A stretch of DNA of 64,000 nucleotides. Origin: Geomonas paludis (lineage in GTDB: Bacteria > Desulfobacterota > Desulfuromonadia > Geobacterales > Geobacteraceae). Within the stretch, counting starts at the first letter, position 1. Every line of letters begins with the position of its first letter. A program made the position numbers and the translations under genes. The notes below the pieces were generated by a model. It ran no database searches. It was not told the DNA's origin and saw nothing but the letters and a program-made list of their open reading frames with translations. The DNA is taken from positions 62,001-126,000 of the forward strand of contig NZ_BLXY01000003.1 in assembly GCF_014193585.1 (NCBI RefSeq), given 5' to 3'. Below are positions 1 through 64,000 of this stretch, piece by piece.

Positions 1-124
1 TGACGTCGTCGTCGCTGACCAGGAAGACCTTGGACACGCCCAGGCGCACGACGCTCTCGCCGATCTGGCTCAGGGAGCCCCGGCCGAAGATGATTTCGGG
101 TGCAACGAACTTGCTGATTTCCAT
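1..124 (-). CDS. Iron-containing alcohol dehydrogenase, N-terminal fragment (partial)
   Basis: Only the first 41 codons lie in the window; the gene runs off the left edge. The translation begins MEISKFVAPEIIFGRGSLSQ and continues with a VSKVFLVSDDD strand. This is the usual opening of group III (Fe-dependent) alcohol dehydrogenases: the FGxG segment followed by the first strand of the NAD(P)-binding domain. An AGGAG ribosome binding site lies about ten bases before the ATG. The catalytic and metal-binding residues are outside the window, so the substrate cannot be told. A duplicated promoter-region motif lies 200-290 bp upstream. Confidence 0.8.
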   Translation of the reverse strand, partial: MEISKFVAPEIIFGRGSLSQIGESVVRLGVSKVFLVSDDDV

Positions 125-319
125 AGTGCTGTGACTCCTGAAGCGGGCTCTGCACCTGCGCTGTGGCGCCGGCTGACAACGTATACACTGGCAAGATCGA
201 TACCAAAACCGGGCCCGAGCAGCCTCGGGATGGCAGCATCTCTAATGAAGAATGCCGGTAAGCATTGAATACAAAACAATGAGACGGTTTTTTACGATCT
301 GCAAAAAGAGACGCCCCGA

Positions 320-415
320 TTTGGAACACCGCGCTGCTCCAACCGGTAACAGTGTCACTATACCTAACAAATGTAACTTTTTGGAACAGAAAAAATGTCC
401 TGCTTTGTAACAGTG
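320..415. promoter_or_regulatory. Two-copy, roughly 60-bp spaced motif upstream of the alcohol dehydrogenase
   Basis: TTTGGAACA occurs at 320-328 and 380-388, and GGTAACAGTG/TGTAACAGTG at 345-354 and 406-415. A two-part block is therefore repeated with a period of 60-61 bp. It lies in the 540-bp gap between the minus-strand dehydrogenase and the inward-facing nuclease-fold gene. No regulator is recognised, and no convincing sigma70 or sigma54 core promoter was found next to the dehydrogenase start. The rest of 125-560 holds nothing else that can be named. Confidence 0.35.
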
Positions 416-561
416 GAGAGTTGGAGGGCGGCGCCGGCGGCGTAAAGATGGGACAAGTCTTTGAGAAAAGGGAGCTTGCACTGCTTGATGGTACGAAAGG
501 GAGACTTACCCCTCCTGCAGGGGCGAAAGGTTCTATTTATGTGTAAACAAAGGCGCAGAGA

Positions 562-665
562 GGGACTGGCTCCGTCAGGTGCCTGTCCCTATAGCGGAAC
601 GCCCTGTCAGCTCAGCCAGCTTCACAAGCGGCAAAGGGGACAGGCACCTGGCGGAGCCAGTCCCC
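562..665. repeat. Family A repeat, complete inverted pair
   Basis: The left arm begins GGGACTGGCTCCG and ends GTGCCTGTCCC (562-589). The right arm is its reverse complement (638-665). The middle carries the AGCGGAACG and CAGCTCAGCCA blocks shared by other copies. Each arm is itself an imperfect palindrome with T:T mismatches, as in REP elements. The right arm ends just past the stop codon of the nuclease-fold gene. Confidence 0.85.
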
Positions 666-666
666 T

Positions 667-1266
667 TTAGTTCTGCTTTGCTTTTACCTTGAGGTGGGGC
701 TTGAACTCCCAGGGGGGCTGCGGGTTCTCCTGGGTCCAGAGGCCGTTGCGCCTGGCGCGGGCCATACGCTCGGTGGCAAAGTACTGCGGGTGGTCACCCC
801 TGCTGAGCAGCCTGCGGTAGGCCCAGGCCCAGCCGTCGTTGACCATTTCCAGGTTGATGTTGCGCCCGTCCAGGAAGACCACGGCAACGGCAACCTGGGT
901 GGGTTCCGTTTTGAAAACCAGGGTTTCGCGGATTTCGATGCGCACCACCTGGTGCAGCACCTTCAGGGAAAGGGCGCGGAAGGCGTCCTCGGCGTAGGGT
1001 TGGCCCTGCTTGTACCAGCCGGTGAACCTGTCGATCTTGGCGGTTTGGGGTGCAGCGATTCCGTAGAGCCGGACCGGTATCTCGGTGCCGTAGGAGTTGA
1101 CGGTGAGACGGTCACCTTCGCTGACTCCCACCACCAGTCCTTCGATGATGTGCACCTGGTGATGGGGATCGTTCTGGGCCTGGGCCGGCACTACCAAAAG
1201 GAGCAGGCACGAACAGAGCACCAATAAACAGCCGGCTTTTTTCAACAACAGCCCCCTTTCCACCAT
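667..1266 (-). CDS. Exported staphylococcal-nuclease-fold protein, probably catalytically dead
   Basis: The product has 199 residues. It opens with a clear Sec signal peptide (MVERGLLLKKAG, a hydrophobic LLV-rich core, then AQA) and continues with one SNase-like domain, recognisable from GDRLTV, VRLYGIAAPQ and LDGRNINLEMVNDGWAW. In active family members the second motif reads R-x-x-x-x-D-x-P-E. Here the Arg is kept, but the metal-binding Asp is Ala and the catalytic Glu is Gln. The DKYGR-type Arg segment is replaced by TEPTQ. Nuclease activity is therefore unlikely, and a binding or structural role in the cell envelope is inferred. The ATG at 1266 was chosen because it gives the signal peptide; a TTG at 1326, directly after the upstream stop, is possible. 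It lies just downstream of, and probably in one transcript with, the HybB/NrfD gene. Confidence 0.75.
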   Translation of the reverse strand: MVERGLLLKKAGCLLVLCSCLLLLVVPAQAQNDPHHQVHIIEGLVVGVSEGDRLTVNSYGTEIPVRLYGIAAPQTAKIDRFTGWYKQGQPYAEDAFRALSLKVLHQVVRIEIRETLVFKTEPTQVAVAVVFLDGRNINLEMVNDGWAWAYRRLLSRGDHPQYFATERMARARRNGLWTQENPQPPWEFKPHLKVKAKQN

Positions 1267-1329
1267 CACAACCGGTTGATTTGCAAATGCGTGCGCCATG
1301 TTAACAAAAGAGAGTGGCCAAAGCAATGC

Positions 1330-2583
1330 TCAATAGCGCGCCTGTTGTGCAGGAAGCGGAGGAAGAAGCTTGATCAGCAACTGGTAGGCAAGTATTTCGA
1401 GGGAAACGATGCCGACTGCGATCATGACTTCGGCGAAAGAAGGGAAGTAATGCCAGCCAGTGCCGGGGTTGAACCCGATCAGGTAGACGTTGAACCGGTA
1501 CAGCCCTCCCCCAAGGAGCATGACGACCGCGGCGAGAAAGAGACGGCGCGGTGAGTGCCTGGTGCCGACTCCGAAAAAGGGGATGGCACCGATGCCCATC
1601 AGGAAACACTCGGCCAGGAAGAAGATGGAGTAGAAATCGCCGTGAAAGACGGCGGGGACCTGGTCGCGGCGCATGACGTCGCCGATGCGGATCACCAGCC
1701 AGGCCATGGTGAGCCAGGGGATGACCCGGCCGACCGCGGCGAGTTGCGCGTTGTAAAAGCCCCGCTCCAGGACGAACGAAGACAGTATGGAAACGAAGAT
1801 GACGATGGCGTAGCCGAAGTAGATGCAGTTGATCAGGAACAGCAGGGGGAGAAAGGGGCTGTGCCAGAGCGGATGCAGCTTGGTCGAGGCGATCAGCATC
1901 AGCGAGCCGAGCGCGGACTGGTGCATGGTCGGGAGGATGATGCCGGCCACAGCGGAGCAGATCAGGGTGCGGTTGATGATGGTGGCAAGCCGGGCCGAGG
2001 CGACCGGAGTGCTCCCCTCCCCTGCCGGCTGCCAGGCCACCAGTGCCCGGCGCACAAGGCAGTTCAGCGCCAGGGTGCGCAGCGCGGTGGGCGTGCCGCG
2101 CCCCATGGAGGCAAGCAGGTTGGGAAGGTATTCCAGGCTCAGCGCGATCAGGTAGCCGAAGAGGCAGAGCACGAGCTCGAAGAAGGCGGAGTTGGGCTGC
2201 CAACTGGTGGCGGAGAGGAGTCCGTGGGCGTTCCAGGGGCGGCCTATTTCCACCACGATGGAGGAGGCTGCCAGGAAAGAGCCGAACAGGCTGGTGAGGA
2301 TGGCGGATTTGACCAGGGTGTGGTAGCGGCCGCGGTTGATGATGTAGCTTAACAGGGCGACGGTGTAGCCGCCGCAGGAGACGGCGGTGCCGATGGCGAC
2401 GTCGTAGGCGACCCAGATCCCCCAGGGGTAGCCGTCGCTCAGGTTGGAGACGGCTCCGATCCCCTTGGTGAAACGGACCGCCGTGAAGAAGATGCCGACC
2501 AGGGAGAGGATAGACAGGACGAAGAAGGATTTGGTGAAGATATGTCCGTTGGCGCCGGGATGGCGGGTACTGTCAGCGATCAT
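1330..2583 (-). CDS. NrfD/HybB-type integral membrane quinol-interacting subunit
   Basis: The 417-residue protein has about ten hydrophobic segments and the family signatures GYPWGIWVAYDVAIGTA near residue 50 and NRGRYHTLVKSAILTSLFGS near residues 85-105. It resembles HybB, the cytochrome-b-like quinone-interacting anchor of Hyb-type NiFe hydrogenases, and other NrfD/PsrC proteins of periplasmic redox complexes. No Fe-S or catalytic partner is adjacent: the next gene downstream encodes the nuclease-fold protein, and the upstream side is repeat DNA. Either it serves a complex encoded elsewhere or its partners lie outside the window. It starts with ATG preceded by an AGGGACAG site. Confidence 0.8.
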   Translation of the reverse strand: MIADSTRHPGANGHIFTKSFFVLSILSLVGIFFTAVRFTKGIGAVSNLSDGYPWGIWVAYDVAIGTAVSCGGYTVALLSYIINRGRYHTLVKSAILTSLFGSFLAASSIVVEIGRPWNAHGLLSATSWQPNSAFFELVLCLFGYLIALSLEYLPNLLASMGRGTPTALRTLALNCLVRRALVAWQPAGEGSTPVASARLATIINRTLICSAVAGIILPTMHQSALGSLMLIASTKLHPLWHSPFLPLLFLINCIYFGYAIVIFVSILSSFVLERGFYNAQLAAVGRVIPWLTMAWLVIRIGDVMRRDQVPAVFHGDFYSIFFLAECFLMGIGAIPFFGVGTRHSPRRLFLAAVVMLLGGGLYRFNVYLIGFNPGTGWHYFPSFAEVMIAVGIVSLEILAYQLLIKLLPPLPAQQARY

Positions 2584-2717
2584 CTCTGTCCCTGTTGTGT
2601 TGCGCTATGAAGCGCCGCAAGTGTAAGGGGTGCAAGGGGTGACTGTCAACAGTTGCGTATTACATGAGTTAGAAACAGATCCCCCCTGCCCTTCGCAAAA
2701 GGTGGCTCGAAGCCGAC

Positions 2718-3058
2718 CATACCCTCGCCCTCCGGGAGAGGGTATGGTCGCAGGCCGGGTGAGGGCGACGCCACGAAGTAGAGTTTTCCTGGTTCCCAAG
2801 CTCCAGCTTGGGAACCCCATATGGCGCAAAGCTCCAGCTTTGCATCCGAGGGAAGTCGGAGCTTCGGAGAGGCTTTGCGTTCCCAAGGTGGACCTTGGGA
2901 ACGAGAGCAAAGCCGACCATACCCTCGCCCTCCGGGAGAGGGTGGCCGCAGGCCGGGTGAGGGCGACGCCACGAAGTAGAGTTCAGTGTCGGTGGCAGGG
3001 TCAGCGCAGATTGCTGCGCCCTCACCCCAGCCCTCTCCCGGAGGGAGAGGGGGCGAGA
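2718..3058. repeat. Three family C repeats around a family B element
   Basis: Copies at about 2718-2768, 2919-2966 and, inverted, 3017-3058 share the CCCTC(G/A)CCC...CCCTCTCCC pattern with GGCCGGGTGAGGGCG. The first two share the flank CGACGCCACGAAGTAGAG. These form hairpins and fill the 640-bp gap between the HybB gene and cysK together with families B and A. No gene is present in this stretch. Confidence 0.75.
2790..2906. repeat. Family B three-hairpin repeat, copy 1
   Basis: The element consists of three successive palindromes: TTCCCAAGCT-CC-AGCTTGGGAA, GCAAAGCT-CC-AGCTTTGC, and a closing GTTCCCAAGGT-GG-ACCTTGGGAAC. Near-identical copies lie at 8959-9073 and 30089-30204, always in the same internal order. 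Confidence 0.85.
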
Positions 3059-3105
3059 GGTGAACAATCCCCGGTCGCTCGCCGGAGGAGGAGTGCGTGG
3101 AAAGG

Positions 3106-3163
3106 TGGCTGAGCTGAAAGGAGCGTTCCGCTAAAGGGACAGGCACCTGACGGAGCCAGTCCC
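3106..3163. repeat. Family A repeat, half element
   Basis: GGTGGCTGAGCTGAAAGGAG, then CGTTCCGCTAAA, followed by the arm that starts GGGACAGGCACC and ends CCAGTCCC (3136-3163). Only one arm is present. Confidence 0.8.
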
Positions 3164-3173
3164 TTCTGCTCAC

Positions 3174-3200
3174 AAAAAAAGCCCCGGGGGGACCCGGGGC
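3174..3200 (-). terminator. Rho-independent terminator of cysK
   Basis: On the minus strand GCCCCGGGTC-CCCC-GGGGC is followed by seven T residues. It lies 27 bases past the cysK stop codon. Confidence 0.9.
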
Positions 3201-3226
3201 GAGGGACAGACTTGAGGTTGTGGCGG

Positions 3227-4180
3227 TTACGCTTCTTCGAAGAGCGCGGTGGAGAGGTAGCGCTCGGCGAGGTCGGGGAGGATGACCACGATGGTCTTGC
3301 CGGCAAACTCGTCGAGGTTGGCGAGACGGACGGCGGCAGCCACGGCGGCGCCGCTGGAGATGCCGACCAGCAGGCCTTCCTCCTTGGTCAGGCGCTTGGC
3401 AAACTCGAGCGCCTCGTTGCTGTCGACCTGCTCGACGCGGTCGATGACGGAAAGGTCAAGGGTATCCGGAATGAACCCGGCACCGATGCCCTGGATCTTG
3501 TGCGGACCGGGCTTGAGCTCCTGGCCGGCCAGCTTCTGGGTGATGACCGGGCTCTCCTTGGGCTCGACGGCGACGGAGATGACCGGTTTGCCCTTGGTCT
3601 GCTTCAAGTAGCGCGAAATACCGGAGATGGTGCCGCCGGTACCCACGCCGGAAACGATGACGTCGACGGCCCCGTCGGTATCAGCCCAGATCTCGGGACC
3701 GGTGGTCTTCTCGTGAATGGCAGGGTTCGCGGGGTTCTTGAACTGCTGCGGCAGGAAGTAACGAGCGGGATCGGAAGCGGCAATCTCCTCGGCCTTCGCA
3801 ACCGCCCCCTTCATCCCTGCGGAGCCGGGGGTGAGGATCAGGTTGGCGCCCAGGGCGGCGAGCACCCTGCGGCGCTCGATGCTCATGGTCTCCGGCATGG
3901 TGAGGGTGAGCTTGTAGCCGCGTGCGGCGGCGACGTAGGCGAGCGCGATACCGGTGTTGCCGCTGGTCGGCTCGACGATCTCGACCCCGGGTTTCAACAC
4001 GCCACGTTCCTCGGCGTCCCAGATCATGTTGGCGCCGATACGGCACTTGACCGAGTAGGCGGGGTTGCGCCCTTCGACCTTGGCAAGGACGGTAGCCTTG
4101 GCCCCCTTGGTCACATGGTTCAGCCGCACCAACGGTGTGTTGCCAATGGATTGGGAGTTATCTTGGTAGATACGGGACAT
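3227..4180 (-). CDS. cysK: Cysteine synthase A (O-acetylserine sulfhydrylase)
   Basis: The 317-residue PLP enzyme makes L-cysteine from O-acetylserine and sulfide. The PLP lysine is Lys45 in [11 protein letters not shown], and [12 protein letters not shown] binds the substrate carboxylate. [10 protein letters not shown] holds the cofactor phosphate, and GISSGAA lies near the C-terminus. The length is typical of CysK. The start is supported by a GGAGAAC site, and the gene has its own terminator. It is transcribed away from the homocysteine-forming cluster, with a 577-bp shared regulatory gap. This places both sulfur-incorporation branches side by side. Confidence 0.95.
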
Positions 4181-4541
4181 GGTGGTTGTTCTCCTTTCGG
4201 GTGGGTGACCTTCGTTGGCTGCGCCAACTTTAACATCTGCGAAATTGTCGGCAATCTCTCAGCGTTTTGATAATTTTTATATTTAACCTGCAACATTGTC
4301 AACTATTTTATTCGGGTACTTGATCTATACGATGTGTTTTACGAAGAATCAGGGTGAATTCATCCACCTGTGGGACCGCCGGCACGGCCATCACAAGGAG
4401 CGCCACGTGCAGCTGCCACGCCGCCACATTGTCGCACGACTGTGTCAATTATTGCCTTTATTCAACCCACTCCCTCAACACTCCCGGGGTAGAGATCACA
4501 AGGTAAGCGGCCGAGAGTCCGTCTCTTTGTTTGATCTCGAC

Positions 4542-4584
4542 GCCGGCACAAGATGCTGACAAAGGATGCGCCATCTGTGTCGGC
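4542..4584. other. Hairpin in the cysK/homocysteine-cluster intergenic gap
   Basis: GCCGGCACAAGATG (4542-4555) pairs with CATCTGTGTCGGC (4572-4584) apart from one bulge and one wobble. It lies in the 4181-4757 gap, upstream of the predicted plus-strand promoter, so it is not obviously a leader of that transcript. No SAM riboswitch or T-box consensus was found in the gap, and the short reading frame at 4296-4559 does not look like a gene. Confidence 0.4.
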
Positions 4585-4657
4585 TCCCCCCCTTTCTGTG
4601 ACAACCAGAGCCAGACTGAAACAACACCTTGCCACTATGACAATTGATAATTATTTC

Positions 4658-4686
4658 TTGACAAAAGGACTTTTAAAAACTACCCT
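4658..4686 (+). promoter_or_regulatory. Candidate sigma70 promoter of the homocysteine cluster
   Basis: TTGACA at 4658-4663, a 17-bp spacer and TACCCT at 4681-4686. The -35 box is perfect but the -10 box is weak. It lies 72 bases before the chosen GTG start. Confidence 0.4.
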
Positions 4687-4757
4687 CCCCGCAGTTATTG
4701 TTGCACTATGAGAATCGGCATACGCCGGTCCGCCGTGAACCGGCGAACGGAGGGGAT

Positions 4758-6011
4758 GTGGCAGAGGCGGGACAGGAGCTAAAATTCGACACGAAACTCA
4801 TCCATGGCGGGACCACCCTCGGCCCTTCCGGCGCGACCAAGGCCCCCATCGTGCAGGCTTCGGCTTTCGCCTACCAAACCGCTGAAGAACTGGAAGACAT
4901 CTTCAAAGGACGCGCAGTAGGCCAGGTCTACACAAGGATCGGGAACCCTACCCTGGAGGGGTTGGAGAAACGGCTGGCGGTGATAGAGAACGGCATCGCC
5001 GCCGTGATTACCTCCTCCGGCATGTCCGCCATCACTACCGCGGTAATGGCCGCGGTGAGAAGCGGCGACGAGATCCTCTCCTCGTCCTCCCTCTTCGGCG
5101 GCACCTACTCGTTGTTCCACGACACGCTGGCCAACTACGGCATCAAGACCCGCTTTTTCGACCCCACCGATCTGCAGGCCCTGGAAGCGGGCATCAACGA
5201 GGCCACGCGCCTCATCTTCGTGGAAACCATCGGCAACCCCAAGATGGACGTCCCCGACATCGCTGCCTTCTCGGCCATTGCCCGGCGACACGGCATCCCG
5301 CTCATGGTCGATGCCACCGTCTCCACGCCCTACCTCGCCCGCATGCGGGAACTGGGCGCCGACCTCATCATCCACTCCACCAGCAAATATATAAACGGCA
5401 CCGCCAACTCCATCGGGGGCGCCATCATCGACGCGGGAAGCTTCGACTGGCGCAGCGACAAGTTCCCCCACTTCGAGCAGTTCCACCGCAAGTACCGCAA
5501 CTTCGCTTTCACGGCCCGGGTACGGAAGCTGATCCACAAGGATTTCGGGGCATGCGCCGCGCCGCTGAACGCGTTCCTCTCCGGCGAGGGCCTGGAAACG
5601 CTCGCTCTCAGGATGGAGCGCCACTGCTCCAACGCCCTCGAACTGGCGAGATTTCTCCAGGCGCACCCGAAGGTCGCCTGGGTCAACTACCCGGGCCTGC
5701 CCGATTCGCCCTTCCACGAGGTGGCCTCGCGCCAGTTCGGCGGACGCTTCGGCGGGCTGCTCACCTTCGGCCTTGCCGACAAGACGGCGGCGTTCCGGGC
5801 CATCAATGCGCTCAGGCTCGCCAAGAACCTCGCCAACATCGGTGACACCAAGACCCTGGTGATCCACCCCGCCAGCACCATCTGCGCCGACTATACCCCC
5901 GAGGTTAAGGCACTCATGGGGGTGAGCGAGGAACTGGTCCGGGTCTCGGTGGGAATCGAGGATCCCGCCGACATCATCGAAGATTTCCGTGTCGCGCTGG
6001 AAGGGGTTTAA
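4758..6011 (+). CDS. metY: O-acetyl/O-succinylhomoserine sulfhydrylase (MetY/MetZ-type)
   Basis: The 417-residue Cys/Met-metabolism PLP enzyme has its PLP lysine at about Lys220 in HSTSKYINGTANSIGG. Other signatures are YTRIGNPT, SSGMSAI near the cofactor, and HPASTICADYT near the end. It forms homocysteine by gamma-substitution on an acylated homoserine. The GTG at 4758 is preferred because GGAGGGG precedes it; the frame stays open upstream to 4698 but with no ribosome site. Its neighbours are a ThiS-like carrier, an E1-like adenylase and a JAMM peptidase, as in the Wolinella pathway. The sulfur donor is therefore inferred to be a protein thiocarboxylate rather than free sulfide. Confidence 0.9.
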   Translation: MAEAGQELKFDTKLIHGGTTLGPSGATKAPIVQASAFAYQTAEELEDIFKGRAVGQVYTRIGNPTLEGLEKRLAVIENGIAAVITSSGMSAITTAVMAAVRSGDEILSSSSLFGGTYSLFHDTLANYGIKTRFFDPTDLQALEAGINEATRLIFVETIGNPKMDVPDIAAFSAIARRHGIPLMVDATVSTPYLARMRELGADLIIHSTSKYINGTANSIGGAIIDAGSFDWRSDKFPHFEQFHRKYRNFAFTARVRKLIHKDFGACAAPLNAFLSGEGLETLALRMERHCSNALELARFLQAHPKVAWVNYPGLPDSPFHEVASRQFGGRFGGLLTFGLADKTAAFRAINALRLAKNLANIGDTKTLVIHPASTICADYTPEVKALMGVSEELVRVSVGIEDPADIIEDFRVALEGV

Positions 6012-6059
6012 GGCTGTTATTTACCAATCATCTATGCTACTAAACGAGGAGCGCATCTA

Positions 6060-6272
6060 ATGAATCTGACTGTGAACGGCAAACCCGCCACCATCGCCGA
6101 GGAGACACCGGTCTCCCTTACCTACCTGCTGGAGGCCCTCAACGTCGAGCAGCGCGAGTACGTCACCGTGGAACTGAACGGCGACATCATGGACCGCGGC
6201 GACTTCGAGGGAACCACGGTCAAGGACGGCGACACCGTCGAATTTCTCTATTTCATGGGCGGAGGTAGATAG
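6060..6272 (+). CDS. hcyS: ThiS/MoaD-family sulfur carrier protein, HcyS-like, C-terminal Arg cap
   Basis: The 70-residue beta-grasp protein starts MNLTVNGKPATIAEETPVSL and ends FMGGGR. ThiS and MoaD normally end in an exposed Gly-Gly that is adenylated and turned into a thiocarboxylate. Here one extra residue, Arg, caps the glycines. In Wolinella HcyS the cap is Ala and is removed by the JAMM peptidase HcyD. The JAMM gene two positions downstream makes the same maturation likely here. The stop codon overlaps the GTG of the adenylase gene by one base, which implies translational coupling. It could also feed another thiocarboxylate pathway, such as thiamine, but the metY neighbour argues for homocysteine. 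Confidence 0.85.
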   Translation: MNLTVNGKPATIAEETPVSLTYLLEALNVEQREYVTVELNGDIMDRGDFEGTTVKDGDTVEFLYFMGGGR

Positions 6273-7084
6273 TGAAGCTCACCGAAGAGCAGATTAACCG
6301 CTATTCGCGGCACATCCTTCTCAAGGAAGTCGGCGGCAAAGGGCAGCTGAAGCTGATGAACGGCAAGGTGCTGGTGATCGGCGCCGGCGGCCTTGGCTCC
6401 CCCATCGCCCTCTATCTCGCGGCCGCCGGGGTAGGCACCATCGGCATCGCGGACGCCGACCAGGTCGATCTCTCCAACCTGCAGCGCCAGATCATCCACA
6501 GCACCCCCGACGTGGGCAAGGCCAAGGTGCTTTCGGCAAAGGAAAAGATGCTCGCCATCAATCCGGAGCTGAACGTGGTCACCTACGAGACCTGGGTCAA
6601 CGCCGACAACATCCTGCCGATGATCGCCGACTACGACTTCATCATCGACGGCACCGACAACTTCGCGGCCAAGTTCCTGATCAACGACGCCTGCGTGCTG
6701 GCCGGCAAGCCCTACTCGCACGGCGGCATCCTGCAGTTCGACGGGCAGACCTTCACCGTGTCCCCGGGCGAGTCCCCCTGCTACCGCTGCGTCTTCCCGG
6801 AACCGCCCCCGAAGGACGTCATCCCGACCTGCTCGCGGGCCGGCGTGATCGGCGTGCTCCCCGGCGTCATCGGAACGCTGCAGGCCACCGAGGCGATCAA
6901 GTACCTGCTGGGCGCCGGCGACCTGCTGCACGGGCGGCTCCTTACCTACAGTGCGCTGCGCATGCGCTTCCGCGAGGTACCGATCCGGAAGAACCCGAAG
7001 TGCCCGATCTGCGGCGACCACCCGACCATCACCGAACTGAAGGACGAGCTGGACGCCCTGACCGTCTGCGACCTGGGGCACTGA
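6272..7084 (+). CDS. hcyF: E1-like (MoeB/ThiF/HesA) adenylating enzyme for the sulfur carrier, HcyF-like
   Basis: The 270-residue protein has the ATP-binding GAGGLGSP motif near residue 37, the DxxDxxNLQRQ segment (DADQVDLSNLQRQ), and a zinc site formed by CYRC and CPIC. No rhodanese domain is fused at the C-terminus, so the sulfur is probably supplied as sulfide, fitting the sulfite reductase in the same cluster. It activates the C-terminal glycine of the adjacent carrier as an acyl-adenylate. The GTG start overlaps the preceding stop, and the next gene begins one base after this one ends. Confidence 0.88.
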   Translation: MKLTEEQINRYSRHILLKEVGGKGQLKLMNGKVLVIGAGGLGSPIALYLAAAGVGTIGIADADQVDLSNLQRQIIHSTPDVGKAKVLSAKEKMLAINPELNVVTYETWVNADNILPMIADYDFIIDGTDNFAAKFLINDACVLAGKPYSHGGILQFDGQTFTVSPGESPCYRCVFPEPPPKDVIPTCSRAGVIGVLPGVIGTLQATEAIKYLLGAGDLLHGRLLTYSALRMRFREVPIRKNPKCPICGDHPTITELKDELDALTVCDLGH

Positions 7085-7085
7085 G

Positions 7086-7484
7086 ATGCTGGAGATCCCG
7101 AGGGAGATACTGGACGCGGTGATCGAGCAGGCGCAGCAAGGGTTCCCGCTGGAGGTGTGCGGCCTGATGGGGGGGGCGGGCAACCGCGTGGCGAGCCGCT
7201 ACCCGATGACCAACACGGACGCGAGCAACGAGCACTTCATGATGGACCCCAAGGAGCAGTTCGCCGCGGTGAAGGCGATGCGCGCCGCGGACGAAGAGAT
7301 GCTGGTGATCTACCACTCCCACCCGGAGTCCCCCGCCCGCCCCTCGCAGGAGGACATCCGTCTCGCCCTGACCCCGAACGTGTGCCACCTGATCGTGTCG
7401 CTGGAGAACCGGGAAGAGCCGGTGGCGAAGGCGTTCCGGATAGCGGCGGGCGTGGTCGAAGCGGTGGACATCGAAACCATTTAA
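7086..7484 (+). CDS. hcyD: JAMM/MPN+ metallopeptidase (Mec+/HcyD-like)
   Basis: The 132-residue protein has the JAMM zinc motif: a Glu in EVCGLMGG near residue 23, then YHSHPESPARPSQED (H-x-H...S-x-x-D). Relatives include Mec+ of Mycobacterium, which frees cysteine from CysO, and HcyD of Wolinella, which removes the C-terminal residue of HcyS and later frees homocysteine. Here the likely tasks are trimming the Arg cap of the carrier and cleaving the carrier-homocysteine adduct. The TAA stop falls at the first bases of a family D repeat. Confidence 0.88.
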   Translation: MLEIPREILDAVIEQAQQGFPLEVCGLMGGAGNRVASRYPMTNTDASNEHFMMDPKEQFAAVKAMRAADEEMLVIYHSHPESPARPSQEDIRLALTPNVCHLIVSLENREEPVAKAFRIAAGVVEAVDIETI

Positions 7485-7660
7485 CAGGGATAAAAGGGAT
7501 AAAGGGGATAACGGCAAAAGGCTTTGGGTAAAACCTTTAAACCTTAAATCTTTCAACAGGGATGAAGGGGATGAAGGGGATAACGGCAAAAGGGCTTGGG
7601 TTAACCAAAAAGCTCTTGAGGTGTTCGGTTTTATCCCTTTTATCCCCTTTATCCCTGTGA
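7481..7660. repeat. Family D repeat: inverted arrays of GGGATAAAR nonamers
   Basis: Two direct left arms starting AACAGGGAT (about 7483-7520 and 7553-7590) face one inverted right arm (7630-7658, TTATCCCTTTTATCCCC...). The tandem unit is nine bases long, so it translates as repeated Gly-Ile-Lys, or Phe-Ile-Pro on the other strand. It separates the JAMM gene from the sulfite reductase, and the JAMM stop codon overlaps its first bases. Confidence 0.85.
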
Positions 7661-7689
7661 ATAAAGGTTTGTTTTTTAAGGAGAGAACT

Positions 7690-8640
7690 GTGGCAGAACC
7701 GAAGATCGATCTGAAAAACCTGAAGGCCGGCGGCTTCATCAAGGAACGCGGCAAGGACCTGTTCACGGTGCGCCTGCGCGTGCCCGGCGGCAGGATGAGC
7801 GTGGACCGCCTGTCCAAAATCGCGGCGGTGGCACAGAAGTACGGCAAAGGATACGTGCACCTGTCGGTGCGCCAGTCCATCGAACTGATCAACATCAACT
7901 TCGCCGACTTCGACGCCGTGGTGGCGGAATTGGGCGAGGAGCAGCAGAAGGTCGCCTCCTGCGGCGCCCGCGTGCGCGTCCCGACCGCCTGCGGCGGCTG
8001 CGAATACAACCCCAACGGGCTGGTCGGCACGCAGAAGTCCGCTCTCGAGGTGGACCAGAAGCTGTTCGGGACCGCCACCGGCCATCACAAGTTCAAGGTC
8101 GGCTTCGCCGGCTGCCCCTTCGACTGTCCCAAGTCGGCAACCAACGACGTCGGCTTCCAGGGCGCCGTGTGGCCCAAGCTCGACAGCGACGGCTGCATCA
8201 GCTGCGGGCTGTGCGCCAAGTCCTGCGCCGAGGGGGCGCTCTCCATGGGCGCGGACAACAAGCCGGTTTTCGATGCGGCCAAGTGCATCTACTGCGGCGA
8301 CTGCATCAAGGTCTGCCCGACCGGCGCCTGGAGCGCCGAGAAGAAAGGGTACACGGTAAGGATCGGCGGGAAGTGGGGGCGTCGCCCGCTGGTGGGGACC
8401 CTCTACGCTACCTTCGTCCCGGAAGAGCGCGTGGTGGACTTCATCGCGGCAGTACTGGGCTGGTACCAGGAGAAGGCCGAGGGAGCCGGGCGCGTGCGCC
8501 TCGGGGACATCATCATCCGCGAGGGGTGGCAGTCGCTGCTGGAGCGCCTGCGCAGCGAGTTCCCGGAATACGTGGTCCAGGAAACCATCGCGCCGCAAGT
8601 GATCCAGAGCCAGCTGCCGTTGCCCGGCCAGCAGGCTTAA
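7690..8640 (+). CDS. sir: Siroheme sulfite reductase with ferredoxin domain (assimilatory-type, Sir)
   Basis: The 316-residue protein reduces sulfite to sulfide. The siroheme/[4Fe-4S] site is formed by the Cys pair in SCGARVRVPTACGG and the GFAGCPFDCPKS segment. Two ferredoxin clusters follow (CISCGLCAKSCAEGA and CIYCGDCIKVCPTGAW). The GTG at 7690 with AGGAGAG upstream is the start; the open frame before it is family D repeat sequence reading as repeated Phe-Ile-Pro. It is smaller than DsrA or DsrB and stands alone, so an assimilatory role feeding the adjacent thiocarboxylate system is inferred. Confidence 0.88.
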   Translation: MAEPKIDLKNLKAGGFIKERGKDLFTVRLRVPGGRMSVDRLSKIAAVAQKYGKGYVHLSVRQSIELININFADFDAVVAELGEEQQKVASCGARVRVPTACGGCEYNPNGLVGTQKSALEVDQKLFGTATGHHKFKVGFAGCPFDCPKSATNDVGFQGAVWPKLDSDGCISCGLCAKSCAEGALSMGADNKPVFDAAKCIYCGDCIKVCPTGAWSAEKKGYTVRIGGKWGRRPLVGTLYATFVPEERVVDFIAAVLGWYQEKAEGAGRVRLGDIIIREGWQSLLERLRSEFPEYVVQETIAPQVIQSQLPLPGQQA

Positions 8641-8662
8641 AAGCAGAAAGCGAGGAAACAGC

Positions 8663-8887
8663 ATGCAAAGCATAGATCTCAGGGGCGTTACCTGCCCCAC
8701 CAACTTCGTCATGGCCAAGCTGAAACTGGAGGACATCGAGGTGGGCACCACGGTCGAGTTCCTGCTCGACGACGGCGAGCCGGTCAAGAACGTCCCCAGG
8801 AGCCTCAAGGATGAAGGGCACAAGCTGCTCGGACTGCAGGAGCGGGACGGGTACTACGTGCTCACGCTGGAGAAAGGCGCGGAGTAA
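8663..8887 (+). CDS. TusA/SirA-family sulfur-transfer protein with altered CPxP motif
   Basis: The 74-residue protein starts MQSIDLRGVTCPTNFVMAKL. The TusA fold and the persulfide Cys11 are present, but the usual C-P-x-P motif reads C-P-T-N, lacking the second Pro. TusA relays persulfide sulfur to partner proteins; YedF-like relatives often lack part of the motif and have other roles. It directly follows the sulfite reductase, which suggests a link to sulfide handling or to the downstream tRNA thiolation gene mnmA. The start has an AGGAAACAGC site. Confidence 0.8.
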   Translation: MQSIDLRGVTCPTNFVMAKLKLEDIEVGTTVEFLLDDGEPVKNVPRSLKDEGHKLLGLQERDGYYVLTLEKGAE

Positions 8888-8917
8888 AGGCAAATCCCCC
8901 CTGCCCGCCGGCAGGAG

Positions 8918-9205
8918 GGGGACTGGCTCCGCCAGGTGCCTGTCCCCTTGGTGTTTTCCTGGTTCCCAAGCTCCAGCTTGGGAACCCAATATGGCGCAAA
9001 GCTCCAGCTTTGCATCCGAGGGAAGTTGGAACTTCGAGGCTTTGCGTTCCCAAGGTGGACCTTGGGAACGAGATCAATCCCCCCTGCCCGCCGGCAGGAG
9101 GGGGACTGGCTCCGCCAGGTGCCTGTCCCCTTGGTGTTCGCGAAGCTGGTTTAGAACTGAAAAGAGCGTTCCGCTAGAGGGACTGGCACCAAACGGAGCC
9201 AGTCC
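8918..9205. repeat. Composite repeat: family A half, family B copy 2, two further A halves
   Basis: Family A arms lie at 8918-8947, 9098-9128 and 9174-9205; the last is diverged, with TGGCACCAAACGGAGCC. A complete family B element lies at 8959-9073. The block CCCCCTGCCCGCCGGCAGG is present on both sides of B. B therefore appears to have inserted into, or been duplicated with, an A-type element. The 8888-9263 gap contains no gene. Confidence 0.8.
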
Positions 9206-9263
9206 CTTCCGGCACGCCCCGCCCTCTCCAACGGCAACGAAGCCACTCAACGGAAAAGAATAA

Positions 9264-10334
9264 ATGTCAGATAAAAAACGCGTAGTAGTGGCAATGAGTG
9301 GCGGCGTCGATTCATCGGTGACCGCCGCTCTTCTTAAGGAACAGGGGCACGACGTGATGGGCGTGTCGCTCCAACTGTACGAGCGCCCGGAACAGACGCC
9401 TTCGGGCGGGAAAACCTGCTGCTCCCTCACCGACGTGATGGACGCGGCACGCGTCGCCAAACGGCTCGGGATCCCCTTCCAGGTGGTGGACCTGCGCCAA
9501 CGCTTCAAGGAACTGGTGATCGACGATTTCGTGGCGGAATACAAGGCCGGCAGAACACCGAACCCCTGCGCCCGCTGCAACGAGAGGATCAAGTTCGGCC
9601 TGCTCCTGGAGATGACCGCCTCCTTCGACGCGGACCTCCTCGCCACCGGGCACTACGCCCGTATCGAGCCGGACGCCTCCGGAATCTACCGGCTGCGCAA
9701 GGGGCTCGATCCCCGCAAGGACCAGACCTACTTCCTGTTCGGCATGAACCAGCAGCAGCTCGCCCGCACCATCTTTCCGGTCGGGCACCTGGAAAAGCCC
9801 GAGGTGCGGCAACTCGCCGCGCACTTCAACCTCCCCGTGGCGCAAAAACAGGAAAGCCAGGAGATCTGCTTCATCCCCGATAACGACTACGTCCGCTTCC
9901 TGGAAGAAGCAGGCGTGACGCCGCGGCCGGGCGAGATCGTGGATCGCGACGGCAAGGTGCTCGGGCGCCACGACGGCATCCACCGCTACACCGTGGGGCA
10001 GCGGCGCGGCCTGGGCATCGCCTGGAAGGAACCGCTCTACGTCACCGGCCTCGATACCGCCAACGCACGGGTTGTGGTGGGCTCGAAAGAGGATCTGCAC
10101 CGCAGCAGCCTCTGCGCCGACCAACTCACCTGGACCGACCTTCCCATCACCGGTACCTTCCACGGCACCTGCAGCATCCGCTACCGGCAGCAGCCGGTGC
10201 CGTGCCGCGCCGAACTGTGCCCGGACGGCAGGCTGCGGGTCGAGTTCGACACCCCGCAGGCGGGGGTCACCCCGGGACAGGCCGTGGTGCTCTACGACGG
10301 GGACACGGTGGTCGGCGGCGGCTGGATCCTCTAG
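9264..10334 (+). CDS. mnmA: tRNA-uridine 2-sulfurtransferase MnmA
   Basis: The 356-residue enzyme makes 2-thiouridine at the wobble position of Lys, Glu and Gln tRNAs. The PP-loop AMSGGVDSSV is at residues 10-19, the catalytic Cys lies in NPCARCN near residue 100, and the second Cys is in ESQEICFIPDNDY near residue 200. The family segment GQRRGLG is also present. The length is typical. It sits at the end of the sulfur block, about 375 bp of repeat DNA after the TusA-like gene, and converges on modC with only 13 bases between the stop codons. Confidence 0.95.
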   Translation: MSDKKRVVVAMSGGVDSSVTAALLKEQGHDVMGVSLQLYERPEQTPSGGKTCCSLTDVMDAARVAKRLGIPFQVVDLRQRFKELVIDDFVAEYKAGRTPNPCARCNERIKFGLLLEMTASFDADLLATGHYARIEPDASGIYRLRKGLDPRKDQTYFLFGMNQQQLARTIFPVGHLEKPEVRQLAAHFNLPVAQKQESQEICFIPDNDYVRFLEEAGVTPRPGEIVDRDGKVLGRHDGIHRYTVGQRRGLGIAWKEPLYVTGLDTANARVVVGSKEDLHRSSLCADQLTWTDLPITGTFHGTCSIRYRQQPVPCRAELCPDGRLRVEFDTPQAGVTPGQAVVLYDGDTVVGGGWIL

Positions 10335-10347
10335 CCGCCAGTTGCCT

Positions 10348-11406
10348 TCAGCTCAGGCGGCGGAAGGACGAGGCCTTGATCACGGCGTACACTTCGTGAC
10401 GTGCCTGGATGGCCAGGTCGTCGGCCGCCTGCACCACTACCTCCGCGATCAGCGTCTCGTGGCCGCAACGCAGCTCCACCCCCACCTTGTTTCCCGAGGG
10501 AAAGGTGTCCATCACGGTGCACTTGAGGAGATTGCGGGCGCTGACCGCCTCGGGATGCCTGGTGAACAGGATGATGTCCCGGGAGGAAAGCTCGAACACC
10601 GCCATGGGCCCGTCGTCACCGGCAGAGACGAAGAGTTCCTCCATTCCCCAGCGGTAGACGTACAGCCCTCCCATCTTGCGCAGTTTCTCCACCTGCAACA
10701 GGTTGATGTACCCCACCTGGCTCTGCCCCATCCGCTCGCGGGCCAGTTGTTCCGGCGTGGTCTGGCCGAGCACCCTCCCCCCTCCCATGGTCAGCACCTG
10801 GTCGGTCAAGAGCCGTATTTCCAGCAGCGAATGAGAGATAAATAAATAGGGAATCCGGAACTTTTCGCTGGCGCGTTTCAAGTAGTGGATGATCTGCAGC
10901 TTGAGGGCGTCGTCGAGTGCCGACAGGGACTCGTCCATGAGCAGCAGGCGCGGGTTGGAGAGAATGGCCCGCCCCAGGGCGACCCTCTGCTTCTCCCCTC
11001 CCGAGAGCCGGTTGACGCCGCGGTCGAGCAGGCCGTCCAGCTTGAGCACCGACACCAGCGCCTTGACGTCGATCTGCCGGTGCCGGGTCGGACAGCGCCG
11101 GTAGCCGAAGAGCAGGTTGGACTCCACGCTGAGATGCGGGAACAGGCAGCTGTCCTGGAACACGATGGCGACCCGGCGCTCCTGCGGCGGGACGTTGATG
11201 CCACGCCCGCTGCTGAACAGGCAGTCGCCGTCGAGGACGATCTCCCCGTGGTCCGGCTCGATGAGGCCGGCGAGAAGCCCGACCAGGGTGGATTTGCCGC
11301 TCCCGGAGACGCCGAATACGCCGACCTGCTCACCCGTCACCGTAAAGTCCGTCCTCAGGTCGAATGCGCCACCGAAATTCTTGGCAACCGCCATGCTCAG
11401 TTCCAT
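10348..11406 (-). CDS. modC: Molybdate ABC transporter ATP-binding protein
   Basis: The 352-residue protein carries Walker A GVSGSGKST (about 32-40), the signature LSGGEKQRV (about 134-142) and Walker B LLLMDES (about 154-160). A C-terminal TOBE/Mop-like domain of about 65 residues follows, as in ModC, and is thought to bind the oxyanion. The usual DEPLSALD is DESLSALD here. The start is the ATG one base after the modB stop; frames further upstream belong to modB. No molybdate-binding protein gene is adjacent. Confidence 0.88.
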   Translation of the reverse strand: MELSMAVAKNFGGAFDLRTDFTVTGEQVGVFGVSGSGKSTLVGLLAGLIEPDHGEIVLDGDCLFSSGRGINVPPQERRVAIVFQDSCLFPHLSVESNLLFGYRRCPTRHRQIDVKALVSVLKLDGLLDRGVNRLSGGEKQRVALGRAILSNPRLLLMDESLSALDDALKLQIIHYLKRASEKFRIPYLFISHSLLEIRLLTDQVLTMGGGRVLGQTTPEQLARERMGQSQVGYINLLQVEKLRKMGGLYVYRWGMEELFVSAGDDGPMAVFELSSRDIILFTRHPEAVSARNLLKCTVMDTFPSGNKVGVELRCGHETLIAEVVVQAADDLAIQARHEVYAVIKASSFRRLS

Positions 11407-11407
11407 G

Positions 11408-12091
11408 TCACTGTCTCCTGGTGAGCTTCCTGGTAAGGCTTTCGTGCACCAGCAGTACCAGAACCGAAAGGGCGACGGCGACGGCGCACAGCAGCAGGGC
11501 GGCCTGTTCGCCGCCGGGTGAGCCGGCATAGTCGTAGATGGCGAGCGGGATGGTGCGGGTAATCCCCGGGATGTTGCCGGCGACGATGATGGTCGCCCCG
11601 AACTCCCCCATGCTGCGCGCGAACATCAGCGAGGAACCGGCCACGATGCCGGTCCGGGACAACGGGAGGATCACGGTCAGCAGCGTGTCCACGGAGCCCG
11701 CGCCCAGCGTGCGCGCAGCCTGCACCAGGCGGCCGTCGATGGATTCCATGGCCAGACGGATCGAGCGCACCAGCAGGGGAAAGCCGACCAGCGCGGAGGC
11801 GAGCACGGCAGCCTTCCAGGTGAAGATAAGTCGCACCCCGAGGGGCTCCAGCAAGGGGGCAAGCGGGCCGTTCTTCCCCAAGGCGACCAGGAGCAGGTAG
11901 CCCATGACCACGGGAGGCAGCGTGAGCGGAAGGTTGACCAGGACTTCCAGGAGCACCTTCGCCCTGAACTTGAAGAAGGTCATCAGGTACGCGTAGAGGA
12001 AACCAAACGGCAGGCTGAGCAGGGTCGCGGTGAGGGCGACCTTGAGGGAGAGGACGATGGCATCGATATCGGGACTGCTCAGAACCGGCAT
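11408..12091 (-). CDS. modB: Molybdate ABC transporter permease
   Basis: The 227-residue protein has about five or six membrane helices and the permease EAA loop in the form AARTLGAGSVDTLLTVILPLSRTGI, followed by FARSMGEFGAT, a strong ModB/CysT-family signature. It is translationally coupled to modC, with one base between them. In most operons modA comes first; here the 300 bp upstream holds no gene, and the next gene is a chemoreceptor. Tungstate or sulfate could be the substrate instead. Confidence 0.87.
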   Translation of the reverse strand: MPVLSSPDIDAIVLSLKVALTATLLSLPFGFLYAYLMTFFKFRAKVLLEVLVNLPLTLPPVVMGYLLLVALGKNGPLAPLLEPLGVRLIFTWKAAVLASALVGFPLLVRSIRLAMESIDGRLVQAARTLGAGSVDTLLTVILPLSRTGIVAGSSLMFARSMGEFGATIIVAGNIPGITRTIPLAIYDYAGSPGGEQAALLLCAVAVALSVLVLLVHESLTRKLTRRQ

Positions 12092-12341
12092 GGCTCACCT
12101 CGCTGTGATGCCGTACCGGTAGCAGGTTTTGTTCCAGATGCGGTAAACGGCGCAAGTGGTTGAGCTGGCGCGGTTGTTGGGGCTGGGGGTGGCATGGGGT
12201 AGCGGCCGGGGTGGGCGGTCGGTGCTGATTTTTAGGGCAAATGGAGGCGGACTCAGGCAGAGAGAGTGGCAAAAGGGGGGACGCGAGGGAACGTACAGCA
12301 CCGCCGTAGCGATTGCATCGCAAAAGTTGCAGTGCTTGACA

Positions 12342-12375
12342 GGCGGCCGTCTTTCCGGCCGCCTTTCTCTTTTTC
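12342..12375 (+). terminator. Terminator-like hairpin between modB and the chemoreceptor gene
   Basis: GGCGGCCG-TCTTTC-CGGCCGCC is followed on the plus strand by TTTCTCTTTTTCT. Both flanking genes are on the minus strand, so the T-rich side faces the chemoreceptor stop codon. The hairpin may still end chemoreceptor transcription, but as drawn it would stop transcription in the plus direction. The remaining 12092-12341 holds no recognisable gene. Confidence 0.45.
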
Positions 12376-12394
12376 TGTCAGGGCATGCTGTCCG

Positions 12395-14044
12395 TTAGCA
12401 CGCGACCTTGAACTGGCTCATGATCCGCTCCAGGTCCTTGACGCAGACGGTGAGCTGGGAGGCCTGGCCGGCACAGTTGTGAGAACCTTCGGCGGTGCTC
12501 TGCACCAGGTCGGTGATCTGCCTTATGTTGCCGCTGATCATCCCGGTGGTTGCGGTCTGCTCCTCGGCGGCCTGGGCGATCTGCACGATCTCGCCGGCAA
12601 CGATGTTGACCTGGTCGAGGATCTCCCGCAGCGCCGCGCTCGACTTGGTCGCCTCGCTGGTGCCGGCCTCCACCTCGCGCACTCCTTCTTCCATGGCGAC
12701 CACCACTCCGCGGGTTTCCTGCTGCATGGTATTGATCATGTCGCCGATCTCGCGGGTGGCCCGGGTGGTCCGCTCGGCAAGCGCCCTCACCTCGTCGGCG
12801 ACGACGGCAAAACCGCGCCCCTGTTCGCCGGCGCGGGCAGCCTCGATGGCAGCGTTCAAGGCCAGCAGGTTGGTCTGGTCGGCGATGTCCTCGATGGTGC
12901 CGATGATCTGACCGATCTGGTCGCTGCGCTGCCCCAACTGTTCGACGGTCCCGGACAGCCCCTTGACCCGCTCTGCGATCTGCTCCATCACCGTGATAGT
13001 GCCGGCGACCACGGTAACGCCGGTCTCGGCGATGCCGCTGGTGCAACGCGAGTTTTCGGCAGCATGCTGGCAGTTGCGTGAGATCTCGTGCGAGGTGGCC
13101 GCCATCTCTTCGCTCGCGGTGGCCATGGTGACCGATTCGTTGGCGGCGTGGCCTGCGTTGCCGGCTATCTGCTCCGAGGTGACCGAGAGCTGGTCGGCAG
13201 CGTCGACCAGCGTTGAGGACGTGGTTTGCAACTGCCGCATCACCTCGCTGAACCTTTCCACCATGGTCTTCAGGCTGATCATCATGCTTCTGACACTGCC
13301 GCCCCCTTCCACCGTGACGTCGACGGAGAGGTCGCCCCCTGCGATGCGGTCCATCACCGTGGTGCAGGCAAGGAAGGTGTTGTGAATATTCCTGATGATG
13401 AACGCGCTCAGGAGGAGGCAGCCCACGGTGACGGCGAGGCAAAGCGCAACGAGTAACGCGGTGGAGCGGCTTAGCTCGCCACCCGCACTCTTCTCCAGCG
13501 CTGTTCCATTGGCGTTGGCCAGTTGGACCAGCTTGTCGATGCTGATGCGGTGCTGTTCATACAGCCCGGTCAGTGTTGCGACCGCCTGGCCTGCCTTGGC
13601 CTGGTCGCCGGAGAGCAGCGCCGGGAAGAACTCGCTCTGCGCGACCTGGTAGAACTGTGCCGCGGGGCGGTACGAGGTCTCGGAAATGAGCCGTTTTTCC
13701 TCTCCATCCTTGAGTTTCTTGCCCCAGTAGGCATGGCGCTCATTGTACTCTCCCTTGAGCTTCTTGAAGGAGTCCTGCAACGCCCGGACCTTGGCCTGAT
13801 CGGTCTCCCGCGCGGCCTGGAGCACCACCAGGTACGATTCGATGATGTATTCCGGCGGCGGGAGGATGTCGGCGACCAAGTCCTTTCCCTGCACCAGTTC
13901 GTTGTAGATCGGCCCGTTGACCTTGACCCGGTTGATGATGGAGTATGCGGTGACGGAAACGAAGCTGAGCCCTACCACGCAAACAAGCGCGAGGAAGACG
14001 ATCTGCTGCAAAATGCTGAAGCGGGAGATGGAGGATTGCCTCAT
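12395..14044 (-). CDS. Methyl-accepting chemotaxis protein
   Basis: The 549-residue receptor has one membrane helix near residues 12-35 and a periplasmic helical sensor region of about 150 residues. A second helix lies near 195-215 and is followed by a HAMP segment and the cytoplasmic signalling coiled coil. The hairpin tip motif [20 protein letters not shown] continues as [20 protein letters not shown]. The ligand is unknown; the sensor resembles a four-helix bundle. The ATG at 14044 has AGAGGTG upstream and is preferred over the frame start at 14083. It is not in a chemotaxis gene cluster. Confidence 0.92.
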
Positions 14045-14174
14045 TGCACACCTCTGATAATGATGATCGTTGATGCAACCCAACGAGTATCGGCAGACGC
14101 GGCCGCAACTTTAGCGAGAAGAAGGAGCTGCTGCACAATTGGAGGGGAGAGCCTGGAGGAGAATCGGATGAAGG

Positions 14175-14954
14175 TCAGGCGCCGTTGGCCAGGAGGGTGC
14201 CGCGCAGCAGCTCACGGGCACGCTCTTCGCCCAGGAGGGATTCGATAACCGAATAGCCGCCCACCAGCATCTCCCACAGCTTTTCGCTGCGGTGCCCGTC
14301 GCTGCCGACGCAGGAGTACAGGCCGTGCCGGAGAAACAGCAGGGCGCGCTCGCGAACCTCGTAGCCGTAGTATCCGGCGAAGCTGCCCAGGTTGCCCTGG
14401 AAGCGGCAGCCCAGCCGCTTGAGCGCCACGACCTCCGACTCCTCCAGTTGCGGTTCGCTTTCCTTGCCCAGCACCTGGGAAAGCGCGCCGCGCAGCACCC
14501 CAGTCGCCCGGGCAGGATCGAAGGCGTTGCAGCGTTCCGGATGGGCGATGAGCGGGGCGAGACCGTGGCCGGCGAAGGTCTGCACCATGGGACGCAGCAG
14601 CTCGGGACCGGCATGGAAGGGAACCTCGACCAGCAGGTAGCGGGTGTCGCCGGCTCGAAGCGCACCGTGGAGCATCTCCGGCAGGTACTGGTCCAGGTAA
14701 TGCTCGTTCCCCGGAACCAGGCGCAGGGAAATGCCTTCGTCATCGAGCCGCCGCTGCATGAACTGTACGGCGCGAACAACACGGGCCGGATCATTCTCAT
14801 AGCCGCCGCGGATCAGGTGCGGCGTACAGTGCACCGTACCGAAACCGAAGCTTGAGAGCGTGCGCGCCATGTGGAGCGACTCTCTCAAGTCGACGGCTCC
14901 GTCATCGAGCGCGGGGAGCAAATGGCAGTGATAATCGATGAAGTCTGAAGGCAT
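14175..14954 (-). CDS. PHP-domain tyrosine-protein phosphatase, CpsB/YwqE-like
   Basis: The 259-residue protein has the PHP metal-binding motifs DYHCHLLPALDDG at residues 7-19, HCTPH near 43, NEHY, AHPERC near 137 and SDGHR near 220. The last two match the CpsB/Wzb-replacing manganese phosphatase family that dephosphorylates the tyrosine kinase controlling capsule or exopolysaccharide export. No polysaccharide genes are adjacent, so this is an orphan copy. The ATG is preceded by GAGG. It is divergent from the hydrogenase operon across a 153-bp gap. Confidence 0.82.
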   Translation of the reverse strand: MPSDFIDYHCHLLPALDDGAVDLRESLHMARTLSSFGFGTVHCTPHLIRGGYENDPARVVRAVQFMQRRLDDEGISLRLVPGNEHYLDQYLPEMLHGALRAGDTRYLLVEVPFHAGPELLRPMVQTFAGHGLAPLIAHPERCNAFDPARATGVLRGALSQVLGKESEPQLEESEVVALKRLGCRFQGNLGSFAGYYGYEVRERALLFLRHGLYSCVGSDGHRSEKLWEMLVGGYSVIESLLGEERARELLRGTLLANGA

Positions 14955-14967
14955 GCCTCATTCTGTA

Positions 14968-14982
14968 ACACCTCAAAGGTGT
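14968..14982. promoter_or_regulatory. Inverted repeat in the phosphatase/hydrogenase divergent promoter region
   Basis: ACACCT-CAA-AGGTGT lies 14 bases before the phosphatase start and 125 bases before the hydrogenase operon. It could be an operator for either direction; no regulator can be named. Confidence 0.35.
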
Positions 14983-15107
14983 GAAGTCAAAGATGGACAT
15001 GGTTACAATGCTCTAAAACAGTCAATTGGCCTGTCAGTGAATCCCGCGGTAATGCCTTGCCATCATCAGCTCCCCCGGTAGAATTGTCACTTGTGCAAGG
15101 AGGTACC

Positions 15108-16073
15108 GTGGCGAAGAACTTCCTGAAAACCTCACGGCTGGACCAGTTCCTGGAGACGCTGCGCCTCTTCGGAGAACTGCACGCACCGACCATCTCCGAG
15201 AGCGGGGTGCACGGGTTCGCGCCCCTGGACGACCCCGCCGATCTGAACCTTGACTACCGCCGCACCCAGATTCCCCCCAAGAAATACCTGCTCCCCTTCA
15301 GGGAAGAGATCCTCCAGTGCGCCGGCGGCAAGTACCGTGAAGGGAACTCCGGAGCCGGCGACATGGTCCTGTTCGGCGTCCACAGCTGCGACCTGGAAGG
15401 TATCGCCTACCTGGACCGGGTTTTCCTGTCCGACCCCGTTGATCCGGGATATTCCGCGCGCAGGGCCCGCCTGACGCTGGTGGGCATCTCCTGTGTTCCG
15501 GACGACTACTGCTTTTGCCCGGAAGAAATGACATCCACCGCCTGCGATCTCTTCCTGGGCGCCTCGGCAGAAGGCTTCCATCTCAGCTGTTACAGCACCA
15601 GGGGACGCGCCCTGCTCGCCGCGGCGGAGCACCTGCTCGAGGAAGGAGCCCCCCTGCCGGCAGCGACCTGCTCCGGCCCCTGCTTCCCCCCCCAGGACCC
15701 GGACCTTCGCTTTTCCGACCACCCGCTTTGGCAGAAGTTCGCCTCCACCTGCGTCTCCTGCGGGGCCTGCTCGGTCTGCTGCCCAACCTGTTACTGCTTT
15801 GACGTGCGCGAGTACCCGGGGCTTGCCGGGGGAGGCACGCGCATCAGGGAGTGGGACAACTGCCTGTTCGCCACTCACGGCGAGGTGGCGGGGGCGAACT
15901 TCCGCCCGGACCGGCTGGACAGGCTGCGTTACCGCTTCCTGCACAAGTACTGCGGTTTCACCCCGCTGCAGGGGACCAGTTCCTGCGTCGGCTGCGGCCG
16001 TTGCAAGGCGGTCTGCCCGGTGGATATCGACCTGCGCGAACTCACCGTCGCGCCGAAACGGGTGCAGCCATGA
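15108..16073 (+). CDS. hydB: NiFe hydrogenase group 3b, iron-sulfur beta subunit
   Basis: The 321-residue protein carries two ferredoxin-type clusters near its C-terminus: CVSCGACSVCCPTCYCFDV and CVGCGRCKAVCPVDID. The N-terminal two thirds match the anaerobic sulfite reductase A / HydB family (FGVHSCDLEGIAYLDRVF). The subunit passes electrons between the small and the flavin subunits. The GTG at 15108 is preceded by an ideal AAGGAGGT. The stop overlaps the next start as ATGA. The order beta, gamma, delta, alpha is that of Pyrococcus hydBGDA. Confidence 0.88.
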   Translation: MAKNFLKTSRLDQFLETLRLFGELHAPTISESGVHGFAPLDDPADLNLDYRRTQIPPKKYLLPFREEILQCAGGKYREGNSGAGDMVLFGVHSCDLEGIAYLDRVFLSDPVDPGYSARRARLTLVGISCVPDDYCFCPEEMTSTACDLFLGASAEGFHLSCYSTRGRALLAAAEHLLEEGAPLPAATCSGPCFPPQDPDLRFSDHPLWQKFASTCVSCGACSVCCPTCYCFDVREYPGLAGGGTRIREWDNCLFATHGEVAGANFRPDRLDRLRYRFLHKYCGFTPLQGTSSCVGCGRCKAVCPVDIDLRELTVAPKRVQP

Positions 16074-16921
16074 AACAGCCCCACCACTCGCCTCACCTCC
16101 CCTATTCCGCGTACCTGGTCGAGCGTCGCGACCTCTCCGAGGACACCTCCCTGTTCCGCATCGCGCCCGAAGCGGACGCGTTGACCGAACTTTCCTCCTT
16201 CGTTCCCGGGCAGTTCGTGCAGCTCTCGGTCCCCGGGGGCGGCGAGATCCCGATTTCGCCAGCGGACCTCCCCGCTGCCCAGGGAACGGTGGAGTTGTGC
16301 GTGCGCCGCGTGGGACACGTCACCGAACTGCTGCACAAGCTCGAACCGGGGGCCCAACTGGGACTACGCGGCCCCTTCGGCTGCGGCTTCCCCCTCGACG
16401 ACATGGCCGGCCGGCCGGTCCTGCTCCTTGCCGGAGGGCTGGGGATCGCCCCCCTGCGTTCGCTGCTCATGCACCTTTTGCGGCAGAGGGAGCGTTACGG
16501 CGACATCACCCTCATGTACGGCGCCAAGCAGCCCGGGCTCATGCTGTTCCGCGAGGAGTTGGCCGCCCTCGCCGCCGCCGGTGGCATGCGGCTCTACCTC
16601 ACCGTCGATTTCGCACCGGAGCAGCTGGAAGGCGGCTATTCCTGCGCCATCGGTCTGTTGCCCGACCTCCTGAAGGGTTTCCGCTTCGATGCCGCCAACA
16701 CCTATGCCGCCGTGTGCGGTCCGCCCCCTCTGTACCGTTGCCTGGTCGCCGACCTCGAACGCGCCGGGGTCGCGGCGCAGCGGATCCTGCTCAGCCTGGA
16801 ACGCAGGATGCGCTGCGGCGTGGGCCGCTGCTGCCACTGCGCAATCGGACAGAAACTGTGCTGCGTGGACGGGCCCGTGTTCCGGGCCAGCGATCTGAAA
16901 GGCATTCCGGAGGCGCTATGA
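16070..16921 (+). CDS. hydG: NiFe hydrogenase group 3b, FAD/NAD(P)-binding gamma subunit
   Basis: The 283-residue ferredoxin-NADP reductase-like subunit has the FAD site GGGEIPISPAD near residue 60 and the nucleotide site LLLAGGLGIAPLRSL near 122. The C-terminal [2Fe-2S] ligands lie in RCGVGRCCHCAIGQKLCC followed by VDGPVF, the dihydroorotate dehydrogenase K type. It exchanges hydride with NADP(H). The ATG overlaps the previous stop by four bases and its own stop overlaps the next start by four, so all the subunits are translationally coupled. Confidence 0.9.
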   Translation: MKQPHHSPHLPYSAYLVERRDLSEDTSLFRIAPEADALTELSSFVPGQFVQLSVPGGGEIPISPADLPAAQGTVELCVRRVGHVTELLHKLEPGAQLGLRGPFGCGFPLDDMAGRPVLLLAGGLGIAPLRSLLMHLLRQRERYGDITLMYGAKQPGLMLFREELAALAAAGGMRLYLTVDFAPEQLEGGYSCAIGLLPDLLKGFRFDAANTYAAVCGPPPLYRCLVADLERAGVAAQRILLSLERRMRCGVGRCCHCAIGQKLCCVDGPVFRASDLKGIPEAL

Positions 16922-17676
16922 GACCGATGAAAATCGCCATAACCGGCCTCACGGCCTGTTCCGGCTGCCAGCTCACCCTGTTGAACTGCGAGGACCAACT
17001 CCCGGACCTGCTGGCGCGCTGCGAACTGGTCTACTTCCCGCTCGCCGAAAGCGGCAACACGCTGGAGGTGAAGTTCGACGCCGCCATCGTGGAAGGAGCC
17101 GTTTCCACCCCGAAAGACCTGGAACTCCTGTTCCAACTCAGAAACGCCAGCACGCACCTGGTCGCCTACGGGACCTGCGCGCTCTTTGGCGGCGTCGCCG
17201 CCATGAACAACAGGACCAGTTGCAGGCAGGATCTGCTGCACACGGTATTCGGCGCAGCAGAGAAGCTGCCGGAGAGCTTTGCCCCCGCCCCGTTGGCCAA
17301 CTACGTCAGCGTGGACGCCGCTGTCACCGGGTGTCCGCCGGAAAAGCAGGAGATCGCGGAACTGGTGGCAGCGCTCGCCGCCGGCACCCTCCCACCGCCC
17401 CGCTCCTACCCGGTCTGCACCGAGTGCCGCAGCCGGGAGAACCTATGCCTGCTACTGGAGAAAAAGGAGCTTTGCCTGGGGCCGGTGGTGCAGGGAGGAT
17501 GCAACGCGCGCTGCCCCGCCACAGGAATCGTCTGCGAGGGGTGCCGGGGACCGGTACGCGAGGCCAACGTGGCCCAGGAGCTGGAGCTGTTGCTGGAGCG
17601 AGGCTTCGGCAGGGACGAGATCGAACGCAGGATGAGCCGTTTCAAACCGGAGTGGGACTATGGGCAGCGTCGTTGA
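16918..17676 (+). CDS. hydD: NiFe hydrogenase group 3b, small (delta) subunit
   Basis: The 252-residue protein binds the proximal Fe-S cluster. It begins MRPMKIAITGLTACSGCQLT, where the CSGCQ pair supplies the first two ligands. YGTCALFGG gives the third and VTGCPPEK the fourth. Further cysteine clusters (CTECRSRENLC, GCNARCPATGIVCEGC) are typical of group 3 small subunits. There is no twin-arginine signal, so the enzyme is cytoplasmic. The 3' end overlaps the large-subunit gene by 17 bases. Confidence 0.9.
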   Translation: MRPMKIAITGLTACSGCQLTLLNCEDQLPDLLARCELVYFPLAESGNTLEVKFDAAIVEGAVSTPKDLELLFQLRNASTHLVAYGTCALFGGVAAMNNRTSCRQDLLHTVFGAAEKLPESFAPAPLANYVSVDAAVTGCPPEKQEIAELVAALAAGTLPPPRSYPVCTECRSRENLCLLLEKKELCLGPVVQGGCNARCPATGIVCEGCRGPVREANVAQELELLLERGFGRDEIERRMSRFKPEWDYGQRR

Positions 17677-18931
17677 AATAGCGCCTCTCACCAGGCTGGA
17701 AGGTCACGGCAGGGTCCGCATCTACCGGGAGGGATGCCGGGTCGAGCGGGTCGAACTGCAGTTCGTCGATTCGCCCCGCCTCTTCGAGGCGCTCCTGGTC
17801 GGGAAGAGTTTTGCCGAGGTGCCGGAGATCATCTGCCGCATCTGCGCGCTCTGTTCCACGGTGCACAAGGTGACCGCGCTTCTGGCCGTGGAGAACGCTT
17901 TCGGCGTCGAGGTCTCCGAGGTGACCTCCCTCACCCGCGACCTCATGCTGCAGGCGGGCATGGTCCAGGACCACGCGCTGCACCTGTACTGCCTGGTGCT
18001 GCCGGACCTGTTGGGTGTGCGGGGTGTGGCCGAACTGGCGCGGGTCGCCCCGGAACTGCTCAAGACCGGACTGGCGATCAAGAAGGCCGGCAACCTGGTC
18101 CTGGAAACCGCCGGGGGGAGGCTCATCCACCCGGTCAACATCTGCCTTGGGGGGCTCGGCCGTTGCCTGAACAGGAAGGAACTGACGCTGCTCAGGGATG
18201 AGCTTCAGAAGGTGCTCCCGGCGGCGCAGGAGGCGCATCGCCTCTTCAGCACCCCGTTCCCCTTCCCCGAACTTCCCGCCCCCGATTTTCTCGCCCTGCA
18301 CCCCAGCGACCGCCCGCTGCAGGCGCAACTGTGCCGCATGGGCGACGACCCGGCGTTTCCGCTGCGGGACTACCGGGAGCACATCGAGGAGACCGTGCTC
18401 GAGTACTCCCACGCCAAGCTGTCGAAGGTGCACGGCAAAGAAGCCACCGTCGGAGCCCAGGCCCGGCTCAACCAGGGGCCCGACCTGGAGCCGCTCGCCG
18501 CGAAGCTTTTCGCCGACCACAGGCATGAACTGGTCGGCAGGGACATGCGGGGCAACAACCTGGCCCAGGCGATAGAGATGTGCCACGCCACCGAAAGGGC
18601 ACTGCGCCTGGTGGAACGGCTCATGGAGCTTGGTACCCGGCGGGCGGACGCGGCGCCCATTGCCCCGCGTGCCGCGACAGGTTGTGCCGCCTGCGAGGCG
18701 CCGCGCGGCACCCTGATCCACAGCTATAGCTTCGACCCGCAAGGGATCTGCAGCGCGGCCGACGTCATCACCCCCACCGCGCTGAACCAGGGGGCCCTGG
18801 CCCGCGACCTGCTCGCCCTGGCCCGCGGCATGGAGGGCGAAGAGACCAGCCGCATGACGACCGCAGTGGAGCGCCTGATCCGCTGCTACGATCCCTGTAT
18901 CTCCTGCTCGGTACACGTCCTGTCACTCTAA
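17660..18931 (+). CDS. hydA: NiFe hydrogenase group 3b, large (alpha) catalytic subunit
   Basis: The 423-residue subunit has the four Ni-Fe ligands in RICALCSTVH near residue 60 and DPCISCSVH near residues 411-419. The L1-type EGHGRVRIY is at the start. The protein ends four residues after the His of the second motif, so the peptide removed on maturation would be very short. The predicted reaction is reversible H2 oxidation coupled to NADP, or sulfur reduction (sulfhydrogenase). No hyp or protease genes are nearby, so maturation must be supplied from elsewhere in the genome. Confidence 0.92.
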   Translation: MGSVVEIAPLTRLEGHGRVRIYREGCRVERVELQFVDSPRLFEALLVGKSFAEVPEIICRICALCSTVHKVTALLAVENAFGVEVSEVTSLTRDLMLQAGMVQDHALHLYCLVLPDLLGVRGVAELARVAPELLKTGLAIKKAGNLVLETAGGRLIHPVNICLGGLGRCLNRKELTLLRDELQKVLPAAQEAHRLFSTPFPFPELPAPDFLALHPSDRPLQAQLCRMGDDPAFPLRDYREHIEETVLEYSHAKLSKVHGKEATVGAQARLNQGPDLEPLAAKLFADHRHELVGRDMRGNNLAQAIEMCHATERALRLVERLMELGTRRADAAPIAPRAATGCAACEAPRGTLIHSYSFDPQGICSAADVITPTALNQGALARDLLALARGMEGEETSRMTTAVERLIRCYDPCISCSVHVLSL

Positions 18932-18942
18932 CAGTCTTACCG

Positions 18943-18960
18943 GTGTGACACCCGTCACAC
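18943..18960. promoter_or_regulatory. CRP/FNR-type palindrome downstream of the hydrogenase operon
   Basis: GTGTGACACCCGTCACAC contains an exact TGTGA-N6-TCACA, the consensus of CRP-family regulators. It begins 12 bases after the hydA stop and is not followed by a T run, so a terminator is less likely. Its target is not clear; the nearest downstream start is the 6S RNA promoter about 250 bp away. Confidence 0.45.
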
Positions 18961-19182
18961 TATCAGGCAACCGATGCGCACCTCGCCGCTGCAATCTTCG
19001 TTGCACCTCCCCCCTTGCCACCCAAACAAAACGAAAGGCAACTGTCATACCAACAATGAGAAAAAGTGGTCTGACAGGGCGGTAACCGATCTGACTCAAC
19101 GAGCCGAAAGGTGCGAAATGACAGCCGCTTTGAGCGCCAAGCAAAATGCATAAAGATACTATTTTTCAATACGTTGCATCAG

Positions 19183-19198
19183 ATGAAATTAATTTCAT
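19183..19198. promoter_or_regulatory. Perfect 16-bp palindrome upstream of the 6S RNA promoter
   Basis: ATGAAATTAATTTCAT is a perfect palindrome ending eight bases before the -35 box. It is a candidate operator or activator site for 6S RNA expression; AT-rich sequence surrounds it. Confidence 0.4.
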
Positions 19199-19205
19199 GT
19201 CAGCC

Positions 19206-19233
19206 TTGACACTCATAGCGCGGTTGCTAGACT
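19206..19233 (+). promoter_or_regulatory. Sigma70 promoter of the 6S RNA gene
   Basis: TTGACA at 19206-19211, a 16-bp spacer, TAGACT at 19228-19233; transcription would start near 19240. Confidence 0.65.
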
Positions 19234-19239
19234 TGGGTC

Positions 19240-19450
19240 AAGCTTTAGCATGTCAATGCGAGCGGCTCTGGAATACTCGTTGCGCATCCGTTTGGGTCCC
19301 TGACTACCTTTATTATCAAGATGTCCCTGGTTTCAGTCGTGGTGAGCAAGCCCTCAACAAGGCAGAGGGAAGCCTGAAGCGTCTCACCGGGGTATGTTGC
19401 GACACAGGTCAGTAATCCAATCTTCCTCGTGGCGGTATTCCGGAGCAAAA
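19240..19450 (+). ncRNA. ssrS: 6S RNA
   Basis: 6S RNA mimics an open promoter and sequesters the housekeeping RNA polymerase. GCTCTGGAATAC (19265-19276) pairs with GTATTCCGGAGC (19435-19446) with one wobble, closing a 182-nt rod of typical 6S length. The apical part is GGTGAG (19341)...CTCACC (19383) around CCCTC...GAGGG. The flanks GGTGAGCAAGCCC, GAGGGAAGCCTGAA and GTTGCGACACAGG resemble the conserved 6S core seen in E. coli (GGTGAGCATGCTC, GAGAAGCCTTAA, CTGCGACGACACA). It is preceded by a good promoter. The exact mature ends are uncertain. The identification is from remembered consensus, not a covariance search. Confidence 0.8.
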
Positions 19451-19453
19451 AAA

Positions 19454-19624
19454 ATTGGCGTTAGTCGGGACAACGCTGAAAGCGACTTATCTCATCCGCC
19501 AGGCGGCTGCGCTTGAAAAAGGGAAGCCGACCGGTACGCGCTGCGAGGAGGCACCGACCGCGCAGCACCCGGCCGCGAAGCTTTACCGACGGATTGGAAG
19601 AAAGTGCCCCGCTCTAACGCCAAT
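19454..19624 (+). ncRNA. Unrecognised structured RNA between 6S RNA and the terminator
   Basis: A perfect 11-bp stem, ATTGGCGTTAG (19454-19464) with CTAACGCCAAT (19614-19624), closes a 171-nt domain. Inside are AAGCG...CGCTT (19480/19510) around CCGCC-A-GGCGG, and GCTGCG...CGCAGC (19540/19561) inside CCGG...CCGG. An alternative hairpin GCGTT/AACGC (19459-19475) competes with the closing stem. Several GGA triplets occur, two of them in predicted loops (GGGA and AGGAGG), as in CsrA-binding RNAs. No open frame or known riboswitch consensus fits. It lies on the 6S transcript unless a separate promoter was missed. Function unknown. Confidence 0.6.
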
Positions 19625-19634
19625 GCAGGGAAAA

Positions 19635-19661
19635 GGCCCATGGAACCCATGGGCCTTTTTT
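19635..19661 (+). terminator. Terminator of the 6S/unknown RNA transcript
   Basis: GGCCCATG-GAACC-CATGGGCC is a perfect 8-bp stem directly followed by six T residues. Confidence 0.92.
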
Positions 19662-19944
19662 AGTGTCCGTAAAAGTCCGGCAGGGGACGTTTCTCATAAA
19701 GCACCCAATTCGCGGCCAGTTGCGGTAGTTACCCCCATGCCGCGAAGCCCCCCGCAACCGGTTGAGCGCAAGACGGTAAGACATTATCTAACTACCTATA
19801 TTGTTGGGATAAATGATGCAAGCGATCTTCCACAAGAACTGTGGAAAACTCTGTGGGTAACGCCCCTTCAAAACGAAAAAACCGACGTGGCAATCGCTAA
19901 TGATAGCGTTTTGCTCATTTTTTAGGCAGACCAATCACACCAAT
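19662..19944. other. Gene-free stretch between the RNA terminator and hsp20
   Basis: No gene is supported here. A short hairpin CGCTA-ATGA-TAGCG followed by TTTTGCTCATTTTTT lies at 19895-19920 and could act as a weak plus-strand terminator. The words TTCCACAAG, TGTGGAAAA and TGTGGGTAA at about 19832-19860 resemble DnaA boxes but are too few and imperfect to be an origin. Confidence 0.4.
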
Positions 19945-19965
19945 AAAAAAGGCGCAGCCAGCGCC
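19945..19965 (-). terminator. Terminator of hsp20
   Basis: On the minus strand GGCGC-TGGCT-GCGCC is followed by six T residues, 37 bases past the stop codon. Confidence 0.85.
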
Positions 19966-20002
19966 ACGCCCTTCCCCTCCTACAGCGCTTCCGGCGCCGC
20001 TA

Positions 20003-20533
20003 TCATTCGACCTGCAGCTTCCTGAAGTGGTCCTTGATCATCTCTGTTTTCTTAAGCGCCCGCACCTCGAGGATGCCGTCCCTGAATGTAGCCTTGGCGG
20101 TGTCGGTGAGGATGGCCACCGGGAGCCGGCAGGTCTTGATGAACGAGCCGTAGGAGCGCTCCATGCGGTAGTAGTCCTTGTCGTCGATGCGCTGCTCCTT
20201 GCTCTTTTGCCCGGAGATGGTGATGTTGTCCGCGGAGAGTTGCACGTCGAGGTCTTCCCTTTTGAGCCCCGGGATCTCGGCCTTCACCACCACGGAGTCT
20301 CCTTCCTGGTAGATGTCGATGGGCGGGTTCAACTCCTCCATCTCCTCACCCGACATCCTTTGTGACAAGTGGTGGAAAAAGGGCCTCTTGAATACCTCGT
20401 CGAACAGCCGGTCCATCTGCGCCAGCGCAGAGAGTTGCCGGTCATCCTGGTCAGCGCGGCGCCCCGTCTGGGGGCGTCGATCCGCCTCGCGCCGGTCCTC
20501 CCGTTTCAGCAGGTCGCTTTCCTTTTCCAGCAT
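20003..20533 (-). CDS. Small heat shock protein, Hsp20/alpha-crystallin family
   Basis: The 176-residue chaperone has an unusually charged, Arg/Asp-rich N-terminal 40 residues. An alpha-crystallin domain follows from about residue 70 (PPIDIYQEGDSVVVKAEIPG, then LKREDLDVQLSADNITISG and YGSFIKTCRLP), with the conserved A-x-F-x-D-G-I-L-E-V near residue 150 (ATFRDGILEVRALK). It binds unfolding proteins and prevents aggregation. It stands alone between its own sigma70-like promoter and terminator. No CIRCE or heat-shock sigma32 consensus was recognised. Confidence 0.93.
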   Translation of the reverse strand: MLEKESDLLKREDRREADRRPQTGRRADQDDRQLSALAQMDRLFDEVFKRPFFHHLSQRMSGEEMEELNPPIDIYQEGDSVVVKAEIPGLKREDLDVQLSADNITISGQKSKEQRIDDKDYYRMERSYGSFIKTCRLPVAILTDTAKATFRDGILEVRALKKTEMIKDHFRKLQVE

Positions 20534-20570
20534 CTGTGCACCTCCCCATCGCGTTTTTTGGAATGGGAAA

Positions 20571-20598
20571 ACACTAATGCAGAGCAGGGTATTGTCAA
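20571..20598 (-). promoter_or_regulatory. Promoter of hsp20
   Basis: On the minus strand TTGACA (20598-20593), a 16-bp spacer and TAGTGT (20576-20571), about 38 bases before the start codon. Confidence 0.5.
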
Positions 20599-20620
20599 GA
20601 AAACGCGGGGAGGCAAAGGC

Positions 20621-20645
20621 GGGCGAATGATTATTCGCCCCTACG
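20621..20645. repeat. Family E repeat, half element
   Basis: GGGCGAATGATTATTCGCCC followed by CTAC: a small palindrome shared with copies at 25802, 25889, 46325, 49852 and 62860. Confidence 0.75.
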
Positions 20646-20657
20646 GGTGGACCGGTG

Positions 20658-21500
20658 TCACTCCTTCAGGCCGGCCTCCAGGTTGGGGTAGAGCAAGGTG
20701 ATGCCCAGTTCCTTCAGCATCTTGCTGCTGTCGACGATGCGCCCCTCGGAGAAGTAGGAGATCATGAGCGGGGTCATGAGCTGGCGCGCCTCGGCCATGG
20801 TCACCTGCCTGGGCCGGGGAAGCCCGAGTTTGTCGGCAGCCGCGTTGAAGTAGGCGGTCATGGTACTGGGGGCGCCGTCGCTCACGTTGAAGACTGCGCC
20901 GTCCCGGCCGCGTTCCAGGGCCGCCAGGCAGATGCGGGACAGGTCGTCGGCGTGGATCCTGTTGCTGGGGAGGCATTCCTCCTCCAGGAGCACCGGCTGG
21001 CCGGTGGTGAGCTGGGTGACCGGGAGGCGGTCGGCCGCATAGATGGCAGTGACCCTCAGCACGACCACGGCGACCCCGCGCTCGCGCCCCCAGGCCTGCA
21101 GCAGGCGCTCCGCGTGCAGGCGTCTCTTGCCGCGCGCGGTCTGCGGGTCGGGCTCGGTCTCCTCGGTGACGACACTGCTCCCTCCGCCGTAGACGCCGCT
21201 GGTGCTGATGTAGACCACCTTGGCGGGCTCGTCCCCGGCGGCGATGCTGCCGAGGAAGCTGCGCATCCTGGTATCTTCGTGGCCGCCGCCCGGTGGCGGA
21301 GCGAGGTAGATCACCCCGGCGCCGCGGGTGGGGAGCCCCCGCAGCGTATCCGGCTCGTCGAGGTTGCCGCTATGGTGCTGAACCCCGGAAAGCGGGGCCT
21401 CGCCCCTGTTGAAGGTGCAAACGCTCTGTCCCTGCGCGAGCGCCAGTGCCGCTACCCGGCGGCCGACGGCGCCACACCCGACGATCAATAATGGTTGCAT
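20658..21500 (-). CDS. NAD(P)-binding SDR-family epimerase/reductase (YeeZ-like, atypical)
   Basis: The 280-residue Rossmann-fold protein has its nucleotide-binding motif LLIVGCGAVGRRVA at the N-terminus, the atypical GxGxxG form. Other signatures are VIYLAPPPG, YISTSGVYGGG near residue 98 with the catalytic-type Ser and Tyr, and RIHADDLSRICLAALERG near 185. The usual Tyr-x-x-x-Lys is not present, as in the atypical SDRs related to E. coli YeeZ. The substrate is unknown. It is a single gene next to hsp20, with a repeat-filled gap behind it. Confidence 0.82.
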   Translation of the reverse strand: MQPLLIVGCGAVGRRVAALALAQGQSVCTFNRGEAPLSGVQHHSGNLDEPDTLRGLPTRGAGVIYLAPPPGGGHEDTRMRSFLGSIAAGDEPAKVVYISTSGVYGGGSSVVTEETEPDPQTARGKRRLHAERLLQAWGRERGVAVVVLRVTAIYAADRLPVTQLTTGQPVLLEEECLPSNRIHADDLSRICLAALERGRDGAVFNVSDGAPSTMTAYFNAAADKLGLPRPRQVTMAEARQLMTPLMISYFSEGRIVDSSKMLKELGITLLYPNLEAGLKE

Positions 21501-21602
21501 GTAGAGACCCCTTTACCGCGTAGTTCTACCGCAGCAGGCGCTGCAGCCCTCCTTTTCTAGCAGAAACCCCGTCGCCATGTCAGCAAAAAACACCCGAGGG
21601 TG

Positions 21603-21727
21603 GGGACTGGCTCCGTCAGGTGCCTGTCCCCTTAGTGTTTTTGTAGCTGAACTGAGCGTTCCTAAAGTTTGCTGAGCCGAACGGAGCGTTCCGCTAAAGG
21701 GACAGGCACCTGCGGAGCCTGTCCCTT
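21603..21727. repeat. Family A repeat, inverted pair with one shortened arm
   Basis: Arms at 21603-21632 and 21697-21727 face each other across AGCGTTCCTAAAGTTTG and CGGAGCGTTCCGCTAAA blocks. The right arm has lost bases (CACCTGCGGAGCCTGTCCC). It fills most of the 317-bp gap 21501-21817, in which no gene is seen. Confidence 0.8.
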
Positions 21728-21817
21728 CTGCCGCGCCCCCTCTCCCGATCTGCCTCCGACATTTTTGTAAATGAAATTTAATGTGCTATCGTTTTGCTTT
21801 TGGGCGGAGGTAAAGGC

Positions 21818-22384
21818 ATGAAATATCGTGCGGGCACCTGCATTGCGCTGCTTCTGTTCACGGGAATGGCCACGGGGGCGCTGATCCCCACCCCTCCGAC
21901 CATCCATATCGAACAGGAGGAATACCTGGAGGCCGACGACTGGTTCCAGGCCGGTGTGGAACTGAACAGCGAAGGGAACTACCGTGAGGCCACCGAGGCC
22001 TTCGCCAGGAGCGTCGCCTTGGCCCCCAGCAACGCGCTGGCCTGGCTCAACCTGGGCACATCGCAGGCACTGATCGGAGACTACCAGCGGGCCATAGACT
22101 CTCTCAAGAACTCCCTGTTGTTGGACAATACCCTGGCACTGGCCTATTCCAACCTGGCAGAAGTCTGTTTCAGGGCCGACCGCTACCAGGAAGCTGCCGA
22201 AGCCTACAGTTCATTGCTGAAGCTGTGGCCGGGCAATGCCAATGCACTGTACAAGCTGGGACTGACACATCTGCTGCTCAATGAGACAGAAAAGGCCCAG
22301 GGAGAGTACCTTACCCTGAAAATTGTGGACCCCGAACTGGCGGAAAAACTGCATCATGCGATAATTCAGGGTGCTGGTAATTGA
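21818..22384 (+). CDS. Exported TPR-repeat protein
   Basis: The 188-residue protein has an N-terminal signal or anchor segment (MKYRAGTCIALLLFTGMATG), then four TPR units between about residues 45 and 175, each with the W-L-N-L-G / A-Y-x-N-L-A and A-L-x-L-D/P pattern. It is probably a periplasmic scaffold. GGAGGT precedes the ATG. The gene ends 14 bases before pncB, so it is likely in one operon with the NAD-salvage genes, but no functional link is evident. Confidence 0.82.
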   Translation: MKYRAGTCIALLLFTGMATGALIPTPPTIHIEQEEYLEADDWFQAGVELNSEGNYREATEAFARSVALAPSNALAWLNLGTSQALIGDYQRAIDSLKNSLLLDNTLALAYSNLAEVCFRADRYQEAAEAYSSLLKLWPGNANALYKLGLTHLLLNETEKAQGEYLTLKIVDPELAEKLHHAIIQGAGN

Positions 22385-22397
22385 ACGGGGGGACACC

Positions 22398-23828
22398 ATG
22401 ACGTACTCGGCACTGCTGACCGACCTTTACGAACTGACCATGCTGGCGGGATACCATGACCAGGGAATGCACCAGCGGCCGGCCGCCTTCGATCTTTTCT
22501 TTCGCCACAACCCGTTTCGCGGCGGCTACGCGGTCTTTGCCGGGCTCGATACCGCCCTCTCCTTCCTGGAAGAGCTCTCCTTCAAAAGCGACGAGCTCGC
22601 CTACCTCGACAGCCTGAAGATCTTCAAACCCGCCTTTCTCAATTACCTCTCCGAGTTCCGCTTTACAGGCAAGGTAACCGCGCCGCCCGAGGGGACAGTC
22701 GTGTTCGGCGGAGAACCGCTGCTCACCGTGGAGGGTGGCCTCGCCGAGGCGCAGTTCGTCGAGACGGCACTGTTGAACATCATCAACTTCCAGACCCTGG
22801 CGGCAACCAAGGCGGCGCGCATCAAGATCGCAGCCGGCGCTGCCACCGTGCTGGAATTCGGACTGCGCCGCGCCCAGGGTCCCGACGGCGGGCTTTCCGG
22901 AGCCCGGGCCGCCTTCATCGGCGGCGTGCGCTCCACCAGCAACGTGCTGGCGGGGATGCGCTACGGCATCCCGGTGCGCGGCACCCATGCCCACAGCTGG
23001 ATCATGGCCTTCCCGGACGAACTGACCGCTTTTCGGACCTACGCCAAGGAGTTCCCGGACAGCTGCGTCCTCCTGATCGACACCTACGACACCTTGCAGA
23101 GCGGCCTCCCCAATGCGCTGATCGTGGCGCGCGAGCTGAAGGAGCGCGGCCATGACTTGGCCGGCGTCCGCATCGACTCGGGCGACCTTGCCTACCTCTC
23201 CCGCCAGGTCCGCGCCGCCTTCGACGAGGCCGGTTTCCCGGGGGTGAAGATCGTCGCCTCCAACGAACTGGACGAGCACGTGATCGAATCCATGCGCCGG
23301 GAAGGAAGCAGGATCGACATCTACGGGGTCGGCACCCGCCTGGCCACCTGCGCCGGCGAGGGAGGCGGCGCCCTGGGCGGAGTGTACAAGCTGGTGTCCA
23401 TGAACGGCGAAGCCAAACTGAAGCTCACCAGCGACGTGGCCAAGGCCACCCTTCCGGACCGGAAGAAGGTGCTGCGTGCCATTGCCCCGGACGGCTCCTT
23501 CATCCTGGACCTGATCGCGTTGCAGGACGAGGAAGTGCTGCCCGGCACAGTGGTCTTCGATCCAGCCAACCCGGTACGGCACGTCCGGATCCCGGAGCAG
23601 GCGCGACTGGTCGATCTGCGTCGCATGGTGATGGAAAACGGCCGCAGGTGCCTCCCCACGCCGGACCTGGAGAGCAGCGCCGACCTCGCCTCGGCACAGC
23701 TGCAACTGCTGCCGGAAGGATGCCTGCGCCTGGTCAACCCGCATATCTACAAGGTATCAATCAGCGCCGGGGTCAACACGCTGCGCCTGAAACTGATGAC
23801 CCGAATCCAGAGCAAATACCGCATCTAG
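22398..23828 (+). CDS. pncB: Nicotinate phosphoribosyltransferase
   Basis: The 476-residue enzyme makes nicotinate mononucleotide from nicotinate and PRPP. Signatures are SALLTDLYELTMLAGY at the start, FGLRRAQGPDGG near 160, RGTHAHSWIMAF with the phosphorylated catalytic His near 200, and AGVRIDSGDLAYLSRQVRAA near 265. The start is the ATG at 22398 after GGGGGGA. The nicotinamidase gene follows 45 bases downstream, so the pair converts nicotinamide to NaMN in two steps. Confidence 0.94.
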   Translation: MTYSALLTDLYELTMLAGYHDQGMHQRPAAFDLFFRHNPFRGGYAVFAGLDTALSFLEELSFKSDELAYLDSLKIFKPAFLNYLSEFRFTGKVTAPPEGTVVFGGEPLLTVEGGLAEAQFVETALLNIINFQTLAATKAARIKIAAGAATVLEFGLRRAQGPDGGLSGARAAFIGGVRSTSNVLAGMRYGIPVRGTHAHSWIMAFPDELTAFRTYAKEFPDSCVLLIDTYDTLQSGLPNALIVARELKERGHDLAGVRIDSGDLAYLSRQVRAAFDEAGFPGVKIVASNELDEHVIESMRREGSRIDIYGVGTRLATCAGEGGGALGGVYKLVSMNGEAKLKLTSDVAKATLPDRKKVLRAIAPDGSFILDLIALQDEEVLPGTVVFDPANPVRHVRIPEQARLVDLRRMVMENGRRCLPTPDLESSADLASAQLQLLPEGCLRLVNPHIYKVSISAGVNTLRLKLMTRIQSKYRI

Positions 23829-23873
23829 AGCCGGTCGGCAGCTGCGCCGACGAAACGGCAAAGGAGGTACGCG

Positions 23874-24506
23874 ATGCAACGCAGAGCCGCCCTGCTCGTG
23901 ATCGACGTACAGCTCGATTTCTGTCCCGGAGGCGCCCTCCCCGTGTCCAACGGTGACCAGGTGGTGCCGGTGCTCAACCTCTACCTCGAACTCTTCAACA
24001 TGAGGAGTGTGCCGGTCTTCGCGTCCCGGGACTGGCACCCGGAGCACAGCAAACACTTCAAGGAACAGGGCGGCATCTGGCCCCCGCACTGCGTCCAGGG
24101 CTCGCCGGGCGCCGACTTCCACCCCGGCCTGAGACTGCCGAAAGGGACCATCGTCATCTCCAAGGGGATGTCCAGCTGGGACAACGGCTACTCGGCCATG
24201 CAGGGGACCACGGAAAACGGCACCCCCTTCGCCATGCTGCTGCGCCGCATGGAGCTGGACCGGCTCTACGTCGGGGGACTGGCGACGGATTACTGCGTGA
24301 AGGAGACCGTGCTGGAAGCGCTCAAGGAAGGGTTTGCGGTGACGGTGCTGACCGATGCGGTACGTGGAGTCGACGTGAAGCCGGGCGACACGGAGCGGGC
24401 GCTGCAGGAGATGCGGCGAGCCGGTGCCGACCAGACTACCTTCTCCTCGGTCCGCAGCGCCCTGCTCGCCGATGGTGAGGCGCGCCCCCCTGCCAGAACG
24501 GGGTAA
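23874..24506 (+). CDS. pncA: Nicotinamidase
   Basis: The 210-residue isochorismatase-fold enzyme has the catalytic triad Asp11 (LLVIDVQLDFCPGGAL), a Lys in LPKGTIVISKG near residues 90-97, and a Cys in GLATDYCVKETVL near residue 143. The metal site is the DWHPEH segment near residue 53. It hydrolyses nicotinamide to nicotinate for pncB. AGGAGGT precedes the ATG, and a strong terminator lies 48 bases downstream. Confidence 0.94.
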   Translation: MQRRAALLVIDVQLDFCPGGALPVSNGDQVVPVLNLYLELFNMRSVPVFASRDWHPEHSKHFKEQGGIWPPHCVQGSPGADFHPGLRLPKGTIVISKGMSSWDNGYSAMQGTTENGTPFAMLLRRMELDRLYVGGLATDYCVKETVLEALKEGFAVTVLTDAVRGVDVKPGDTERALQEMRRAGADQTTFSSVRSALLADGEARPPARTG

Positions 24507-24553
24507 AGTCCCCAAGCTGGTTCAGCTTTTTATACCTGCACCATACAAAAATA

Positions 24554-24594
24554 TGCTCCCGGCAAAATTCAGTGCCGACGGGGCATTTTTTTTT
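24554..24594 (+). terminator. Terminator of the TPR-pncB-pncA operon
   Basis: TGCTCCCGGCA pairs with TGCCGACGGGGCA (one bulge, some G:U pairs) and is followed by nine T residues. The T run overlaps the next promoter. Confidence 0.85.
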
Positions 24595-24621
24595 GACAGC
24601 GTCCCGGAAACGCGCTAGATT
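24593..24621 (+). promoter_or_regulatory. Promoter of the DAHP synthase gene
   Basis: TTGACA at 24593-24598, a 17-bp spacer, TAGATT at 24616-24621; the -35 box begins inside the T run of the preceding terminator. Confidence 0.65.
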
Positions 24622-24657
24622 ACGCCACATTAAAAACTGCTAGCGCGGGAGCGTACC

Positions 24658-25725
24658 ATGATTAAGACGAACAACCTCAAGGTAAAAAGCATCACCCCGA
24701 TCATCGCACCGACCGATCTGAGGCAGGTTTTCCCGATCTCCGAGCAGTCCGGGACCTGCGTGAGCGAAAGCCGCGCGGCCATCGCCAAGATACTGCGGGG
24801 CGAGGACAAACGCCTCATGGTCGTGGTGGGCCCCTGCTCCATCCATGACCCGAAGGGCGCCCTGGAGTACGCCGAGAAACTCGCGGCCCTGGCCAAGGAA
24901 GTTTCCGGGGAACTGCTCCTGATCATGCGCGTCTATTTCGAGAAGCCGCGCACCACCGTCGGCTGGAAGGGGCTCATCAACGATCCCGGCATGGACGGCA
25001 CCCACCTCATCTCCAAGGGGCTGGGCATCGCCCGCGGTCTTCTGTGCAAGGTGACCGAGATGGGGCTCCCGGTCGCCACCGAAATGCTCGATCCCATCAC
25101 GCCGGAGTACCTGGCCGACCTCCTCTCCTGGGGCGCCATCGGGGCCAGGACCACCGAGTCGCAGACCCACCGCGAGATGGCCAGCGGCCTCTCCTTCCCG
25201 ATCGGCTTCAAAAACGGCACCGATGGCAACCTGCAGATCGCCATCGACGCCATGAAGGCCGCGCTGCATCCGCACAGCTTTTTGGGCATCAACCGCGACG
25301 GCCTCACCTCCATCATCCAGACCACCGGCAACCCGGACGTGCACATGGTGCTGCGCGGCGGCAACAAGAAGCCCAACTATGCGCCGGAGGACATCGCCAA
25401 GTCCGAGGAGATGCTCTCCAAGGCGGGGCTCAATCCGACCCTGATGGTGGACTGCAGCCACGGCAACTCGGAGAAGAAGTTCGAGCGCCAGACCGAGGTG
25501 CTGAAAAGCGTGGTCGACCAGATCGTCGCCGGCAACCGTTCCATCTCCGGTGTCATGATCGAGAGCTACCTGAAGGAAGGGAACCAGCCGCTGCCGAAGA
25601 ACCTGGCCGACCTCACCTACGGCGTCTCCATCACCGACAGTTGCATCAGCTGGGAGACTACCGAGAAGGCGCTGCGCGAGGCGCACCAGAGGTTGAGGGC
25701 GTGCGGCGGTAGAAAATTAGCCTAA
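24658..25725 (+). CDS. aroF: 3-deoxy-7-phosphoheptulonate (DAHP) synthase, class I, AroFGH type
   Basis: The 355-residue enzyme catalyses the first step of the shikimate pathway from PEP and erythrose 4-phosphate. Signatures are VVVGPCSIHDPKGALEYA near residue 57, MRVYFEKPRTTVGWKGLIND near residue 90, GARTTESQTHREMASG near residue 160 and LMVDCSHGNSEKK near residue 262. The N-terminal extension is of the feedback-inhibited E. coli type, but which amino acid inhibits it cannot be read with confidence. It faces serA and the trp genes across a repeat-rich gap. The symbol could equally be aroG or aroH. Confidence 0.93.
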   Translation: MIKTNNLKVKSITPIIAPTDLRQVFPISEQSGTCVSESRAAIAKILRGEDKRLMVVVGPCSIHDPKGALEYAEKLAALAKEVSGELLLIMRVYFEKPRTTVGWKGLINDPGMDGTHLISKGLGIARGLLCKVTEMGLPVATEMLDPITPEYLADLLSWGAIGARTTESQTHREMASGLSFPIGFKNGTDGNLQIAIDAMKAALHPHSFLGINRDGLTSIIQTTGNPDVHMVLRGGNKKPNYAPEDIAKSEEMLSKAGLNPTLMVDCSHGNSEKKFERQTEVLKSVVDQIVAGNRSISGVMIESYLKEGNQPLPKNLADLTYGVSITDSCISWETTEKALREAHQRLRACGGRKLA

Positions 25726-25729
25726 CCCC

Positions 25730-25772
25730 GGAACACAGAGGACACGGAGTCCACAGAGGGCACAGAGGAGAC
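25730..25772. repeat. Family G repeat, single arm
   Basis: AACACAGAGGACACGGAG followed by CCACAGAGGGCACAGAGGAG lies four bases after the DAHP synthase stop codon. The related two-armed element is at 40966-41083. Confidence 0.7.
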
Positions 25773-25801
25773 CGAAGGACCTCTTGATGAGGCATGAATA
25801 A

Positions 25802-25913
25802 CTGTAGGGGCGAATAATCATTCGCCCCCCTTATGCGTGCCGGCAACGCCGCCGATACCTGCGACGGCGTCCTGGCGTCACCGGCGCTGGGCGAATGGTT
25901 ATTCGCCCCTACA
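25802..25913. repeat. Family E repeat, complete inverted element
   Basis: The left end CTGTAGGGGCGAATAATCAT and the right end ATGGTTATTCGCCCCTACA are inverted, about 110 bp apart. The interior is GC-rich and carries CGGCGCTGGGCGAAT. Other copies in the window are halves of this. Confidence 0.8.
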
Positions 25914-25939
25914 CTCCAAGGCACCCCTATACGAAAAAA

Positions 25940-25968
25940 GGCCCCCGAGCTTGCGCCGGGGGCCTTTT
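25940..25968. terminator. Bidirectional terminator between the DAHP synthase gene and serA
   Basis: GGCCCCCG-AGCTTGCGC-CGGGGGCC has TTTT on the right and six A residues on the left, so it can end both converging transcripts. Confidence 0.85.
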
Positions 25969-26008
25969 CTGTTCCTGCTTTTCTATCCCGCCTTACTTCG
26001 CGGTTGTG

Positions 26009-26078
26009 CTTGGGAAGGTGGCTGAGCTGAAAGTAGCGTTCCGCGAGAGGGACAGGCACCTGACGGAGCCAGTCCCTT
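26009..26078. repeat. Family A repeat, half element
   Basis: GGAAGGTGGCTGAGCTGAAA, GTAGCGTTCCGCGAGA, then the arm beginning GGGACAGGCACC and ending CCAGTCCC. Confidence 0.8.
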
Positions 26079-26116
26079 CTGCAGCGCCCCCCTCTCTCAC
26101 TGCTCGTCCTTTCGCC

Positions 26117-27715
26117 TTACTTCGCGGTGATCAGGTAGAGGGGCTTCACGAAGGTCGCGTCGGTCGCGGCCCTCACCTCTTCCACCACGTCCGCAGGGAC
26201 CGCGGAGTCGAGGGAGAGGATGACCATCGCCTCGCCCTTCTTCTCGCGACGGCCGAGGTTCATGGCGGCGATGTTGATCTCGTGCTTGCCGAGGATGGTG
26301 CCGATCTTGCCGATGATGCCCGGACGGTCGCCGTAGGCCAAAAGCAGCATGTGCTCTTCCGGACGGAAGTCCATCTGGTAGTCACGCAGCTTGACGATGC
26401 GGGGGACCCCTTCGAACACGGTGCCGGAGATCAGGCGTTTCTCGCCCGGCCCCTCGATAGTCACGGTGATGAGGTTGGAGAAGTCCTCGGAGTGGGTGGA
26501 CTTCACTTCTTCGACCACGATGCCCATGTTGTCGGCCACCAGCTGCGCGTTGACCATGTTCACTTCCTGCTCGACCCTGCGGTTCAGCAGTGAAGCGAGA
26601 CCGCAGACGGTGATCGGGGTGCAGTCGTACTGCGCCAGGCCGCCGGTGTAGGTGAAGGTGATCTTGTTCAGGTTGGTGTCGACCAGCTGGATGATGAAGT
26701 CGGCCAGCACGTTCACCAGGTTCAGGTACGGACGCATCTGCCCCATGAGGGAAGCGTCGAACTTGGGGATGTTGATGGCGTTCTCGATGGGCTGCTCGTC
26801 CATGTAGCGCAGGATTTCCTTGGCCACGTCGACCGCGACGTTGACCTGCGCCTCGAAAGTGTTGGCGCCCAGGTGCGGGGTGACCACCATCTTCTCGTGA
26901 CCGATCAGCTTCTTGAGGGTCTCGGAGTCGGGCGGCTCCTGGCTCCAGACGTCGAAAGCGGCACCGGCGACGCGGCCGGAGTCGAGGGCTTCCAGCATCG
27001 CCTCCTCGTTGATGATGCCGCCGCGCGCTGCGTTGATGATGATGACACCGTCCTTCATGGCGGCCAGTTCCTTCTTGCCGATCATGTTGTGGGTCTCGCT
27101 GGTGAGCGGGGTGTGGACGGTGATGATGTCGCAGTTCTTGATGATCTCGTCGAGGGTGACCAGCTTCACGCCGAGGTCATGGGCGCGCTTCTCGGCGATG
27201 TACGGGTCGCAGGCGAGCACTTCGCATTCGAAGGCCTTGAGGCGGGTGGCGACGCGGCCGCCGACCTTGCCCAGACCGATGACGCCGGCCGTCCTCCCCT
27301 TGAGCTCGTAGCCGGTGAAGGGAGCGCGTTTCCAGGCGCCGCCTTTGAGGGAGCCGTTGGCCTTGGTTACGTTGCGGCAGAAAGAAAGCAGCAGCGCCAT
27401 GGCGTGCTCGGCCGCGCTGTTGGTGTTGCCGAAAGGTGCGTTGACCACGATGACGCCCTTGGCGGAGGCGTAGTCCACGTCGACGTTGTCGACGCCGACG
27501 CCGGCGCGGGCGACGAGTTTCAGGTTGGTCGCTGCGTCAAGCAGGGGCTTGTCCACGGTGGTGCCGCTTCTGGTGATGATAACGTCGTAATCACCAATGA
27601 TCGAGTAAAGCTCCTCCTTCTTCAGTCCCAGCTTGATGTCCATCTGCACGCGCGGGTCACGCTGCAAAATCGCCAGTCCTTCCTGAGCCACCTCATCGGT
27701 TACGATAATCTTCAT
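26117..27715 (-). CDS. serA: D-3-phosphoglycerate dehydrogenase (long type, ACT domain)
   Basis: The 532-residue enzyme oxidises 3-phosphoglycerate in the first step of serine synthesis. The catalytic Arg is in ARAGVGVDNVD near 75, the NAD motif GVIGLGKVGGRVA near 144, and the catalytic His in VVTPHLGANTFEAQ near 280. An intervening domain and a C-terminal ACT domain (LLLAYGDRPGIIGKIGTILG near 460) follow, which in this family senses serine. The ATG at 27715 has AGGAGTGG upstream. Serine also feeds the final tryptophan step encoded next door. Confidence 0.95.
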   Translation of the reverse strand: MKIIVTDEVAQEGLAILQRDPRVQMDIKLGLKKEELYSIIGDYDVIITRSGTTVDKPLLDAATNLKLVARAGVGVDNVDVDYASAKGVIVVNAPFGNTNSAAEHAMALLLSFCRNVTKANGSLKGGAWKRAPFTGYELKGRTAGVIGLGKVGGRVATRLKAFECEVLACDPYIAEKRAHDLGVKLVTLDEIIKNCDIITVHTPLTSETHNMIGKKELAAMKDGVIIINAARGGIINEEAMLEALDSGRVAGAAFDVWSQEPPDSETLKKLIGHEKMVVTPHLGANTFEAQVNVAVDVAKEILRYMDEQPIENAINIPKFDASLMGQMRPYLNLVNVLADFIIQLVDTNLNKITFTYTGGLAQYDCTPITVCGLASLLNRRVEQEVNMVNAQLVADNMGIVVEEVKSTHSEDFSNLITVTIEGPGEKRLISGTVFEGVPRIVKLRDYQMDFRPEEHMLLLAYGDRPGIIGKIGTILGKHEINIAAMNLGRREKKGEAMVILSLDSAVPADVVEEVRAATDATFVKPLYLITAK

Positions 27716-27822
27716 TGCCACTCCTTTTTTTGGGTTGGAAACCGGTTCTGCGTTCAACGTCTCCGTTGTACGTACTCTTAACATTCACCTGCTATGTCTT
27801 TGTTGCTCAATCAGTTTGTGTA

Positions 27823-28443
27823 TCAGACCGGGTGCGGGTGCTTTGCCAACTGGATGAAGCGGCGCACCTTGTCGGGATCCTTCCTGCCGGGGGATGACTC
27901 TACCCCGCTGGAGACGTCCACCCCGTAGGGGCGCACCCGCGTCACCGCTTCCGCAACGTTGTCAGGGGTGAGCCCGCCGGCCAGCACGATGCGCCCCTTT
28001 TCCTTGGCGGCAATGGCGCACTCCCAGTCGAAGACCTCACCGGTACCGCCGTAGGCGTTGGGCGAATAGGCGTCGAGCAGGTAGGCCGAGACCTGGTACT
28101 CGGCGAGCGGGGTCAGGCTCTCGGGCCCGCGCACGCGGAACGCCTTCATCACCCTGCGGTTCACCAGGCGGCAGTATTCCGGGCTTTCCTCACCGTGCAA
28201 CTGGACGATGTCGAGGCCGCAGCAGTCGGCGGTACTGTTGACCACGTCGAGATCGGCATTGACGAAAAGGCCGACCACCTGGATGAAGGGGGGGAGCTTG
28301 GCGATGATCTTCTGCGCGGCCGCCGCTCCGATGAAGCGGGGGGACTTGTCGAAGAACACGAAGCCAAGGGCGTCGGCCCCGGCATCGACGGCCATCAGAG
28401 CATCGTCCTCCGATGTTATGCCACAAATCTTCACCTTTGTCAT
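27823..28443 (-). CDS. trpF: Phosphoribosylanthranilate isomerase
   Basis: The 206-residue TIM-barrel enzyme has TKVKICGITSEDDALMAVDA at the start with the catalytic Cys, a VQLHGEESPEYC strand near 75 and GVDVSSGVESSPGRKDPDKV near the C-terminus. The catalytic Asp is expected in the LLDAYSPNAYGGTGEVFDW segment, where family members have LLD-x-GGTG. It is the last trp gene of the minus-strand series, 158 bp after trpB2; a separate promoter is possible, but none was recognised in the gap. Confidence 0.93.
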   Translation of the reverse strand: MTKVKICGITSEDDALMAVDAGADALGFVFFDKSPRFIGAAAAQKIIAKLPPFIQVVGLFVNADLDVVNSTADCCGLDIVQLHGEESPEYCRLVNRRVMKAFRVRGPESLTPLAEYQVSAYLLDAYSPNAYGGTGEVFDWECAIAAKEKGRIVLAGGLTPDNVAEAVTRVRPYGVDVSSGVESSPGRKDPDKVRRFIQLAKHPHPV

Positions 28444-28601
28444 GCGCGTATACCCTTAGAATTATTCAACTTCCCAAAAACCAAAACCATTGGCCACGGA
28501 GAAAATCTGAGGACTTCTGAGAAAACCTGTTCCACGTCTTTTGGGGAAACCTTCAGCATCCTCTCTGCTTGCCGGCCTCAGTTGCCCGGGATCCTCTTCC
28601 G

Positions 28602-29957
28602 TTACAGGCTCACCTTGGGGAGCCGCTCCAGTGATTGACGGATCGATTCCTCCGGATACTCGTAGTCTTCGAGCCGGCCGGAGAGATAGGCATCGTAGGC
28701 GCCCATGTCGAGCTGGCCGTGACCGGAAAGCCCGAAGAGAATGGTCTTCTCCTTCCCCTCTTCCTTGGCAAGCACGGCCTCGTCGATGGCGGCGCGCAAG
28801 GCGTGGGAGGATTCCGGCGCGGGGACGATCCCCTCGGTCCTGGCGAAGAGGAGCGCGCCCTCGAAGCAGGCGTTCTGCTTGTAGGACTTGGCCTCGATCT
28901 CACCGGCATGGTAGAGCTGCGAGATGAGCGCGGACTCGCCGTGGTAGCGCAGGCCGCCGGCGTGGATCCCCGGCGGCATGAAGTCGTGCCCCAGGGTGTA
29001 CATCTTGGTGATGGGCGCAAGCTTCGCGGTGTCGCCGTAGTCGAAGGCGTAGACCCCCTTGGTGAGGGTCGGACAGGAGGCGGGCTCGACGGCCAGGCAG
29101 CGCACCTTCTTGCCGTTGGCGCGGTCCATCAGGAACGGGAAGGTGAGTCCCGCGAAGTTGGAACCGCCGCCGCAGCAGGCGATGACCACGTCCGGGTAGT
29201 CTTGGGCCAGCGCCATCTGCTCCTTGGCCTCCAGGCCGATCACGGTCTGGTGCAGGCAGACGTGGTTCAGCACGCTCCCCAACGCGTAGTTGGTATCGTC
29301 GTGGGTGGCGGCGTCCTCCACCGCCTCGGAAATGGCGATGCCCAGGCTCCCCAGGTTGTCCGGGTCGTGCGCCAGGATGCCGCGCCCGGCATTGGTGAAC
29401 TCGGACGGGGACGGGATCACGGTGGCGCCCCAAAGCTGCATCATGCTCTTTCTGTACGGTTTCTGCGTGCAGGAAACCTTCACCATGTAGATGGTGCACT
29501 CCAGGCCGAACATGGAGCAGGCCAGGGCCAGGGAGCTCCCCCACTGCCCGGCGCCGGTCTCGGTGGCCAGCCTGCGGATACCGGCCTGCTTGTTGTACCA
29601 CGCCTGCGGGATGGCGCTGTTGGGCTTGTGGGAGCCCGCCGGGGAAACGCCCTCGTACTTGTAGTAGATCTTCGCAGGGGTCTGCAGCGCCTGCTCCAGC
29701 CTGCGCGCGCGGAACAGCGGCGACGGGCGCCAGATCCGGTACTTCTCGCGCACCTCTTCCGGGATGTCGATCCAGCGCTGGTTGGACATCTCCTGCTCGA
29801 TGAGAGACATCGGGAAGATCGGGGTCATGTCCTCCGGGGTGACCGGCTTAAGCGTCGCCGGGTTGATCACCGGCTCCAGCGGCCCCGGCATGTCGGGAAT
29901 GATGTTGTACCACTGTTTCGGGATGCGGGACTCGTCAAGCAGGAACTTGGTATTCAT
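28602..29957 (-). CDS. trpB2: Tryptophan synthase beta chain, TrpB2 type
   Basis: The 451-residue PLP enzyme has the cofactor Lys in [18 protein letters not shown] near 108 and the phosphate-binding GGGSN segment ([10 protein letters not shown]) near 260. The additional N-terminal segment and the [15 protein letters not shown] motif distinguish TrpB2 from TrpB1. TrpB2 enzymes join indole to serine and often act without a dedicated TrpA; no trpA is in this window. The ATG at 29957 has AAAGGAGTGG upstream. Whether a second, TrpA-linked trpB exists in the genome is unknown. Confidence 0.92.
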
Positions 29958-30088
29958 AGCCACTCCTTTGTCAGTTGGAACATTTCAATTCAAATGTCTA
30001 CCTTGGGTGAGAAGCAAATCCCCCCTGCCCCCCCTTTGACAAGGGGGGACGCTGGGTCGCGTGCAGCGCGTTGCGGGCTATCTTTTCC

Positions 30089-30204
30089 TGGTTCCCAAGC
30101 TCCAGCTTGGGAACCTCATATGGCGCAAAGCTCCAGCGTTGCATCCGTGGGAAATCGGAGCTTCGGAGAGGCTTTGCGTTCCCAAGGTGGACCTTGGGAA
30201 CGAG
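30089..30204. repeat. Family B three-hairpin repeat, copy 3
   Basis: Same three palindromes as at 2790-2906, with small changes (GCGTTGCATCCGTGGG in the middle). It sits inside the trp gene series, between trpB2 and trpC, next to a CCCCCCTTTGACAAGGGGGG palindrome at about 30028. Confidence 0.85.
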
Positions 30205-30235
30205 ACCAACGAGATCACTCCCTGCCCCCAGCCAT

Positions 30236-31036
30236 TTACCCCAGCAACTCGGTGAGCTTCGCACCGACATCGGGCTCGCGCATCATGGACTCGCCGATCA
30301 GGAAGGCGTGCAGGCCTTTCCCGGTGAGACGCACGATCTCGGCGCGGGTGTTGATGCCGCTCTCGGCAACGATGATCCGGCCGGCGGGAATCTGGGCCGC
30401 CAGACGCTCGGAGGTCGCGATATCGACCTGGAAGGTGCGCAGGTCGCGGTTGTTGATGCCGATCAGGCTGCAGTCGGTCTGCAGCGCCATCTCCAGTTCC
30501 TTCTCGTCGTGCACCTCGAGGAGCACGTCCATGGAAAGCTCTTTGGCCAGGCTGTGAAAGTCGCGCAACTGCGGCACGTCGAGCATGGCGGCGATGAGGA
30601 GGATGGCGTCGGCGCCGGCGGCGCGGGCCTGGTAGATCTGGTAGGGATCGAAGATGAAGTCCTTGCGCAAAAGCGGCAGCGAGACCTGCTCGCGGATCAG
30701 CGCCAGGTAGCTTAAGTGCCCCATAAAAAAGTGCTCGTCGGTGAGGACCGAGAGACAGGTGGCGCCGTTGTCCTGGTAAGTGATGGCGATCTGCAGCGGG
30801 TCGAAGTCGGCGCGGATCAGCCCCTTGGAGGGGGATCCCTTTTTGACCTCGGCGATGATGGGGGTCCAACCGGAGCCGAGCGCGTTGAGGATGGCGTTTT
30901 GGAAACCGCGGGGGGTGTCTTCGAGGTCGGCCAGGCGGTCCATGATCTCGTTGAGCGGGACTGCCCGCATGGCCTCTTCAAGCTCGCCCTGCTTGTAGTC
31001 GACTATCTTCCTGAGTACGTCGGGTACCTGGGTCAT
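30236..31036 (-). CDS. trpC: Indole-3-glycerol phosphate synthase
   Basis: The 266-residue TIM-barrel enzyme carries IIAEVKKGSPSKGLI near residue 59 (catalytic Lys and substrate-binding Ser), LLRKDFIFDPYQIY near 120 with the second catalytic Lys, LLEVHDEKELEMAL near 170 and GINNRDLRTFQVD near 192. The closing phosphate site is IVAESGINTRAEI. Three bases separate it from trpD, which points to coupled translation. Confidence 0.95.
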   Translation of the reverse strand: MTQVPDVLRKIVDYKQGELEEAMRAVPLNEIMDRLADLEDTPRGFQNAILNALGSGWTPIIAEVKKGSPSKGLIRADFDPLQIAITYQDNGATCLSVLTDEHFFMGHLSYLALIREQVSLPLLRKDFIFDPYQIYQARAAGADAILLIAAMLDVPQLRDFHSLAKELSMDVLLEVHDEKELEMALQTDCSLIGINNRDLRTFQVDIATSERLAAQIPAGRIIVAESGINTRAEIVRLTGKGLHAFLIGESMMREPDVGAKLTELLG

Positions 31037-31039
31037 CTG

Positions 31040-32098
31040 CTATTGCACCTCGTTGGTGAGCGCCACCAGCCGCTCCAGTTGCTTCAGGCCGCGCCCGGAA
31101 TCGATGGTCTCGGCGGCAAGCCTGATCCCTTCCGGGACGTCGGCTACCTTGCCGGTGGCCAGCAGCGCGAAGGCGGCATTGAGGAGGACGATGCGGCGCT
31201 TGGCGCCGTCCTTGCCGGCCAGGATGTCCCTGACGATGACGGCGTTGCCCTGGGCGTCGCCGCCGTGCAGTTCCGCAAGCGGTGCGCGCTCCAGGCCGAA
31301 CTGCTCCGGCGTGATCTTGTAGACCTTGACGCCGTCGGGGCCGACCTCGCCGATGGTGCTCTCACCGGTCAGGGTCACTTCGTCCATGCCGTCGCAGCCG
31401 TGTACCACGTAGCCGCGGCGGCAGCCGAGCTTTTTCAGCACCAGGGCCAGCTTTTCGACCAGTTCCTCGCGATAGACGCCGAGCACCTGGCAATCGGCGC
31501 TGGCGGGGTTGGTGAGGGGGCCGAGGATGTTGAAGATGGTGCGGACGCCGATCTCGCGGCGGGGGCCGATGGCGTGCTTCATGGCGCCGTGCAGCGCCGG
31601 AGCGAAGAGAAAGCCGATGCCGATCTCGGAGATGCAGCGTTCCACGGTTTCCGGCGTCACGTCCAGGTTCACGCCCAACGCTTCCAGAACGTCGGCGGAG
31701 CCGCAGGAGGAGGAGACGGCACGGTTGCCGTGCTTGGCGACCTTGACGCCGCAGGCGGAAACAATGAAGGCGACGGTGGTGGAGATGTTGAAGGAGTTGG
31801 TGCCGGAGCCGCCGGTACCGCAGGTGTCGAGGATGGTCTCGCGGTCGAGGTTGATGTCGTCGCGGTCGATGCCGAGGACGCTCTTGCCGACGCGGATGGG
31901 AAGGGCCCGGTCCCGCATGACCCGCGCCGCGCCGGTGATCTCGTCGACCGTCTCGCCTTTCATCCTGAGCGCGGTGATAAAGGACGCGATCTGGGCCGGG
32001 GTGGCCCCGCCGGACATGATCTGGTCCATCACCTCGATCATCTCCGCCTCGCTGAGATTTTCCCGCTCCACAACACGTGCAATGGCCCTACGAATCAT
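31040..32098 (-). CDS. trpD: Anthranilate phosphoribosyltransferase
   Basis: The 352-residue enzyme transfers the phosphoribosyl group of PRPP to anthranilate. The PRPP site [17 protein letters not shown] lies near residue 80, followed by [20 protein letters not shown] and GPLTNPA near residue 175. It stands alone rather than fused to trpG. The ATG at 32098 has GGAGCTG upstream; the frame before it is repeat and untranslated sequence. Confidence 0.95.
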
Positions 32099-32149
32099 AG
32101 CAGCTCCTTCCAAACGGAATTCAAAGACACAAAAAGACAAGCTCGCATT

Positions 32150-32262
32150 TCCCCTCTCCCTATGGGAGAGGGTGCCCGAAGGGCGGGTGAGGGGTTTTCT
32201 GCTACTTTGGCGCCGCTGCCGCCGCCCTCACCCTAACCCTCTCCCAGAGGGAGAGGGCACAC
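32150..32262. repeat. Family C repeat, inverted pair between trpG and trpD
   Basis: CCCTCTCCCTATGGGAGAGG followed by GCGGGTGAGGGG (about 32151-32193) faces CCCTCACCCTAACCCTCTCC with GAGAGGG (32225-32258). Another inter-cistronic repeat inside the trp series. Confidence 0.75.
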
Positions 32263-32278
32263 TACCGAAGACTTCTCT

Positions 32279-32857
32279 CTACCGGGACGCCCTGGACATC
32301 TTCAAGAAGTTGCGCAGCAGATCCATGCCCCCCTCGGTGAGGATGGACTCGGGGTGGAACTGCACCCCCCAGATCGGCAGCGTGCGGTGGCGCATCCCCA
32401 TGATCTCACCCTCGGCGACCCAGGCGGTGATCTCCAACTCGGCCGGCAGCGTATCGCGCTCGACGATGAGGGAGTGGTAGCGGGTCGCGGCGAAGGGGTT
32501 GGGGAGTCCCTCGAAGAGTCCCTTGCCGTCGTGCAGGATCGGCGAGGTTTTGCCGTGCATCAACGTGGCGCTCTTGACGATGTTGCCGCCGAAGGCGTAA
32601 CCGATGGACTGGTGGCCGAGGCAAACGCCGAGGATGGGGATCTTGCCGGCGAAGTGCCGGATCACCTCGACCGAGATGCCGGCCTCCGCCGGCGAACAGG
32701 GACCGGGGGAGACCACGATGCGATCGGGGGCGAGCGCCTCGATCTCGGCGATGGTGATCTTGTCGTTGCGGAAAACCTTCACCTCCTCACCCAACTCGCC
32801 CAGGTACTGGACGATGTTGTAGGTAAAGGAGTCGTAATTGTCGATCATCAGGAGCAT
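32279..32857 (-). CDS. trpG: Anthranilate synthase component II (glutamine amidotransferase)
   Basis: The 192-residue class I amidotransferase has its catalytic Cys in [17 protein letters not shown] near 80, and His and Glu in [15 protein letters not shown] near 170. It supplies ammonia to TrpE; the same protein may serve aminodeoxychorismate synthase (PabA role). The ATG at 32857 gives the conserved [15 protein letters not shown] start. It is separated from trpE by 5.4 kb of signalling genes. Confidence 0.94.
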
Positions 32858-33091
32858 AGATGGCAACCCTGCTGGCGTCGGGCCGAAGGCGCGAAAAGCG
32901 ATGCGAACCCCACCCGTTTGCTGTTAATTGGAAAGGCTGAAATATATAGGTTTCGCGGCAAAAACTCAAGAAAATCCGACAGGAAAAGCACAAAAAGAGA
33001 GGAGAGGAGCAGGCCGCCATGGGCAAAAACGTCGTTACCCCAGTGGCCGGGGAGGAAATATTTATCCTCCCTAAAACAATATTTACCGAGG

Positions 33092-33538
33092 CTAGCTTGT
33101 GGGACGCCTGTTCCAGGCGAGCCAGTAGAAGCCGAGGTCACGCAGCAGGTTGCTGAAAGAATCGAAGTCGACGGGTTTGGTGAGGTAGCTGTTGGCGTAA
33201 TGGTTGTAGGCCTGGGCCAAATCACGCTCGGCTGCGGAAGTGGTCAGGATCACCACCGGTATGGCCTTCAGCTGTTCCGAAGACTTCACTTGCTTGAGCA
33301 CCTCGATGCCGTCCACCTTGGGCAGGCGCAGGTCGAGCAGGACCAGGTGCGGGCGCGGGTAGGCGCCTTGGTCCGCGAACCGGCCGCGGTTGTTGAGGTA
33401 GTCCAGGGCGGCCTCGCCATCCTCGACGTGGAACAGGTGGTTGACCAGCCCGGCATCGGTCAGGTTGCGGATGGCCAGTTCGGCGTGGTCCGGGTTGTCC
33501 TCAACCAGCAGGATGCACAGCGGTTCGCCTTCTATCAT
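33092..33538 (-). CDS. CheY-like single-domain response regulator (Rcp1 type)
   Basis: The 148-residue receiver domain has the acidic pair in LLVEDNPDHAE, the phospho-acceptor Asp69 in LLDLRLPKVDG, and Thr/Lys switch residues in ILTTSA and YLTKPVD. The insert ADQGAYPRPHLV before the Asp is typical of Rcp1-like regulators that pair with phytochrome-like or hybrid kinases. No output domain is present. It is transcribed in the same direction as the two kinase genes upstream and sits before trpG. A hairpin GGGAGGATAAATATTTCCTCCC lies just downstream at about 33046-33073. Confidence 0.92.
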   Translation of the reverse strand: MIEGEPLCILLVEDNPDHAELAIRNLTDAGLVNHLFHVEDGEAALDYLNNRGRFADQGAYPRPHLVLLDLRLPKVDGIEVLKQVKSSEQLKAIPVVILTTSAAERDLAQAYNHYANSYLTKPVDFDSFSNLLRDLGFYWLAWNRRPTS

Positions 33539-33576
33539 GGTTCGCTCCTTTCAGGCCAATCAAACTACCAAAGGCG

Positions 33577-33779
33577 TTTAACAGGGATAACAGCGGATTA
33601 AAGGGATGGGTAAACCAAACCGTTTAAAGGCCTTTATCCCTTTCATCCCCTTCATCCCTGTTTGAATCAGTACACAAAGACATTCACTGCAAAACCGTTT
33701 AACAGGGATAACGGCGGATAAAAGGGATTGTAAAACCTATAAACAGCCTTTATCCCTTTTATCCCTTTTATCCCTGTTC
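33577..33779. repeat. Family D repeat, two tandem copies
   Basis: Two inverted elements follow one another. The first has left arm GTTTAACAGGGATAAC at about 33576 and right arm TTTATCCCTTTCATCCCC to about 33661. The second has left arm at about 33698 and right arm TTATCCCTTTTATCCC to 33779. The second ends inside the last codons of the adjacent kinase gene. Confidence 0.85.
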
Positions 33780-35648
33780 GAGTGGTTCTGGAGGGCGGGT
33801 GTTCAGGGTGAAGCAGAAGGTGCTCCCCTGCCCTGCCCCGTCCGACTCGACCCACAGCTTGCCGCCGTGAAATTCGACGATGCGCCGCGCCAGGGCCAGC
33901 CCGATACCGGTCCCCTCCGAACGGGCATCCAACTGGTTGAATAACCCGAAGATGGTTTCGTGGTACTGTGCGGGCACCCCGATACCGTTGTCGCGCACGA
34001 TGAATACCGCCCCTCCCGCTTCGTCACGCATGCCGATCTCGATGCGCGGTTGTCGCTGCTCACCCCTGTACTTGATCGCGTTCTCCACGAGGTTCTGCAG
34101 CACCTCGCCTATCCGGGGCTGGTCTCCCCATACGGTGCCCAAGCCCGGCTGCAGCACCACCTCCACCCCGGCCTGCTGAACCGGCCCGGAGAGCTGGGCA
34201 AGCACGTCTTTCACCAGCAGGTTCATGTCGATCAGGGAGGGTGCGTTGACGATGCGGCCGATGCGGGAAAGTTCCAGCAGATCGCTCAAAAGGGCCGACA
34301 TCTTGTCGGCAGCCCCCATGATGCGACGCACGTCGCCGTCCAGGCGCTGCAGGTTGCCCCCCTCGACGTCCTTGAGCACCGCACCGGCGAACCCCTTGAT
34401 GGTGATGAGCGGGCTCTTCAAGTCGTGGGACACGGTGTAGGTGAAGCGTTCCAGCTCCGCGTTCTTCGCCTCCAGTTCGGCTTCCCGCTCCATGCGCTCG
34501 CGCACTTCCTTTTCCAGGAGCACCGCCTGCTCGCGCAGGGTCTCGCTGGCCATTTTCCGGTCGGTGATGTCGCGGTTGCTGCCCCGGATGCCGTTCTCGA
34601 CGCCGCTGGCGGTGTAGACCAGACGGCAGATATGGGCGATCCAGCGGATCTCGCCGTCTTTTCTGATGATGCGGAAGTCGATCGGCTTGGGCGTACCGCA
34701 AAACGACTCCCGGACGTGGTTCTCGTAGCACGGCTGGTCATCCGGGTGCACGATGCGGTGCAACAGGTCCGGATCAGCATAGAACTCCTCGCGGCTATAG
34801 CCGGAGAGCTCAAGACAGGACGGCGAGACGTACCGGAAGGTGCGATCCGGCCCCTGCCAGTACTCCCATCCCTCGGTGTAGTCGGCCACGGTCCGGTAGC
34901 GCTCCTCGCGCTCCTCGATGGCGCGGGCGCTGCGACCGAGCACGCGTGCGCCGGTGCCGATCAGCCCCACCCCCAGCAGCCAGATGAACCCGTGGCTCAC
35001 CGCCGCGCCGGTAACCACGTCCCCCATCACCGCCGCATCGACGTCCAGCGGCACCGAGGCGCTGACGCCGCCCCTGATGTCCCCGACACGGTACCCCTGT
35101 GCCGCGTGGCACTTCAGGCAGGAAGGTTCGGTCACGAAGGGGCGCATCAGCCTCATGTAAGGGCGGCCTCCCATCTGCTGGACCTCGCTCACCTCTTTCA
35201 CCCCGGTTTCAAACTGTTTCAACGCCTTGGCCTCCCACGGGTCGGGCTTGTTTTCGGGCCGGATGGGGTTGAGGCTGGTGATGTGACCGCGCACCAGGTT
35301 GTTCTGGCTGTCGGCGAGCTCGAACACCTGCCGGGTCATGTACGCCGGGTTGACCAGCGTCAGTGCCTTGCCTGAGGGGGTGGTGACGTCGCGCTCGGGA
35401 ACGTGCTGCAGGTACGGGTTGGCAGGGCTTTGTTCCGACGCGGGCACATAGACCCCGCCATGCCGGGTCGCCCAGCGCCGGTACAGGGTATCTTTCTCGA
35501 AGGTGGCGCGCGCCTCGGCGCGGCCGATGGCCAGCACCGTTTGTTGCTCGCCCCGGTAGAACCAGTAAAAGGAGAATGCGATCCCCGCACTCCAGAACAG
35601 CACCAGGACCAGGGCAAAGCGGCGTATCTTGTGGACCTGCGTGATCAT
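33768..35648 (-). CDS. Membrane sensor histidine kinase with CXXCH-bearing Tll0287-like (DUF3365) sensor and PAS domain
   Basis: The 626-residue kinase has a membrane helix at about 11-31, a periplasmic Tll0287-like domain (about 35-205) with CLKCH at 177-181, and a second helix at about 217-233. A PAS domain (about 250-370), a short coiled coil, a HisKA domain with His408 in TYTVSHDLKSP, and a HATPase domain (NLVENAIKYR, DNGIGVP, GTGIGLAL) follow. The CXXCH motif implies covalent heme and sensing of redox state or a gaseous ligand; this is inference from the motif. The ATG at 35648 has AGAGGTG upstream. The last codons and the TAA stop lie in a family D repeat. Confidence 0.9.
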   Translation of the reverse strand: MITQVHKIRRFALVLVLFWSAGIAFSFYWFYRGEQQTVLAIGRAEARATFEKDTLYRRWATRHGGVYVPASEQSPANPYLQHVPERDVTTPSGKALTLVNPAYMTRQVFELADSQNNLVRGHITSLNPIRPENKPDPWEAKALKQFETGVKEVSEVQQMGGRPYMRLMRPFVTEPSCLKCHAAQGYRVGDIRGGVSASVPLDVDAAVMGDVVTGAAVSHGFIWLLGVGLIGTGARVLGRSARAIEEREERYRTVADYTEGWEYWQGPDRTFRYVSPSCLELSGYSREEFYADPDLLHRIVHPDDQPCYENHVRESFCGTPKPIDFRIIRKDGEIRWIAHICRLVYTASGVENGIRGSNRDITDRKMASETLREQAVLLEKEVRERMEREAELEAKNAELERFTYTVSHDLKSPLITIKGFAGAVLKDVEGGNLQRLDGDVRRIMGAADKMSALLSDLLELSRIGRIVNAPSLIDMNLLVKDVLAQLSGPVQQAGVEVVLQPGLGTVWGDQPRIGEVLQNLVENAIKYRGEQRQPRIEIGMRDEAGGAVFIVRDNGIGVPAQYHETIFGLFNQLDARSEGTGIGLALARRIVEFHGGKLWVESDGAGQGSTFCFTLNTRPPEPLEQG

Positions 35649-35668
35649 GCCAGCCACCTCTTTAGGGG

Positions 35669-35815
35669 CAGATTAAGACTAAGACTAAGACTAAGACTAA
35701 GATTGAGACTGAGATTGAGATTAAGACTAAGACTAAAATTAAGAGTACGAGTAAGAGGAACAGGAAGACTGAGAAAGATCTGTCCTACCTTAATCTTTAT
35801 CTCAATCTTTATCTG
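35669..35815. repeat. Family F repeat: inverted arrays of GATTAA-type hexamers
   Basis: The left arm starts CAGATTAAGACTAAGACTAA and runs through hexamers GACTAA, GATTGA, GACTGA and GATTAA. The right arm is inverted and ends CTTTATCTCAATCTTTATCTG. It fills the whole gap between the two kinase genes, and its right end supplies the last three codons and the stop of the upstream kinase. Confidence 0.88.
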
Positions 35816-37865
35816 CTTCACCACGCCGGTCCAGCATCTCACGGACCTTTTTCAGCAGCACCATGGGCTTTACCGGTTTCATGACCAGCTCGGCGCCTTC
35901 CTCGAGATCGCTCCGGCTGCGGATGATGTCGGCCGTGTAGCCGCTGGTGAAAAGAATCTTCGCATCAGGCTGATATTCCCTGATGGTCTCTGCCGCTTCC
36001 TTGCCGTTCATGACCGGCATGATGATGTCCATCAGCACCAGCCTGATGCCGGTGTTTTCCTTGAACCGCTGCACCGCCTCCAGTCCGTTGGCGGCGTGGA
36101 TGATGGAATAACCGTACTGCTTGAGGATGGAGGAAACCAGGTCGAGGACATGCAGATCGTCCTCGGCGACCAGGATGGTCTCGGTGCCGCGCACGTCCGG
36201 CTCCGCGGTCGGCGCGCTCTTTTCGGGTTCTGCGGCGTTGATGGCGGGAAGATAAATCCTGAAGGTGCTGCCGATACCCGGCTCGCTGTAGACGTTCACG
36301 AACCCCTTGTGCTGGGTGATGATGCCGTAGACGATGGCAAGACCGAGCCCGGTCCCCTTGCCGACCACCTTGGTGGTGAAGAAGGGATCGAAGATCTTCT
36401 TGCGGGTGGCCTCGTCCATCCCCTGCCCGGTGTCGGAAATGGTAAGCAGGGCGTACTGTCCGGGGATGCCGAAACCGTGGGCGTGCACGAAGGCGGCGTC
36501 GATGTCGTGGCGCTCGGTCTCCACGAAGAGCCGCCCTCCCTTGGGCATGGCGTCGCGGGCATTGGCCGCCAGGTTCATCAGCACCTGCTCGATCTGCCCG
36601 CTGTCCACCACGGCCCAGAGCGCCCCTTCTGCCAGCGAGGTGGTGAGAGCGATGTCCTCTCCGATGATCCGCTGCAGGAACTTCTCCACCCCCTTGACGA
36701 TGTCGTTGAGGTTGGCAGGGGCGGCCTTCACCTCGCCTTTGCGGCTGAAGGCGAGCAGGCTGCGGGTCAGGTTGGCGGCCCGGTCCGCCGCCGCCGAGAT
36801 CTGCATCACCTTGTCGCGTGCTGGGTTGTCCTGGGGCAGGTCCAGTTTGAGCAGTTCACAGTAACCGCCGATGACGGTGAGTATGTTGTTGAAGTCGTGG
36901 GCCACGCCGCCGGCCAGCACCCCCACCGCCTCCAGTTTCTGCGAGTGGCGCAGCTGCTCCTCCAGCTTCATCCTCTCGGTGATGTCCAGGGCGATGGCCA
37001 GCAGGCGCTCGCACCCGTCCACGGTGATCCGTTGGCAGTAGTACTCCCCCTTCAGGGTCCTGCCGTCCTTGGCATGCAGGGTCACCACGGTCCCGGCGAC
37101 CTGTCCCTCCTGGTCCAGCTTGTCGATCAGGGCCTTGCGGTCGAGAGGGCTGATCCAGCCCAGGGAAGTGGAGGTCCGTCCCAGCACCTCGTCACGGCTG
37201 AAGCCGGAGAGCTCCACGAACTTGCGGTTCACGTCGAGGAAGGCCCCCTCCTCGAGGTCGGTGATCACCATGATGAGCGGCGCGCTGTCGAAGGCCTTGT
37301 GGAACTTTTCCTCGCTGAGCCGCAGGGTCTCCTGGGCCAGCTTCCGTTCCGCGATCTCCTTTTTCAGCAGCAGCGCCTGCTCCTGCAGCGCCTCCTGGGC
37401 CAACTGGCGCTCGGCCACCTCGTGTTCGAGGCGGTGGCTTTGCAGCTTGAGCGCCTCCTCCGCCCGCTTGTGCTCGAGCATGTGGTCCCACTCCCGCAGG
37501 GCGCGTTCCACGATGCGCGGCATGGCGTCGAAGACCTCGGGCATCTTCACCACGTAGTCGATGGCTCCGGACTTCATCACCTCGACCGCGACCTGCTCGC
37601 TGCCGTGCGAGGTCATCATCACTACCGGCGCTATGTCCGCCGACTGCGCCACCAGGTCGCCACCTTTGCCGTCGGGAAGGAGGTAGTCGGTGAGCACGAT
37701 GTCGTAATTCCTGCTGCGGATGCGGTCTAACGCCTCCTTCACTGTGGCGGCGACGGTCAGCTCGTACTGGCCGGACAGGTCGCTGAACCCCCGCCGGATC
37801 AACTCCGCGTGGGCGTCGTCATCCTCCACAACAAGGATCTTCTTGATTGGGCTAAGCGAGGCCAT
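35802..37865 (-). CDS. Hybrid histidine kinase REC-PAS-HisKA-HATPase-REC
   Basis: The 687-residue cytoplasmic kinase has an N-terminal receiver (Asp60 in [11 protein letters not shown]) and a coiled coil of repeated [16 protein letters not shown] units at about 130-185. A PAS domain (about 185-300), a HisKA domain with His323 in [11 protein letters not shown] and a HATPase domain ([26 protein letters not shown]) come next. A C-terminal receiver ([19 protein letters not shown]) closes it. It has no membrane segment. The ATG at 37865 has GGGAG eight bases upstream and is preferred to GTG at 37904. The stop codon TGA is read inside a family F repeat. Its proximity to the Rcp1-like regulator suggests a phosphorelay. 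Confidence 0.9.
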
Positions 37866-38159
37866 ACTCATCACTCCCGCATCTTCTGTCTGAAGAGCTC
37901 TCACAGCATTTCAGTAAATCTCACAGCGACGGCGTCCAAATAAACAAGGCTGGAACCAAACAATTGATCGAAAGAATTTTACAATAAATTTGCCATTAGT
38001 CTGCAACCGACTATTCTTTTTGAGATTATAATTCGACAACATGTGAATCTGTTTTTCGCTGAGCCTGCCCTATGACAGCAGGTAGTAGCAAGACGTGGAC
38101 GAAAGCCCCCAAAGACTAAGCAACGCGGTGCGGAAATTGGGCTGGAAGGGTTCAGGGCA
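37866..38159. other. AT-rich gap upstream of the hybrid kinase, downstream of trpE
   Basis: No gene is supported. The stretch is clearly less GC-rich than its surroundings at 37920-38060 and probably contains the kinase promoter, but no convincing -35/-10 pair was found. A cyclic di-GMP riboswitch consensus was looked for and not seen. Confidence 0.35.
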
Positions 38160-38191
38160 GAAAAAAAGGGCGCACCGGAAACCGGGCGCCC
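38160..38191 (-). terminator. Terminator of trpE
   Basis: On the minus strand GGGCGCCCGGT-TT-CCGGTGCGCCC is followed by seven T residues, about 90 bases past the trpE stop. It implies that trpE is transcribed separately from the signalling genes and trpG. Confidence 0.85.
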
Positions 38192-38215
38192 TTTATCGAA
38201 TGCGGAGGGAGGGGA

Positions 38216-38272
38216 CTGTGAGTTGAAAGGGGCGTTCCGCAAAGGGACAGGCACCTGACGGAGCCAGTCCCT
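38216..38272. repeat. Family A repeat, half element
   Basis: TGAGTTGAAAGGGGCGTTCC, then the arm starting GGGACAGGCACC and ending CCAGTCCC (38243-38270). It abuts the trpE stop codon within ten bases. Confidence 0.8.
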
Positions 38273-38279
38273 CCTACTC

Positions 38280-39755
38280 TCAGTCCAGCCCGCGCTCGGC
38301 CATCTCGATGGCCTTCACTACGGCCTTGGCCTTGTTGACGGTCTCCACGTACTCGGCGGCAGGATTGGAGTCGGCCACGATGCCGGCGCCGGCCTGGAGG
38401 TGCACCTTGCCGTCCTTGATCACCAGGGTCCTGATGGCGATGGCCATGTCCATGTTGCCCGAGAAGGAGAAGTACCCGACCGCGCCGCCGTAGACCTCGC
38501 GCCGCACCCCTTCCAGTTCGTCGATGATCTCCATGGCCCTCACCTTGGGAGCCCCGGAAAGGGTCCCCGCCGGGAAGGTGGCGCGCACCACGTCGAAGGC
38601 GTCGTGCCCGGGCGCCAGTTCCCCCTGCACGTTGGAAACGATGTGCATCACGTGCGAGTAGCGCTCGATCACCATCAGCTCGGAAACCTTGACGCTGCCG
38701 ATCTCGCAGACGCGCCCGAGATCGTTTCTCCCCAGGTCCACCAGCATGACGTGCTCGGCGCGCTCCTTGGGGTCGGCCAGGAGGTCCTGGGCCAGCTCCT
38801 CGTCGGCGGCGGGAGTCGCCCCGCGCGGGCGGGTGCCGGCGATGGGGCGCAGTTCGACCAGTTCCCCTTCCTTGCGCACCATGACCTCGGGGGATGCGCC
38901 CACCACCATGGTCTCGTCCAGGCGCAGGAAGAACATGTACGGGGACGGGTTCAGCGTCCGCAGCACGCGGTAGATGTCGAAGGGGTCCACGGTGAGATCG
39001 CCGGAGAAGCGCTGGGAGAGCACCACCTGGATGATGTCGCCGCTACGGACGTACTCCTTGGCGCGGGTCACCCAGGACTCGAACTCCTCGCGCTTCACGT
39101 TGGAGGTGAGCTCGACCTTCCCCTGGGCAGGCTTCTTCTCCATCGCCGGCAGCGGCTTCTTGAGGCGCTCGATCAGCCCCTCGATCTTGCCCACCGCCTC
39201 GGCGTAGGCGGCCTCGGGGGTGGTGCTGCCGTCCAGGTGCGCGTTGGAGACCACCTTGATCTTCTGGCTCAGGCTGTCGAAGATGACGATGGTATCGGTG
39301 ATGATGAAGTAGGCGTCGAAAGTGTTGATGAGGCTCGGGTTCTGGTCCGGCAGGCTTTCGAAGTGGCGCACCGCGTCGTAGCCGAGGTAGCCGACCGCGC
39401 CGCCGAAGAACCTCGGGATGCCGGCCACCTCGACCGGCTGGTAGCGCGCCATGTAGTCCCGGACGTAGTTCAAGGGGTCGGACACCTCGATGCGGCGCAC
39501 CTCGCCCCCCTCCACGATCTCGACCCAGTTGTCCTTGCCGCGGATGACCACCGCCGGCGAAGAGCCCAGGAAGGTGTAGCGCCCCCATTTCTCGCCCCCC
39601 TCGATACTCTCCAGCAGGAATCCGAAGCGGCCGTCGTCGATCTTCTTGAAGGCCCCCACCGGGGTATCCAGGTCGGCCAGGATCTCCCGGTAGACCGGGA
39701 TCAGGTTGCCTTGTGCGGACAGGGTCTGGAACGTCGCGAAATCGGGGCAGTACAT
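38280..39755 (-). CDS. trpE: Anthranilate synthase component I
   Basis: The 491-residue chorismate-using enzyme carries the tryptophan-feedback-type N-terminal segment FLLESIEGGEKWGRYTFLGS. The catalytic core has SGDIIQVVLSQRF near 265, NPSPYMFFL near 295, PIAGTRPRGATP near 330, ERAEHVMLVDLGRNDLGRV near 350 and PAGTLSGAPKVRAMEIIDEL near 420. With TrpG it makes anthranilate from chorismate and glutamine. The ATG at 39755 has AAGGAG upstream. No leader peptide with Trp codons was found in the short upstream region, although CCCCGCAAGGGG there can form a small hairpin. Confidence 0.95.
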   Translation of the reverse strand: MYCPDFATFQTLSAQGNLIPVYREILADLDTPVGAFKKIDDGRFGFLLESIEGGEKWGRYTFLGSSPAVVIRGKDNWVEIVEGGEVRRIEVSDPLNYVRDYMARYQPVEVAGIPRFFGGAVGYLGYDAVRHFESLPDQNPSLINTFDAYFIITDTIVIFDSLSQKIKVVSNAHLDGSTTPEAAYAEAVGKIEGLIERLKKPLPAMEKKPAQGKVELTSNVKREEFESWVTRAKEYVRSGDIIQVVLSQRFSGDLTVDPFDIYRVLRTLNPSPYMFFLRLDETMVVGASPEVMVRKEGELVELRPIAGTRPRGATPAADEELAQDLLADPKERAEHVMLVDLGRNDLGRVCEIGSVKVSELMVIERYSHVMHIVSNVQGELAPGHDAFDVVRATFPAGTLSGAPKVRAMEIIDELEGVRREVYGGAVGYFSFSGNMDMAIAIRTLVIKDGKVHLQAGAGIVADSNPAAEYVETVNKAKAVVKAIEMAERGLD

Positions 39756-39829
39756 GAGGCTCCTTTTTATGGCGTGCGAGGTGTTAGGTAGGCTATCCCC
39801 TTGCGGGGAAACGAGTTTTGGCCCGACCT

Positions 39830-39857
39830 TAGTAACATAACGATGAAAGGGTGTCAA
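39830..39857 (-). promoter_or_regulatory. Candidate promoter of trpE
   Basis: On the minus strand TTGACA (39857-39852), a 16-bp spacer and TTACTA (39835-39830), 75 bases before the start codon. Confidence 0.5.
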
Positions 39858-39888
39858 GGAAGGGGGAGTCTGGTAGAATCATGTGCTA

Positions 39889-40950
39889 ATGAAAACACCC
39901 GAGCTCCTGATCAGATTAAGAGAGCGCTACTTCGCCTTCGCATTGAGGGTGGTGGACCTCATCGTCCGTTTCAAGCGGACCACCGAGAAGATGTTCCTCT
40001 CCTGGGAAAAGTGGGTAAAGCCGGAGGGGCACATCGCGCTGGAAAAGCTGGTCTCGCGTTTCCCGCGTTACCTCACCCCTCCCTCGGGCAGCGTGCGCTG
40101 CGGCCCCGGCTGGTATCCGCTGGTGTGGGACCTCTGCACCGCCATCGAGGCCATGGAGCACCTGGCCATGCCCAGGATCGGCCATTTCAAGGCCGAGGAG
40201 AGGCTCGGCGGCCTCTTCGTGAGGATCGGGTCCCGCTCGTCGATCGTCCAGGAGCTGGCCAAGGACATCGAGCACAAGGCGACCGCCATCTGTTCCGAGT
40301 GCGGGGCGCCGGGATCGCTGCAGCTGGGCCACGGCTTCGCCAAGACGCTCTGCCCGGCCCACGGCAAAAAGCGCCAGCCGCAGAAGGCAAAGCCGGCCCC
40401 GTTGTCCGCCGAACTCGCGGCCGGCGAGCCGCTGCTCCTCTTCCTGGACACCGAGTTCACCGATTTCGACTATCCGCAGCTGATCAGCATTGCGCTGGTG
40501 TCGGAGAGCGGGGAGAGTTTCTACGCCGAGCTCGCCAACGGCTGGAGCCCCGAGGTGTGTTCCGCATTCGTGACCGCCCACGTGCTGCCGCAGCTGACCG
40601 GCGGCGACTTTTTCCAGGAGCGCAGCTACGCCAGGCGCAGGCTGGCCGAGTGGATCACGTCGCTGGCCGTGCCGGTAAGGGTGGTGTGCGACGCGCCCGG
40701 GTTCGACTGGGTGCTCATGGTGGACCTGCTGCACGATGCCTTCCCCAAGAACCTCTACCCCGCCCCGATCCACTACTACAGCGAGAGCTTCCCCGGTCTG
40801 TTCGAGCTGTTGCAGAAGGCCCACGCCGAGGCCTACGACGAGTTCCCGCCCCACCACGCCCTGCACGACGCCGAGGCCCTGCGCGAGGCCTGGGAGGTCA
40901 TGAAGGAGCACCTGCACCCCGCGATTCTGAAGCAGTACTTGAAATTGTAA
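39889..40950 (+). CDS. DEDDh 3'-5' exoribonuclease-like domain fused to an uncharacterised Cys/His-containing N-terminal half
   Basis: The 353-residue protein has two parts. Residues 180-330 form an Rv2179c/RNase AS-like exonuclease: Asp187 and Glu189 in LFLDTEFTDFDYPQLISIAL, Asp268 or Asp273 in VVCDAPGFDWVLM, and the His322-x4-Asp327 pair in PHHALHDAEA. The first 170 residues are not recognised. They contain CSECGAPGSLQLGHGFAKTL followed by CPAH, a possible zinc site (Cys135, Cys138, Cys155, His158). RNase AS in mycobacteria trims poly(A) tails; a similar role is only an analogy. No ribosome site is obvious at the ATG, and a GTG six bases earlier is possible. Confidence 0.75.
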   Translation: MKTPELLIRLRERYFAFALRVVDLIVRFKRTTEKMFLSWEKWVKPEGHIALEKLVSRFPRYLTPPSGSVRCGPGWYPLVWDLCTAIEAMEHLAMPRIGHFKAEERLGGLFVRIGSRSSIVQELAKDIEHKATAICSECGAPGSLQLGHGFAKTLCPAHGKKRQPQKAKPAPLSAELAAGEPLLLFLDTEFTDFDYPQLISIALVSESGESFYAELANGWSPEVCSAFVTAHVLPQLTGGDFFQERSYARRRLAEWITSLAVPVRVVCDAPGFDWVLMVDLLHDAFPKNLYPAPIHYYSESFPGLFELLQKAHAEAYDEFPPHHALHDAEALREAWEVMKEHLHPAILKQYLKL

Positions 40951-40965
40951 GGCGTAACCCAAAAA

Positions 40966-41083
40966 CGGATCACAGAGTACACAAAGGAAAAGCCAAAGCG
41001 GTCACAGAGAAATACACAAAGGTTTTAAACCTTTTAGTCCTTTCTCTGTGCCCTCTGCGGACCTCCGTGACCTCTGTGGTAGC
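40966..41083. repeat. Family G repeat, two inverted arms
   Basis: ATCACAGAGTACACAAAGG and GGTCACAGAGAAATACACAA on the left face TTTCTCTGTGCCCTCTGCGG and CCGTGACCTCTGTGGT on the right. The short CACAGAG unit recurs at irregular 9-12-bp steps. It begins 16 bases after the exonuclease stop codon and ends before htpG. Confidence 0.78.
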
Positions 41084-41179
41084 GCTTTTAGTCTTTTTCT
41101 TCCTTCCCCCTTGAAATCCTCCCCTCCAGTGATTATGTTCCCTCGACCATTCCCTAAGACCAAAGGAGACCACCCAGAC

Positions 41180-43114
41180 ATGGCTAAAACCGTCAAGAAG
41201 TTCGAGACCGAGGTCCAGCAGCTTTTGGACCTGGTGATCCACTCCCTCTATTCCAACAAGGAAATCTTCCTCCGGGAGCTCATCTCCAACGCGTCTGACG
41301 CCATTGACAAGATAAAGTTCGAATCCCACTCCAACATGGAACTGCTGGAAGGGAACGCCGACTGGAAGATCAAGCTGCACGCAGACAAGGAAGCGGGCAC
41401 CCTCACCATCACCGACAACGGCATCGGCATGAGCATGGACGAGGTGGCCGACAATATCGGCACCATCGCCAAGTCGGGCACCAAGAACTTCGTGGCCGCC
41501 CTGAAGGAACAGAACCTCGCCGACAACCCGGAGCTGATCGGCCAGTTCGGCGTCGGCTTCTACGCCTCGTTCATGGTGGCGGACAAGGTGGTGCTCACCA
41601 CGCGCCGGGCGGGCGAAAAGCAGTACGGCTGCCGCTGGGAGTCCACCGGCGACGGCTCCTACTCCATCGAGGAGTGCGAGAAGGAGACCCGCGGCACCGA
41701 GATCGTGCTGCATCTCAAAGACGACATGAAGGAATTCCTCGACGAGTGGAAGATCCGCTCCATCGTCAAGAAGTACTCCGACTACGTGCAGTACCCCATC
41801 GTGATGGACATCACCCGCTCCGAGCCGGTCAAGGACGCCGAGGGTAAGGTGATCGAGGGCGGCGGCACCATCGACAAGACCACCGAGGAGACCCTGAACT
41901 CGATGAAGGCGATCTGGACCCGCCCCAAGAGCGAGATCACCGAAGAGGAGTACGAGGAGTTCTACAAGCACATCTCGCACGACTACGACAAGCCGCTTTC
42001 CACCATCCACTACTCCGCGGAAGGGGTCAGCGAGTTCAAGGCCATCGTCTACATCCCGTCCCACAAGCCGTTCGACCTGTTCCTGCGCGACCACAAAAAG
42101 GGCGTGCACCTCTACGTGAAGCGGGTCTACATCACCGACAACTGCGAGGCGCTCTTGCCGGACTACCTGCGCTTCATCAAGGGGGTGGTGGACTCCTCCG
42201 ACCTGCCGCTCAACGTCTCCCGCGAGATCCTGCAGGAAGACGTGCAGATCAAGCGCATCCAGAAGTCGCTGGTGGGCAAGGTCCTCTCCACCCTCGCCGA
42301 GATGAAGGAGAAGAACCTCGACGACTACCTGAAGTTCTACGGCGAGTTCGGTCCGGTCCTGAAGGAAGGGATCCACTTCGACTACGCCAACAAGGAGAAG
42401 TTGCAGGACCTGCTCCTGTTCGAGAGCTCCAAGACCGAGAAAGGGAAGTTCGTCTCCCTCAAGGAGTACGTCGAGCGCATGCCCGAGGGGCAAAAGGAGA
42501 TCTACTTCATCACCGGCATGTCGCGCGAGTCGGTTGAGAACTCCCCCTACATGGAGGCGCTGCGCAAGAAGGACTACGAGGTCCTCTACATGACCGACCC
42601 GGTCGACGAGTGGGTGGTGCAGGCGATCCACGAATACCAGGAGAAGCACCTGAAGGCGATCGACAGGGGCGACCTGGAGCTCGACACCGAGGAGGAAAAG
42701 AAGGAGAAGGAAGCCAAGAAGGAGGAGGCCAAGAAGGAGTTCGGCGGCGTCATGGAGTACATCCAGGAAACCCTGAAGGACCGCGTAAAGGAAGTGCGGT
42801 TATCTTCCCGTCTGACCGAGAGCGCCTGCTGCCTCGTGGCCGACGAAATGGGACTCAACGCCAACATGGAGAAGATCCTGAAGGCGATGAACCAGGAAGT
42901 ACCGGAAGGAAAGCGCATCCTCGAGCTCAACCCGGAGCACCAGATCATGCAGGTCATGACGGCCATGTTCGAGAAGGACAAGACCAACCCGAAGCTCGCC
43001 GACTACAGCGAGCTCCTCTTCGACCAGGCCCTCCTGACCGAAGGTTCACCGATCAAGGACCCGCTGCGCTTCACCAGGCTGGTCAGCGAACTGATGGTCG
43101 CCGGCGGTAAATAG
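41180..43114 (+). CDS. htpG: Chaperone protein HtpG (Hsp90)
   Basis: The 644-residue protein has the full bacterial Hsp90 layout. The N-terminal GHKL ATPase has [16 protein letters not shown] near 30, TDNGIGMS near 80 and [13 protein letters not shown] near 120. The middle domain has [13 protein letters not shown] with the catalytic Arg near 345, and a C-terminal dimerisation domain follows. A charged [14 protein letters not shown] stretch at about 510-525 lies near the start of that domain. It starts at an ATG with AAAGGAG upstream and ends in a strong terminator. No heat-shock promoter was recognised; repeat G occupies the upstream gap. Confidence 0.96.
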
Positions 43115-43137
43115 CGCCACTTCAATCACATGAAAAA

Positions 43138-43170
43138 AGCCGGGAGGTTCCGCGACCTCCCGGCTTTTTT
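43138..43170 (+). terminator. Terminator of htpG
   Basis: AGCCGGGAGGT-TCCGCG-ACCTCCCGGCT followed by six T residues. Confidence 0.92.
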
Positions 43171-43325
43171 GTGTTTAGGCTCACAAAATCAATACTTTTC
43201 CGCATGTTAATTAGTTTTTGTAATTTACACACCTACAATTTTAATTTATATGTTCCTACACCAACATGGGAAAACCCGTGTGGAATATGCTATGGCAACG
43301 CTTTGCATGCACAAGGAGGACTCAG

Positions 43326-43814
43326 ATGACGAAAAGACTTTTCGCCCCCGTGGCGGCCTTACTGCTCGTTTTGGTAGCTTCCACCGTCGTTCTCGCCCAG
43401 GATCTCGACACCCGCTACGGCAAGATCTCCATCGTCGCTTATGACCGCAACGGCAACCTCATCATGGACGACGGCACCAAGACGAACTACAAGAGGATCC
43501 AGTACCTGTTGAACGACAAGCTCATCCACGAAGAGGTGGACGAGTCTGTCGCCAAACCGGTCCCCGAACTGGTCCGGGTATTCCAGCAGAGCCAGTCCGA
43601 CGCCGTGCTGGTACTGACCGACACCGGCGAAACCACGGGCACCGGCGCCATCCGCTTCATCGACGTGACCGACGCGGGAGCCAAACTCTCCAACGTCTTC
43701 GCCGACTGCAAGGGGGAGCCCCGCTACTCCCGTAAGGGTGATGTGATCCGGGTCTTCTTCAAGGAGGCCAAGCCGCTCAAGGTCGCGACCTACAGCAACG
43801 GCTACATCCGCTAA
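43326..43814 (+). CDS. Exported protein of unknown function
   Basis: The 162-residue protein has a signal peptide (MTKRLFAPVAALLLVLVAST with cleavage after VLA). A single compact mixed alpha/beta region of about 140 residues follows, rich in Asp and Val, with DRNGNLIMDDGTKTNYKRIQ and RFIDVTDAGAKLSNVFADCK. No family is recognised. There is one cysteine. AAGGAGG precedes the ATG, and a terminator follows the stop, so it is a single-gene unit. A hairpin ACATGGG-AAAA-CCCGTGT lies 45 bases upstream at 43264-43281 and could affect expression. The region between htpG and this gene is AT-rich, unlike its neighbours. Confidence 0.75.
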   Translation: MTKRLFAPVAALLLVLVASTVVLAQDLDTRYGKISIVAYDRNGNLIMDDGTKTNYKRIQYLLNDKLIHEEVDESVAKPVPELVRVFQQSQSDAVLVLTDTGETTGTGAIRFIDVTDAGAKLSNVFADCKGEPRYSRKGDVIRVFFKEAKPLKVATYSNGYIR

Positions 43815-43835
43815 ATCCGCTGCACGAGAATTAAA

Positions 43836-43869
43836 AGAGGGGCGCCCTGCAAGAGCGCCCCTCTTTTTT
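43836..43869. terminator. Bidirectional terminator between the exported-protein gene and the hybrid kinase
   Basis: GAGGGGCGC-CCTGCAAGA-GCGCCCCTC is flanked by AAAA on the left and six T residues on the right, so it can serve both converging genes. Confidence 0.88.
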
Positions 43870-43880
43870 CGCCATCTGCT

Positions 43881-43912
43881 TACTCTTAATCTCAATCTCA
43901 GTCTTAATCTTG
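43881..43912. repeat. Family F repeat, single arm overlapping a gene end
   Basis: On the minus strand the kinase gene ends ...CAAGATTAA and continues as GACTGAGATTGAGATTAAGA. The TAA stop codon is the first hexamer of the repeat. Confidence 0.82.
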
Positions 43913-46156
43913 CCCCCCCAGCACCTCGGACAGCTTCCTGCTCATCTCCAGCACCTTGTACGGCTTCTGGATGAACCCGGAGAGTCCCGCACCGGCCAGC
44001 TTCAGGCTCACCTCCTGCTCGTTGTAACCGCTGGACATGATCACCTTGACGTCGGGTTTCAGGGCGCGCAGCTCCCGGAAGGTCTGCTCGCCATCCAGGT
44101 TGGGCATGGTCAGGTCGAGCAGGACGCAGACGATGTCATCCATCCCCGCCTTGAACAGTTCCACCGCTTCGCGGCCGTCGCTGGCCAGCATGACGTCGAA
44201 CCCCAGGGAACGGAGCATGTCGCTGCCGAGCACCCGGATGCTTTCCTCGTCATCGGCGAGCAGGACGGTGCCGCTGCCGTGCCACAGCTCCTGCGACTGA
44301 GGAGGCTCGGGGCAGTCGGCCGCGCCGGCGCTGCAGGGGAGCAGCAGTCTGAAGCTGCTCCCCTTCCCTTTCTCGCTGTAGACCTTGATGGCCCCCTTGT
44401 GCGCCCGCACGATACCGAGAACCGCGGCCATGCCCAGCCCTCGCCCGGTGAACTTGGTGGTGAAGAAGGGGTCGAAAATCTTGGGGATGATGTCGCGATC
44501 GATGCCGCAGCCGGTGTCGGAGACCTCGAGTACCACGTAGCACCCTTCCGGGAGCCGGTCGTCGATCCAGGATTCCGAGAGATAGGAGCGGTCGCACTGC
44601 ATGCTCCTGGTGCTGATGGAAATGAGACCGGTCCCCTCGTCCATCGCCTCCGAGGCGTTGATGACCAGGTTGAGGATCACCTGGCGCAGCTGGGTCGCGT
44701 CCCCGCTGATGGCCGGCAGGTCCGGGGCGAAGTTGTAGCGCAGCAGCGCCTTTTTGGAGATGGAGACCTCGAGCATGGAGCCCATGTCCTGCACGAGCCG
44801 GTTCAGGTCGAGCTTTTCGATGACGAAGTTGCCCCTGCCGGAGTAGGCGAGCATCTGGCGCGCCAGGTCAGCCGCCCGGGTGGCGGCCTGCTCGATCTGG
44901 ACCAGGTTCTCGGTGGCAGGGGAGTCGGGAGGGACCCGAAGCAAGGCGAGGTCGGCGTTGCCGAGCACCACCATGAGGATGTTGTTGAAGTCGTGCGCGA
45001 TGCCGCCCGCCAGCACGCCCAGGCTTTCCAGCTTCTGCACGTGCAGCATCTGGGCCTCGATCTGGCGTTTCTCCTCCTCGAGCCGTTTTCGCTCGGTCAT
45101 GTCGACCGAGATGAACATCAGGTGGTGGGTCCCCTCGACGTCAAAGCGGGACAGGAACACCTCAACCTGGAGATCCCTGCCGAAAGAGGTAGAGATGGCC
45201 ACCTCCATGTTGCGGGTCTGGCCGTCAGCCAGCACCCGCTCACCCAGTTCGTAGATGCCGGTTTCCTTGAAGGAGGCGATGCTCCTGAAGTTCTGGCTCA
45301 GCAGCCCTTCCACGGTACCGCCGACCATGCCTGCGATGGAGTGGTTCGCCTTGACGCAGGCGCCGGTCTCGCCGTCGTAGACCAGGATGCCGGTAGGCGA
45401 CGAGGCCAGCAGCGATTCCAACATGGCCAGGGCGCGGTCGCGCGCCTCCTCGACCCTCTTTCTCTCGGTTATGTTCTCGTACACGCCGAGGACGCCCACC
45501 ACGGCGCCGCTGTCGTCGCAGAGGGGAACCTTGGTGGTGTCGACCCAGTGACGGTCACCGCTGGCCTGGAGCTGCTGTTCGATGATGTGGTATTTCGGGG
45601 TGTTGCTGTCCATGACGCTACGGTCATCGGCCCGGTAGGCGTCGCTCTCTTCCTGCAGCCAGGGCAGGTCGTAGTCGCTCTTGCCGCGGATCAGCTCGGT
45701 CCGGTCCAGGCCGGCCCCCCGTGCGAAGACCATGTTGCATCCCTCGTAGACGCTGTTTCGGTCCTTCCAGAAGACGAACTGCGGGATGGTGTCGATGATC
45801 TGCGCCAGCATGTTGCGCCCCTGCCGCAGTTCCTCCTCGACCCGCTCCCGTTCCACGAGTTCCTGTTTCAACTGCTCGTTGGCCTGGTGCAGTTCCTCGG
45901 TTCTCTCGGCTACCCTCTGTTCGAGCTCTTCCTTGGCCCGCCGCAGTTCCTCCTCGACCTGGGCCTGCTTGCGGGCCTTCACCTGGAGAGCTTTGCCCAG
46001 TACCAAGGCAAAAAGCGCGAAGAGGGCCACTACCACGGCCAATTGCAGCCAGTCGCCCTGCCAGTGGAATCCCCCGGGCGCCGCCACGGCGGCAAAGCCC
46101 GGGGACAGGCGCCGGCTGCAGGAACTTCCGGGGATGGTTTGTGTGAGGTGCGGCAT
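43904..46156 (-). CDS. Membrane-bound hybrid histidine kinase (TM-coiled coil-PAS-PAS-HisKA-HATPase-REC)
   Basis: The 750-residue kinase has one hydrophobic helix at about 38-55, a charged coiled coil at 60-115, PAS domains at about 118-235 and 243-355, and HisKA with His388 in [13 protein letters not shown]. The HATPase has NLVINASEAMDEG, DTGCGIDRDI and a GRGLGMAAVLGI lid. The C-terminal receiver has LLDLTMPNLDGEQ. The G2-like box GRGLGMA is the variant common to HDFNN kinases. The ATG at 46156 has AGGAGAG upstream; earlier starts lack one. No cognate regulator is adjacent apart from the MshEN-REC gene upstream. Confidence 0.9.
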   Translation of the reverse strand: MPHLTQTIPGSSCSRRLSPGFAAVAAPGGFHWQGDWLQLAVVVALFALFALVLGKALQVKARKQAQVEEELRRAKEELEQRVAERTEELHQANEQLKQELVERERVEEELRQGRNMLAQIIDTIPQFVFWKDRNSVYEGCNMVFARGAGLDRTELIRGKSDYDLPWLQEESDAYRADDRSVMDSNTPKYHIIEQQLQASGDRHWVDTTKVPLCDDSGAVVGVLGVYENITERKRVEEARDRALAMLESLLASSPTGILVYDGETGACVKANHSIAGMVGGTVEGLLSQNFRSIASFKETGIYELGERVLADGQTRNMEVAISTSFGRDLQVEVFLSRFDVEGTHHLMFISVDMTERKRLEEEKRQIEAQMLHVQKLESLGVLAGGIAHDFNNILMVVLGNADLALLRVPPDSPATENLVQIEQAATRAADLARQMLAYSGRGNFVIEKLDLNRLVQDMGSMLEVSISKKALLRYNFAPDLPAISGDATQLRQVILNLVINASEAMDEGTGLISISTRSMQCDRSYLSESWIDDRLPEGCYVVLEVSDTGCGIDRDIIPKIFDPFFTTKFTGRGLGMAAVLGIVRAHKGAIKVYSEKGKGSSFRLLLPCSAGAADCPEPPQSQELWHGSGTVLLADDEESIRVLGSDMLRSLGFDVMLASDGREAVELFKAGMDDIVCVLLDLTMPNLDGEQTFRELRALKPDVKVIMSSGYNEQEVSLKLAGAGLSGFIQKPYKVLEMSRKLSEVLGGQD

Positions 46157-46324
46157 CTGCTCTCCTACTGCCAGCGGGCGGCCCTGCGAGACGAGCCGGC
46201 GCGGCGGGTGCAGCATCGATGAGGGATGGTGCTGGGTTGGATTTCTTTTCGGCAAGGACCACTGGCTTCATTAGGGAAAAACGGTGTCGCGGGCGCGGAG
46301 GGAGGAAATGACGGCATCGGCGCT

Positions 46325-46350
46325 GGGCGAATGGTTATTCGCCCCTACGG
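46325..46350. repeat. Family E repeat, half element
   Basis: GGGCGAATGGTTATTCGCCC followed by CTACGG, preceded by ATCGGCGCT as in the full copy at 25802-25913. Confidence 0.75.
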
Positions 46351-46387
46351 TGGTGGCAACGGCCGCCCGCCCCGGTGTTTGAAAGTT

Positions 46388-47266
46388 TCAGGCGGTCTTG
46401 CCGTAGAGGGCTTCCCTGCTGGCGAAAGCGCGCTTGACCCTGGTGAGGAGGCCGATCTCCTTGACCGGCTTCAGTACGAAATCGAAGAACCCCTTTTCCA
46501 GGGCCTCCTTCTCCTCGTCGGGAGTGGCCGCGGCAGTCATCAGGATCACGGGCATGTAGCGGAACTCGGGGATGTTCTTGATGGCGAACAGGAACTCGTA
46601 CCCCCCCAGTTTGGGCATGACCTTGTCGGTGATCACCAGCTTGGGCTTCAGGGTGAAGATCTTGCTGAAGGCGTCCATGCCGTCTATGGCGGTCTCCACG
46701 GCGTACCCCTGGCGGGTGAGGATCTTGGCCACCATCTCGCGGGAGAGTTGATCGTCCTCGACCAGCAGGATCGACTTGCTGGCGGGGCCGGCGATGGTCT
46801 GCCCGAGGTAGTGGCGCGCTATGGCCCGGTTGATCTCGAGGCGCGTGGAGACGTAGAGCACCAGCTTCACGTTGTGCTGGGCCGCGATGGAGGCAAAAAG
46901 GTCGTCGGTGGTCGGGTCGGCCACGGCCAGTCCCAGGCGGCCGTCGTCGAGCTTGAGCGGGAAGATGCTGTGCTTTACCGCCATCTCCATCGGGATCAGC
47001 TTGAGCACGTTGGCGGGATAGCTGTACTTGGCGAAATCGACGATCTTCCGGACCCGGTACTGTATGGCGAGCGCCTCGGCGAGTTCCTCCGGGGTGACCA
47101 GGCCGATCACCTCGAGCAGTTCGCCCAGGCGGATGTTCTTGCTCTTGGCGTGGGCGATCAGGCGGTCGACGGAGGCCCGGGTCAACAGGCCGCGCTCGAC
47201 GAAGATCTCGCCAAGGGGTTTGCGGGTGGCTTGCGGTGCGGCAATCGGTTTAATATCTGCGGTCAT
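46388..47266 (-). CDS. MshEN (GspE N-terminal)-type domain fused to a receiver domain
   Basis: The 292-residue protein joins a GspE/PilB N-terminal domain (about 1-155) to a CheY-like receiver (about 165-285, Asp214 in LVITDKVMPKLGG, Lys in FVLKPVKE). The N-terminal part has two consecutive copies of the MshEN-like pattern: PLGEIFVERGLLTRASVDRL, then RLGELLEVIGLVTPEELAEA followed by LAIQ. In MshE and related proteins this doublet binds cyclic di-GMP. It has no ATPase domain. It may link phosphorelay signals and c-di-GMP without being a secretion motor; that is inference. The ATG has AGGAGAAGG upstream. It lies upstream of, and co-oriented with, the hybrid kinase. Confidence 0.85.
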   Translation of the reverse strand: MTADIKPIAAPQATRKPLGEIFVERGLLTRASVDRLIAHAKSKNIRLGELLEVIGLVTPEELAEALAIQYRVRKIVDFAKYSYPANVLKLIPMEMAVKHSIFPLKLDDGRLGLAVADPTTDDLFASIAAQHNVKLVLYVSTRLEINRAIARHYLGQTIAGPASKSILLVEDDQLSREMVAKILTRQGYAVETAIDGMDAFSKIFTLKPKLVITDKVMPKLGGYEFLFAIKNIPEFRYMPVILMTAAATPDEEKEALEKGFFDFVLKPVKEIGLLTRVKRAFASREALYGKTA

Positions 47267-47441
47267 GCGATCCTTCTCCTGCGGACGGTGCTGCCAGCCG
47301 CGGTTGCTGCTCGTTCTTCGGGTAAATAGCAGCCGCCGACGCTGTAGCGAGCAGGTGCGGCGACGATGCGCGAAGCACAATAATGTGAGCGGAACAGGTT
47401 GAAAGTCAATGACTTTATCGGCAGGACCGGCGAAAAGATGA

Positions 47442-48089
47442 TCAGGAAATGATCATCTCGTCGGAGAGCTCGTTGCGATCGTCATCGCGGCGCGGGAAAT
47501 GGCGCTGCAGCTCGTTGCCGCAGGCCTCAACCACCTCGCAGACCGCCTGCGCACCGCGCCCCTCGCGCAGGCCCTGGGCGAGCCGCTCGGCAAGAGTCTT
47601 CCAGTACCCCGGCGGAATCTTCTCATTGATGCCACGGTCGCCCACGATCCAGACCTTGCGTTCCAAAAGGGAGATGAAGATCAGTATCCCGGTCTCCATG
47701 CGGGTCCGGTACAGCCCCTGCTGGTAGAAGGCGACCAGCGCCCGTTCGCTGACCGCCTCGGCCAGCCGCCTGGGTCCCACGAAGGAGAGCTTCAGGCGCG
47801 GGAAGCGGCGCAAAAAGAGGAGTACCGGATAATAGAGCAGGACGACGACGGGGATGTAGGTCCAGATGGTGACGTGGTGCAAAAGCACGGCGACCACCAC
47901 CCCGACGAATCCCGAGAGGAGCAGCGCCCCCAGCGCCTCGGCCTCGCGATAACGGTCGCTCTCGGAGACCACCATGGTGGCGATCTCGCCGCTGGAGCGC
48001 GCCTCGGCGCGGGCCACCGCCTGCTTGATGGCCTCCTTGTCGGCCTGGCTGAAGAAATCGTCAGCTATGGAATTGTGCGAAAGGTCCAT
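47442..48089 (-). CDS. TPM-domain membrane protein
   Basis: The 215-residue protein has a TPM (DUF477) domain, recognised by AVARAEARSSGEIATMVVSE near residue 25 and WIVGDRGINEKIPPGYWKTL near 150. A pair of membrane helices at about 55-90 interrupts it. TPM proteins include plant photosystem II repair factors and bacterial proteins of unclear role. The gene abuts the next TPM gene with no gap and follows LemA. The three genes lemA-TPM-TPM form a widespread set linked to envelope integrity. Confidence 0.88.
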   Translation of the reverse strand: MDLSHNSIADDFFSQADKEAIKQAVARAEARSSGEIATMVVSESDRYREAEALGALLLSGFVGVVVAVLLHHVTIWTYIPVVVLLYYPVLLFLRRFPRLKLSFVGPRRLAEAVSERALVAFYQQGLYRTRMETGILIFISLLERKVWIVGDRGINEKIPPGYWKTLAERLAQGLREGRGAQAVCEVVEACGNELQRHFPRRDDDRNELSDEMIIS

Positions 48090-48962
48090 TTACCAGTCTC
48101 CCGAAGCGCCGCCGCCGCCGAAGTCGCCCCCACCGCCGGAGAAGCCGCCTCCGCCCCCGCCGCCAAAACCGCCGAAGCCGCCACCCCCGCCGTAGCCGCC
48201 GAAGAAGGGGGGGCCTCCCATGAAGCCGCCGCGCCCTCCCGAGGAGAAGAGGAAGGCGATGAAGAGGCCGGCCAGGAAGCCGACCACCGCCAGCGCTCCC
48301 AGCAGGAGCAGCGAGACCCCGGAGAAGGAGATAAAGGCGGCAACGGGGAGGCCGATGGCTCCGGCAACCCCGCCCAGGAAGCGCGAGATGCCACCCAGGA
48401 AGACCGAGGCGACCAGGACGAAGAGAAGCAGCGTCAGTATCGGTGGCGCCCCCTTCTTGCCATGGCGCAGGTCGGTGGCCTGCGCCTGGTACTCGCCGCG
48501 CACCGTCGCCATGATGGCGTCCACGCCGCGGGAAATGCCGATGTCGAACTCACCGCGCTTGAAGGCGGGGGTGATCTCGTTGCGGATGATGCGTCCGGAC
48601 ATGAGGTCGGTCAGCTTCCCTTCCAGCCCCCGCCCGACTTCGATACGGATCTTGCGGTCGTTTTTGACCACCAGCAGCAGCGCGCCGTTGTCCTTCCCCT
48701 TCTGCCCCAGCTGCCACTTCTCCACCACCTTGATGGAATACTGCTCCAGCACCTCACCCTCCAGGCTCGGGATGGTGAGGATCACGATCTGGGTCGAGTC
48801 GCTAGCCTCGAAGGCGGTCAGCTCCGATTCCAGCTGCTGCGCCATTTGCGGCGAAAGCATCGAGGCGTAGTCGTTCACGTGGCTGCGCAGCGGCGGCACC
48901 TCCGCCGCCGCGCAGACCTGGACCGTCAGCAAGAATATGAGGAGCAAAAACAGCTTTTTCAT
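48090..48962 (-). CDS. TPM-domain protein with Gly-rich C-terminal tail (YgcG-like)
   Basis: The 290-residue protein has a signal peptide (MKKLFLLLIFLLTVQVCAAA) and a periplasmic TPM domain at about 25-165 (VNDYASMLSPQMAQQLESEL, then DNGALLLVVKNDRKIRIEVG). Two or three membrane helices follow at about 175-235. A glycine-rich tail of about 50 residues ends FGGGGASGDW. The tail is low-complexity, with runs of Gly and Phe. It directly precedes the second TPM gene; the start of one touches the stop of the other. Confidence 0.9.
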   Translation of the reverse strand: MKKLFLLLIFLLTVQVCAAAEVPPLRSHVNDYASMLSPQMAQQLESELTAFEASDSTQIVILTIPSLEGEVLEQYSIKVVEKWQLGQKGKDNGALLLVVKNDRKIRIEVGRGLEGKLTDLMSGRIIRNEITPAFKRGEFDIGISRGVDAIMATVRGEYQAQATDLRHGKKGAPPILTLLLFVLVASVFLGGISRFLGGVAGAIGLPVAAFISFSGVSLLLLGALAVVGFLAGLFIAFLFSSGGRGGFMGGPPFFGGYGGGGGFGGFGGGGGGGFSGGGGDFGGGGASGDW

Positions 48963-48976
48963 GGGCGCCTCAAAGG

Positions 48977-49073
48977 CAGATTAAGATTGAGATTAAGATT
49001 GAGATAAAGAGAAAGACACAGAAACTACGACGACCTAAGTCTTGGACTTAATCTCTATCTTAGTCTTAATCTG
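48977..49073. repeat. Family F repeat, two inverted arms
   Basis: The left end is GGCAGATTAAGATTGAGATT and the right end is CTCTATCTTAGTCTTAATCTG. It fills the gap between lemA and the first TPM gene and starts four bases after the lemA stop codon, inside what appears to be one operon. Confidence 0.87.
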
Positions 49074-49077
49074 TTTT

Positions 49078-49662
49078 TCAGAACTTGATCTTGGGCGCCA
49101 CCTTGGCCCCCTCTTCCGCCTTGAACGGCTCCTTGCGCTGCAGGTGCAGCATCATGGAGTTGGTGAGCGAGTTCGGGAAGGTCCTGATGGTGGTGTTGAA
49201 ATCCTGCACCGCCTGGTTGTAGCGCACGCGCGCCACGTTGATCCGGTTCTCGGTCCCCTCCAGCTGGTTCTGCAGGTCCATGAAGTTCTGGTTGGCCTTC
49301 AGGTCCGGGTAGCGCTCGACCACGACCATGAGGCGGGACAGCGCACCGCTCAACTGGGACTGGGCCGCCTGGAAGTTCTGCATGGTCTTGGGATCGTTGA
49401 CGGCGTCCTTGGAAACCTGCATGGAGCCCACCTTGGCGCGGGCCTCGGTGACCGCCTTCAGGGTATCGGCCTCGTGCTTGGCGTACCCTTTGACGACCTC
49501 GACCAGGTTGGGCACCAGGTCGGCGCGGCGCTGGTAGGAAGCCTCTACATCGCCCCAGGCGGCGAAGACGGCCTCTTCTTTCGCCTGCATGGTGTTATAG
49601 CCGCAGCCGGAAAGTGCGGCAAGGGTGAACAGCGACAGCAAAAGTAACGTCAGGCGTTTCAT
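49078..49662 (-). CDS. lemA: LemA family lipoprotein
   Basis: The 194-residue protein has a lipoprotein signal ([20 protein letters not shown], lipobox LSGC), then a helical LemA core with [20 protein letters not shown] and the [20 protein letters not shown] signature near residue 48. [20 protein letters not shown] lies near 150. The C-terminal segment is [10 protein letters not shown]. The ATG at 49662 has AAGGAGGATC upstream. LemA and TPM proteins occur together in many bacteria; the molecular function is unknown. Confidence 0.93.
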
Positions 49663-49949
49663 GATGTGATCCTCCTTGAATGGCATGAGCACAATAATAA
49701 TCATCAAGCTGCCAAATGTCACCTGTTGAGAGCCGAAAAATGCATGTAATTTCAAGGAACAGTCAGTTGTCGTCCTGCTGAGAGAAGAAGAGTGCCAGAT
49801 AGAGAGGAAAAAACGGGTGACCGGGAGGCACAGATCAGCGAGCGTGCACCCTCTGTAGGGGCGAATAACCATTCGCCCAGCGCCGGCGCCAGCACGTAAT
49901 GGCAGCTTCGACAGCTGATTACTGCCGCCGGCGACAGAGTGTCAGAGCC
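49663..49949. other. Gap between the glycosidase-like gene and lemA, with family E half element
   Basis: No gene is supported. CTGTAGGGGCGAATAACCAT with TCGCCCAGCGCCGG at 49852-49885 is a family E half element. The AT-richer part at 49690-49760 probably holds the lemA promoter, but no clear boxes were found. Confidence 0.5.
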
Positions 49950-51176
49950 TCAGCCTTGGGGGAAGATCCTGGTATTGTCGGCGAGGACGCGGAAGGCAAG
50001 CAGATACATGGCGGCGTTCCAGGACTGCCTGGGCATCCCCATCGGCTCGCCCGTCTGTCCTTGAAACCACTCGTTGAACTCCCAGCCGTTAACCTTGCAG
50101 CTGAGCGCCATTTTTGCCAGCTCGGCGCGGGCCAGGGTGCGCTCGCCAAGCATCGCCAGCAGGATGACCCAGAAGCCCCCCACGAAGGGCCAGGCCCCGC
50201 CGTTGTGGTACTGCCAGGGAAGGTTCTGCCGGTGACGCTGCATGTACGGCCGCCAGCGCGGCGAGCCGACCTCGATTGGGATACCCACCACGCGCACCGG
50301 GTGCGGGTCGTTGGCGCTGAGCGCCGTGACGCCCGCCACCATCTTGCAGGCCTCGGAAGCGGTCCCAAGGCCGGTAAGGTAGGCGAGGATGTTGCCGAAG
50401 ATGTCGATCTCCTCCCCCCAGAAGGAGAAGTTGACGTAGCTCAACAGGAAAGGTTCCGGGCGGCAGCTGTTACGGACGTAGTGGCGCATGAGCCGAACCC
50501 GCTTCTGGTCCGGCACCGCGTTGTCGAAGGGGTTGAAGAGAAGCCGGGCAAAGCGCTGGGTCTCTGTGGCCGTGGGAAGATCATAGAGCCGCTTGGCCCA
50601 GTACCAGATGGCGTTGCTGTAGAGAACGAAGCCGCTTCTGGGCATGATGTCGGCCCAGTCGGAACAGTCGTTTTGCTGCAGCAGGAACCATCCCTGGTGT
50701 TCCTGGCATTCCAGCCAGTTCAGCGCGCGCACCACGTTGGCGGAGAGCCGCGTTGCCAGGTCGAGGTGCGGCGCCACCCGGTCTACGAAGTGGACGGCTA
50801 TCAGCCACCAGATGGTCGCGTCAACGCAGCCTGCGTACCAGAAGTCGACCTCGGCCAACTCCGGCTTGACGAACTTCGGGATCTGGCCGTTGCGGGCCTG
50901 GTGCCGCGCCAGGGTGAGCAGACCGGCCTCGGCCGACTGAAGCAGCTCCGCATCGCCGGAAAGGGCCATGCCGAGCGCGCAGATGGCGGCGTCGCGGCCG
51001 AAGATGGAGTCGTAGTTGCGACCGGACGACTTGGGGTTGCGCGCCGAGGCGAGCACGCCGGCCGGAGTCGAATTTTCCCGCAGCAGGCGCAGGGCTTCCC
51101 GGTAACACTCCGCCAGCAGGAAGTCCTCCCCCTCCCGCGCCGCCGCCGGCACTGTATCGCGGTGAACGGTAGTCAC
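49950..51176 (-). CDS. (alpha/alpha)6-barrel glycoside hydrolase, GH100 / amylo-alpha-1,6-glucosidase-like
   Basis: The 408-residue protein has the pattern of six-hairpin glycosidases: YDSIFGRDAAICALGMALSG near residue 57, VDFWYAGCVDATIWWLIAVH near 110, NDCSDWADIMPRSGFVLYSN near 168 and WQYHNGGAWPFVGGFW near 332. The DCSDWAD...G and HNGG...P segments recall GH100 invertases and glycogen-debranching enzymes. Asp or Glu catalytic residues probably lie in the DWAD and EFNEWFQG segments. The substrate is unknown; a sucrose-like or alpha-1,6 glucan is possible. The GTG start overlaps the upstream phosphoesterase stop (GTGA). Confidence 0.7.
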   Translation of the reverse strand: MTTVHRDTVPAAAREGEDFLLAECYREALRLLRENSTPAGVLASARNPKSSGRNYDSIFGRDAAICALGMALSGDAELLQSAEAGLLTLARHQARNGQIPKFVKPELAEVDFWYAGCVDATIWWLIAVHFVDRVAPHLDLATRLSANVVRALNWLECQEHQGWFLLQQNDCSDWADIMPRSGFVLYSNAIWYWAKRLYDLPTATETQRFARLLFNPFDNAVPDQKRVRLMRHYVRNSCRPEPFLLSYVNFSFWGEEIDIFGNILAYLTGLGTASEACKMVAGVTALSANDPHPVRVVGIPIEVGSPRWRPYMQRHRQNLPWQYHNGGAWPFVGGFWVILLAMLGERTLARAELAKMALSCKVNGWEFNEWFQGQTGEPMGMPRQSWNAAMYLLAFRVLADNTRIFPQG

Positions 51177-52003
51177 TTGAGTTGCACCATCTGGAAACTC
51201 GCCTGCCCCTTCCTGACCCTGACCACGAGGATGTGGTTGACCCTTTCGCCGTGACGGCTCATCCAGACCAGGGGGGCGCCGGCGCCGCCGGAAATGAAGG
51301 CGGGCACGCCACCGAAGACGCTGGCATCGTAGAGATGGGAGTGGGCGAAGAAGAGGCCGCGCACGGTGGGCGCCGCGGCTACCATCTGCTCCAGCTCGGC
51401 GGCCCCCTTGGTGAAGGTATGGCCGCGCCAGCGCTTGGTTTCGGGGGGGACGTGCATGGCCACGAAGGTGGCGCCGGGGGCGGATGCCAGTTCGCGCTTG
51501 AGGTAATCGAGATCCGTGGAGTGGAGCCTGTTCTGCGAGTTGTCCAGGGCCACCACCTTCAACCCGAGGCGGGGTACGGCAGCGGTAAAGCGCGGCGGAC
51601 CGATGGTTTTTTCGAAAACCTTGGGATTCTCGTGGTTGCCGAGCACCACGAAGACCGGGATGCCGGGGGCGTTTTTCTCAAGCAGGGTGAGGAAGTTGGC
51701 CGTCTCCTCCTCCCCACCCTCGGTGGAATAGTCCCCGCCGTGCAGGATGAAGAGCGGGTTGAAACCGGCGGCGGTACGCAGCGCCTTCTTGAAGACGGCG
51801 TCGTTGGATCGGCTGTCCCCCATGACCACGAAGCAGTAATCGTCGGCCTGGGTGTGACGGGCTTTCTCTTCAAGCTGCGTCGAGGAGCGCTGGAACAGGG
51901 TATCGGCGTAGGAGACAGAGGTCAGCAGAAGCAGGCAAAGCAGGAACAGGAGGCCGACATGCGGCCCCCTGCCCGGGGTGAAGGATTTAGCTGTTGACGA
52001 CAT
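51173..52003 (-). CDS. Exported calcineurin-like metallophosphoesterase
   Basis: The 276-residue protein has a signal peptide (about residues 1-33, ending SVSYA). The metal-binding motifs of the family are all present: VVMGDSRSND near 55, LHGGDYS near 84, LGNHEN near 120, AMHVPP near 180 and FAHSHLYD near 220. It probably hydrolyses a phosphoester in the periplasm. The ATG at 52003 lies inside the end of a Cys-rich 56-codon frame (14-bp overlap plus stop) and has no strong ribosome site, which fits translational coupling. The 3' end is coupled to the glycosidase-like gene. Confidence 0.87.
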   Translation of the reverse strand: MSSTAKSFTPGRGPHVGLLFLLCLLLLTSVSYADTLFQRSSTQLEEKARHTQADDYCFVVMGDSRSNDAVFKKALRTAAGFNPLFILHGGDYSTEGGEEETANFLTLLEKNAPGIPVFVVLGNHENPKVFEKTIGPPRFTAAVPRLGLKVVALDNSQNRLHSTDLDYLKRELASAPGATFVAMHVPPETKRWRGHTFTKGAAELEQMVAAAPTVRGLFFAHSHLYDASVFGGVPAFISGGAGAPLVWMSRHGERVNHILVVRVRKGQASFQMVQLK

Positions 52004-52157
52004 ACCGCTTGTTGCTCTCGATGCAGAGCTTGCACAATTTCTCAATGCTGGCTACCTGGCTGTCAGTGAGTCCGGTTGTGTCGGGCAGAAAAAAGGTGCG
52101 GCAATCACAACAACAGCAGAGCATACCAAGGTCGAGTCCGAGATCCCCATCAAGCAT
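51987..52157 (-). CDS. Small Cys-rich protein, putative zinc ribbon
   Basis: The 56-codon frame starts MLDGDLGLDLGMLCCCCDCR, continues TFFLPDTTGLTDSQVASIEK and ends LCKLCIESNKRYVVNS. Two CxxC-like pairs (CCDC and CKLC) are separated by about 25 residues, as in small zinc ribbons. An internal ATG at 52124 would give 45 residues. The stop codon overlaps the start of the metallophosphoesterase gene by 17 bases. This frame is the only one that explains the 260-bp gap on that side. No family is recognised; it is a prediction from the reading frame, the Cys spacing and the overlap. Confidence 0.55.
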   Translation of the reverse strand: MLDGDLGLDLGMLCCCCDCRTFFLPDTTGLTDSQVASIEKLCKLCIESNKRYVVNS

Positions 52158-52266
52158 CACTGCGCCCCCAACATAGATTTGGATGAGCTAATGTTGCAGC
52201 ATGCTATCACAGAAACCGACAGCAGGCAACATCTTTGAGACAGTGAAAAATGACCGGATAGTGAAG

Positions 52267-53664
52267 TTAGCTTCTGGACAGGGAACGATGCTTTTTGGCG
52301 GCGGAACGGAGCTTTCCGGCATCGTTTTTGGCCACCTTGGTTATCTTGGCGCCGCGGTGCCCGGCACGGGCCTGCAGCGTACGGCGGCCGGGCTTGACCG
52401 AGCACTTGGCCGCGTGACGGTCATGACGAAGCTTCAGCGAGGCGAATCGTTGCACGCTGCGCCCGCCGATCTGGGTCGCCGCAGCAGTGATGACCTGCGC
52501 CTTGATCCTTTGCTCCTCGGCCGGCGGCGGCAACTCGCCGGCAATCCCCTTGAGGTCCGCGGCGGCGTAGGTGGAGACGTTCCTGCGCAGCTGGTTGAAG
52601 TTATGCACGTTGCGGTAGTCGACCCGCCTGGTCAGCATGATGACGAACATGTCCTGCTGAGGGTCGATCCAGATCGAGGATCCGCTGTAGCCGGTATGGC
52701 CGAAGGAGGCTTCCGAGAAGTAGCTCCCTTTGGGCGCAGAGAACGGCGATGCCACGTCCCAGCCCAGGGCGCGCTTGATCCTGCCGTTGTTACAGGCGTA
52801 GGGGGTGGTCATCTGGGTCACCGCCTGCTCGGAGAGGATGCGGGTGCCGTCGAGGGTGCCGCGCCCGAGGATGAGCCGGGCATAGCGCGCCAGGTCGTAG
52901 GCGGAGCTGAACAGCCCGGCATGGCCTGCAACGCCTCCCAGGCGCCGCGCGTTCTCGTCCTGCACCACGCCCCCCTGGGTGCCGGAGGTGGGGGCGATTT
53001 CGTTGCCGTCCCGGGACGGGAGGAAGGAGGTCTCGCGGGTCCCCAGCGGCTCGTAGATCTGTTCACGGCAGAACTTGTCCAGCCTCTCCCCGGTGACCCG
53101 GTGCACCAGTTCCCCGAGCAGGATGAAGTTGATGTCGGCGTACTCGAAGCCGGTGCCGGCGCCGCGGAAGCGTTGTGTCGCGATCTTGCGCACCAGTCCC
53201 TCTATCGAGCCCCCCTGCCCCACCATGACATCGGAAAGGCCGGAGGTATGGGTCATCAGGTGCAGGATGGTGATGTTCCCCTTGTCGGTGCCGGCAAGCT
53301 CGGGATACCAGCGTGAGAGCGTGTCGGTAAGGGAGATGCGTCCTTCGTCGAGGAGTTTGATCACCGCCGGGGTGGTGGCGATGACCTTGGTGAGCGAGGC
53401 GACGTCGAACAGGGTCCGGTCCGTGATGGCCGGCGCCCCGGCGCTGCCGCTGACCTGGCCGCGGGCGGCGGTGGCGATGATCCCCTCGTGGTTGCCGACC
53501 ACGACCACTCCGCCGGCAATGAGGTTTTCGGACATGGCGCGCTCCAACAGGAGATCCAGGTTGGCGGTGGATATGGTCTCCGAAGAGGCGGGATCAACCA
53601 TGGCCCGGGCTTTGATGGGGGACACAAGCGGGAACAACAGGAGTATCAGGAGAATAACGCGCAC
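52267..53664 (-). CDS. Exported serine hydrolase (beta-lactamase/EstB family) with basic C-terminal tail
   Basis: The 465-residue protein has a signal peptide (MRVILLILLLFPLVSPIKARA) and a class C beta-lactamase fold. The nucleophile Ser90 is in DVASLTKV (S-x-x-K), the Tyr motif is YADIN near 175, and GHTGYSG near 330 takes the place of KTG. It is more likely an esterase or D-Ala peptidase than a beta-lactamase. The last 65 residues form an Arg/Lys-rich tail (SVKPGRRTLQARAGHRGAKI, then TKVAKNDAGKLRSAAKKHRS) with no counterpart in the family. The GTG start has AAGGAAG upstream. Confidence 0.85.
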   Translation of the reverse strand: MRVILLILLLFPLVSPIKARAMVDPASSETISTANLDLLLERAMSENLIAGGVVVVGNHEGIIATAARGQVSGSAGAPAITDRTLFDVASLTKVIATTPAVIKLLDEGRISLTDTLSRWYPELAGTDKGNITILHLMTHTSGLSDVMVGQGGSIEGLVRKIATQRFRGAGTGFEYADINFILLGELVHRVTGERLDKFCREQIYEPLGTRETSFLPSRDGNEIAPTSGTQGGVVQDENARRLGGVAGHAGLFSSAYDLARYARLILGRGTLDGTRILSEQAVTQMTTPYACNNGRIKRALGWDVASPFSAPKGSYFSEASFGHTGYSGSSIWIDPQQDMFVIMLTRRVDYRNVHNFNQLRRNVSTYAAADLKGIAGELPPPAEEQRIKAQVITAAATQIGGRSVQRFASLKLRHDRHAAKCSVKPGRRTLQARAGHRGAKITKVAKNDAGKLRSAAKKHRSLSRS

Positions 53665-53812
53665 GAGCTTCCTTTTAAGATCTGTGCTGCCACAGATTTT
53701 CAGTTAGGACTGCGGTTGATGTTCTTGGTGAGCAGTCGGAGTGGAGGGGGCTGACGCTGCCGCCCGGTAAGCACGACAGGGGCTAGGATACAGGAGAGGC
53801 CGGTTTAGTTTT

Positions 53813-53826
53813 GTGACCAAGGTCAC
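53813..53826. promoter_or_regulatory. CRP/FNR-type palindrome upstream of the serine hydrolase gene
   Basis: GTGACCAAGGTCAC is a perfect palindrome, fitting TGTGA-N6-TCAC. It lies 149 bp upstream of the serine hydrolase start. A similar site precedes the cytochrome gene at 55097. Confidence 0.45.
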
Positions 53827-53937
53827 CATTTTGCCAGCCAAATCCGCGATCCGCCGTGGGAATTGCCGCGGCAAACTTCCGGCAGTTTACTTTGTCTGCG
53901 GGAAGGGATGCAAGAGATCTTTACAGCGGCGCCCTGT

Positions 53938-54105
53938 CCCACCCCCTAACCCCCTCCCCTTGCGGGAGGGGGAGGCGACCAAGGGTGCGCGGCAGAAGGG
54001 ACTGGCTCCGTCAGGTGCCTGTCCCTCTAGCGGAACGCTCCTTCGGCTCAGCCACCTTCCACCAGCACCAAGGGGACAGGCACCTGGCGGAGCCAGTCCC
54101 CTCCT
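53938..54105. repeat. Family C repeat followed by a complete family A pair
   Basis: CCCACCCCCTAACCCCCTCC and CCTTGCGGGAGGGGGAGG (family C, about 53938-53974). Then family A arms at 53999-54026 and 54073-54100, facing each other around AGCGGAACGCTCC and GGCTCAGCCACCTTCC. These fill most of the 53665-54177 gap; no gene is seen there. Confidence 0.83.
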
Positions 54106-54110
54106 CCCCC

Positions 54111-54143
54111 AAAAGAAAAGGCCCCGGGATTTCTCCCGGGGCC
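54111..54143 (-). terminator. Terminator of the 12-heme cytochrome gene
   Basis: On the minus strand GGCCCCGGGA-GAAA-TCCCGGGGCC is followed by TTTTCTTTT. Confidence 0.9.
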
Positions 54144-54177
54144 TTTTCGGTGCAAATGATTACTGCAGGTGGTGCGC

Positions 54178-55014
54178 TTACTTCATGCTGGGCAGGTCGT
54201 GGACGTCGAGGTGGCAGCCCAGGCAGTTCGGGAAGCGGGTCAGGATCGACGCCGGATGCGGAGCCTTGTGGCACTCGGTGCACTGCGGGATGTAACCGTG
54301 CTTCGCCTTGTGGCAGGAAGCGCAGGCAACCTTGGAGTGACGTGCCTTGGAGTTGAACAGTTTCGCCGCCACCTTGCTGTGGCAGGAAGCGCAGGTCTGG
54401 TTCCAGTCGGTGCCCTGGTAGGTCACCTGCTTGGGCTTGTGTACCGAGTGGCACTTGGCGCAGGCCTCGATCGGCTGATCCTTGAAGTGCGGCTTGTGGC
54501 ACATGAAGCAGGACGGCTTGAAGCCGTGCGAAGTGTGGCAACGGTCGCAGGAGACGTTGGTGTGCTTGCTCGGGAACTTGACCAGTTCGGCCTTCTCCTC
54601 GGCATGGCAGGTAGCGCAGGTGGTGGCCAGGCGCTGGGTCATGGCGACTTTACGCGGGGTGTGCGGGTTGTTGTGGCAGCTCGCGCAATCCTTGTTGGCC
54701 GGCCCGTGGATATCGGTGTGGCAGGAGGCGCACTTCGGCATCACTTCGTCGTAGTTGGCCTTCTTCGGGTTGTAGGCGTGGATCACGGTGTGGCAGGCCT
54801 GGCAGTCGAAGCGGTGCTTGCCGCCGGCGGTCTTGAGCCCGTTGAACGCGCCGGTGTGGCACTGGGCACATTGCTGCGGGGTGAGCGCAGCCGGTGCGGT
54901 CGCGTACATCTCCGGCTTTTCCGGGATGTCAACGGTCGCCATCTTGGCAGCAAAGGCCGTGGAAGCGACGAGAATCAAGGTCGCAACGAAGAGCGACAGG
55001 GTACTCTTTTTCAT
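54178..55014 (-). CDS. Periplasmic dodecaheme c-type cytochrome
   Basis: The 278-residue protein has a signal peptide (MKKSTLSLFVATLILVASTA, cleavage after AFA) and twelve CXXCH motifs, starting with CAQCH near residue 49 and ending with CLGCH near 268. That is about one heme per 20 residues. Many extra His residues (TVIH, TDIH, SVHK, KAKHG, LDVH) can serve as distal ligands. It is expected to carry electrons through the periplasm toward outer-membrane conduits in metal reduction. The ATG at 55014, four bases after GGAGG, is preferred to the adjacent upstream ATG. It is a single gene with its own promoter and terminator. Confidence 0.95.
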   Translation of the reverse strand: MKKSTLSLFVATLILVASTAFAAKMATVDIPEKPEMYATAPAALTPQQCAQCHTGAFNGLKTAGGKHRFDCQACHTVIHAYNPKKANYDEVMPKCASCHTDIHGPANKDCASCHNNPHTPRKVAMTQRLATTCATCHAEEKAELVKFPSKHTNVSCDRCHTSHGFKPSCFMCHKPHFKDQPIEACAKCHSVHKPKQVTYQGTDWNQTCASCHSKVAAKLFNSKARHSKVACASCHKAKHGYIPQCTECHKAPHPASILTRFPNCLGCHLDVHDLPSMK

Positions 55015-55058
55015 CATTCCTCCCCAAATAACAGTGTATTCACTACAGTCGACTGGTC

Positions 55059-55088
55059 TTAATACTACCTATGGCGACTGTCTGTCAA
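55059..55088 (-). promoter_or_regulatory. Promoter of the dodecaheme cytochrome gene
   Basis: On the minus strand TTGACA (55088-55083), an 18-bp spacer and TATTAA (55064-55059), 45 bases before the start codon. Confidence 0.6.
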
Positions 55089-55096
55089 GAAAAGAT

Positions 55097-55110
55097 GTGA
55101 TTAAAATCAC
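55097..55110. promoter_or_regulatory. CRP/FNR-type palindrome upstream of the cytochrome promoter
   Basis: GTGATTAAAATCAC is a perfect palindrome just upstream of the -35 box, centred about 50 bp before the expected transcription start. It fits TGTGA-N6-TCAC and also resembles an FNR site (TTGAT-N4-ATCAA). Regulation by a redox-sensing CRP/FNR-family protein is inferred. Confidence 0.5.
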
Positions 55111-55158
55111 GGGCGCAGCAAGGTGATATACGTCGAGGGGAAGAATGAAAGAGCCGTG

Positions 55159-56058
55159 CTAGAGGCGGATCAGGTCTTCGTGCGGTTCGTCGGAAGGGTT
55201 TATGTGTATCATCACGTCACCCACGTTGCTGAAATGTTCGAAGATGCGCCGCTTCACTTCGGTGGCGATGTCGTGGGATCGTTTCACGGTCATCTCCGGG
55301 GGCATCTCGAGCTTGAGATCGACGATGAGGTACTGTCCGGAGTGGCGCGCCCTGATCTCGTGCACCTGGTCCACCCCCTCCACGCTGCGGGCGATCTGGG
55401 TGATGGCGTCCAGAAGGGACTGTTCGGGCTGACCGTCCATGAGCTCGTGGGCCGAGATGCGGAAGGTGTGGTAGCCGATGTGAAAGATGAAGAGCGAGGT
55501 GAGGGCGGCTGCAATGGGGTCCATGATGCGGATGCCGAAGTAGGCGCCCCCGACCCCGACCAGGGTGGCGACCGACGTGATGGCGTCTTTTCGATGGTCC
55601 TTGGCGATGGCGAGCAGGGCGGGACTTCCCAGGCTCCCCCCGACTTTCATGGAGTAGCGGTACAGCGCCTCCTTGGCCACGATGGTGCCGGCCGCGGCCA
55701 AAACGGCCACCAGCGCCGGCGTGGCGTAGCGCCCCTCCAGCATGATGGTGGCGGCGCCGTAGAGAATCCACCCCCCGGTGGCGGCGATCACCAGCGAAAC
55801 GAAGATGGCGGAGAGGCTTTCCACCTTGCCGTGGCCGTAGGGGTGATCCGAGTCGTAGGGTTTGCGGCCGACCTTGAGGGCGATCAGGGTCATGCCGATG
55901 GCGATGAAGTCGCAGGCGCTTTCCACGCCGTCGGCGAAGACCGCATCGGAATGGCCGTAATGACCGGCGGCGAGCTTCAGCACCATGAGGACCGCGTTGG
56001 CCCAAAAGCCGATGCGGATGACGCGGTCGGCCTTGTTGAAGCGGTCGCTCCTCAGCAC
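55159..56058 (-). CDS. Cation diffusion facilitator (CDF) metal exporter
   Basis: The 299-residue transporter has six membrane helices. The transport-site residues lie in HSDAVFADGVESACDFIA near residue 38 and DHRKDAITSVATLVG near 150. The loop motif DSDHPYGHGKVESLSAI lies near 70. The C-terminal cytoplasmic ferredoxin-like domain (about 210-295) ends VGDVMIHINPSDEPH, the usual metal-sensing part. The HSDAVFADG and HxKDA-type sites match the MMT1/FieF group (Fe, Mn or Zn). The start overlaps the recJ stop by seven bases. Confidence 0.92.
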   Translation of the reverse strand: MLRSDRFNKADRVIRIGFWANAVLMVLKLAAGHYGHSDAVFADGVESACDFIAIGMTLIALKVGRKPYDSDHPYGHGKVESLSAIFVSLVIAATGGWILYGAATIMLEGRYATPALVAVLAAAGTIVAKEALYRYSMKVGGSLGSPALLAIAKDHRKDAITSVATLVGVGGAYFGIRIMDPIAAALTSLFIFHIGYHTFRISAHELMDGQPEQSLLDAITQIARSVEGVDQVHEIRARHSGQYLIVDLKLEMPPEMTVKRSHDIATEVKRRIFEHFSNVGDVMIHINPSDEPHEDLIRL

Positions 56059-57770
56059 GTCCCCTCCGGGCGCAGGTCCTTCACGGTCAGCTGCAGCGAA
56101 CTCCGGCCGTTCCAGACGTTGATGGTGGGGGCAAAGAGGAGGTCGACGTTCCCCTGCGGCAGGCCCGCCTCGGCGAGACCGAAGCCGATGGCGTCGAAAC
56201 TCTCCCCCCCCTGCCCTACCTTGAGCTTCAGGTGCCCCCCCTTGAGCACCCGGCTCTCGAGCACCCGGGCCCCCTTCAGTACGAAGAGCGGTTCGGGGTT
56301 CCCCATGCCGAAGGGCTTCATCTGCTCCAGCTGCCGCACCAGGTCCGCGGTGATCTCATCGCCATCCAGCTCCAGGTCGAAGGCGAGCGTGGGGGTGAGT
56401 GCGTCGGCGTCGAGGGCTTCCCGGGCCGCCTCGTCGAAGCGCAGCGCGAAGCGCTCCAGTTCCTCCTGCACGATGGAGAGGCCGGCGGCGTGGCTGTGTC
56501 CGCCGAAGCGCAGCAGGTGATCGGCGCACTCCTTGATGGCGTCCAAAAGGTGAAAACGGGAGATGCTGCGCCCCGAGCCCCTGCCCGTGGCGCCATCGAA
56601 GGCGAACAGGATCACCGGACGATGGAAAAGCTCCACGATGCGCGAGGCGACGATGCCGATGACCCCGGGGTGCCACTCTTGCGAGCCGAGCACGATGCTC
56701 TTGCGGCCGCTGCAGGCCCCCTGCTCCAGCATGGCGCGCGCCTCCTCGAAGGTGGCGCGCTCCAGGGCCTGGCGCTCGGCGTTGGCCTCGTCCAGTTCGC
56801 GGGCGATGTCGCGGGCGCGCTGGGGGTCGCGGCAGAGCAGCAGTTCGAGCCCGAGCGCGGCGTCCTCGAGCCTCCCGGCCGCGTTGATGCGCGGGGCCAG
56901 CCGGAAGCCGACCGCGCCGCAACCCACCTCACCCGTGATCCCGGCCACCTCCTTGAGCGCCTCGACGCCCACCCGGGTGCCGGCGCAGAGCTGCTTCAGG
57001 CCGTAGGTGACCAGCACCCGGTTGATGCCCAGAAGCGGCACCACGTCGGCGATGGTGCCCAGGGCGACCAGGTCCAGGTACTCCTTGAGATCGGGCTCGG
57101 CGCCGGGCTTGAAGTAGCCGTCGGCGCGCAGCCGGGCGCGCAGTGCCACCACCAGGTGGAAGGCGACGCCGACCCCGGCCAGTGACTTGAACGGGAACGG
57201 GCAGCCGGGCTGCAGCGGGTTGATGACGGCGCAGGCGTCCGGGAGCTCTTCGCCCGGCGAGTGGTGGTCGGTGACGATGAGGTCGACGCCGGCCTCGCGG
57301 CACAGGCGCGCCTCGTTGACGGCGGTAATGCCGCAGTCGACGGTGACCAGCACGGTGGCGCCGGCGCGGGCCGCCGCGGTCACCCCCTGCTCGGAGAGGC
57401 CGTACCCCTCGGTGAGGCGCTTGGGAATGTAGTGGCAGCAGTCGAGGCCGATCTTCTGGAAGAAGCTGATCAGGACGGCGCAGGAGGTGACGCCGTCGAC
57501 GTCGTAATCGCCGTGCACGCAGACCCGCTCTTTGGCCTTGAGCGCCCGGACCAGCCGCGCCACCGCCTGCTCCATGCCGGCCATGAGCATGGGATCGTGC
57601 AGCCGGGACAGCACCGGGTTCAGGTAGCCGTCGGCCTCTTCGGGGGCGCAGACGCCGCGGTGGGCCAAAAGGCGCGCCAAAAGCGGAGCGACGCCGGCCC
57701 GGGTCAGGCCGGACACCGCCTCGGCATCCGCCTCCCTGGCGCGCCAGCTTCTATGGGTGACAGGTTTCAT
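56052..57770 (-). CDS. recJ: Single-stranded-DNA-specific exonuclease RecJ
   Basis: The 572-residue protein has the DHH family motifs VCVHGDYDVDGVTSCAVL near 82, VTVDCGITAV near 140 and VTDHHSPGE near 163. DHHA1 has LRFGGHSHAAGLSI near 425 and an OB-fold C-terminal region follows. It degrades single-stranded DNA 5' to 3' in recombination and mismatch repair. It is preceded by the sec genes and a TPR gene and followed by the overlapping CDF gene. Confidence 0.95.
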   Translation of the reverse strand: MKPVTHRSWRAREADAEAVSGLTRAGVAPLLARLLAHRGVCAPEEADGYLNPVLSRLHDPMLMAGMEQAVARLVRALKAKERVCVHGDYDVDGVTSCAVLISFFQKIGLDCCHYIPKRLTEGYGLSEQGVTAAARAGATVLVTVDCGITAVNEARLCREAGVDLIVTDHHSPGEELPDACAVINPLQPGCPFPFKSLAGVGVAFHLVVALRARLRADGYFKPGAEPDLKEYLDLVALGTIADVVPLLGINRVLVTYGLKQLCAGTRVGVEALKEVAGITGEVGCGAVGFRLAPRINAAGRLEDAALGLELLLCRDPQRARDIARELDEANAERQALERATFEEARAMLEQGACSGRKSIVLGSQEWHPGVIGIVASRIVELFHRPVILFAFDGATGRGSGRSISRFHLLDAIKECADHLLRFGGHSHAAGLSIVQEELERFALRFDEAAREALDADALTPTLAFDLELDGDEITADLVRQLEQMKPFGMGNPEPLFVLKGARVLESRVLKGGHLKLKVGQGGESFDAIGFGLAEAGLPQGNVDLLFAPTINVWNGRSSLQLTVKDLRPEGTC

Positions 57771-57877
57771 CCCTCCTCCAATGGAAAAAAATCAGGGTGC
57801 AATCATAGCATAAGGAACAGCCGGTTGCGCGGTTAATGTGCGGCAAGTCCTACTCCCCCTCACTTGACGGCAGCAGA

Positions 57878-58038
57878 AGGGACTGGCTCCGTCAGGTGCC
57901 TGTCCCTTTAGCGGAACGCTCCTTTCGGCCAGGCCAGCTTCCACAAACTAAAGGGGGACAGACACCTGGCGGAGCCAGTCCCCCCTGCATCCTTCAGCAA
58001 GCAACAAAGGGGACAGGCACCTGGCGGAGCCAGTCCCC
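57878..58038. repeat. Family A repeats: one complete pair plus an extra arm
   Basis: Facing arms at 57879-57906 and 57956-57984 (the right one reads GACAGACACC), and a third arm at 58010-58037. Together they fill the gap between recJ and the TPR gene. Confidence 0.83.
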
Positions 58039-58044
58039 TAAAAA

Positions 58045-58070
58045 AAAACCCGCCGGTGGGCGGGTTTTTT
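58045..58070. terminator. Terminator downstream of the secDF-TPR genes
   Basis: AACCCGCC-GGT-GGGCGGGTT lies between A and T runs, so it is bidirectional in form. It should end the minus-strand sec/TPR transcript before recJ. Confidence 0.85.
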
Positions 58071-58074
58071 CTCC

Positions 58075-58109
58075 ATCTTTTTCTTTATCTTAATCTCAAT
58101 CTTAATCTG
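58075..58109. repeat. Family F repeat, single arm
   Basis: On the minus strand CAGATTAAGATTGAGATTAA with GATAAAGAAAAAGATGG. It starts nine bases after the TPR gene stop codon, in the same orientation relative to the gene as the other family F copies. Confidence 0.78.
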
Positions 58110-58118
58110 TCTCTTCCC

Positions 58119-58694
58119 TTACTTCTTGAACGAGGTCGGCATCTGGTTCAGGCCTGCCATGTCGTTCTTGATCTGCTGTGCCGTCGGGCTGGTCGAGTCG
58201 AACTGCAGGTACTTGGTCCAGATCTCCTTGGCCTTGTCCGGCTGTTTCAGGTCCTGGAGGTAGACCACGCCGAGGTTGTACAGGCTTTGCAGATGCTTGG
58301 GGTCGATCGACTGCGCCTTCTCGAAGTTGGCGATCGCCTTGTCGTACCAGCCGATCTTGCGGTACATGATGCCCTGGTCGGTCATCACGTTCAGGTTGTT
58401 GGGATCGAGCTCCAGGGCCTTGCCGTAGGCGTTGACCGCCTTCTGGGCCTGGTCGGTGTCGAAGTAGTCGTTGCCAAGCTGGATCCAGGCCTGCAGGTTC
58501 TTGGGATCCGCGGCCACGATCTTCTCGGCCTCGACGATGCGCCGCTGGTAGTCGGTCGGCGAACCCGCGCCCTGCGGCACGCTCATGGCGACCTCGGGAG
58601 CCTTATTCTGGCCGGCGATGTTGAAGATCAGGTAGCCTCCCAGAAGCCCCACGATCAGCGCTACCACTATGGTGAGTACGTTCTCCTTGTTCAC
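58119..58694 (-). CDS. Membrane-anchored TPR protein
   Basis: The 191-residue protein has an N-terminal membrane helix at about 6-26 (VLTIVVALIVGLLGGYLIFN). Three or four TPR units follow between about 60 and 175 (LQAWIQLGNDYFDTDQAQKA, VMTDQGIMYRKIGWYDKAIA, LQSLYNLGVVYLQDLKQPDK). The domain probably faces the periplasm. It follows secF by nine bases and starts with GTG after AGGAGGT. The location suggests a role with the Sec machinery or just co-transcription. Confidence 0.87.
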   Translation of the reverse strand: MNKENVLTIVVALIVGLLGGYLIFNIAGQNKAPEVAMSVPQGAGSPTDYQRRIVEAEKIVAADPKNLQAWIQLGNDYFDTDQAQKAVNAYGKALELDPNNLNVMTDQGIMYRKIGWYDKAIANFEKAQSIDPKHLQSLYNLGVVYLQDLKQPDKAKEIWTKYLQFDSTSPTAQQIKNDMAGLNQMPTSFKK

Positions 58695-58703
58695 AGAACC
58701 TCC

Positions 58704-59612
58704 TTAGGCGGCCTCGGCCTTGGTCTCGACCGCGTGCTTTTCCCACAACGCCACGATCGGGCTCGCCACGAAGATGGACGAATAGGTGGCGACCACGACG
58801 CCCACGACCAGGGCGAAGGCGAAGTCGTGGATCACCTCGCCGCCGAACAGGAACAGCGATACTGCGGCGAGGAAGGTGGTCACCGAGGTGATGATGGTAC
58901 GGGACAGGGTCTCGTTGATCGACTTGTTGAAGATGGTGATCATCGGGTCCTTGAGGCTCTTGTGCATGTTCTCGCGGATTCGGTCGAAGACGACGACGGT
59001 ATCGGTGAGCGAGTAACCGGCGATGGTCAGGACCGCGGTGATGAACAGGATGTTGACCTCGCGGTGCATGACGTAGAACACGGCGATCATGGCGAGCACG
59101 TCGTGCATGGTGGCGATCACCGCGCCCACGCCGAACTTGAAGTCGAAGCGCCAGGCGATGTAGAGGATGATGCCCAGCATGGAGAGCGCCACGGCCACCA
59201 GGGTGTCCTGCTTTAGCTTCTCGCCGATGGAGGGGCCGATCTCGGTGGAGCTTTCCACGGTGAAGGTGTTGCCCGGGATGCCGGCCTTGAGGGCGTCGGC
59301 GACCTGGTCGGCGGACTTGCCGGTGGACTTGTGCATCTTCACGATGACCTGGTTACCGCCGGTGATCTCCTGCAGTTCCACTTCCTTCACTCCAGCCTTG
59401 CCTAAAGCCTCACGGATGGCCTGGGTGCTGGCCGGCTGGGCGAACTTGATCTGCATCTCGGTGCCGCCGGAGAAGTCGATGCCCATGTTGGCGGTGCCGC
59501 GGGCGATGGCGATGATGCCGAGAATGCCGATGATGGCCATGATGCCGGAGGCGATGAAGGAGAACTTCCTCATGCCGATGAAATCTATGTTGGTCTTCTT
59601 GAGCAGTTCCAT
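58704..59612 (-). CDS. secF: Protein-export membrane protein SecF
   Basis: The 302-residue protein has six membrane helices. The family motifs are the N-terminal FSFIASGIMAIIGILGIIAI, GIDFSGGTEMQI near residue 47, and the RND-type TDTVVVFDRIRENM near residue 205. It works with SecD to pull proteins out of the translocon using proton motive force. It is 11 bases from secD. The periplasmic domain P1 lies between the first two helices. Confidence 0.96.
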   Translation of the reverse strand: MELLKKTNIDFIGMRKFSFIASGIMAIIGILGIIAIARGTANMGIDFSGGTEMQIKFAQPASTQAIREALGKAGVKEVELQEITGGNQVIVKMHKSTGKSADQVADALKAGIPGNTFTVESSTEIGPSIGEKLKQDTLVAVALSMLGIILYIAWRFDFKFGVGAVIATMHDVLAMIAVFYVMHREVNILFITAVLTIAGYSLTDTVVVFDRIRENMHKSLKDPMITIFNKSINETLSRTIITSVTTFLAAVSLFLFGGEVIHDFAFALVVGVVVATYSSIFVASPIVALWEKHAVETKAEAA

Positions 59613-59623
59613 TGGTCTCCCCC

Positions 59624-61222
59624 TTATACGCTGAGTCGCTTCACGTGGACGCGCTCCAGGAAGGCGTCAAAGAGCACCTTCGTGGCGACGAGCGACGTGA
59701 ACAGGTTGATGATGATACCGAGGCTCAGCGAGACGGCGAAGCCCTTGACCGGGCCGGTGCCGAACTGGAACAGCACCGCTGCGGTGATGAGGGCGGTCAC
59801 GTGTGAGTCCATGATGGTGAGAAACGCCTTGTCGTAGCCGGCGTCGAGCGCCGCGTGCGGCGTCTTGCCCAGGCGCAGCTCCTCACGGATCCTCTCGAAG
59901 ATGAGGACGTTGGAGTCGACCGACATACCGACCAGCAGGACGATAGCGGCGATGCCCGGCAGGGTCAGCGTCGCGCCCAGCGCGGAGAGCGCGCCCATCA
60001 GGAACAGGATGTTGAGCACCATGCCCAGGTTGGCCACCATGCCGGAGAGCTTGTAGTACATGGCCATGAAGGAGACGACCAGCAGCACGCCGATCAGGCC
60101 GGCCATGAGCCCCTTGTGGATGGAGTCGCGACCCAGGGAAGGTCCGACGGTGACGTTCTGCAGGATCTTGACCGGAGCGGGGAGCGAACCGGCGCGCAGC
60201 ACGATGGCCAGGTCGGCGGCTTCCTTCTCGGTGAAGGAACCGGAGATCTGGGCGGAACCGCCCGAAATCCTCTCGCGGATCACCGGAGCCGAGTAGATGT
60301 TGTTGTCCAGCACGATGGCGAAGCGCTTGCCCACGTTGGCCGCGGTCACCTGGTCGAACAGACGTGCGCCGGTGGAGTTGAACTCGATGGCGACGTAGGG
60401 CTGGTTGTACTGGGAGTCGATCCTGATCTGGGCGTCGGTCAGCAGCTCGCCGGTGATGATGGCCTTCTTCTTCACCACCAGCGGGGTCTCGGAGACGGCG
60501 CCGGTCTGGGGGTCGGTCCTCTTCTCGGTGAGGAGTTCGTCGTCCTCGGGGAGCGAGCCGGCGGTCGCGGTGGCCGCGTTCACGGTCTCGTCCACCAGCT
60601 TGAACTCGAGGCGGGCGGTCTTGCCGATCAGCTCGATGGCGCGTTTGGGGTCCTTGATGCCGGGGAGCTGCACGACGATGTTGTTCAAGCCTTCGCGCTG
60701 GATCACCGGCTCGGAAACGCCGAACTGGTCAATCCTGTTGCGGATGGTCTCCAGGGCCTGCGCCACGGCGCGGTCCTTCCTGACCTGGGCCTCTTTCTCG
60801 TTGATGCGCAGCTGCATGTTGACGAAGCCACCCTCGTCGAAGACCGGCAGGGTCTCGAGGTCCGGGTACTTCTTCTTGATCAGCGCCTGCACCTTGTCGG
60901 CGGAGCCGCGATCGTAGAGGGTGAGCTGCACCTTGTCGCCGCCCAGGCGCGCGATCTTCTTGAAGCGGAGGTTCTGCGCGGTGAGGGAGTCCTCGAGGTC
61001 GGTGGCGATCAGGTCCAGGGAGCCTTCCACGGCCTTCTGGGTCTCGACCTCCATGACCAGGTGGGTGCCCCCCTGCAGGTCAAGACCCAGGTGGATCTTG
61101 TCCTTGGGCAGCAGGCCGCTCCACCACTTCGGGAGCGTGTCGACCAAGGTCGGCGTCAGGTAGACGCACGAGGCGATGATGAAAATGAGGATAAGAGAGA
61201 TGCGCCAGGTATAACCCTTCAT
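59624..61222 (-). CDS. secD: Protein-export membrane protein SecD
   Basis: The 532-residue protein has an N-terminal helix and the DLQGGTHLVMEVE motif near residue 48. The large periplasmic P1 domain includes VQLPGIKDPKRAIELIGKTA near 190, and five further helices follow. GIAAIVLLVGMSVDSNVLIF near residue 438 contains the conserved Asp used in proton transfer. AAGGAG precedes the ATG. It is the first sec gene after yajC. Confidence 0.97.
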   Translation of the reverse strand: MKGYTWRISLILIFIIASCVYLTPTLVDTLPKWWSGLLPKDKIHLGLDLQGGTHLVMEVETQKAVEGSLDLIATDLEDSLTAQNLRFKKIARLGGDKVQLTLYDRGSADKVQALIKKKYPDLETLPVFDEGGFVNMQLRINEKEAQVRKDRAVAQALETIRNRIDQFGVSEPVIQREGLNNIVVQLPGIKDPKRAIELIGKTARLEFKLVDETVNAATATAGSLPEDDELLTEKRTDPQTGAVSETPLVVKKKAIITGELLTDAQIRIDSQYNQPYVAIEFNSTGARLFDQVTAANVGKRFAIVLDNNIYSAPVIRERISGGSAQISGSFTEKEAADLAIVLRAGSLPAPVKILQNVTVGPSLGRDSIHKGLMAGLIGVLLVVSFMAMYYKLSGMVANLGMVLNILFLMGALSALGATLTLPGIAAIVLLVGMSVDSNVLIFERIREELRLGKTPHAALDAGYDKAFLTIMDSHVTALITAAVLFQFGTGPVKGFAVSLSLGIIINLFTSLVATKVLFDAFLERVHVKRLSV

Positions 61223-61255
61223 GGGAAAAGCTCCTTTCGGAAAAATTTCAATACA

Positions 61256-61582
61256 CTAGTCCTGCTTCACAGACGCAATGTACCCTTTGTTGATCCTGAC
61301 GTTGACGCCGGGAGCGATCTCCAGGGTGACCACCTGGTCGTCCAGTGCGGTCACCTTGCCGTGCATGCCGCCGGCGGTGACGACCTGATCGCCTTTCTTG
61401 AGCGCATCCAAAAGCGCCCTGTGCTCCTTGGCCTTCTTCTGCTGCGGCCTGATGAGCAGGAAGTAGAAGATGGCGAACATGAACACCAGGGGAATCAGCC
61501 CCTGGAACTGCGCCATCATACCTCCGCCCGCCGGCGCGCCGCCCTGCGCGGGAGCAGCCATTGCAAACGCCAAACCTAACAT
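61256..61582 (-). CDS. yajC: Preprotein translocase subunit YajC
   Basis: The 108-residue protein has a single membrane helix (about 27-48, LIPLVFMFAIFYFLLIRPQQ) and the YajC signature KKAKEHRALLDALKKGDQVV, followed by TAGGMHGKV. It begins with a Gly/Pro-rich segment. It associates with SecDF. CCAGGAGGT precedes the ATG. It lies between tgt and secD, the usual order. Confidence 0.95.
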   Translation of the reverse strand: MLGLAFAMAAPAQGGAPAGGGMMAQFQGLIPLVFMFAIFYFLLIRPQQKKAKEHRALLDALKKGDQVVTAGGMHGKVTALDDQVVTLEIAPGVNVRINKGYIASVKQD

Positions 61583-61658
61583 TTAGTTACCTCCTGGGAT
61601 GTATTTCCATCACTTCGTGAGAGTGAAAAACCTTCCGGTAAAACTTCAATTAAAACGG

Positions 61659-62795
<1,137 letters not shown>

Positions 62796-62802
62796 TTATA
62801 TC

Positions 62803-63021
62803 CCCCTCCCCTTGCGGGAGGGGGAGGAACGTCATCTCTTCCAATTGCTTCAAGGTCCACTGTAGGGGCGAATGATCATTCGTCCGTCCACCCCCTCGCC
62901 CTCCGGGAGAGGGTGGCCGAAGGCCGGGTGAGGGAGGCGCCATGGGCAGCCCTGCAGCGGTCGGCGAGGTCATTGCTGATTTCAGCGCCCTCACCCCGAC
63001 CCTCTCCCAGGGGGAGAGGGA
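62803..63021. repeat. Family C and E repeats between queA and tgt
   Basis: CCCCTCCCCTTGCGGGAGGG (62803-62826), a family E half (CTGTAGGGGCGAATGATCAT, 62860-62884), then family C arms CCCCCTCGCCCTCCGGGAGA (about 62891-62932) and the inverted CCCTCACCCCGACCCTCTCC (about 62988-63019). No gene occurs in this 257-bp gap. Confidence 0.78.
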
Positions 63022-63031
63022 GGTTAACGCA

Positions 63032-64000
63032 TCAGCCGATGAACATGGCGTCGCCGTAGCTGAAGAACCGGAAGCGGCGCCGTACCGCCTCGCGGTAGGC
63101 CTCGAGCATGAACTCTTTGCCGGCGAAAGCGCACACTAACATAAATAGGGTCGATTTGGGGAGATGAAAATTCGTTATCAACGCATCAACCACCCGGAAA
63201 CGGTACCCGGGCAGGATGAAGATGTCCGCCTCGCGCTCCCCTGCCTCCAGTTCGCCGGTCGATGCCGCGTGCTCCAGGGCCCGCATCGACGTGGTCCCGA
63301 GCGCGACCACCCTCCCCCCGGCCTCCCTGGTGCGACGGATGGCCTCCGCGGTTTCATGCGGGATCCGGTACAGTTCCCGGTGCATGGTGTGCTGGGACAG
63401 GTCCTCTACCCGCACCGGCATGAAGGTCCCTAGTCCCACGTGCAGGGTAAGGGGCGCGATCTCCACGCCGCGACCCCGGATCTCAGCCAGGATCTCCGGG
63501 GTGAAGTGCAGTCCGGCGGTAGGGGCGGCCACGGCCCCCTTCTCGCGTGCGAACACGGTCTGGTAGCGCTCCAGGTCCTCGCCTTCGGGGGCGCGCTTGA
63601 TGTAGGGGGGCAGCGGCATGCTCCCCGCACCTTCCAGCCACCCCATGAAATCGTCGCTCCCTTCGAAGCGGACCTGCCATTCCCCTGCCTCGCGGGCCAC
63701 CACGGTCGCGGTGACGCCGGCGGGGAGGATGATGCGGGTGCCGGGGCCGGGGGACTTGGAGGCCTTGATCAGACAGCTCCACACCTCACCGTCGCCGGGA
63801 ACGCGACGCACCAGGAACACCTCGACCGCACCGCCGCTCTCCTTGTGCCCCTTGAGGCGGGCCGGGATGACGCGGGTGTCGTTCAGCACCAAAAGGTCGC
63901 CGGGACGGAACTCCCCGGCGATGGCGGCCACCGTGCTTTCCCCCACCGCGCCTGTGGCGCGCTCGAGGGTCAACAGCCTGGAGGCGTCCCTGCGGCTGGC
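63032..64000 (-). CDS. queA: S-adenosylmethionine:tRNA ribosyltransferase-isomerase QueA (5' end cut by the window)
   Basis: About 322 codons are present; the start lies beyond the right edge, since the frame is open to base 64000 and reads [20 protein letters not shown] there. Signatures are [20 protein letters not shown], then [31 protein letters not shown] and THLVGLGTF-type [17 protein letters not shown], and [13 protein letters not shown]. It makes epoxyqueuosine from preQ1-modified tRNA and so acts directly after Tgt. It lies 257 bp of repeat DNA upstream of tgt on the same strand. Confidence 0.95.

Follow-up and report, generated by a model that had tools for sequence, protein, structure and literature searches.

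The diverged 6S RNA encoded in a 64,000-nt stretch of Geomonas paludis DNA (contig NZ_BLXY01000003.1, hereafter the window) appears to share its transcript with a second structured RNA. At a probability of about 0.6, we regard this second RNA, termed here the element, as an independent gene for a trans-acting structured non-coding RNA of about 170–190 nt, which shares its transcript with the diverged 6S RNA (6S-2) and occupies the 3' half. At the sequence level, this reading is supported by the conserved fold, the fusion with 6S-2, the occurrence of separate copies, the non-coding character of the element and the presence of boxA at most transcript starts. A second structured RNA on the 6S transcript had been proposed from the letters of the locus, and this proposal agrees with the separate fold domain and the covariation described below, and with the arrangement of transcript signals, as neither a promoter nor a terminator is seen between 6S-2 and the element.

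The 6S RNA of the window matches Rfam family RF00013 above its cut-off of 46.4 bits, and the element begins 3 nt behind it. The RF00013 match covers the 6S RNA only and does not extend into the element. In the joint fold of positions 19246–19661, 6S RNA, element and terminator form three separate domains. The element has the layout described in the sequence-only reading, a 171-nt domain that is closed by a perfect 11-bp stem and followed by the terminator. The element and terminator together (19454–19661) fold with an energy of -91.7 kcal/mol, compared with -73.1 ± 4.3 kcal/mol for dinucleotide shuffles (z = -4.3, 0 of 200 shuffles as good). The TTGACA and TAGACT boxes of the predicted promoter are repeated in the nearest relatives of the genus, and a hairpin followed by U residues, equivalent to the window terminator, is also located 3' of the element in relatives of the order.

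Table 1 Features of the 6S-2/element locus in the window (predicted from sequence and alignments)
Feature	Position	Strand	Basis or remark
Sigma70-type promoter of the 6S-2/element transcript	19206–19233	+	TTGACA-16-TAGACT, TG before -10; consensus scan 10/12
6S-2 RNA, diverged 6S paralogue	19262–19450	+	RF00013, 49.0 bits; own model R3, 152.8 bits
A-rich junction 6S-2/element, presumed processing region with A run 19446–19453	19451–19453	+	Gap data
Structured RNA element (core)	19454–19624	+	Model R1, 163 bits; covariation; no Rfam match
P1 closing stem, 5' strand	19454–19464	+	Partner 19614–19624; perfect 11 bp
P1 closing stem, 3' strand	19614–19624	+	Partner 19454–19464
P2, 5' strand	19466–19469	+	Partner 19608–19611
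P3 hairpin, loop often GNRA or NGAAA-type	19474–19484	+	Pairing and loop letters across homologs
P4, 5' strand AUCCG	19494–19498	+	Partner CGGAU 19590–19594
P5 hairpin, AGGCG-loop-CGCUU	19501–19514	+	Covariation
A-rich joint P5/P6, conserved	19516–19520	+	AAAAA near-invariant in the order
P6 arm	19521–19587	+	Base 19521–19527/19580–19587; distal portion variable
Intrinsic terminator of the transcript	19629–19661	+	15-bp stem, 3-nt loop, U run in fold

Homologs of the element were searched for within the phylum Desulfobacterota. A DNA search of 58 relatives finds the locus in 34, and 26 of the 30 loci inspected contain a recognisable element. Model R1, built from a MAFFT alignment of 20 sequences, matches the element in 75 of the 141 genomes of the order, often in two or three copies each, and in 8 of the 297 genomes of a phylum sample. 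Model R2, built from 100 sequences, finds it in 53 of 145 genomes of the class and in 17 of 395 genomes of the phylum sample, belonging to 14 genera. One model match (G133, 23.9 bits), which has no 6S RNA and no visible promoter, is probably false. Within the genus, 6S-2 and the element have mean pairwise identities of 0.87 and 0.85, compared with 0.62 and 0.54 for the upstream and downstream flanks.

The sequence-only reading had suggested a covariation check on related loci, and strong compensatory changes are indeed found in the closing stem and in other stems. In 100 homologs aligned to R1, standard pairs occupy 90.9% of the cells (77.6% after shuffling), double compensatory changes occur at 27 of the 33 pairs, and double-change cells number 468, compared with 139 in shuffled alignments and 41–72 in slid structures, all values from an alignment that is fitted to R1 and leans toward the model. 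The model-free MAFFT alignment of 20 sequences contains 48 double-change cells, compared with 18.5 after shuffling and 4–14 in slid structures; because the sequences are related, such shuffle counts are not probabilities. Judged by these comparisons, the fold of the element is under selection, and the element is a structured non-coding RNA conserved across the order and in the wider phylum.

Among the 100 homologs, the closing stem P1 shows double changes at all nine modelled pairs, with 94% of the cells paired, and P2 shows them in four of four modelled pairs (three of four in the model-free alignment). P3 is paired in 93% of the cells and carries double changes at three of three pairs, P4 is 97% paired with a nearly invariant sequence core, and P5, whose family form is AGGYG/CRCYU, is 92% paired with double changes in three of five pairs, one of them from C-G to A-U/U-A. 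The A-rich joint between P5 and P6 reads UAAGGA in the distant families. The basal pairs of P6 covary, and a distal GGUC..GAGC hairpin is found in 55 of 110 copies, compared with 8 of 110 shuffles; it is missing from the window copy and kept in the second copy of this genome (L116). The near-invariant joints are CAUCCGC, AAAAA and ACCGACGGAU..AAAG, and the invariant letters cluster at paired or junction positions; conservation is concentrated at internal junctions and not at the ends of the element. A local GCGTT/AACGC hairpin, which had been read as an alternative fold of the 5' strand of the closing stem, does exist in the window; its conservation is not upheld, since it pairs in 66% of the cells and is whole in just 24 of 100 sequences, compared with 95% and 80 of 100 for the closing stem formed by the same 5' letters. 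A conserved switch based on this hairpin is accordingly rejected.

Several shortened or degenerate elements were also observed: one locus carries just the closing stem and a short hairpin behind 6S-2 (L020), two have a very short P6 arm (L149 and L248), and in another (L022, after match 1498–1677) the element core is strongly diverged.

The element had been described as free of open frames, which does not hold for the window: a TTG-start frame of 156 codons (19455–19925) spans it. Because homolog lengths are not multiples of three and in-frame stops occur, this frame is not conserved, and protein coding is rejected.

The conserved positions also bear on how the element may act. A small RNA that base-pairs with mRNAs in dependence on Hfq or ProQ would fit the intrinsic terminator with its U tail, the trans-encoded genes and the variable genomic sites. 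However, the invariant letters are paired or lie in junctions and do not form one open seed, which speaks more for a fold that binds protein or has tertiary structure. Small RNAs of this kind also rarely have 33 conserved pairs and so compact a core, and we consider action by base-pairing unlikely.

The 6S RNA beside the window element is, by its model scores, a diverged paralogue and not the canonical 6S RNA, which sits elsewhere in this genome (G000:C1:608459-608641, 73.2 bits). Most genomes of the order contain one canonical (about 60–87 bits) and one diverged 6S RNA (about 32–57 bits). The element never adjoins the canonical 6S among the loci inspected; at the 28 canonical loci examined, the 6S RNA has a terminator-like hairpin of its own on its 3' side. 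With R3, a model of the diverged 6S, a 6S-2-type RNA is found directly 5' of 86 of the 105 elements in the order, on the same strand, and the gap between R3 match and element in these 86 pairs ranges from -2 to 19 nt, mostly 1–6 nt. This genome contains a second copy of the whole arrangement (G000:C5:236816-237206, L117/L251), composed of a promoter (TTGACT..TACACT), an exact boxA, a 6S-type RNA and the element (C5:237015-237206). The 6S-type RNA of this copy is very diverged, scoring 82.2 bits with R3 and having no Rfam match; as the second element also has such a partner, the genome carries three 6S-type RNAs. The two element copies are 56% identical.

Geobacterales commonly possess two, sometimes three, 6S-type RNAs, and the diverged ones, with scores close to or under the Rfam cut-off, can readily be overlooked. 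In six loci of class relatives (L234–L238 and L249), a boxA-like leader is separated from the element by a further untranslated domain of about 100–200 nt. Most of these domains have no R3 match and are possibly another decayed 6S RNA or a different RNA. In addition, an element behind a boxA and a 6S-2-like RNA is present on a contig listed as viral (L207:10600-10800, minus strand, IMGVR_UViG_3300005804_000095), which is probably the host flank of a provirus.

At the transcript starts, boxA was taken to be a word similar to GNTCTTTGAAAA close to the 5' end, the arrangement of the rrn leader. The word GTTCTTTGAAAA or a near variant is located upstream of the 6S-2 start in most loci, usually at -10 to -12, and a boxA of at least 9 of 12 letters occurs in 72 of 110 upstream stretches, compared with about 5% of shuffles. 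In this genome, the boxA word GGTCTTTGAAAA lies about 109 nt 5' of the 16S gene; the second copy of the arrangement has a boxA of 12/12 letters, and the genome contains just three occurrences of the form GTTCTTTGAMAA. The window copy (6/12) and its close clade (6–7 of 12) contain no recognisable boxA, nor do the canonical 6S loci (28 loci, best score 7). Antitermination by boxA, NusB and S10 is an established protection of rRNA. The predicted 6S-2/element transcript, roughly 400 nt long and untranslated, would be a natural Rho target. The recurrent word suggests that boxA antitermination may operate on 6S-2/element transcripts.

Stand-alone elements exist as well. Several of them are located behind a sigma70-like promoter, for example TTGACT-17-TATAAT, and possess their own terminator; CTTGACTATTACCCTGTCGGTAGTATCATATAATC is the sigma70-like promoter before the stand-alone element in G028. 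In Geotalea-type genomes, the element and 6S-2 each occur alone. Both G028 and G033 contain the element without an adjoining 6S-2, and in G033 a diverged 6S RNA with its own terminator sits elsewhere (L029). Since some genomes have 6S-2 without the element (a few cases, L019 and L029), the pair is separable. The coupling with 6S is frequent and not obligatory, as the stand-alone copies demonstrate.

In five families (f48, f56, f62, f88 and f94), the element is a separate gene 5' of the tRNA-Sec gene (selC) on the same strand, at nine loci in total. Moreover, several genomes of f62 contain a 6S RNA 5' of the element (L112, L115, L199, L200, L202, L203 and L205; Rfam or R3 matches, partly weak). 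This gene order points to an ancestral RNA cluster 6S–element–selC, and the 6S-2/element fusion would have arisen in Geobacterales. Across the loci, the element has no constant protein-gene neighbour, and its genomic sites vary.

These separate copies argue against a role in cis, in which the element would be a 3' module for the stability, processing or insulation of 6S-2, with no function of its own. Most copies are fused to 6S-2, and the element ends in the only terminator of the transcript, as such a module would. In contrast, the stand-alone copies have their own promoter and terminator, distant families keep the element as a separate gene in the 6S–element–selC cluster, the canonical 6S needs no such module, and conservation peaks at the internal junctions instead of the ends. 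We consider a purely cis-acting module slightly less probable again than base-pairing.

The near-invariant joints, the GNRA-like loop and the variable arms give the element the look of a tertiary fold, which would suit a ribozyme or an RNA that senses a ligand in trans. However, there is no downstream gene for riboswitch control, and no Rfam ribozyme or riboswitch matches the element; this reading is improbable. A riboswitch in cis is rejected, as no downstream gene is constant.

At nine loci the element immediately precedes selC in the same orientation, which would agree with a part in the selenocysteine system. Three genomes (G333, G417 and G510) carry the element and have no tRNA-Sec match over the cut-off, which argues that the element is not a selenocysteine part; in Geobacterales, moreover, selC lies elsewhere, and such a role is very improbable. 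Weakest is the sequestration of CsrA by an RNA of the CsrB/RsmZ kind, suggested earlier from GGA triplets in or near loops and in keeping with CsrA being a regulator in G. sulfurreducens (PMC11934962): the five GGA of the window copy (shuffle mean 3.5) are all paired in the predicted fold, unpaired GGA average 0.42 over 110 copies against 0.54 after shuffling, the sole GGA column conserved in most copies is in helix P4, and no Rfam CsrB or Rsm family matches, so that the idea is scarcely credible. The element resembles CsrB/RsmZ in being probably trans-acting, terminator-ended and equipped with some GGA, whereas its GGA are neither exposed nor conserved in loops.

Other identities were rejected by searches. 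No family of Rfam 15 matches the window element on its strand up to E = 10 beyond chance-level scores, and none matches the further element loci up to E 0.3–5. The element does not replace SRP RNA or RNase P RNA, as RF00169 is found above cut-off at other places in 19 of 19 genomes and RF00010 in 22 of 22. Like the bacterial Y RNA YrlA, the element is a non-coding RNA sometimes located near tRNA genes; unlike it, it has no Rfam YrlA match, and Ro60 (TROVE) is present in 0 of 22 element-bearing genomes (a control search finds it in Deinobacterium). A mobile element is likewise rejected: the neighbours vary, yet each genome carries one to three copies, and searches of phage and plasmid records give no match to the window sequence; the single IMG/VR hit (L207) looks like host flank.

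For the trans-acting RNA that we favour, the following course may be proposed. RNA polymerase would read 6S-2 and the element from one sigma70 promoter and, where boxA is present, boxA-type antitermination would shield the untranslated RNA of roughly 400 nt from Rho. Cleavage of the short A-rich joint by a nuclease, in the window probably within 19446–19453, would then free the element, which would fold into its compact multi-helix core and act as a stable RNA–protein particle or a protein decoy. The repeated association of the element with 6S suggests that the two have a common context, the growth-phase control of transcription. Because this association has persisted, the transcription machinery is where a target would first be sought; provided that the element does bind a protein in trans, a target linked to RNA polymerase or the Nus factors is a tentative proposal.

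6S RNA is usually regarded as standing alone or as linked to a gene for a protein. The dicistronic ssrS-ygfA transcript of gammaproteobacteria contains 6S RNA and a second gene, which encodes a protein, whereas the second gene here encodes a structured RNA. The element would be a stable structured regulatory RNA, as is its transcript partner 6S RNA (RF00013, ssrS); its core is branched and multi-helical, in contrast to the long hairpin with a central bubble of 6S. Ms1 RNA of actinobacteria represents a non-6S structured RNA in a 6S/RNA polymerase setting (PMC4191392, PMC11077062); this likeness is by analogy only, as the element has no Rfam match to any such RNA.

Literature searches on Geobacter 6S and non-coding RNAs, on two 6S RNAs, on selC neighbours and on boxA in non-coding RNAs found no description of the element, and main-text passages of a survey of GC-rich intergenic RNAs that includes a Geobacter genome (PMC11109978) name no such motif, leaving room for an unnamed prior mention. 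With no Rfam match and no description found, the element appears to represent a previously unnamed RNA family. It might even stand for a housekeeping-type class of bacterial non-coding RNA that is new and of ancient origin in Desulfobacterota. Such an RNA, tied to 6S by gene fusion and to rRNA-type antitermination, would either regulate the transcription machinery as a second RNA beside 6S or work as a ribozyme; this wider view is possible but less likely than not. A diverged 6S RNA that carries a second, independently conserved RNA is of interest in a phylum of environmentally important iron and sulfur reducers. The compact, near-invariant core marks the element as a strong candidate RNP, RNA polymerase regulator or ribozyme of a new kind, and through the shared boxA it can be tested directly whether stable RNAs other than rRNA make use of rRNA antitermination.

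The surroundings of the locus contain further features. Directly upstream, a four-gene [NiFe] hydrogenase cluster (15057–18931, plus strand) encodes a 4Fe–4S subunit, an NAD/FAD-binding subunit, a small subunit and a large subunit. At 22398–24503 (plus strand), a nicotinate phosphoribosyltransferase gene lies beside a gene of the isochorismatase family (nicotinamidase-like), and the two likely form an NAD salvage pair. Past the locus, the DnaA-box-like repeats CTGTGGAAAACTCTGTGG are located at 19839–19856. Repeats of this type are expected 0.05 times in the window even with three mismatches, and CTGTGGAAAACTCTGTGG is found exactly at the same place in several relatives of the genus and in one other genus (L020).

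Follow-up and report, generated by a model that had tools for sequence, protein, structure and literature searches.

Geobacter species provide the closest described counterparts of the repeats analyzed here. In Geobacter bemidjiensis and G. metallireducens, intergenic direct repeats of 6 to 42 nt occur throughout the genome (PMC2996986, PMC2700814). Specifically, G. metallireducens possesses tandem octamer and heptamer arrays, mostly as opposite-strand pairs at variable distance, and IHF or HU sites have been suggested as their function (PMC2700814). The arrays that we describe lie in related bacteria and are likewise dispersed, short-unit, intergenic tandem repeats that mostly form opposite-strand pairs. 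Unlike those multicopy reports, as far as their available text goes, the present analysis documents stop-codon placement, unit switching at orthologous sites, and a test of arm pairing; the comparison leaves unit identity aside.

Analogous features exist in more distant systems. REP, REPIN, and BIME sequences, which are associated with RAYT transposases, are high-copy, extragenic, and species-specific, and they form inverted doublets (PMC2817692, PMC3116915). Unlike REPs, which are palindromes in these accounts, the unit AGAYTR is a degenerate, non-palindromic tandem 6-mer, and the inversion is between arms. Moreover, in the portions of these papers available to us, RAYT presence correlates with the cognate repeats, a correlation that fails for the arrays here. 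Similarly, the TAACTGA heptamers of the Beggiatoaceae are dispersed intergenic tandem short repeats with a preferred orientation, and some overlap a stop codon; unlike our arrays, they sit just upstream of start codons, and the accessible text gives an inverted case in 1 of 170 sets (PMC4679880). The closest parallel to unit switching in the texts at hand is the P6b stem of the Nostoc trnL intron, which is built on one of two complementary tandem motifs (Class I and Class II heptamers) and in which the entire region has been swapped from one motif class to another at the same site (PMC4476775). In contrast to the arrays here, P6b is described there as a single intron site with an obligatorily pairing stem, not a repeat dispersed at gene ends. 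We found no prior description of AGATTA hexamer arrays in the literature, a search to which the supplementary tables of the Geobacter papers did not belong. Thus, multicopy sequences of this general kind are already published for Geobacter, and the new element is unit switching.

Four hexamer arrays in the window

The window is the whole 64,000-nt stretch analyzed here, positions 62001-126000 of contig C3 in a 5.1-Mb Geomonas genome (G000, the own genome below). In keeping with this genus, congener G012 is identical downstream of lemA to Geomonas azotofigens Red51. All four hexamer arrays that a sequence-only reading had picked out are present, and the inverted second arm claimed for two of them exists: elements 1 (35670-35814) and 3 (48978-49072) are paired, and elements 2 and 4 are single-armed. 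That reading also had AGATTA running in the sense direction after the stop codon. The adjoining genes are all on the minus strand, and the orientation is as described for all four elements; the copies put at 35669 and 48977, however, are the far arms, which lie just before the next gene's start region, and the stop-proximal arm is the other one in each case. The features are as follows.

35670..35774, plus strand: far arm of element 1; its roughly 17 units decay as the loop is approached, and its end meets the start region of gene 33768-35648
35789..35814, minus strand: stop-proximal arm of element 1, 26 bp; includes the TGA stop (35802-35804) of the hybrid histidine kinase gene 35802-37865
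43834..43869, no strand assigned: intrinsic-terminator-like hairpin adjoining element 2, common to the element 2 side and the convergent gene
43879..43911, minus strand: single arm of element 2; its internal TAA (43904-43906) is the stop of the histidine kinase gene 43904-46216
48978..49017, plus strand: far arm of element 3, immediately 5' of the TPM-domain gene 48090-48962
49035..49072, minus strand: stop-proximal arm of element 3, located 3' of the LemA gene, whose stop is at 49078-49080
58040..58069, minus strand: intrinsic terminator 3' of element 4, seen in all 19 genomes read at the site, with a variable spacer preceding it
58070..58108, minus strand: single arm of element 4, lying after the stop of the TPR protein gene (58119-58694) and before that gene's terminator

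The array's own TAA or TGA serves as the gene stop in several cases, among them the window stops at 35802 (TGA) and 43904 (TAA); at 49078 and 58119 the stop codon lies 5-10 bp outside the array. Kinase orthologues without the element 1 array terminate earlier than the 35802-37865 product, as the orthologous-site comparison reveals. The products of the genes preceding the four arrays are LemA, the TPR protein, and two histidine kinases that carry receiver domains, and downstream of the paired elements lie another histidine kinase (element 1) and the TPM-domain protein (element 3). No Rfam family overlaps the elements; the sole Rfam match in the window, elsewhere, is a 6S RNA gene (19262-19450, plus strand, 49 bits).

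A dispersed family with a sister unit

The four window copies are members of a dispersed family of period-6 AGAYTR arrays. A strict 21-base AGAYTR pattern (AGAYTRAGAYTRAGAYTRAGA) matches the own genome 118 times, and its reversed control 0 times. Among 58 relatives, counting the own genome, 11 contain the pattern, and all are Geomonas: the own genome and 10 of its 18 congeners. None of the 39 genomes from other genera has it, and matches per genome range from 0 to 118. Two of 394 further genomes sampled from the phylum contain it. The strict pattern is also carried by 84 viral stretches. A sister type, AGGTYR, has only 2 matches in the own genome, yet it is common in several congeners, and AGGTYR arrays occur in 13 of the 39 other-genus genomes of the order (reversed controls, 0 to 4 per genome). 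In one congener, an exceptionally long pure AGACTG run is followed on the same strand by AGGTTG units (G013:C10:82724-82932), which suggests that the two types expanded next to each other by local slippage.

Arms have a recognizable anatomy. In 73 arms, a set favored by the search pattern itself, the outer edge is abrupt, with a flank RRGC giving way to AGATTA: the mean unit match is 2.1/6 just outside vs 5.7/6 in unit 1, the flank consensus is purines then C (C at -1 in 48 of the 73), each of units 1-4 is regular in 89% of arms or more and unit 5 in 44%, and the modal length is 26-28 bp. The same 26-28 bp mode is found in 16 of 31 arms that lack the search pattern. By eye, loops look unrelated, save in tandemly duplicated elements, and some loops hold a terminator. 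Two elements of the own genome, L029 and L060, are tandemly duplicated in their entirety, with periods of 129 bp and 83 bp. We rejected the arrays themselves as intrinsic terminators: arms are AT-rich and have no T run, and the true terminators are beside or between arms.

Placement and orientation at gene ends

Enrichment near stop codons had been proposed beforehand as a test of the sequence-only reading. When the test was run, 39 of 42 own-genome elements lay within 20 bp of a stop codon, a proximity that is partly automatic in short gaps; of the 14 elements in roomier gaps (spare length of 60 bp or more), 11 are near the stop vs 3.3 expected. The 42 elements come from places among the matches listed and from 400 kb of C3, and the gene calls are those of a home-made gene finder. 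None of the 42 elements is in a divergent gap, a class that makes up 33 of the 241 gaps of the baseline (Fisher p = 0.0035). Convergent gaps hold 15 of 42 (one context label corrected) vs 30 of 241 at baseline, and the remaining elements are tandem. The label '+-' of C3_108000 was wrong, its true context being tandem, because the gene finder had mis-called the TPM-domain gene.

Orientation follows one rule, as had been claimed. Read in the sense direction, an element opens with its purine-rich arm, and the inverted arm, if there is one, follows; specifically, the sense arm is first and the inverted arm last in all 24 multi-arm elements, and 16 of 18 single arms are sense to the preceding gene. 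A crude detector places terminators beside or inside 8 of the 42 elements.

Other units share the architecture

The proposal that unrelated units share one architecture is borne out: 9-mers, 8-mers, 7-mers, and 6-mers are all found. A unit-blind de novo detector recovers 27 inverted tandem arrays from 1249 intergenic gaps (9 Geomonas genomes, 2.0 Mb) and 0 from dinucleotide shuffles or coding controls. This detector tolerates transitions; a stricter first version, too strict for degenerate units, found 9. Unit sizes are 6, 7, 8, 9, and 10 bp, and 25 of the 27 arrays adjoin a gene 3' end, with 2 in divergent gaps. The window itself holds 9-mer arrays.

7482..7656, no strand assigned: 9-mer array, unit AGGGATAAA, two sense arms after a stop codon plus one inverted arm
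33578..33782, no strand assigned: two 9-mer inverted arrays in succession

The 9-mer type AGGGATRAA / TTTATCCC has 61 strict matches in the own genome; the strict pattern occurs in 16 of the 19 Geomonas genomes and in 2 of the 39 others. In a distant group, a Desulfocapsa sp. MAG carries a heptamer inverted array, AGTTATC / TAACTGA (L211, 2958-3133), whose unit resembles the TAACTGA repeats of the Beggiatoaceae.

Units switch at orthologous sites

What congeners carry in an orthologous gap ranges from AGAYTR or AGGTYR forms of the array to remnants, other repeats, or no repeat at all, and array length at these sites varies between species. Unit types at congener sites were judged by eye, and some 'G+' table labels, which stemmed from downstream coding sequence, went unused. 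The 3' site of lemA, read in 18 genomes, exemplifies the range. G000, G002, and G010 have AGAYTR pairs there, G018 has an AGATAA-like one, and the pairs of G012 and G013 are AGGTYR; G003 and G017 retain single remnants, G015 carries a heptamer array, and most others show no recognizable array. At the kinase-pair site (15 genomes), only G002 has the element in common with the own genome, and gaps are short in G013, G006, G010, and others. At the TPR-gene site (19 genomes), the terminator is kept in all and the spacer before it is variable.

Ten further sites, each read in up to eight congeners, again show an array that is AGA-type, AGG-type, another repeat, or missing. Clean empty sites, where the stop codon leads directly to the next gene's start region, exist for L005 in G012 and G017 and for L059 in G003 and G017. 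At L065, by eye, the terminator between the arms is recognizable in 9 of 9 genomes, and the arms around it are AGA-type in G000, G002 (first arm), and G013 and AGG-type in G003, G006, G010, and G017; G018 has a run of about 10 AGGCTA units. Because the repeat unit differs between related species at one place, something keeps rewriting these spacers. At L056 (upstream of the gene starting MRKPVIAGNWKLYK) and L005, one gap carries different, unrelated repeat families by species, for example GTCGGACC-like octamers and CCCTCCGGGGGAGGGG and GGGCGAATAATTATTCGCCC hairpins.

Arms match in type and not in pairing

Both arms of an element are of the same unit type in 41 of 43 pairs outside G000, vs 27.7 expected under within-species shuffling (p = 5e-5). 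The strict count that includes G000 is 66 of 68 and omits 12 pairs; a looser count of 75 of 80, which contained weak pairs from bulk stretches, was unused. Minority-type units show no preference for the inner end (35 inner vs 29 outer, p = 0.53), and ordered growth from one end is therefore unsupported; a broader tally, contaminated with matches in coding sequence, was set aside.

In the 27 own-genome pairs, own arms pair worse than swapped arms, with a sum of -666 vs -711 +/- 17 kcal/mol. Specifically, 99.6% of permutations pair better or equally well, and 0.4% pair worse. Selection for RNA pairing predicts the opposite, and thus an RNA hairpin kept by selection is unsupported as the driver; nor is there compensatory matching in these 27 pairs.

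Enzymes do not track the arrays

Either slippage or a transposase had been suggested as the common maker of these arrays, with a RAYT-like enzyme as the candidate. Slippage is evident in some arrays (G018, L065); neither a RAYT-like transposase nor a selected RNA hairpin is supported as driver. The Y1_Tnp family, to which RAYTs belong, occurs in 18 of 19 Geomonas genomes, but not in proportion to arrays: G013 has 79 array matches and 0 Y1_Tnp, and G004 has 0 matches and 7 Y1_Tnp. The own genome has five Y1_Tnp genes, two of them on a contig beyond the matches listed; among those matches no array lies within 4 kb of the other three. A reverse-transcriptase driver was likewise rejected: the enzyme is present in 7 of 19 genomes, and G013 and G014 have none yet carry many arrays.

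What could make and maintain the arrays

Mobile elements of the REP/BIME or MITE kind, moved by a RAYT or another transposase, would account for repeats that are dispersed, intergenic, and inverted-armed, whose outer edge is sharp, whose sites are found empty in congeners, and whose count ranges so widely among genomes, and inverted REP doublets with spacers have a similar outline in the available part of PMC3116915. Set against this notion are the Y1_Tnp and reverse-transcriptase counts, neither of which tracks arrays, the loops, which differ between elements, and the unit type, which switches around a conserved terminator. Hallmarks of MITEs were not seen: loops compared by eye have no common internal sequence, tandem duplicates aside, and no target duplication was recognised at the sites read. 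We regard mobility of this kind as very unlikely. Ordinary, unconnected microsatellites, born of slippage at AT-rich gene ends, are already disfavored and strike us as barely credible. Some arrays do show slippage expansion, and relatives have A/G-rich spacers at the corresponding place, but one degenerate unit at dozens of sites and across genera is not expected of such microsatellites, nor are a sharp edge, fixed orientation, and an inverted partner arm.

Could the arrays instead be functional 3'-UTR elements? The sense, purine-rich arm would then be an unstructured spacer from stop to terminator, and paired arms would form a hairpin protecting or separating operon messages. Strict 3'-end placement and sense orientation fit this role, as do the terminators directly after or inside some elements and the terminator at the 58119 site, which persists while the preceding spacer varies. 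However, purifying selection acting on insertions of any kind would yield the same placement, pairing is worse between own arms than between swapped ones, and the gaps are empty at the same genes in many congeners; we consider the role unlikely. By analogy with the IHF/HU proposal for the paired octamer and heptamer arrays of Geobacter metallireducens, the arrays might be binding sites for a nucleoid or regulatory protein. Arm length that is near-constant whatever the unit size and the recurrence of AGGTYR across several genera point that way, and the published Geobacter text offers a precedent as far as it was available (PMC2700814). The candidate sites, though, are at gene ends and not promoters, and the unit differs between close species at orthologous sites; in our estimate protein binding is quite unlikely.

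Our best reading, held with moderate confidence, is that these are fast turning-over inverted tandem arrays in tolerant 3' gaps, shaped by insertion or seeding, in-place turnover, slippage, probably arm-to-arm copying, and perhaps a trans factor. An element has either a single arm or two, with some 26-28 bp (slightly over four hexamers) per arm and the fixed RRGC-AGATTA edge as each arm's starting point, and it occupies the gap from the stop codon to the next terminator, start region, or convergent stop codon. Arrays arise by insertion or seeding in such gaps, a step to which the clean empty sites in congeners attest, and then turn over in place, as indicated by single sites with a conserved terminator at which unit and length differ by species. 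Slippage alters unit number and, together with copying between arms, may be the engine. The arms would anneal as a hairpin during replication, and copying between them could keep an element to one type, consistent with the type sharing observed. Near-perfect palindromes tend to be lost; perfect ones are probably purged here, which would account for the slightly poorer pairing of own arms relative to random ones. The cell would tolerate the arrays because they are outside coding and promoter DNA, and a useful role for them in the cell is possible.

Several observations count against this best reading. Arm-to-arm copying predicts that unit order should be correlated to some extent between an element's two arms, and no such correlation is seen in the 27 own-genome pairs; nor do minority-type units favor the inner end. 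Furthermore, loops are unrelated between most elements, giving no seeding route. A unit common to several genera is awkward for pure slippage, and an additional factor is therefore needed: acting in trans, it may be what lets a single hexamer type predominate throughout a genome and AGGTYR recur in different genera. We speculate, as an unlikely but consequential extension, that the hexamer is specified in trans by a cellular factor, either a reader binding the arms or a writer copying them, with one unit type per species.

Implications for Geomonas gene ends

If such specification in trans holds, dozens of unlinked gene ends would switch from AGGTYR to AGAYTR together, in both arms and around conserved terminators. 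A bacterial satellite dispersed over mRNA 3' ends would then be evolving in concert across the whole genome. If our best reading is right, rewriting of the spaces that follow stop codons is fast and coordinated in these bacteria. The arrays would then constitute a natural experiment both on how dispersed repeats stay alike without a known transposase and on how much a 3' gap tolerates. Comparing species that carry different units at the same site makes the question directly testable in culturable Geomonas.
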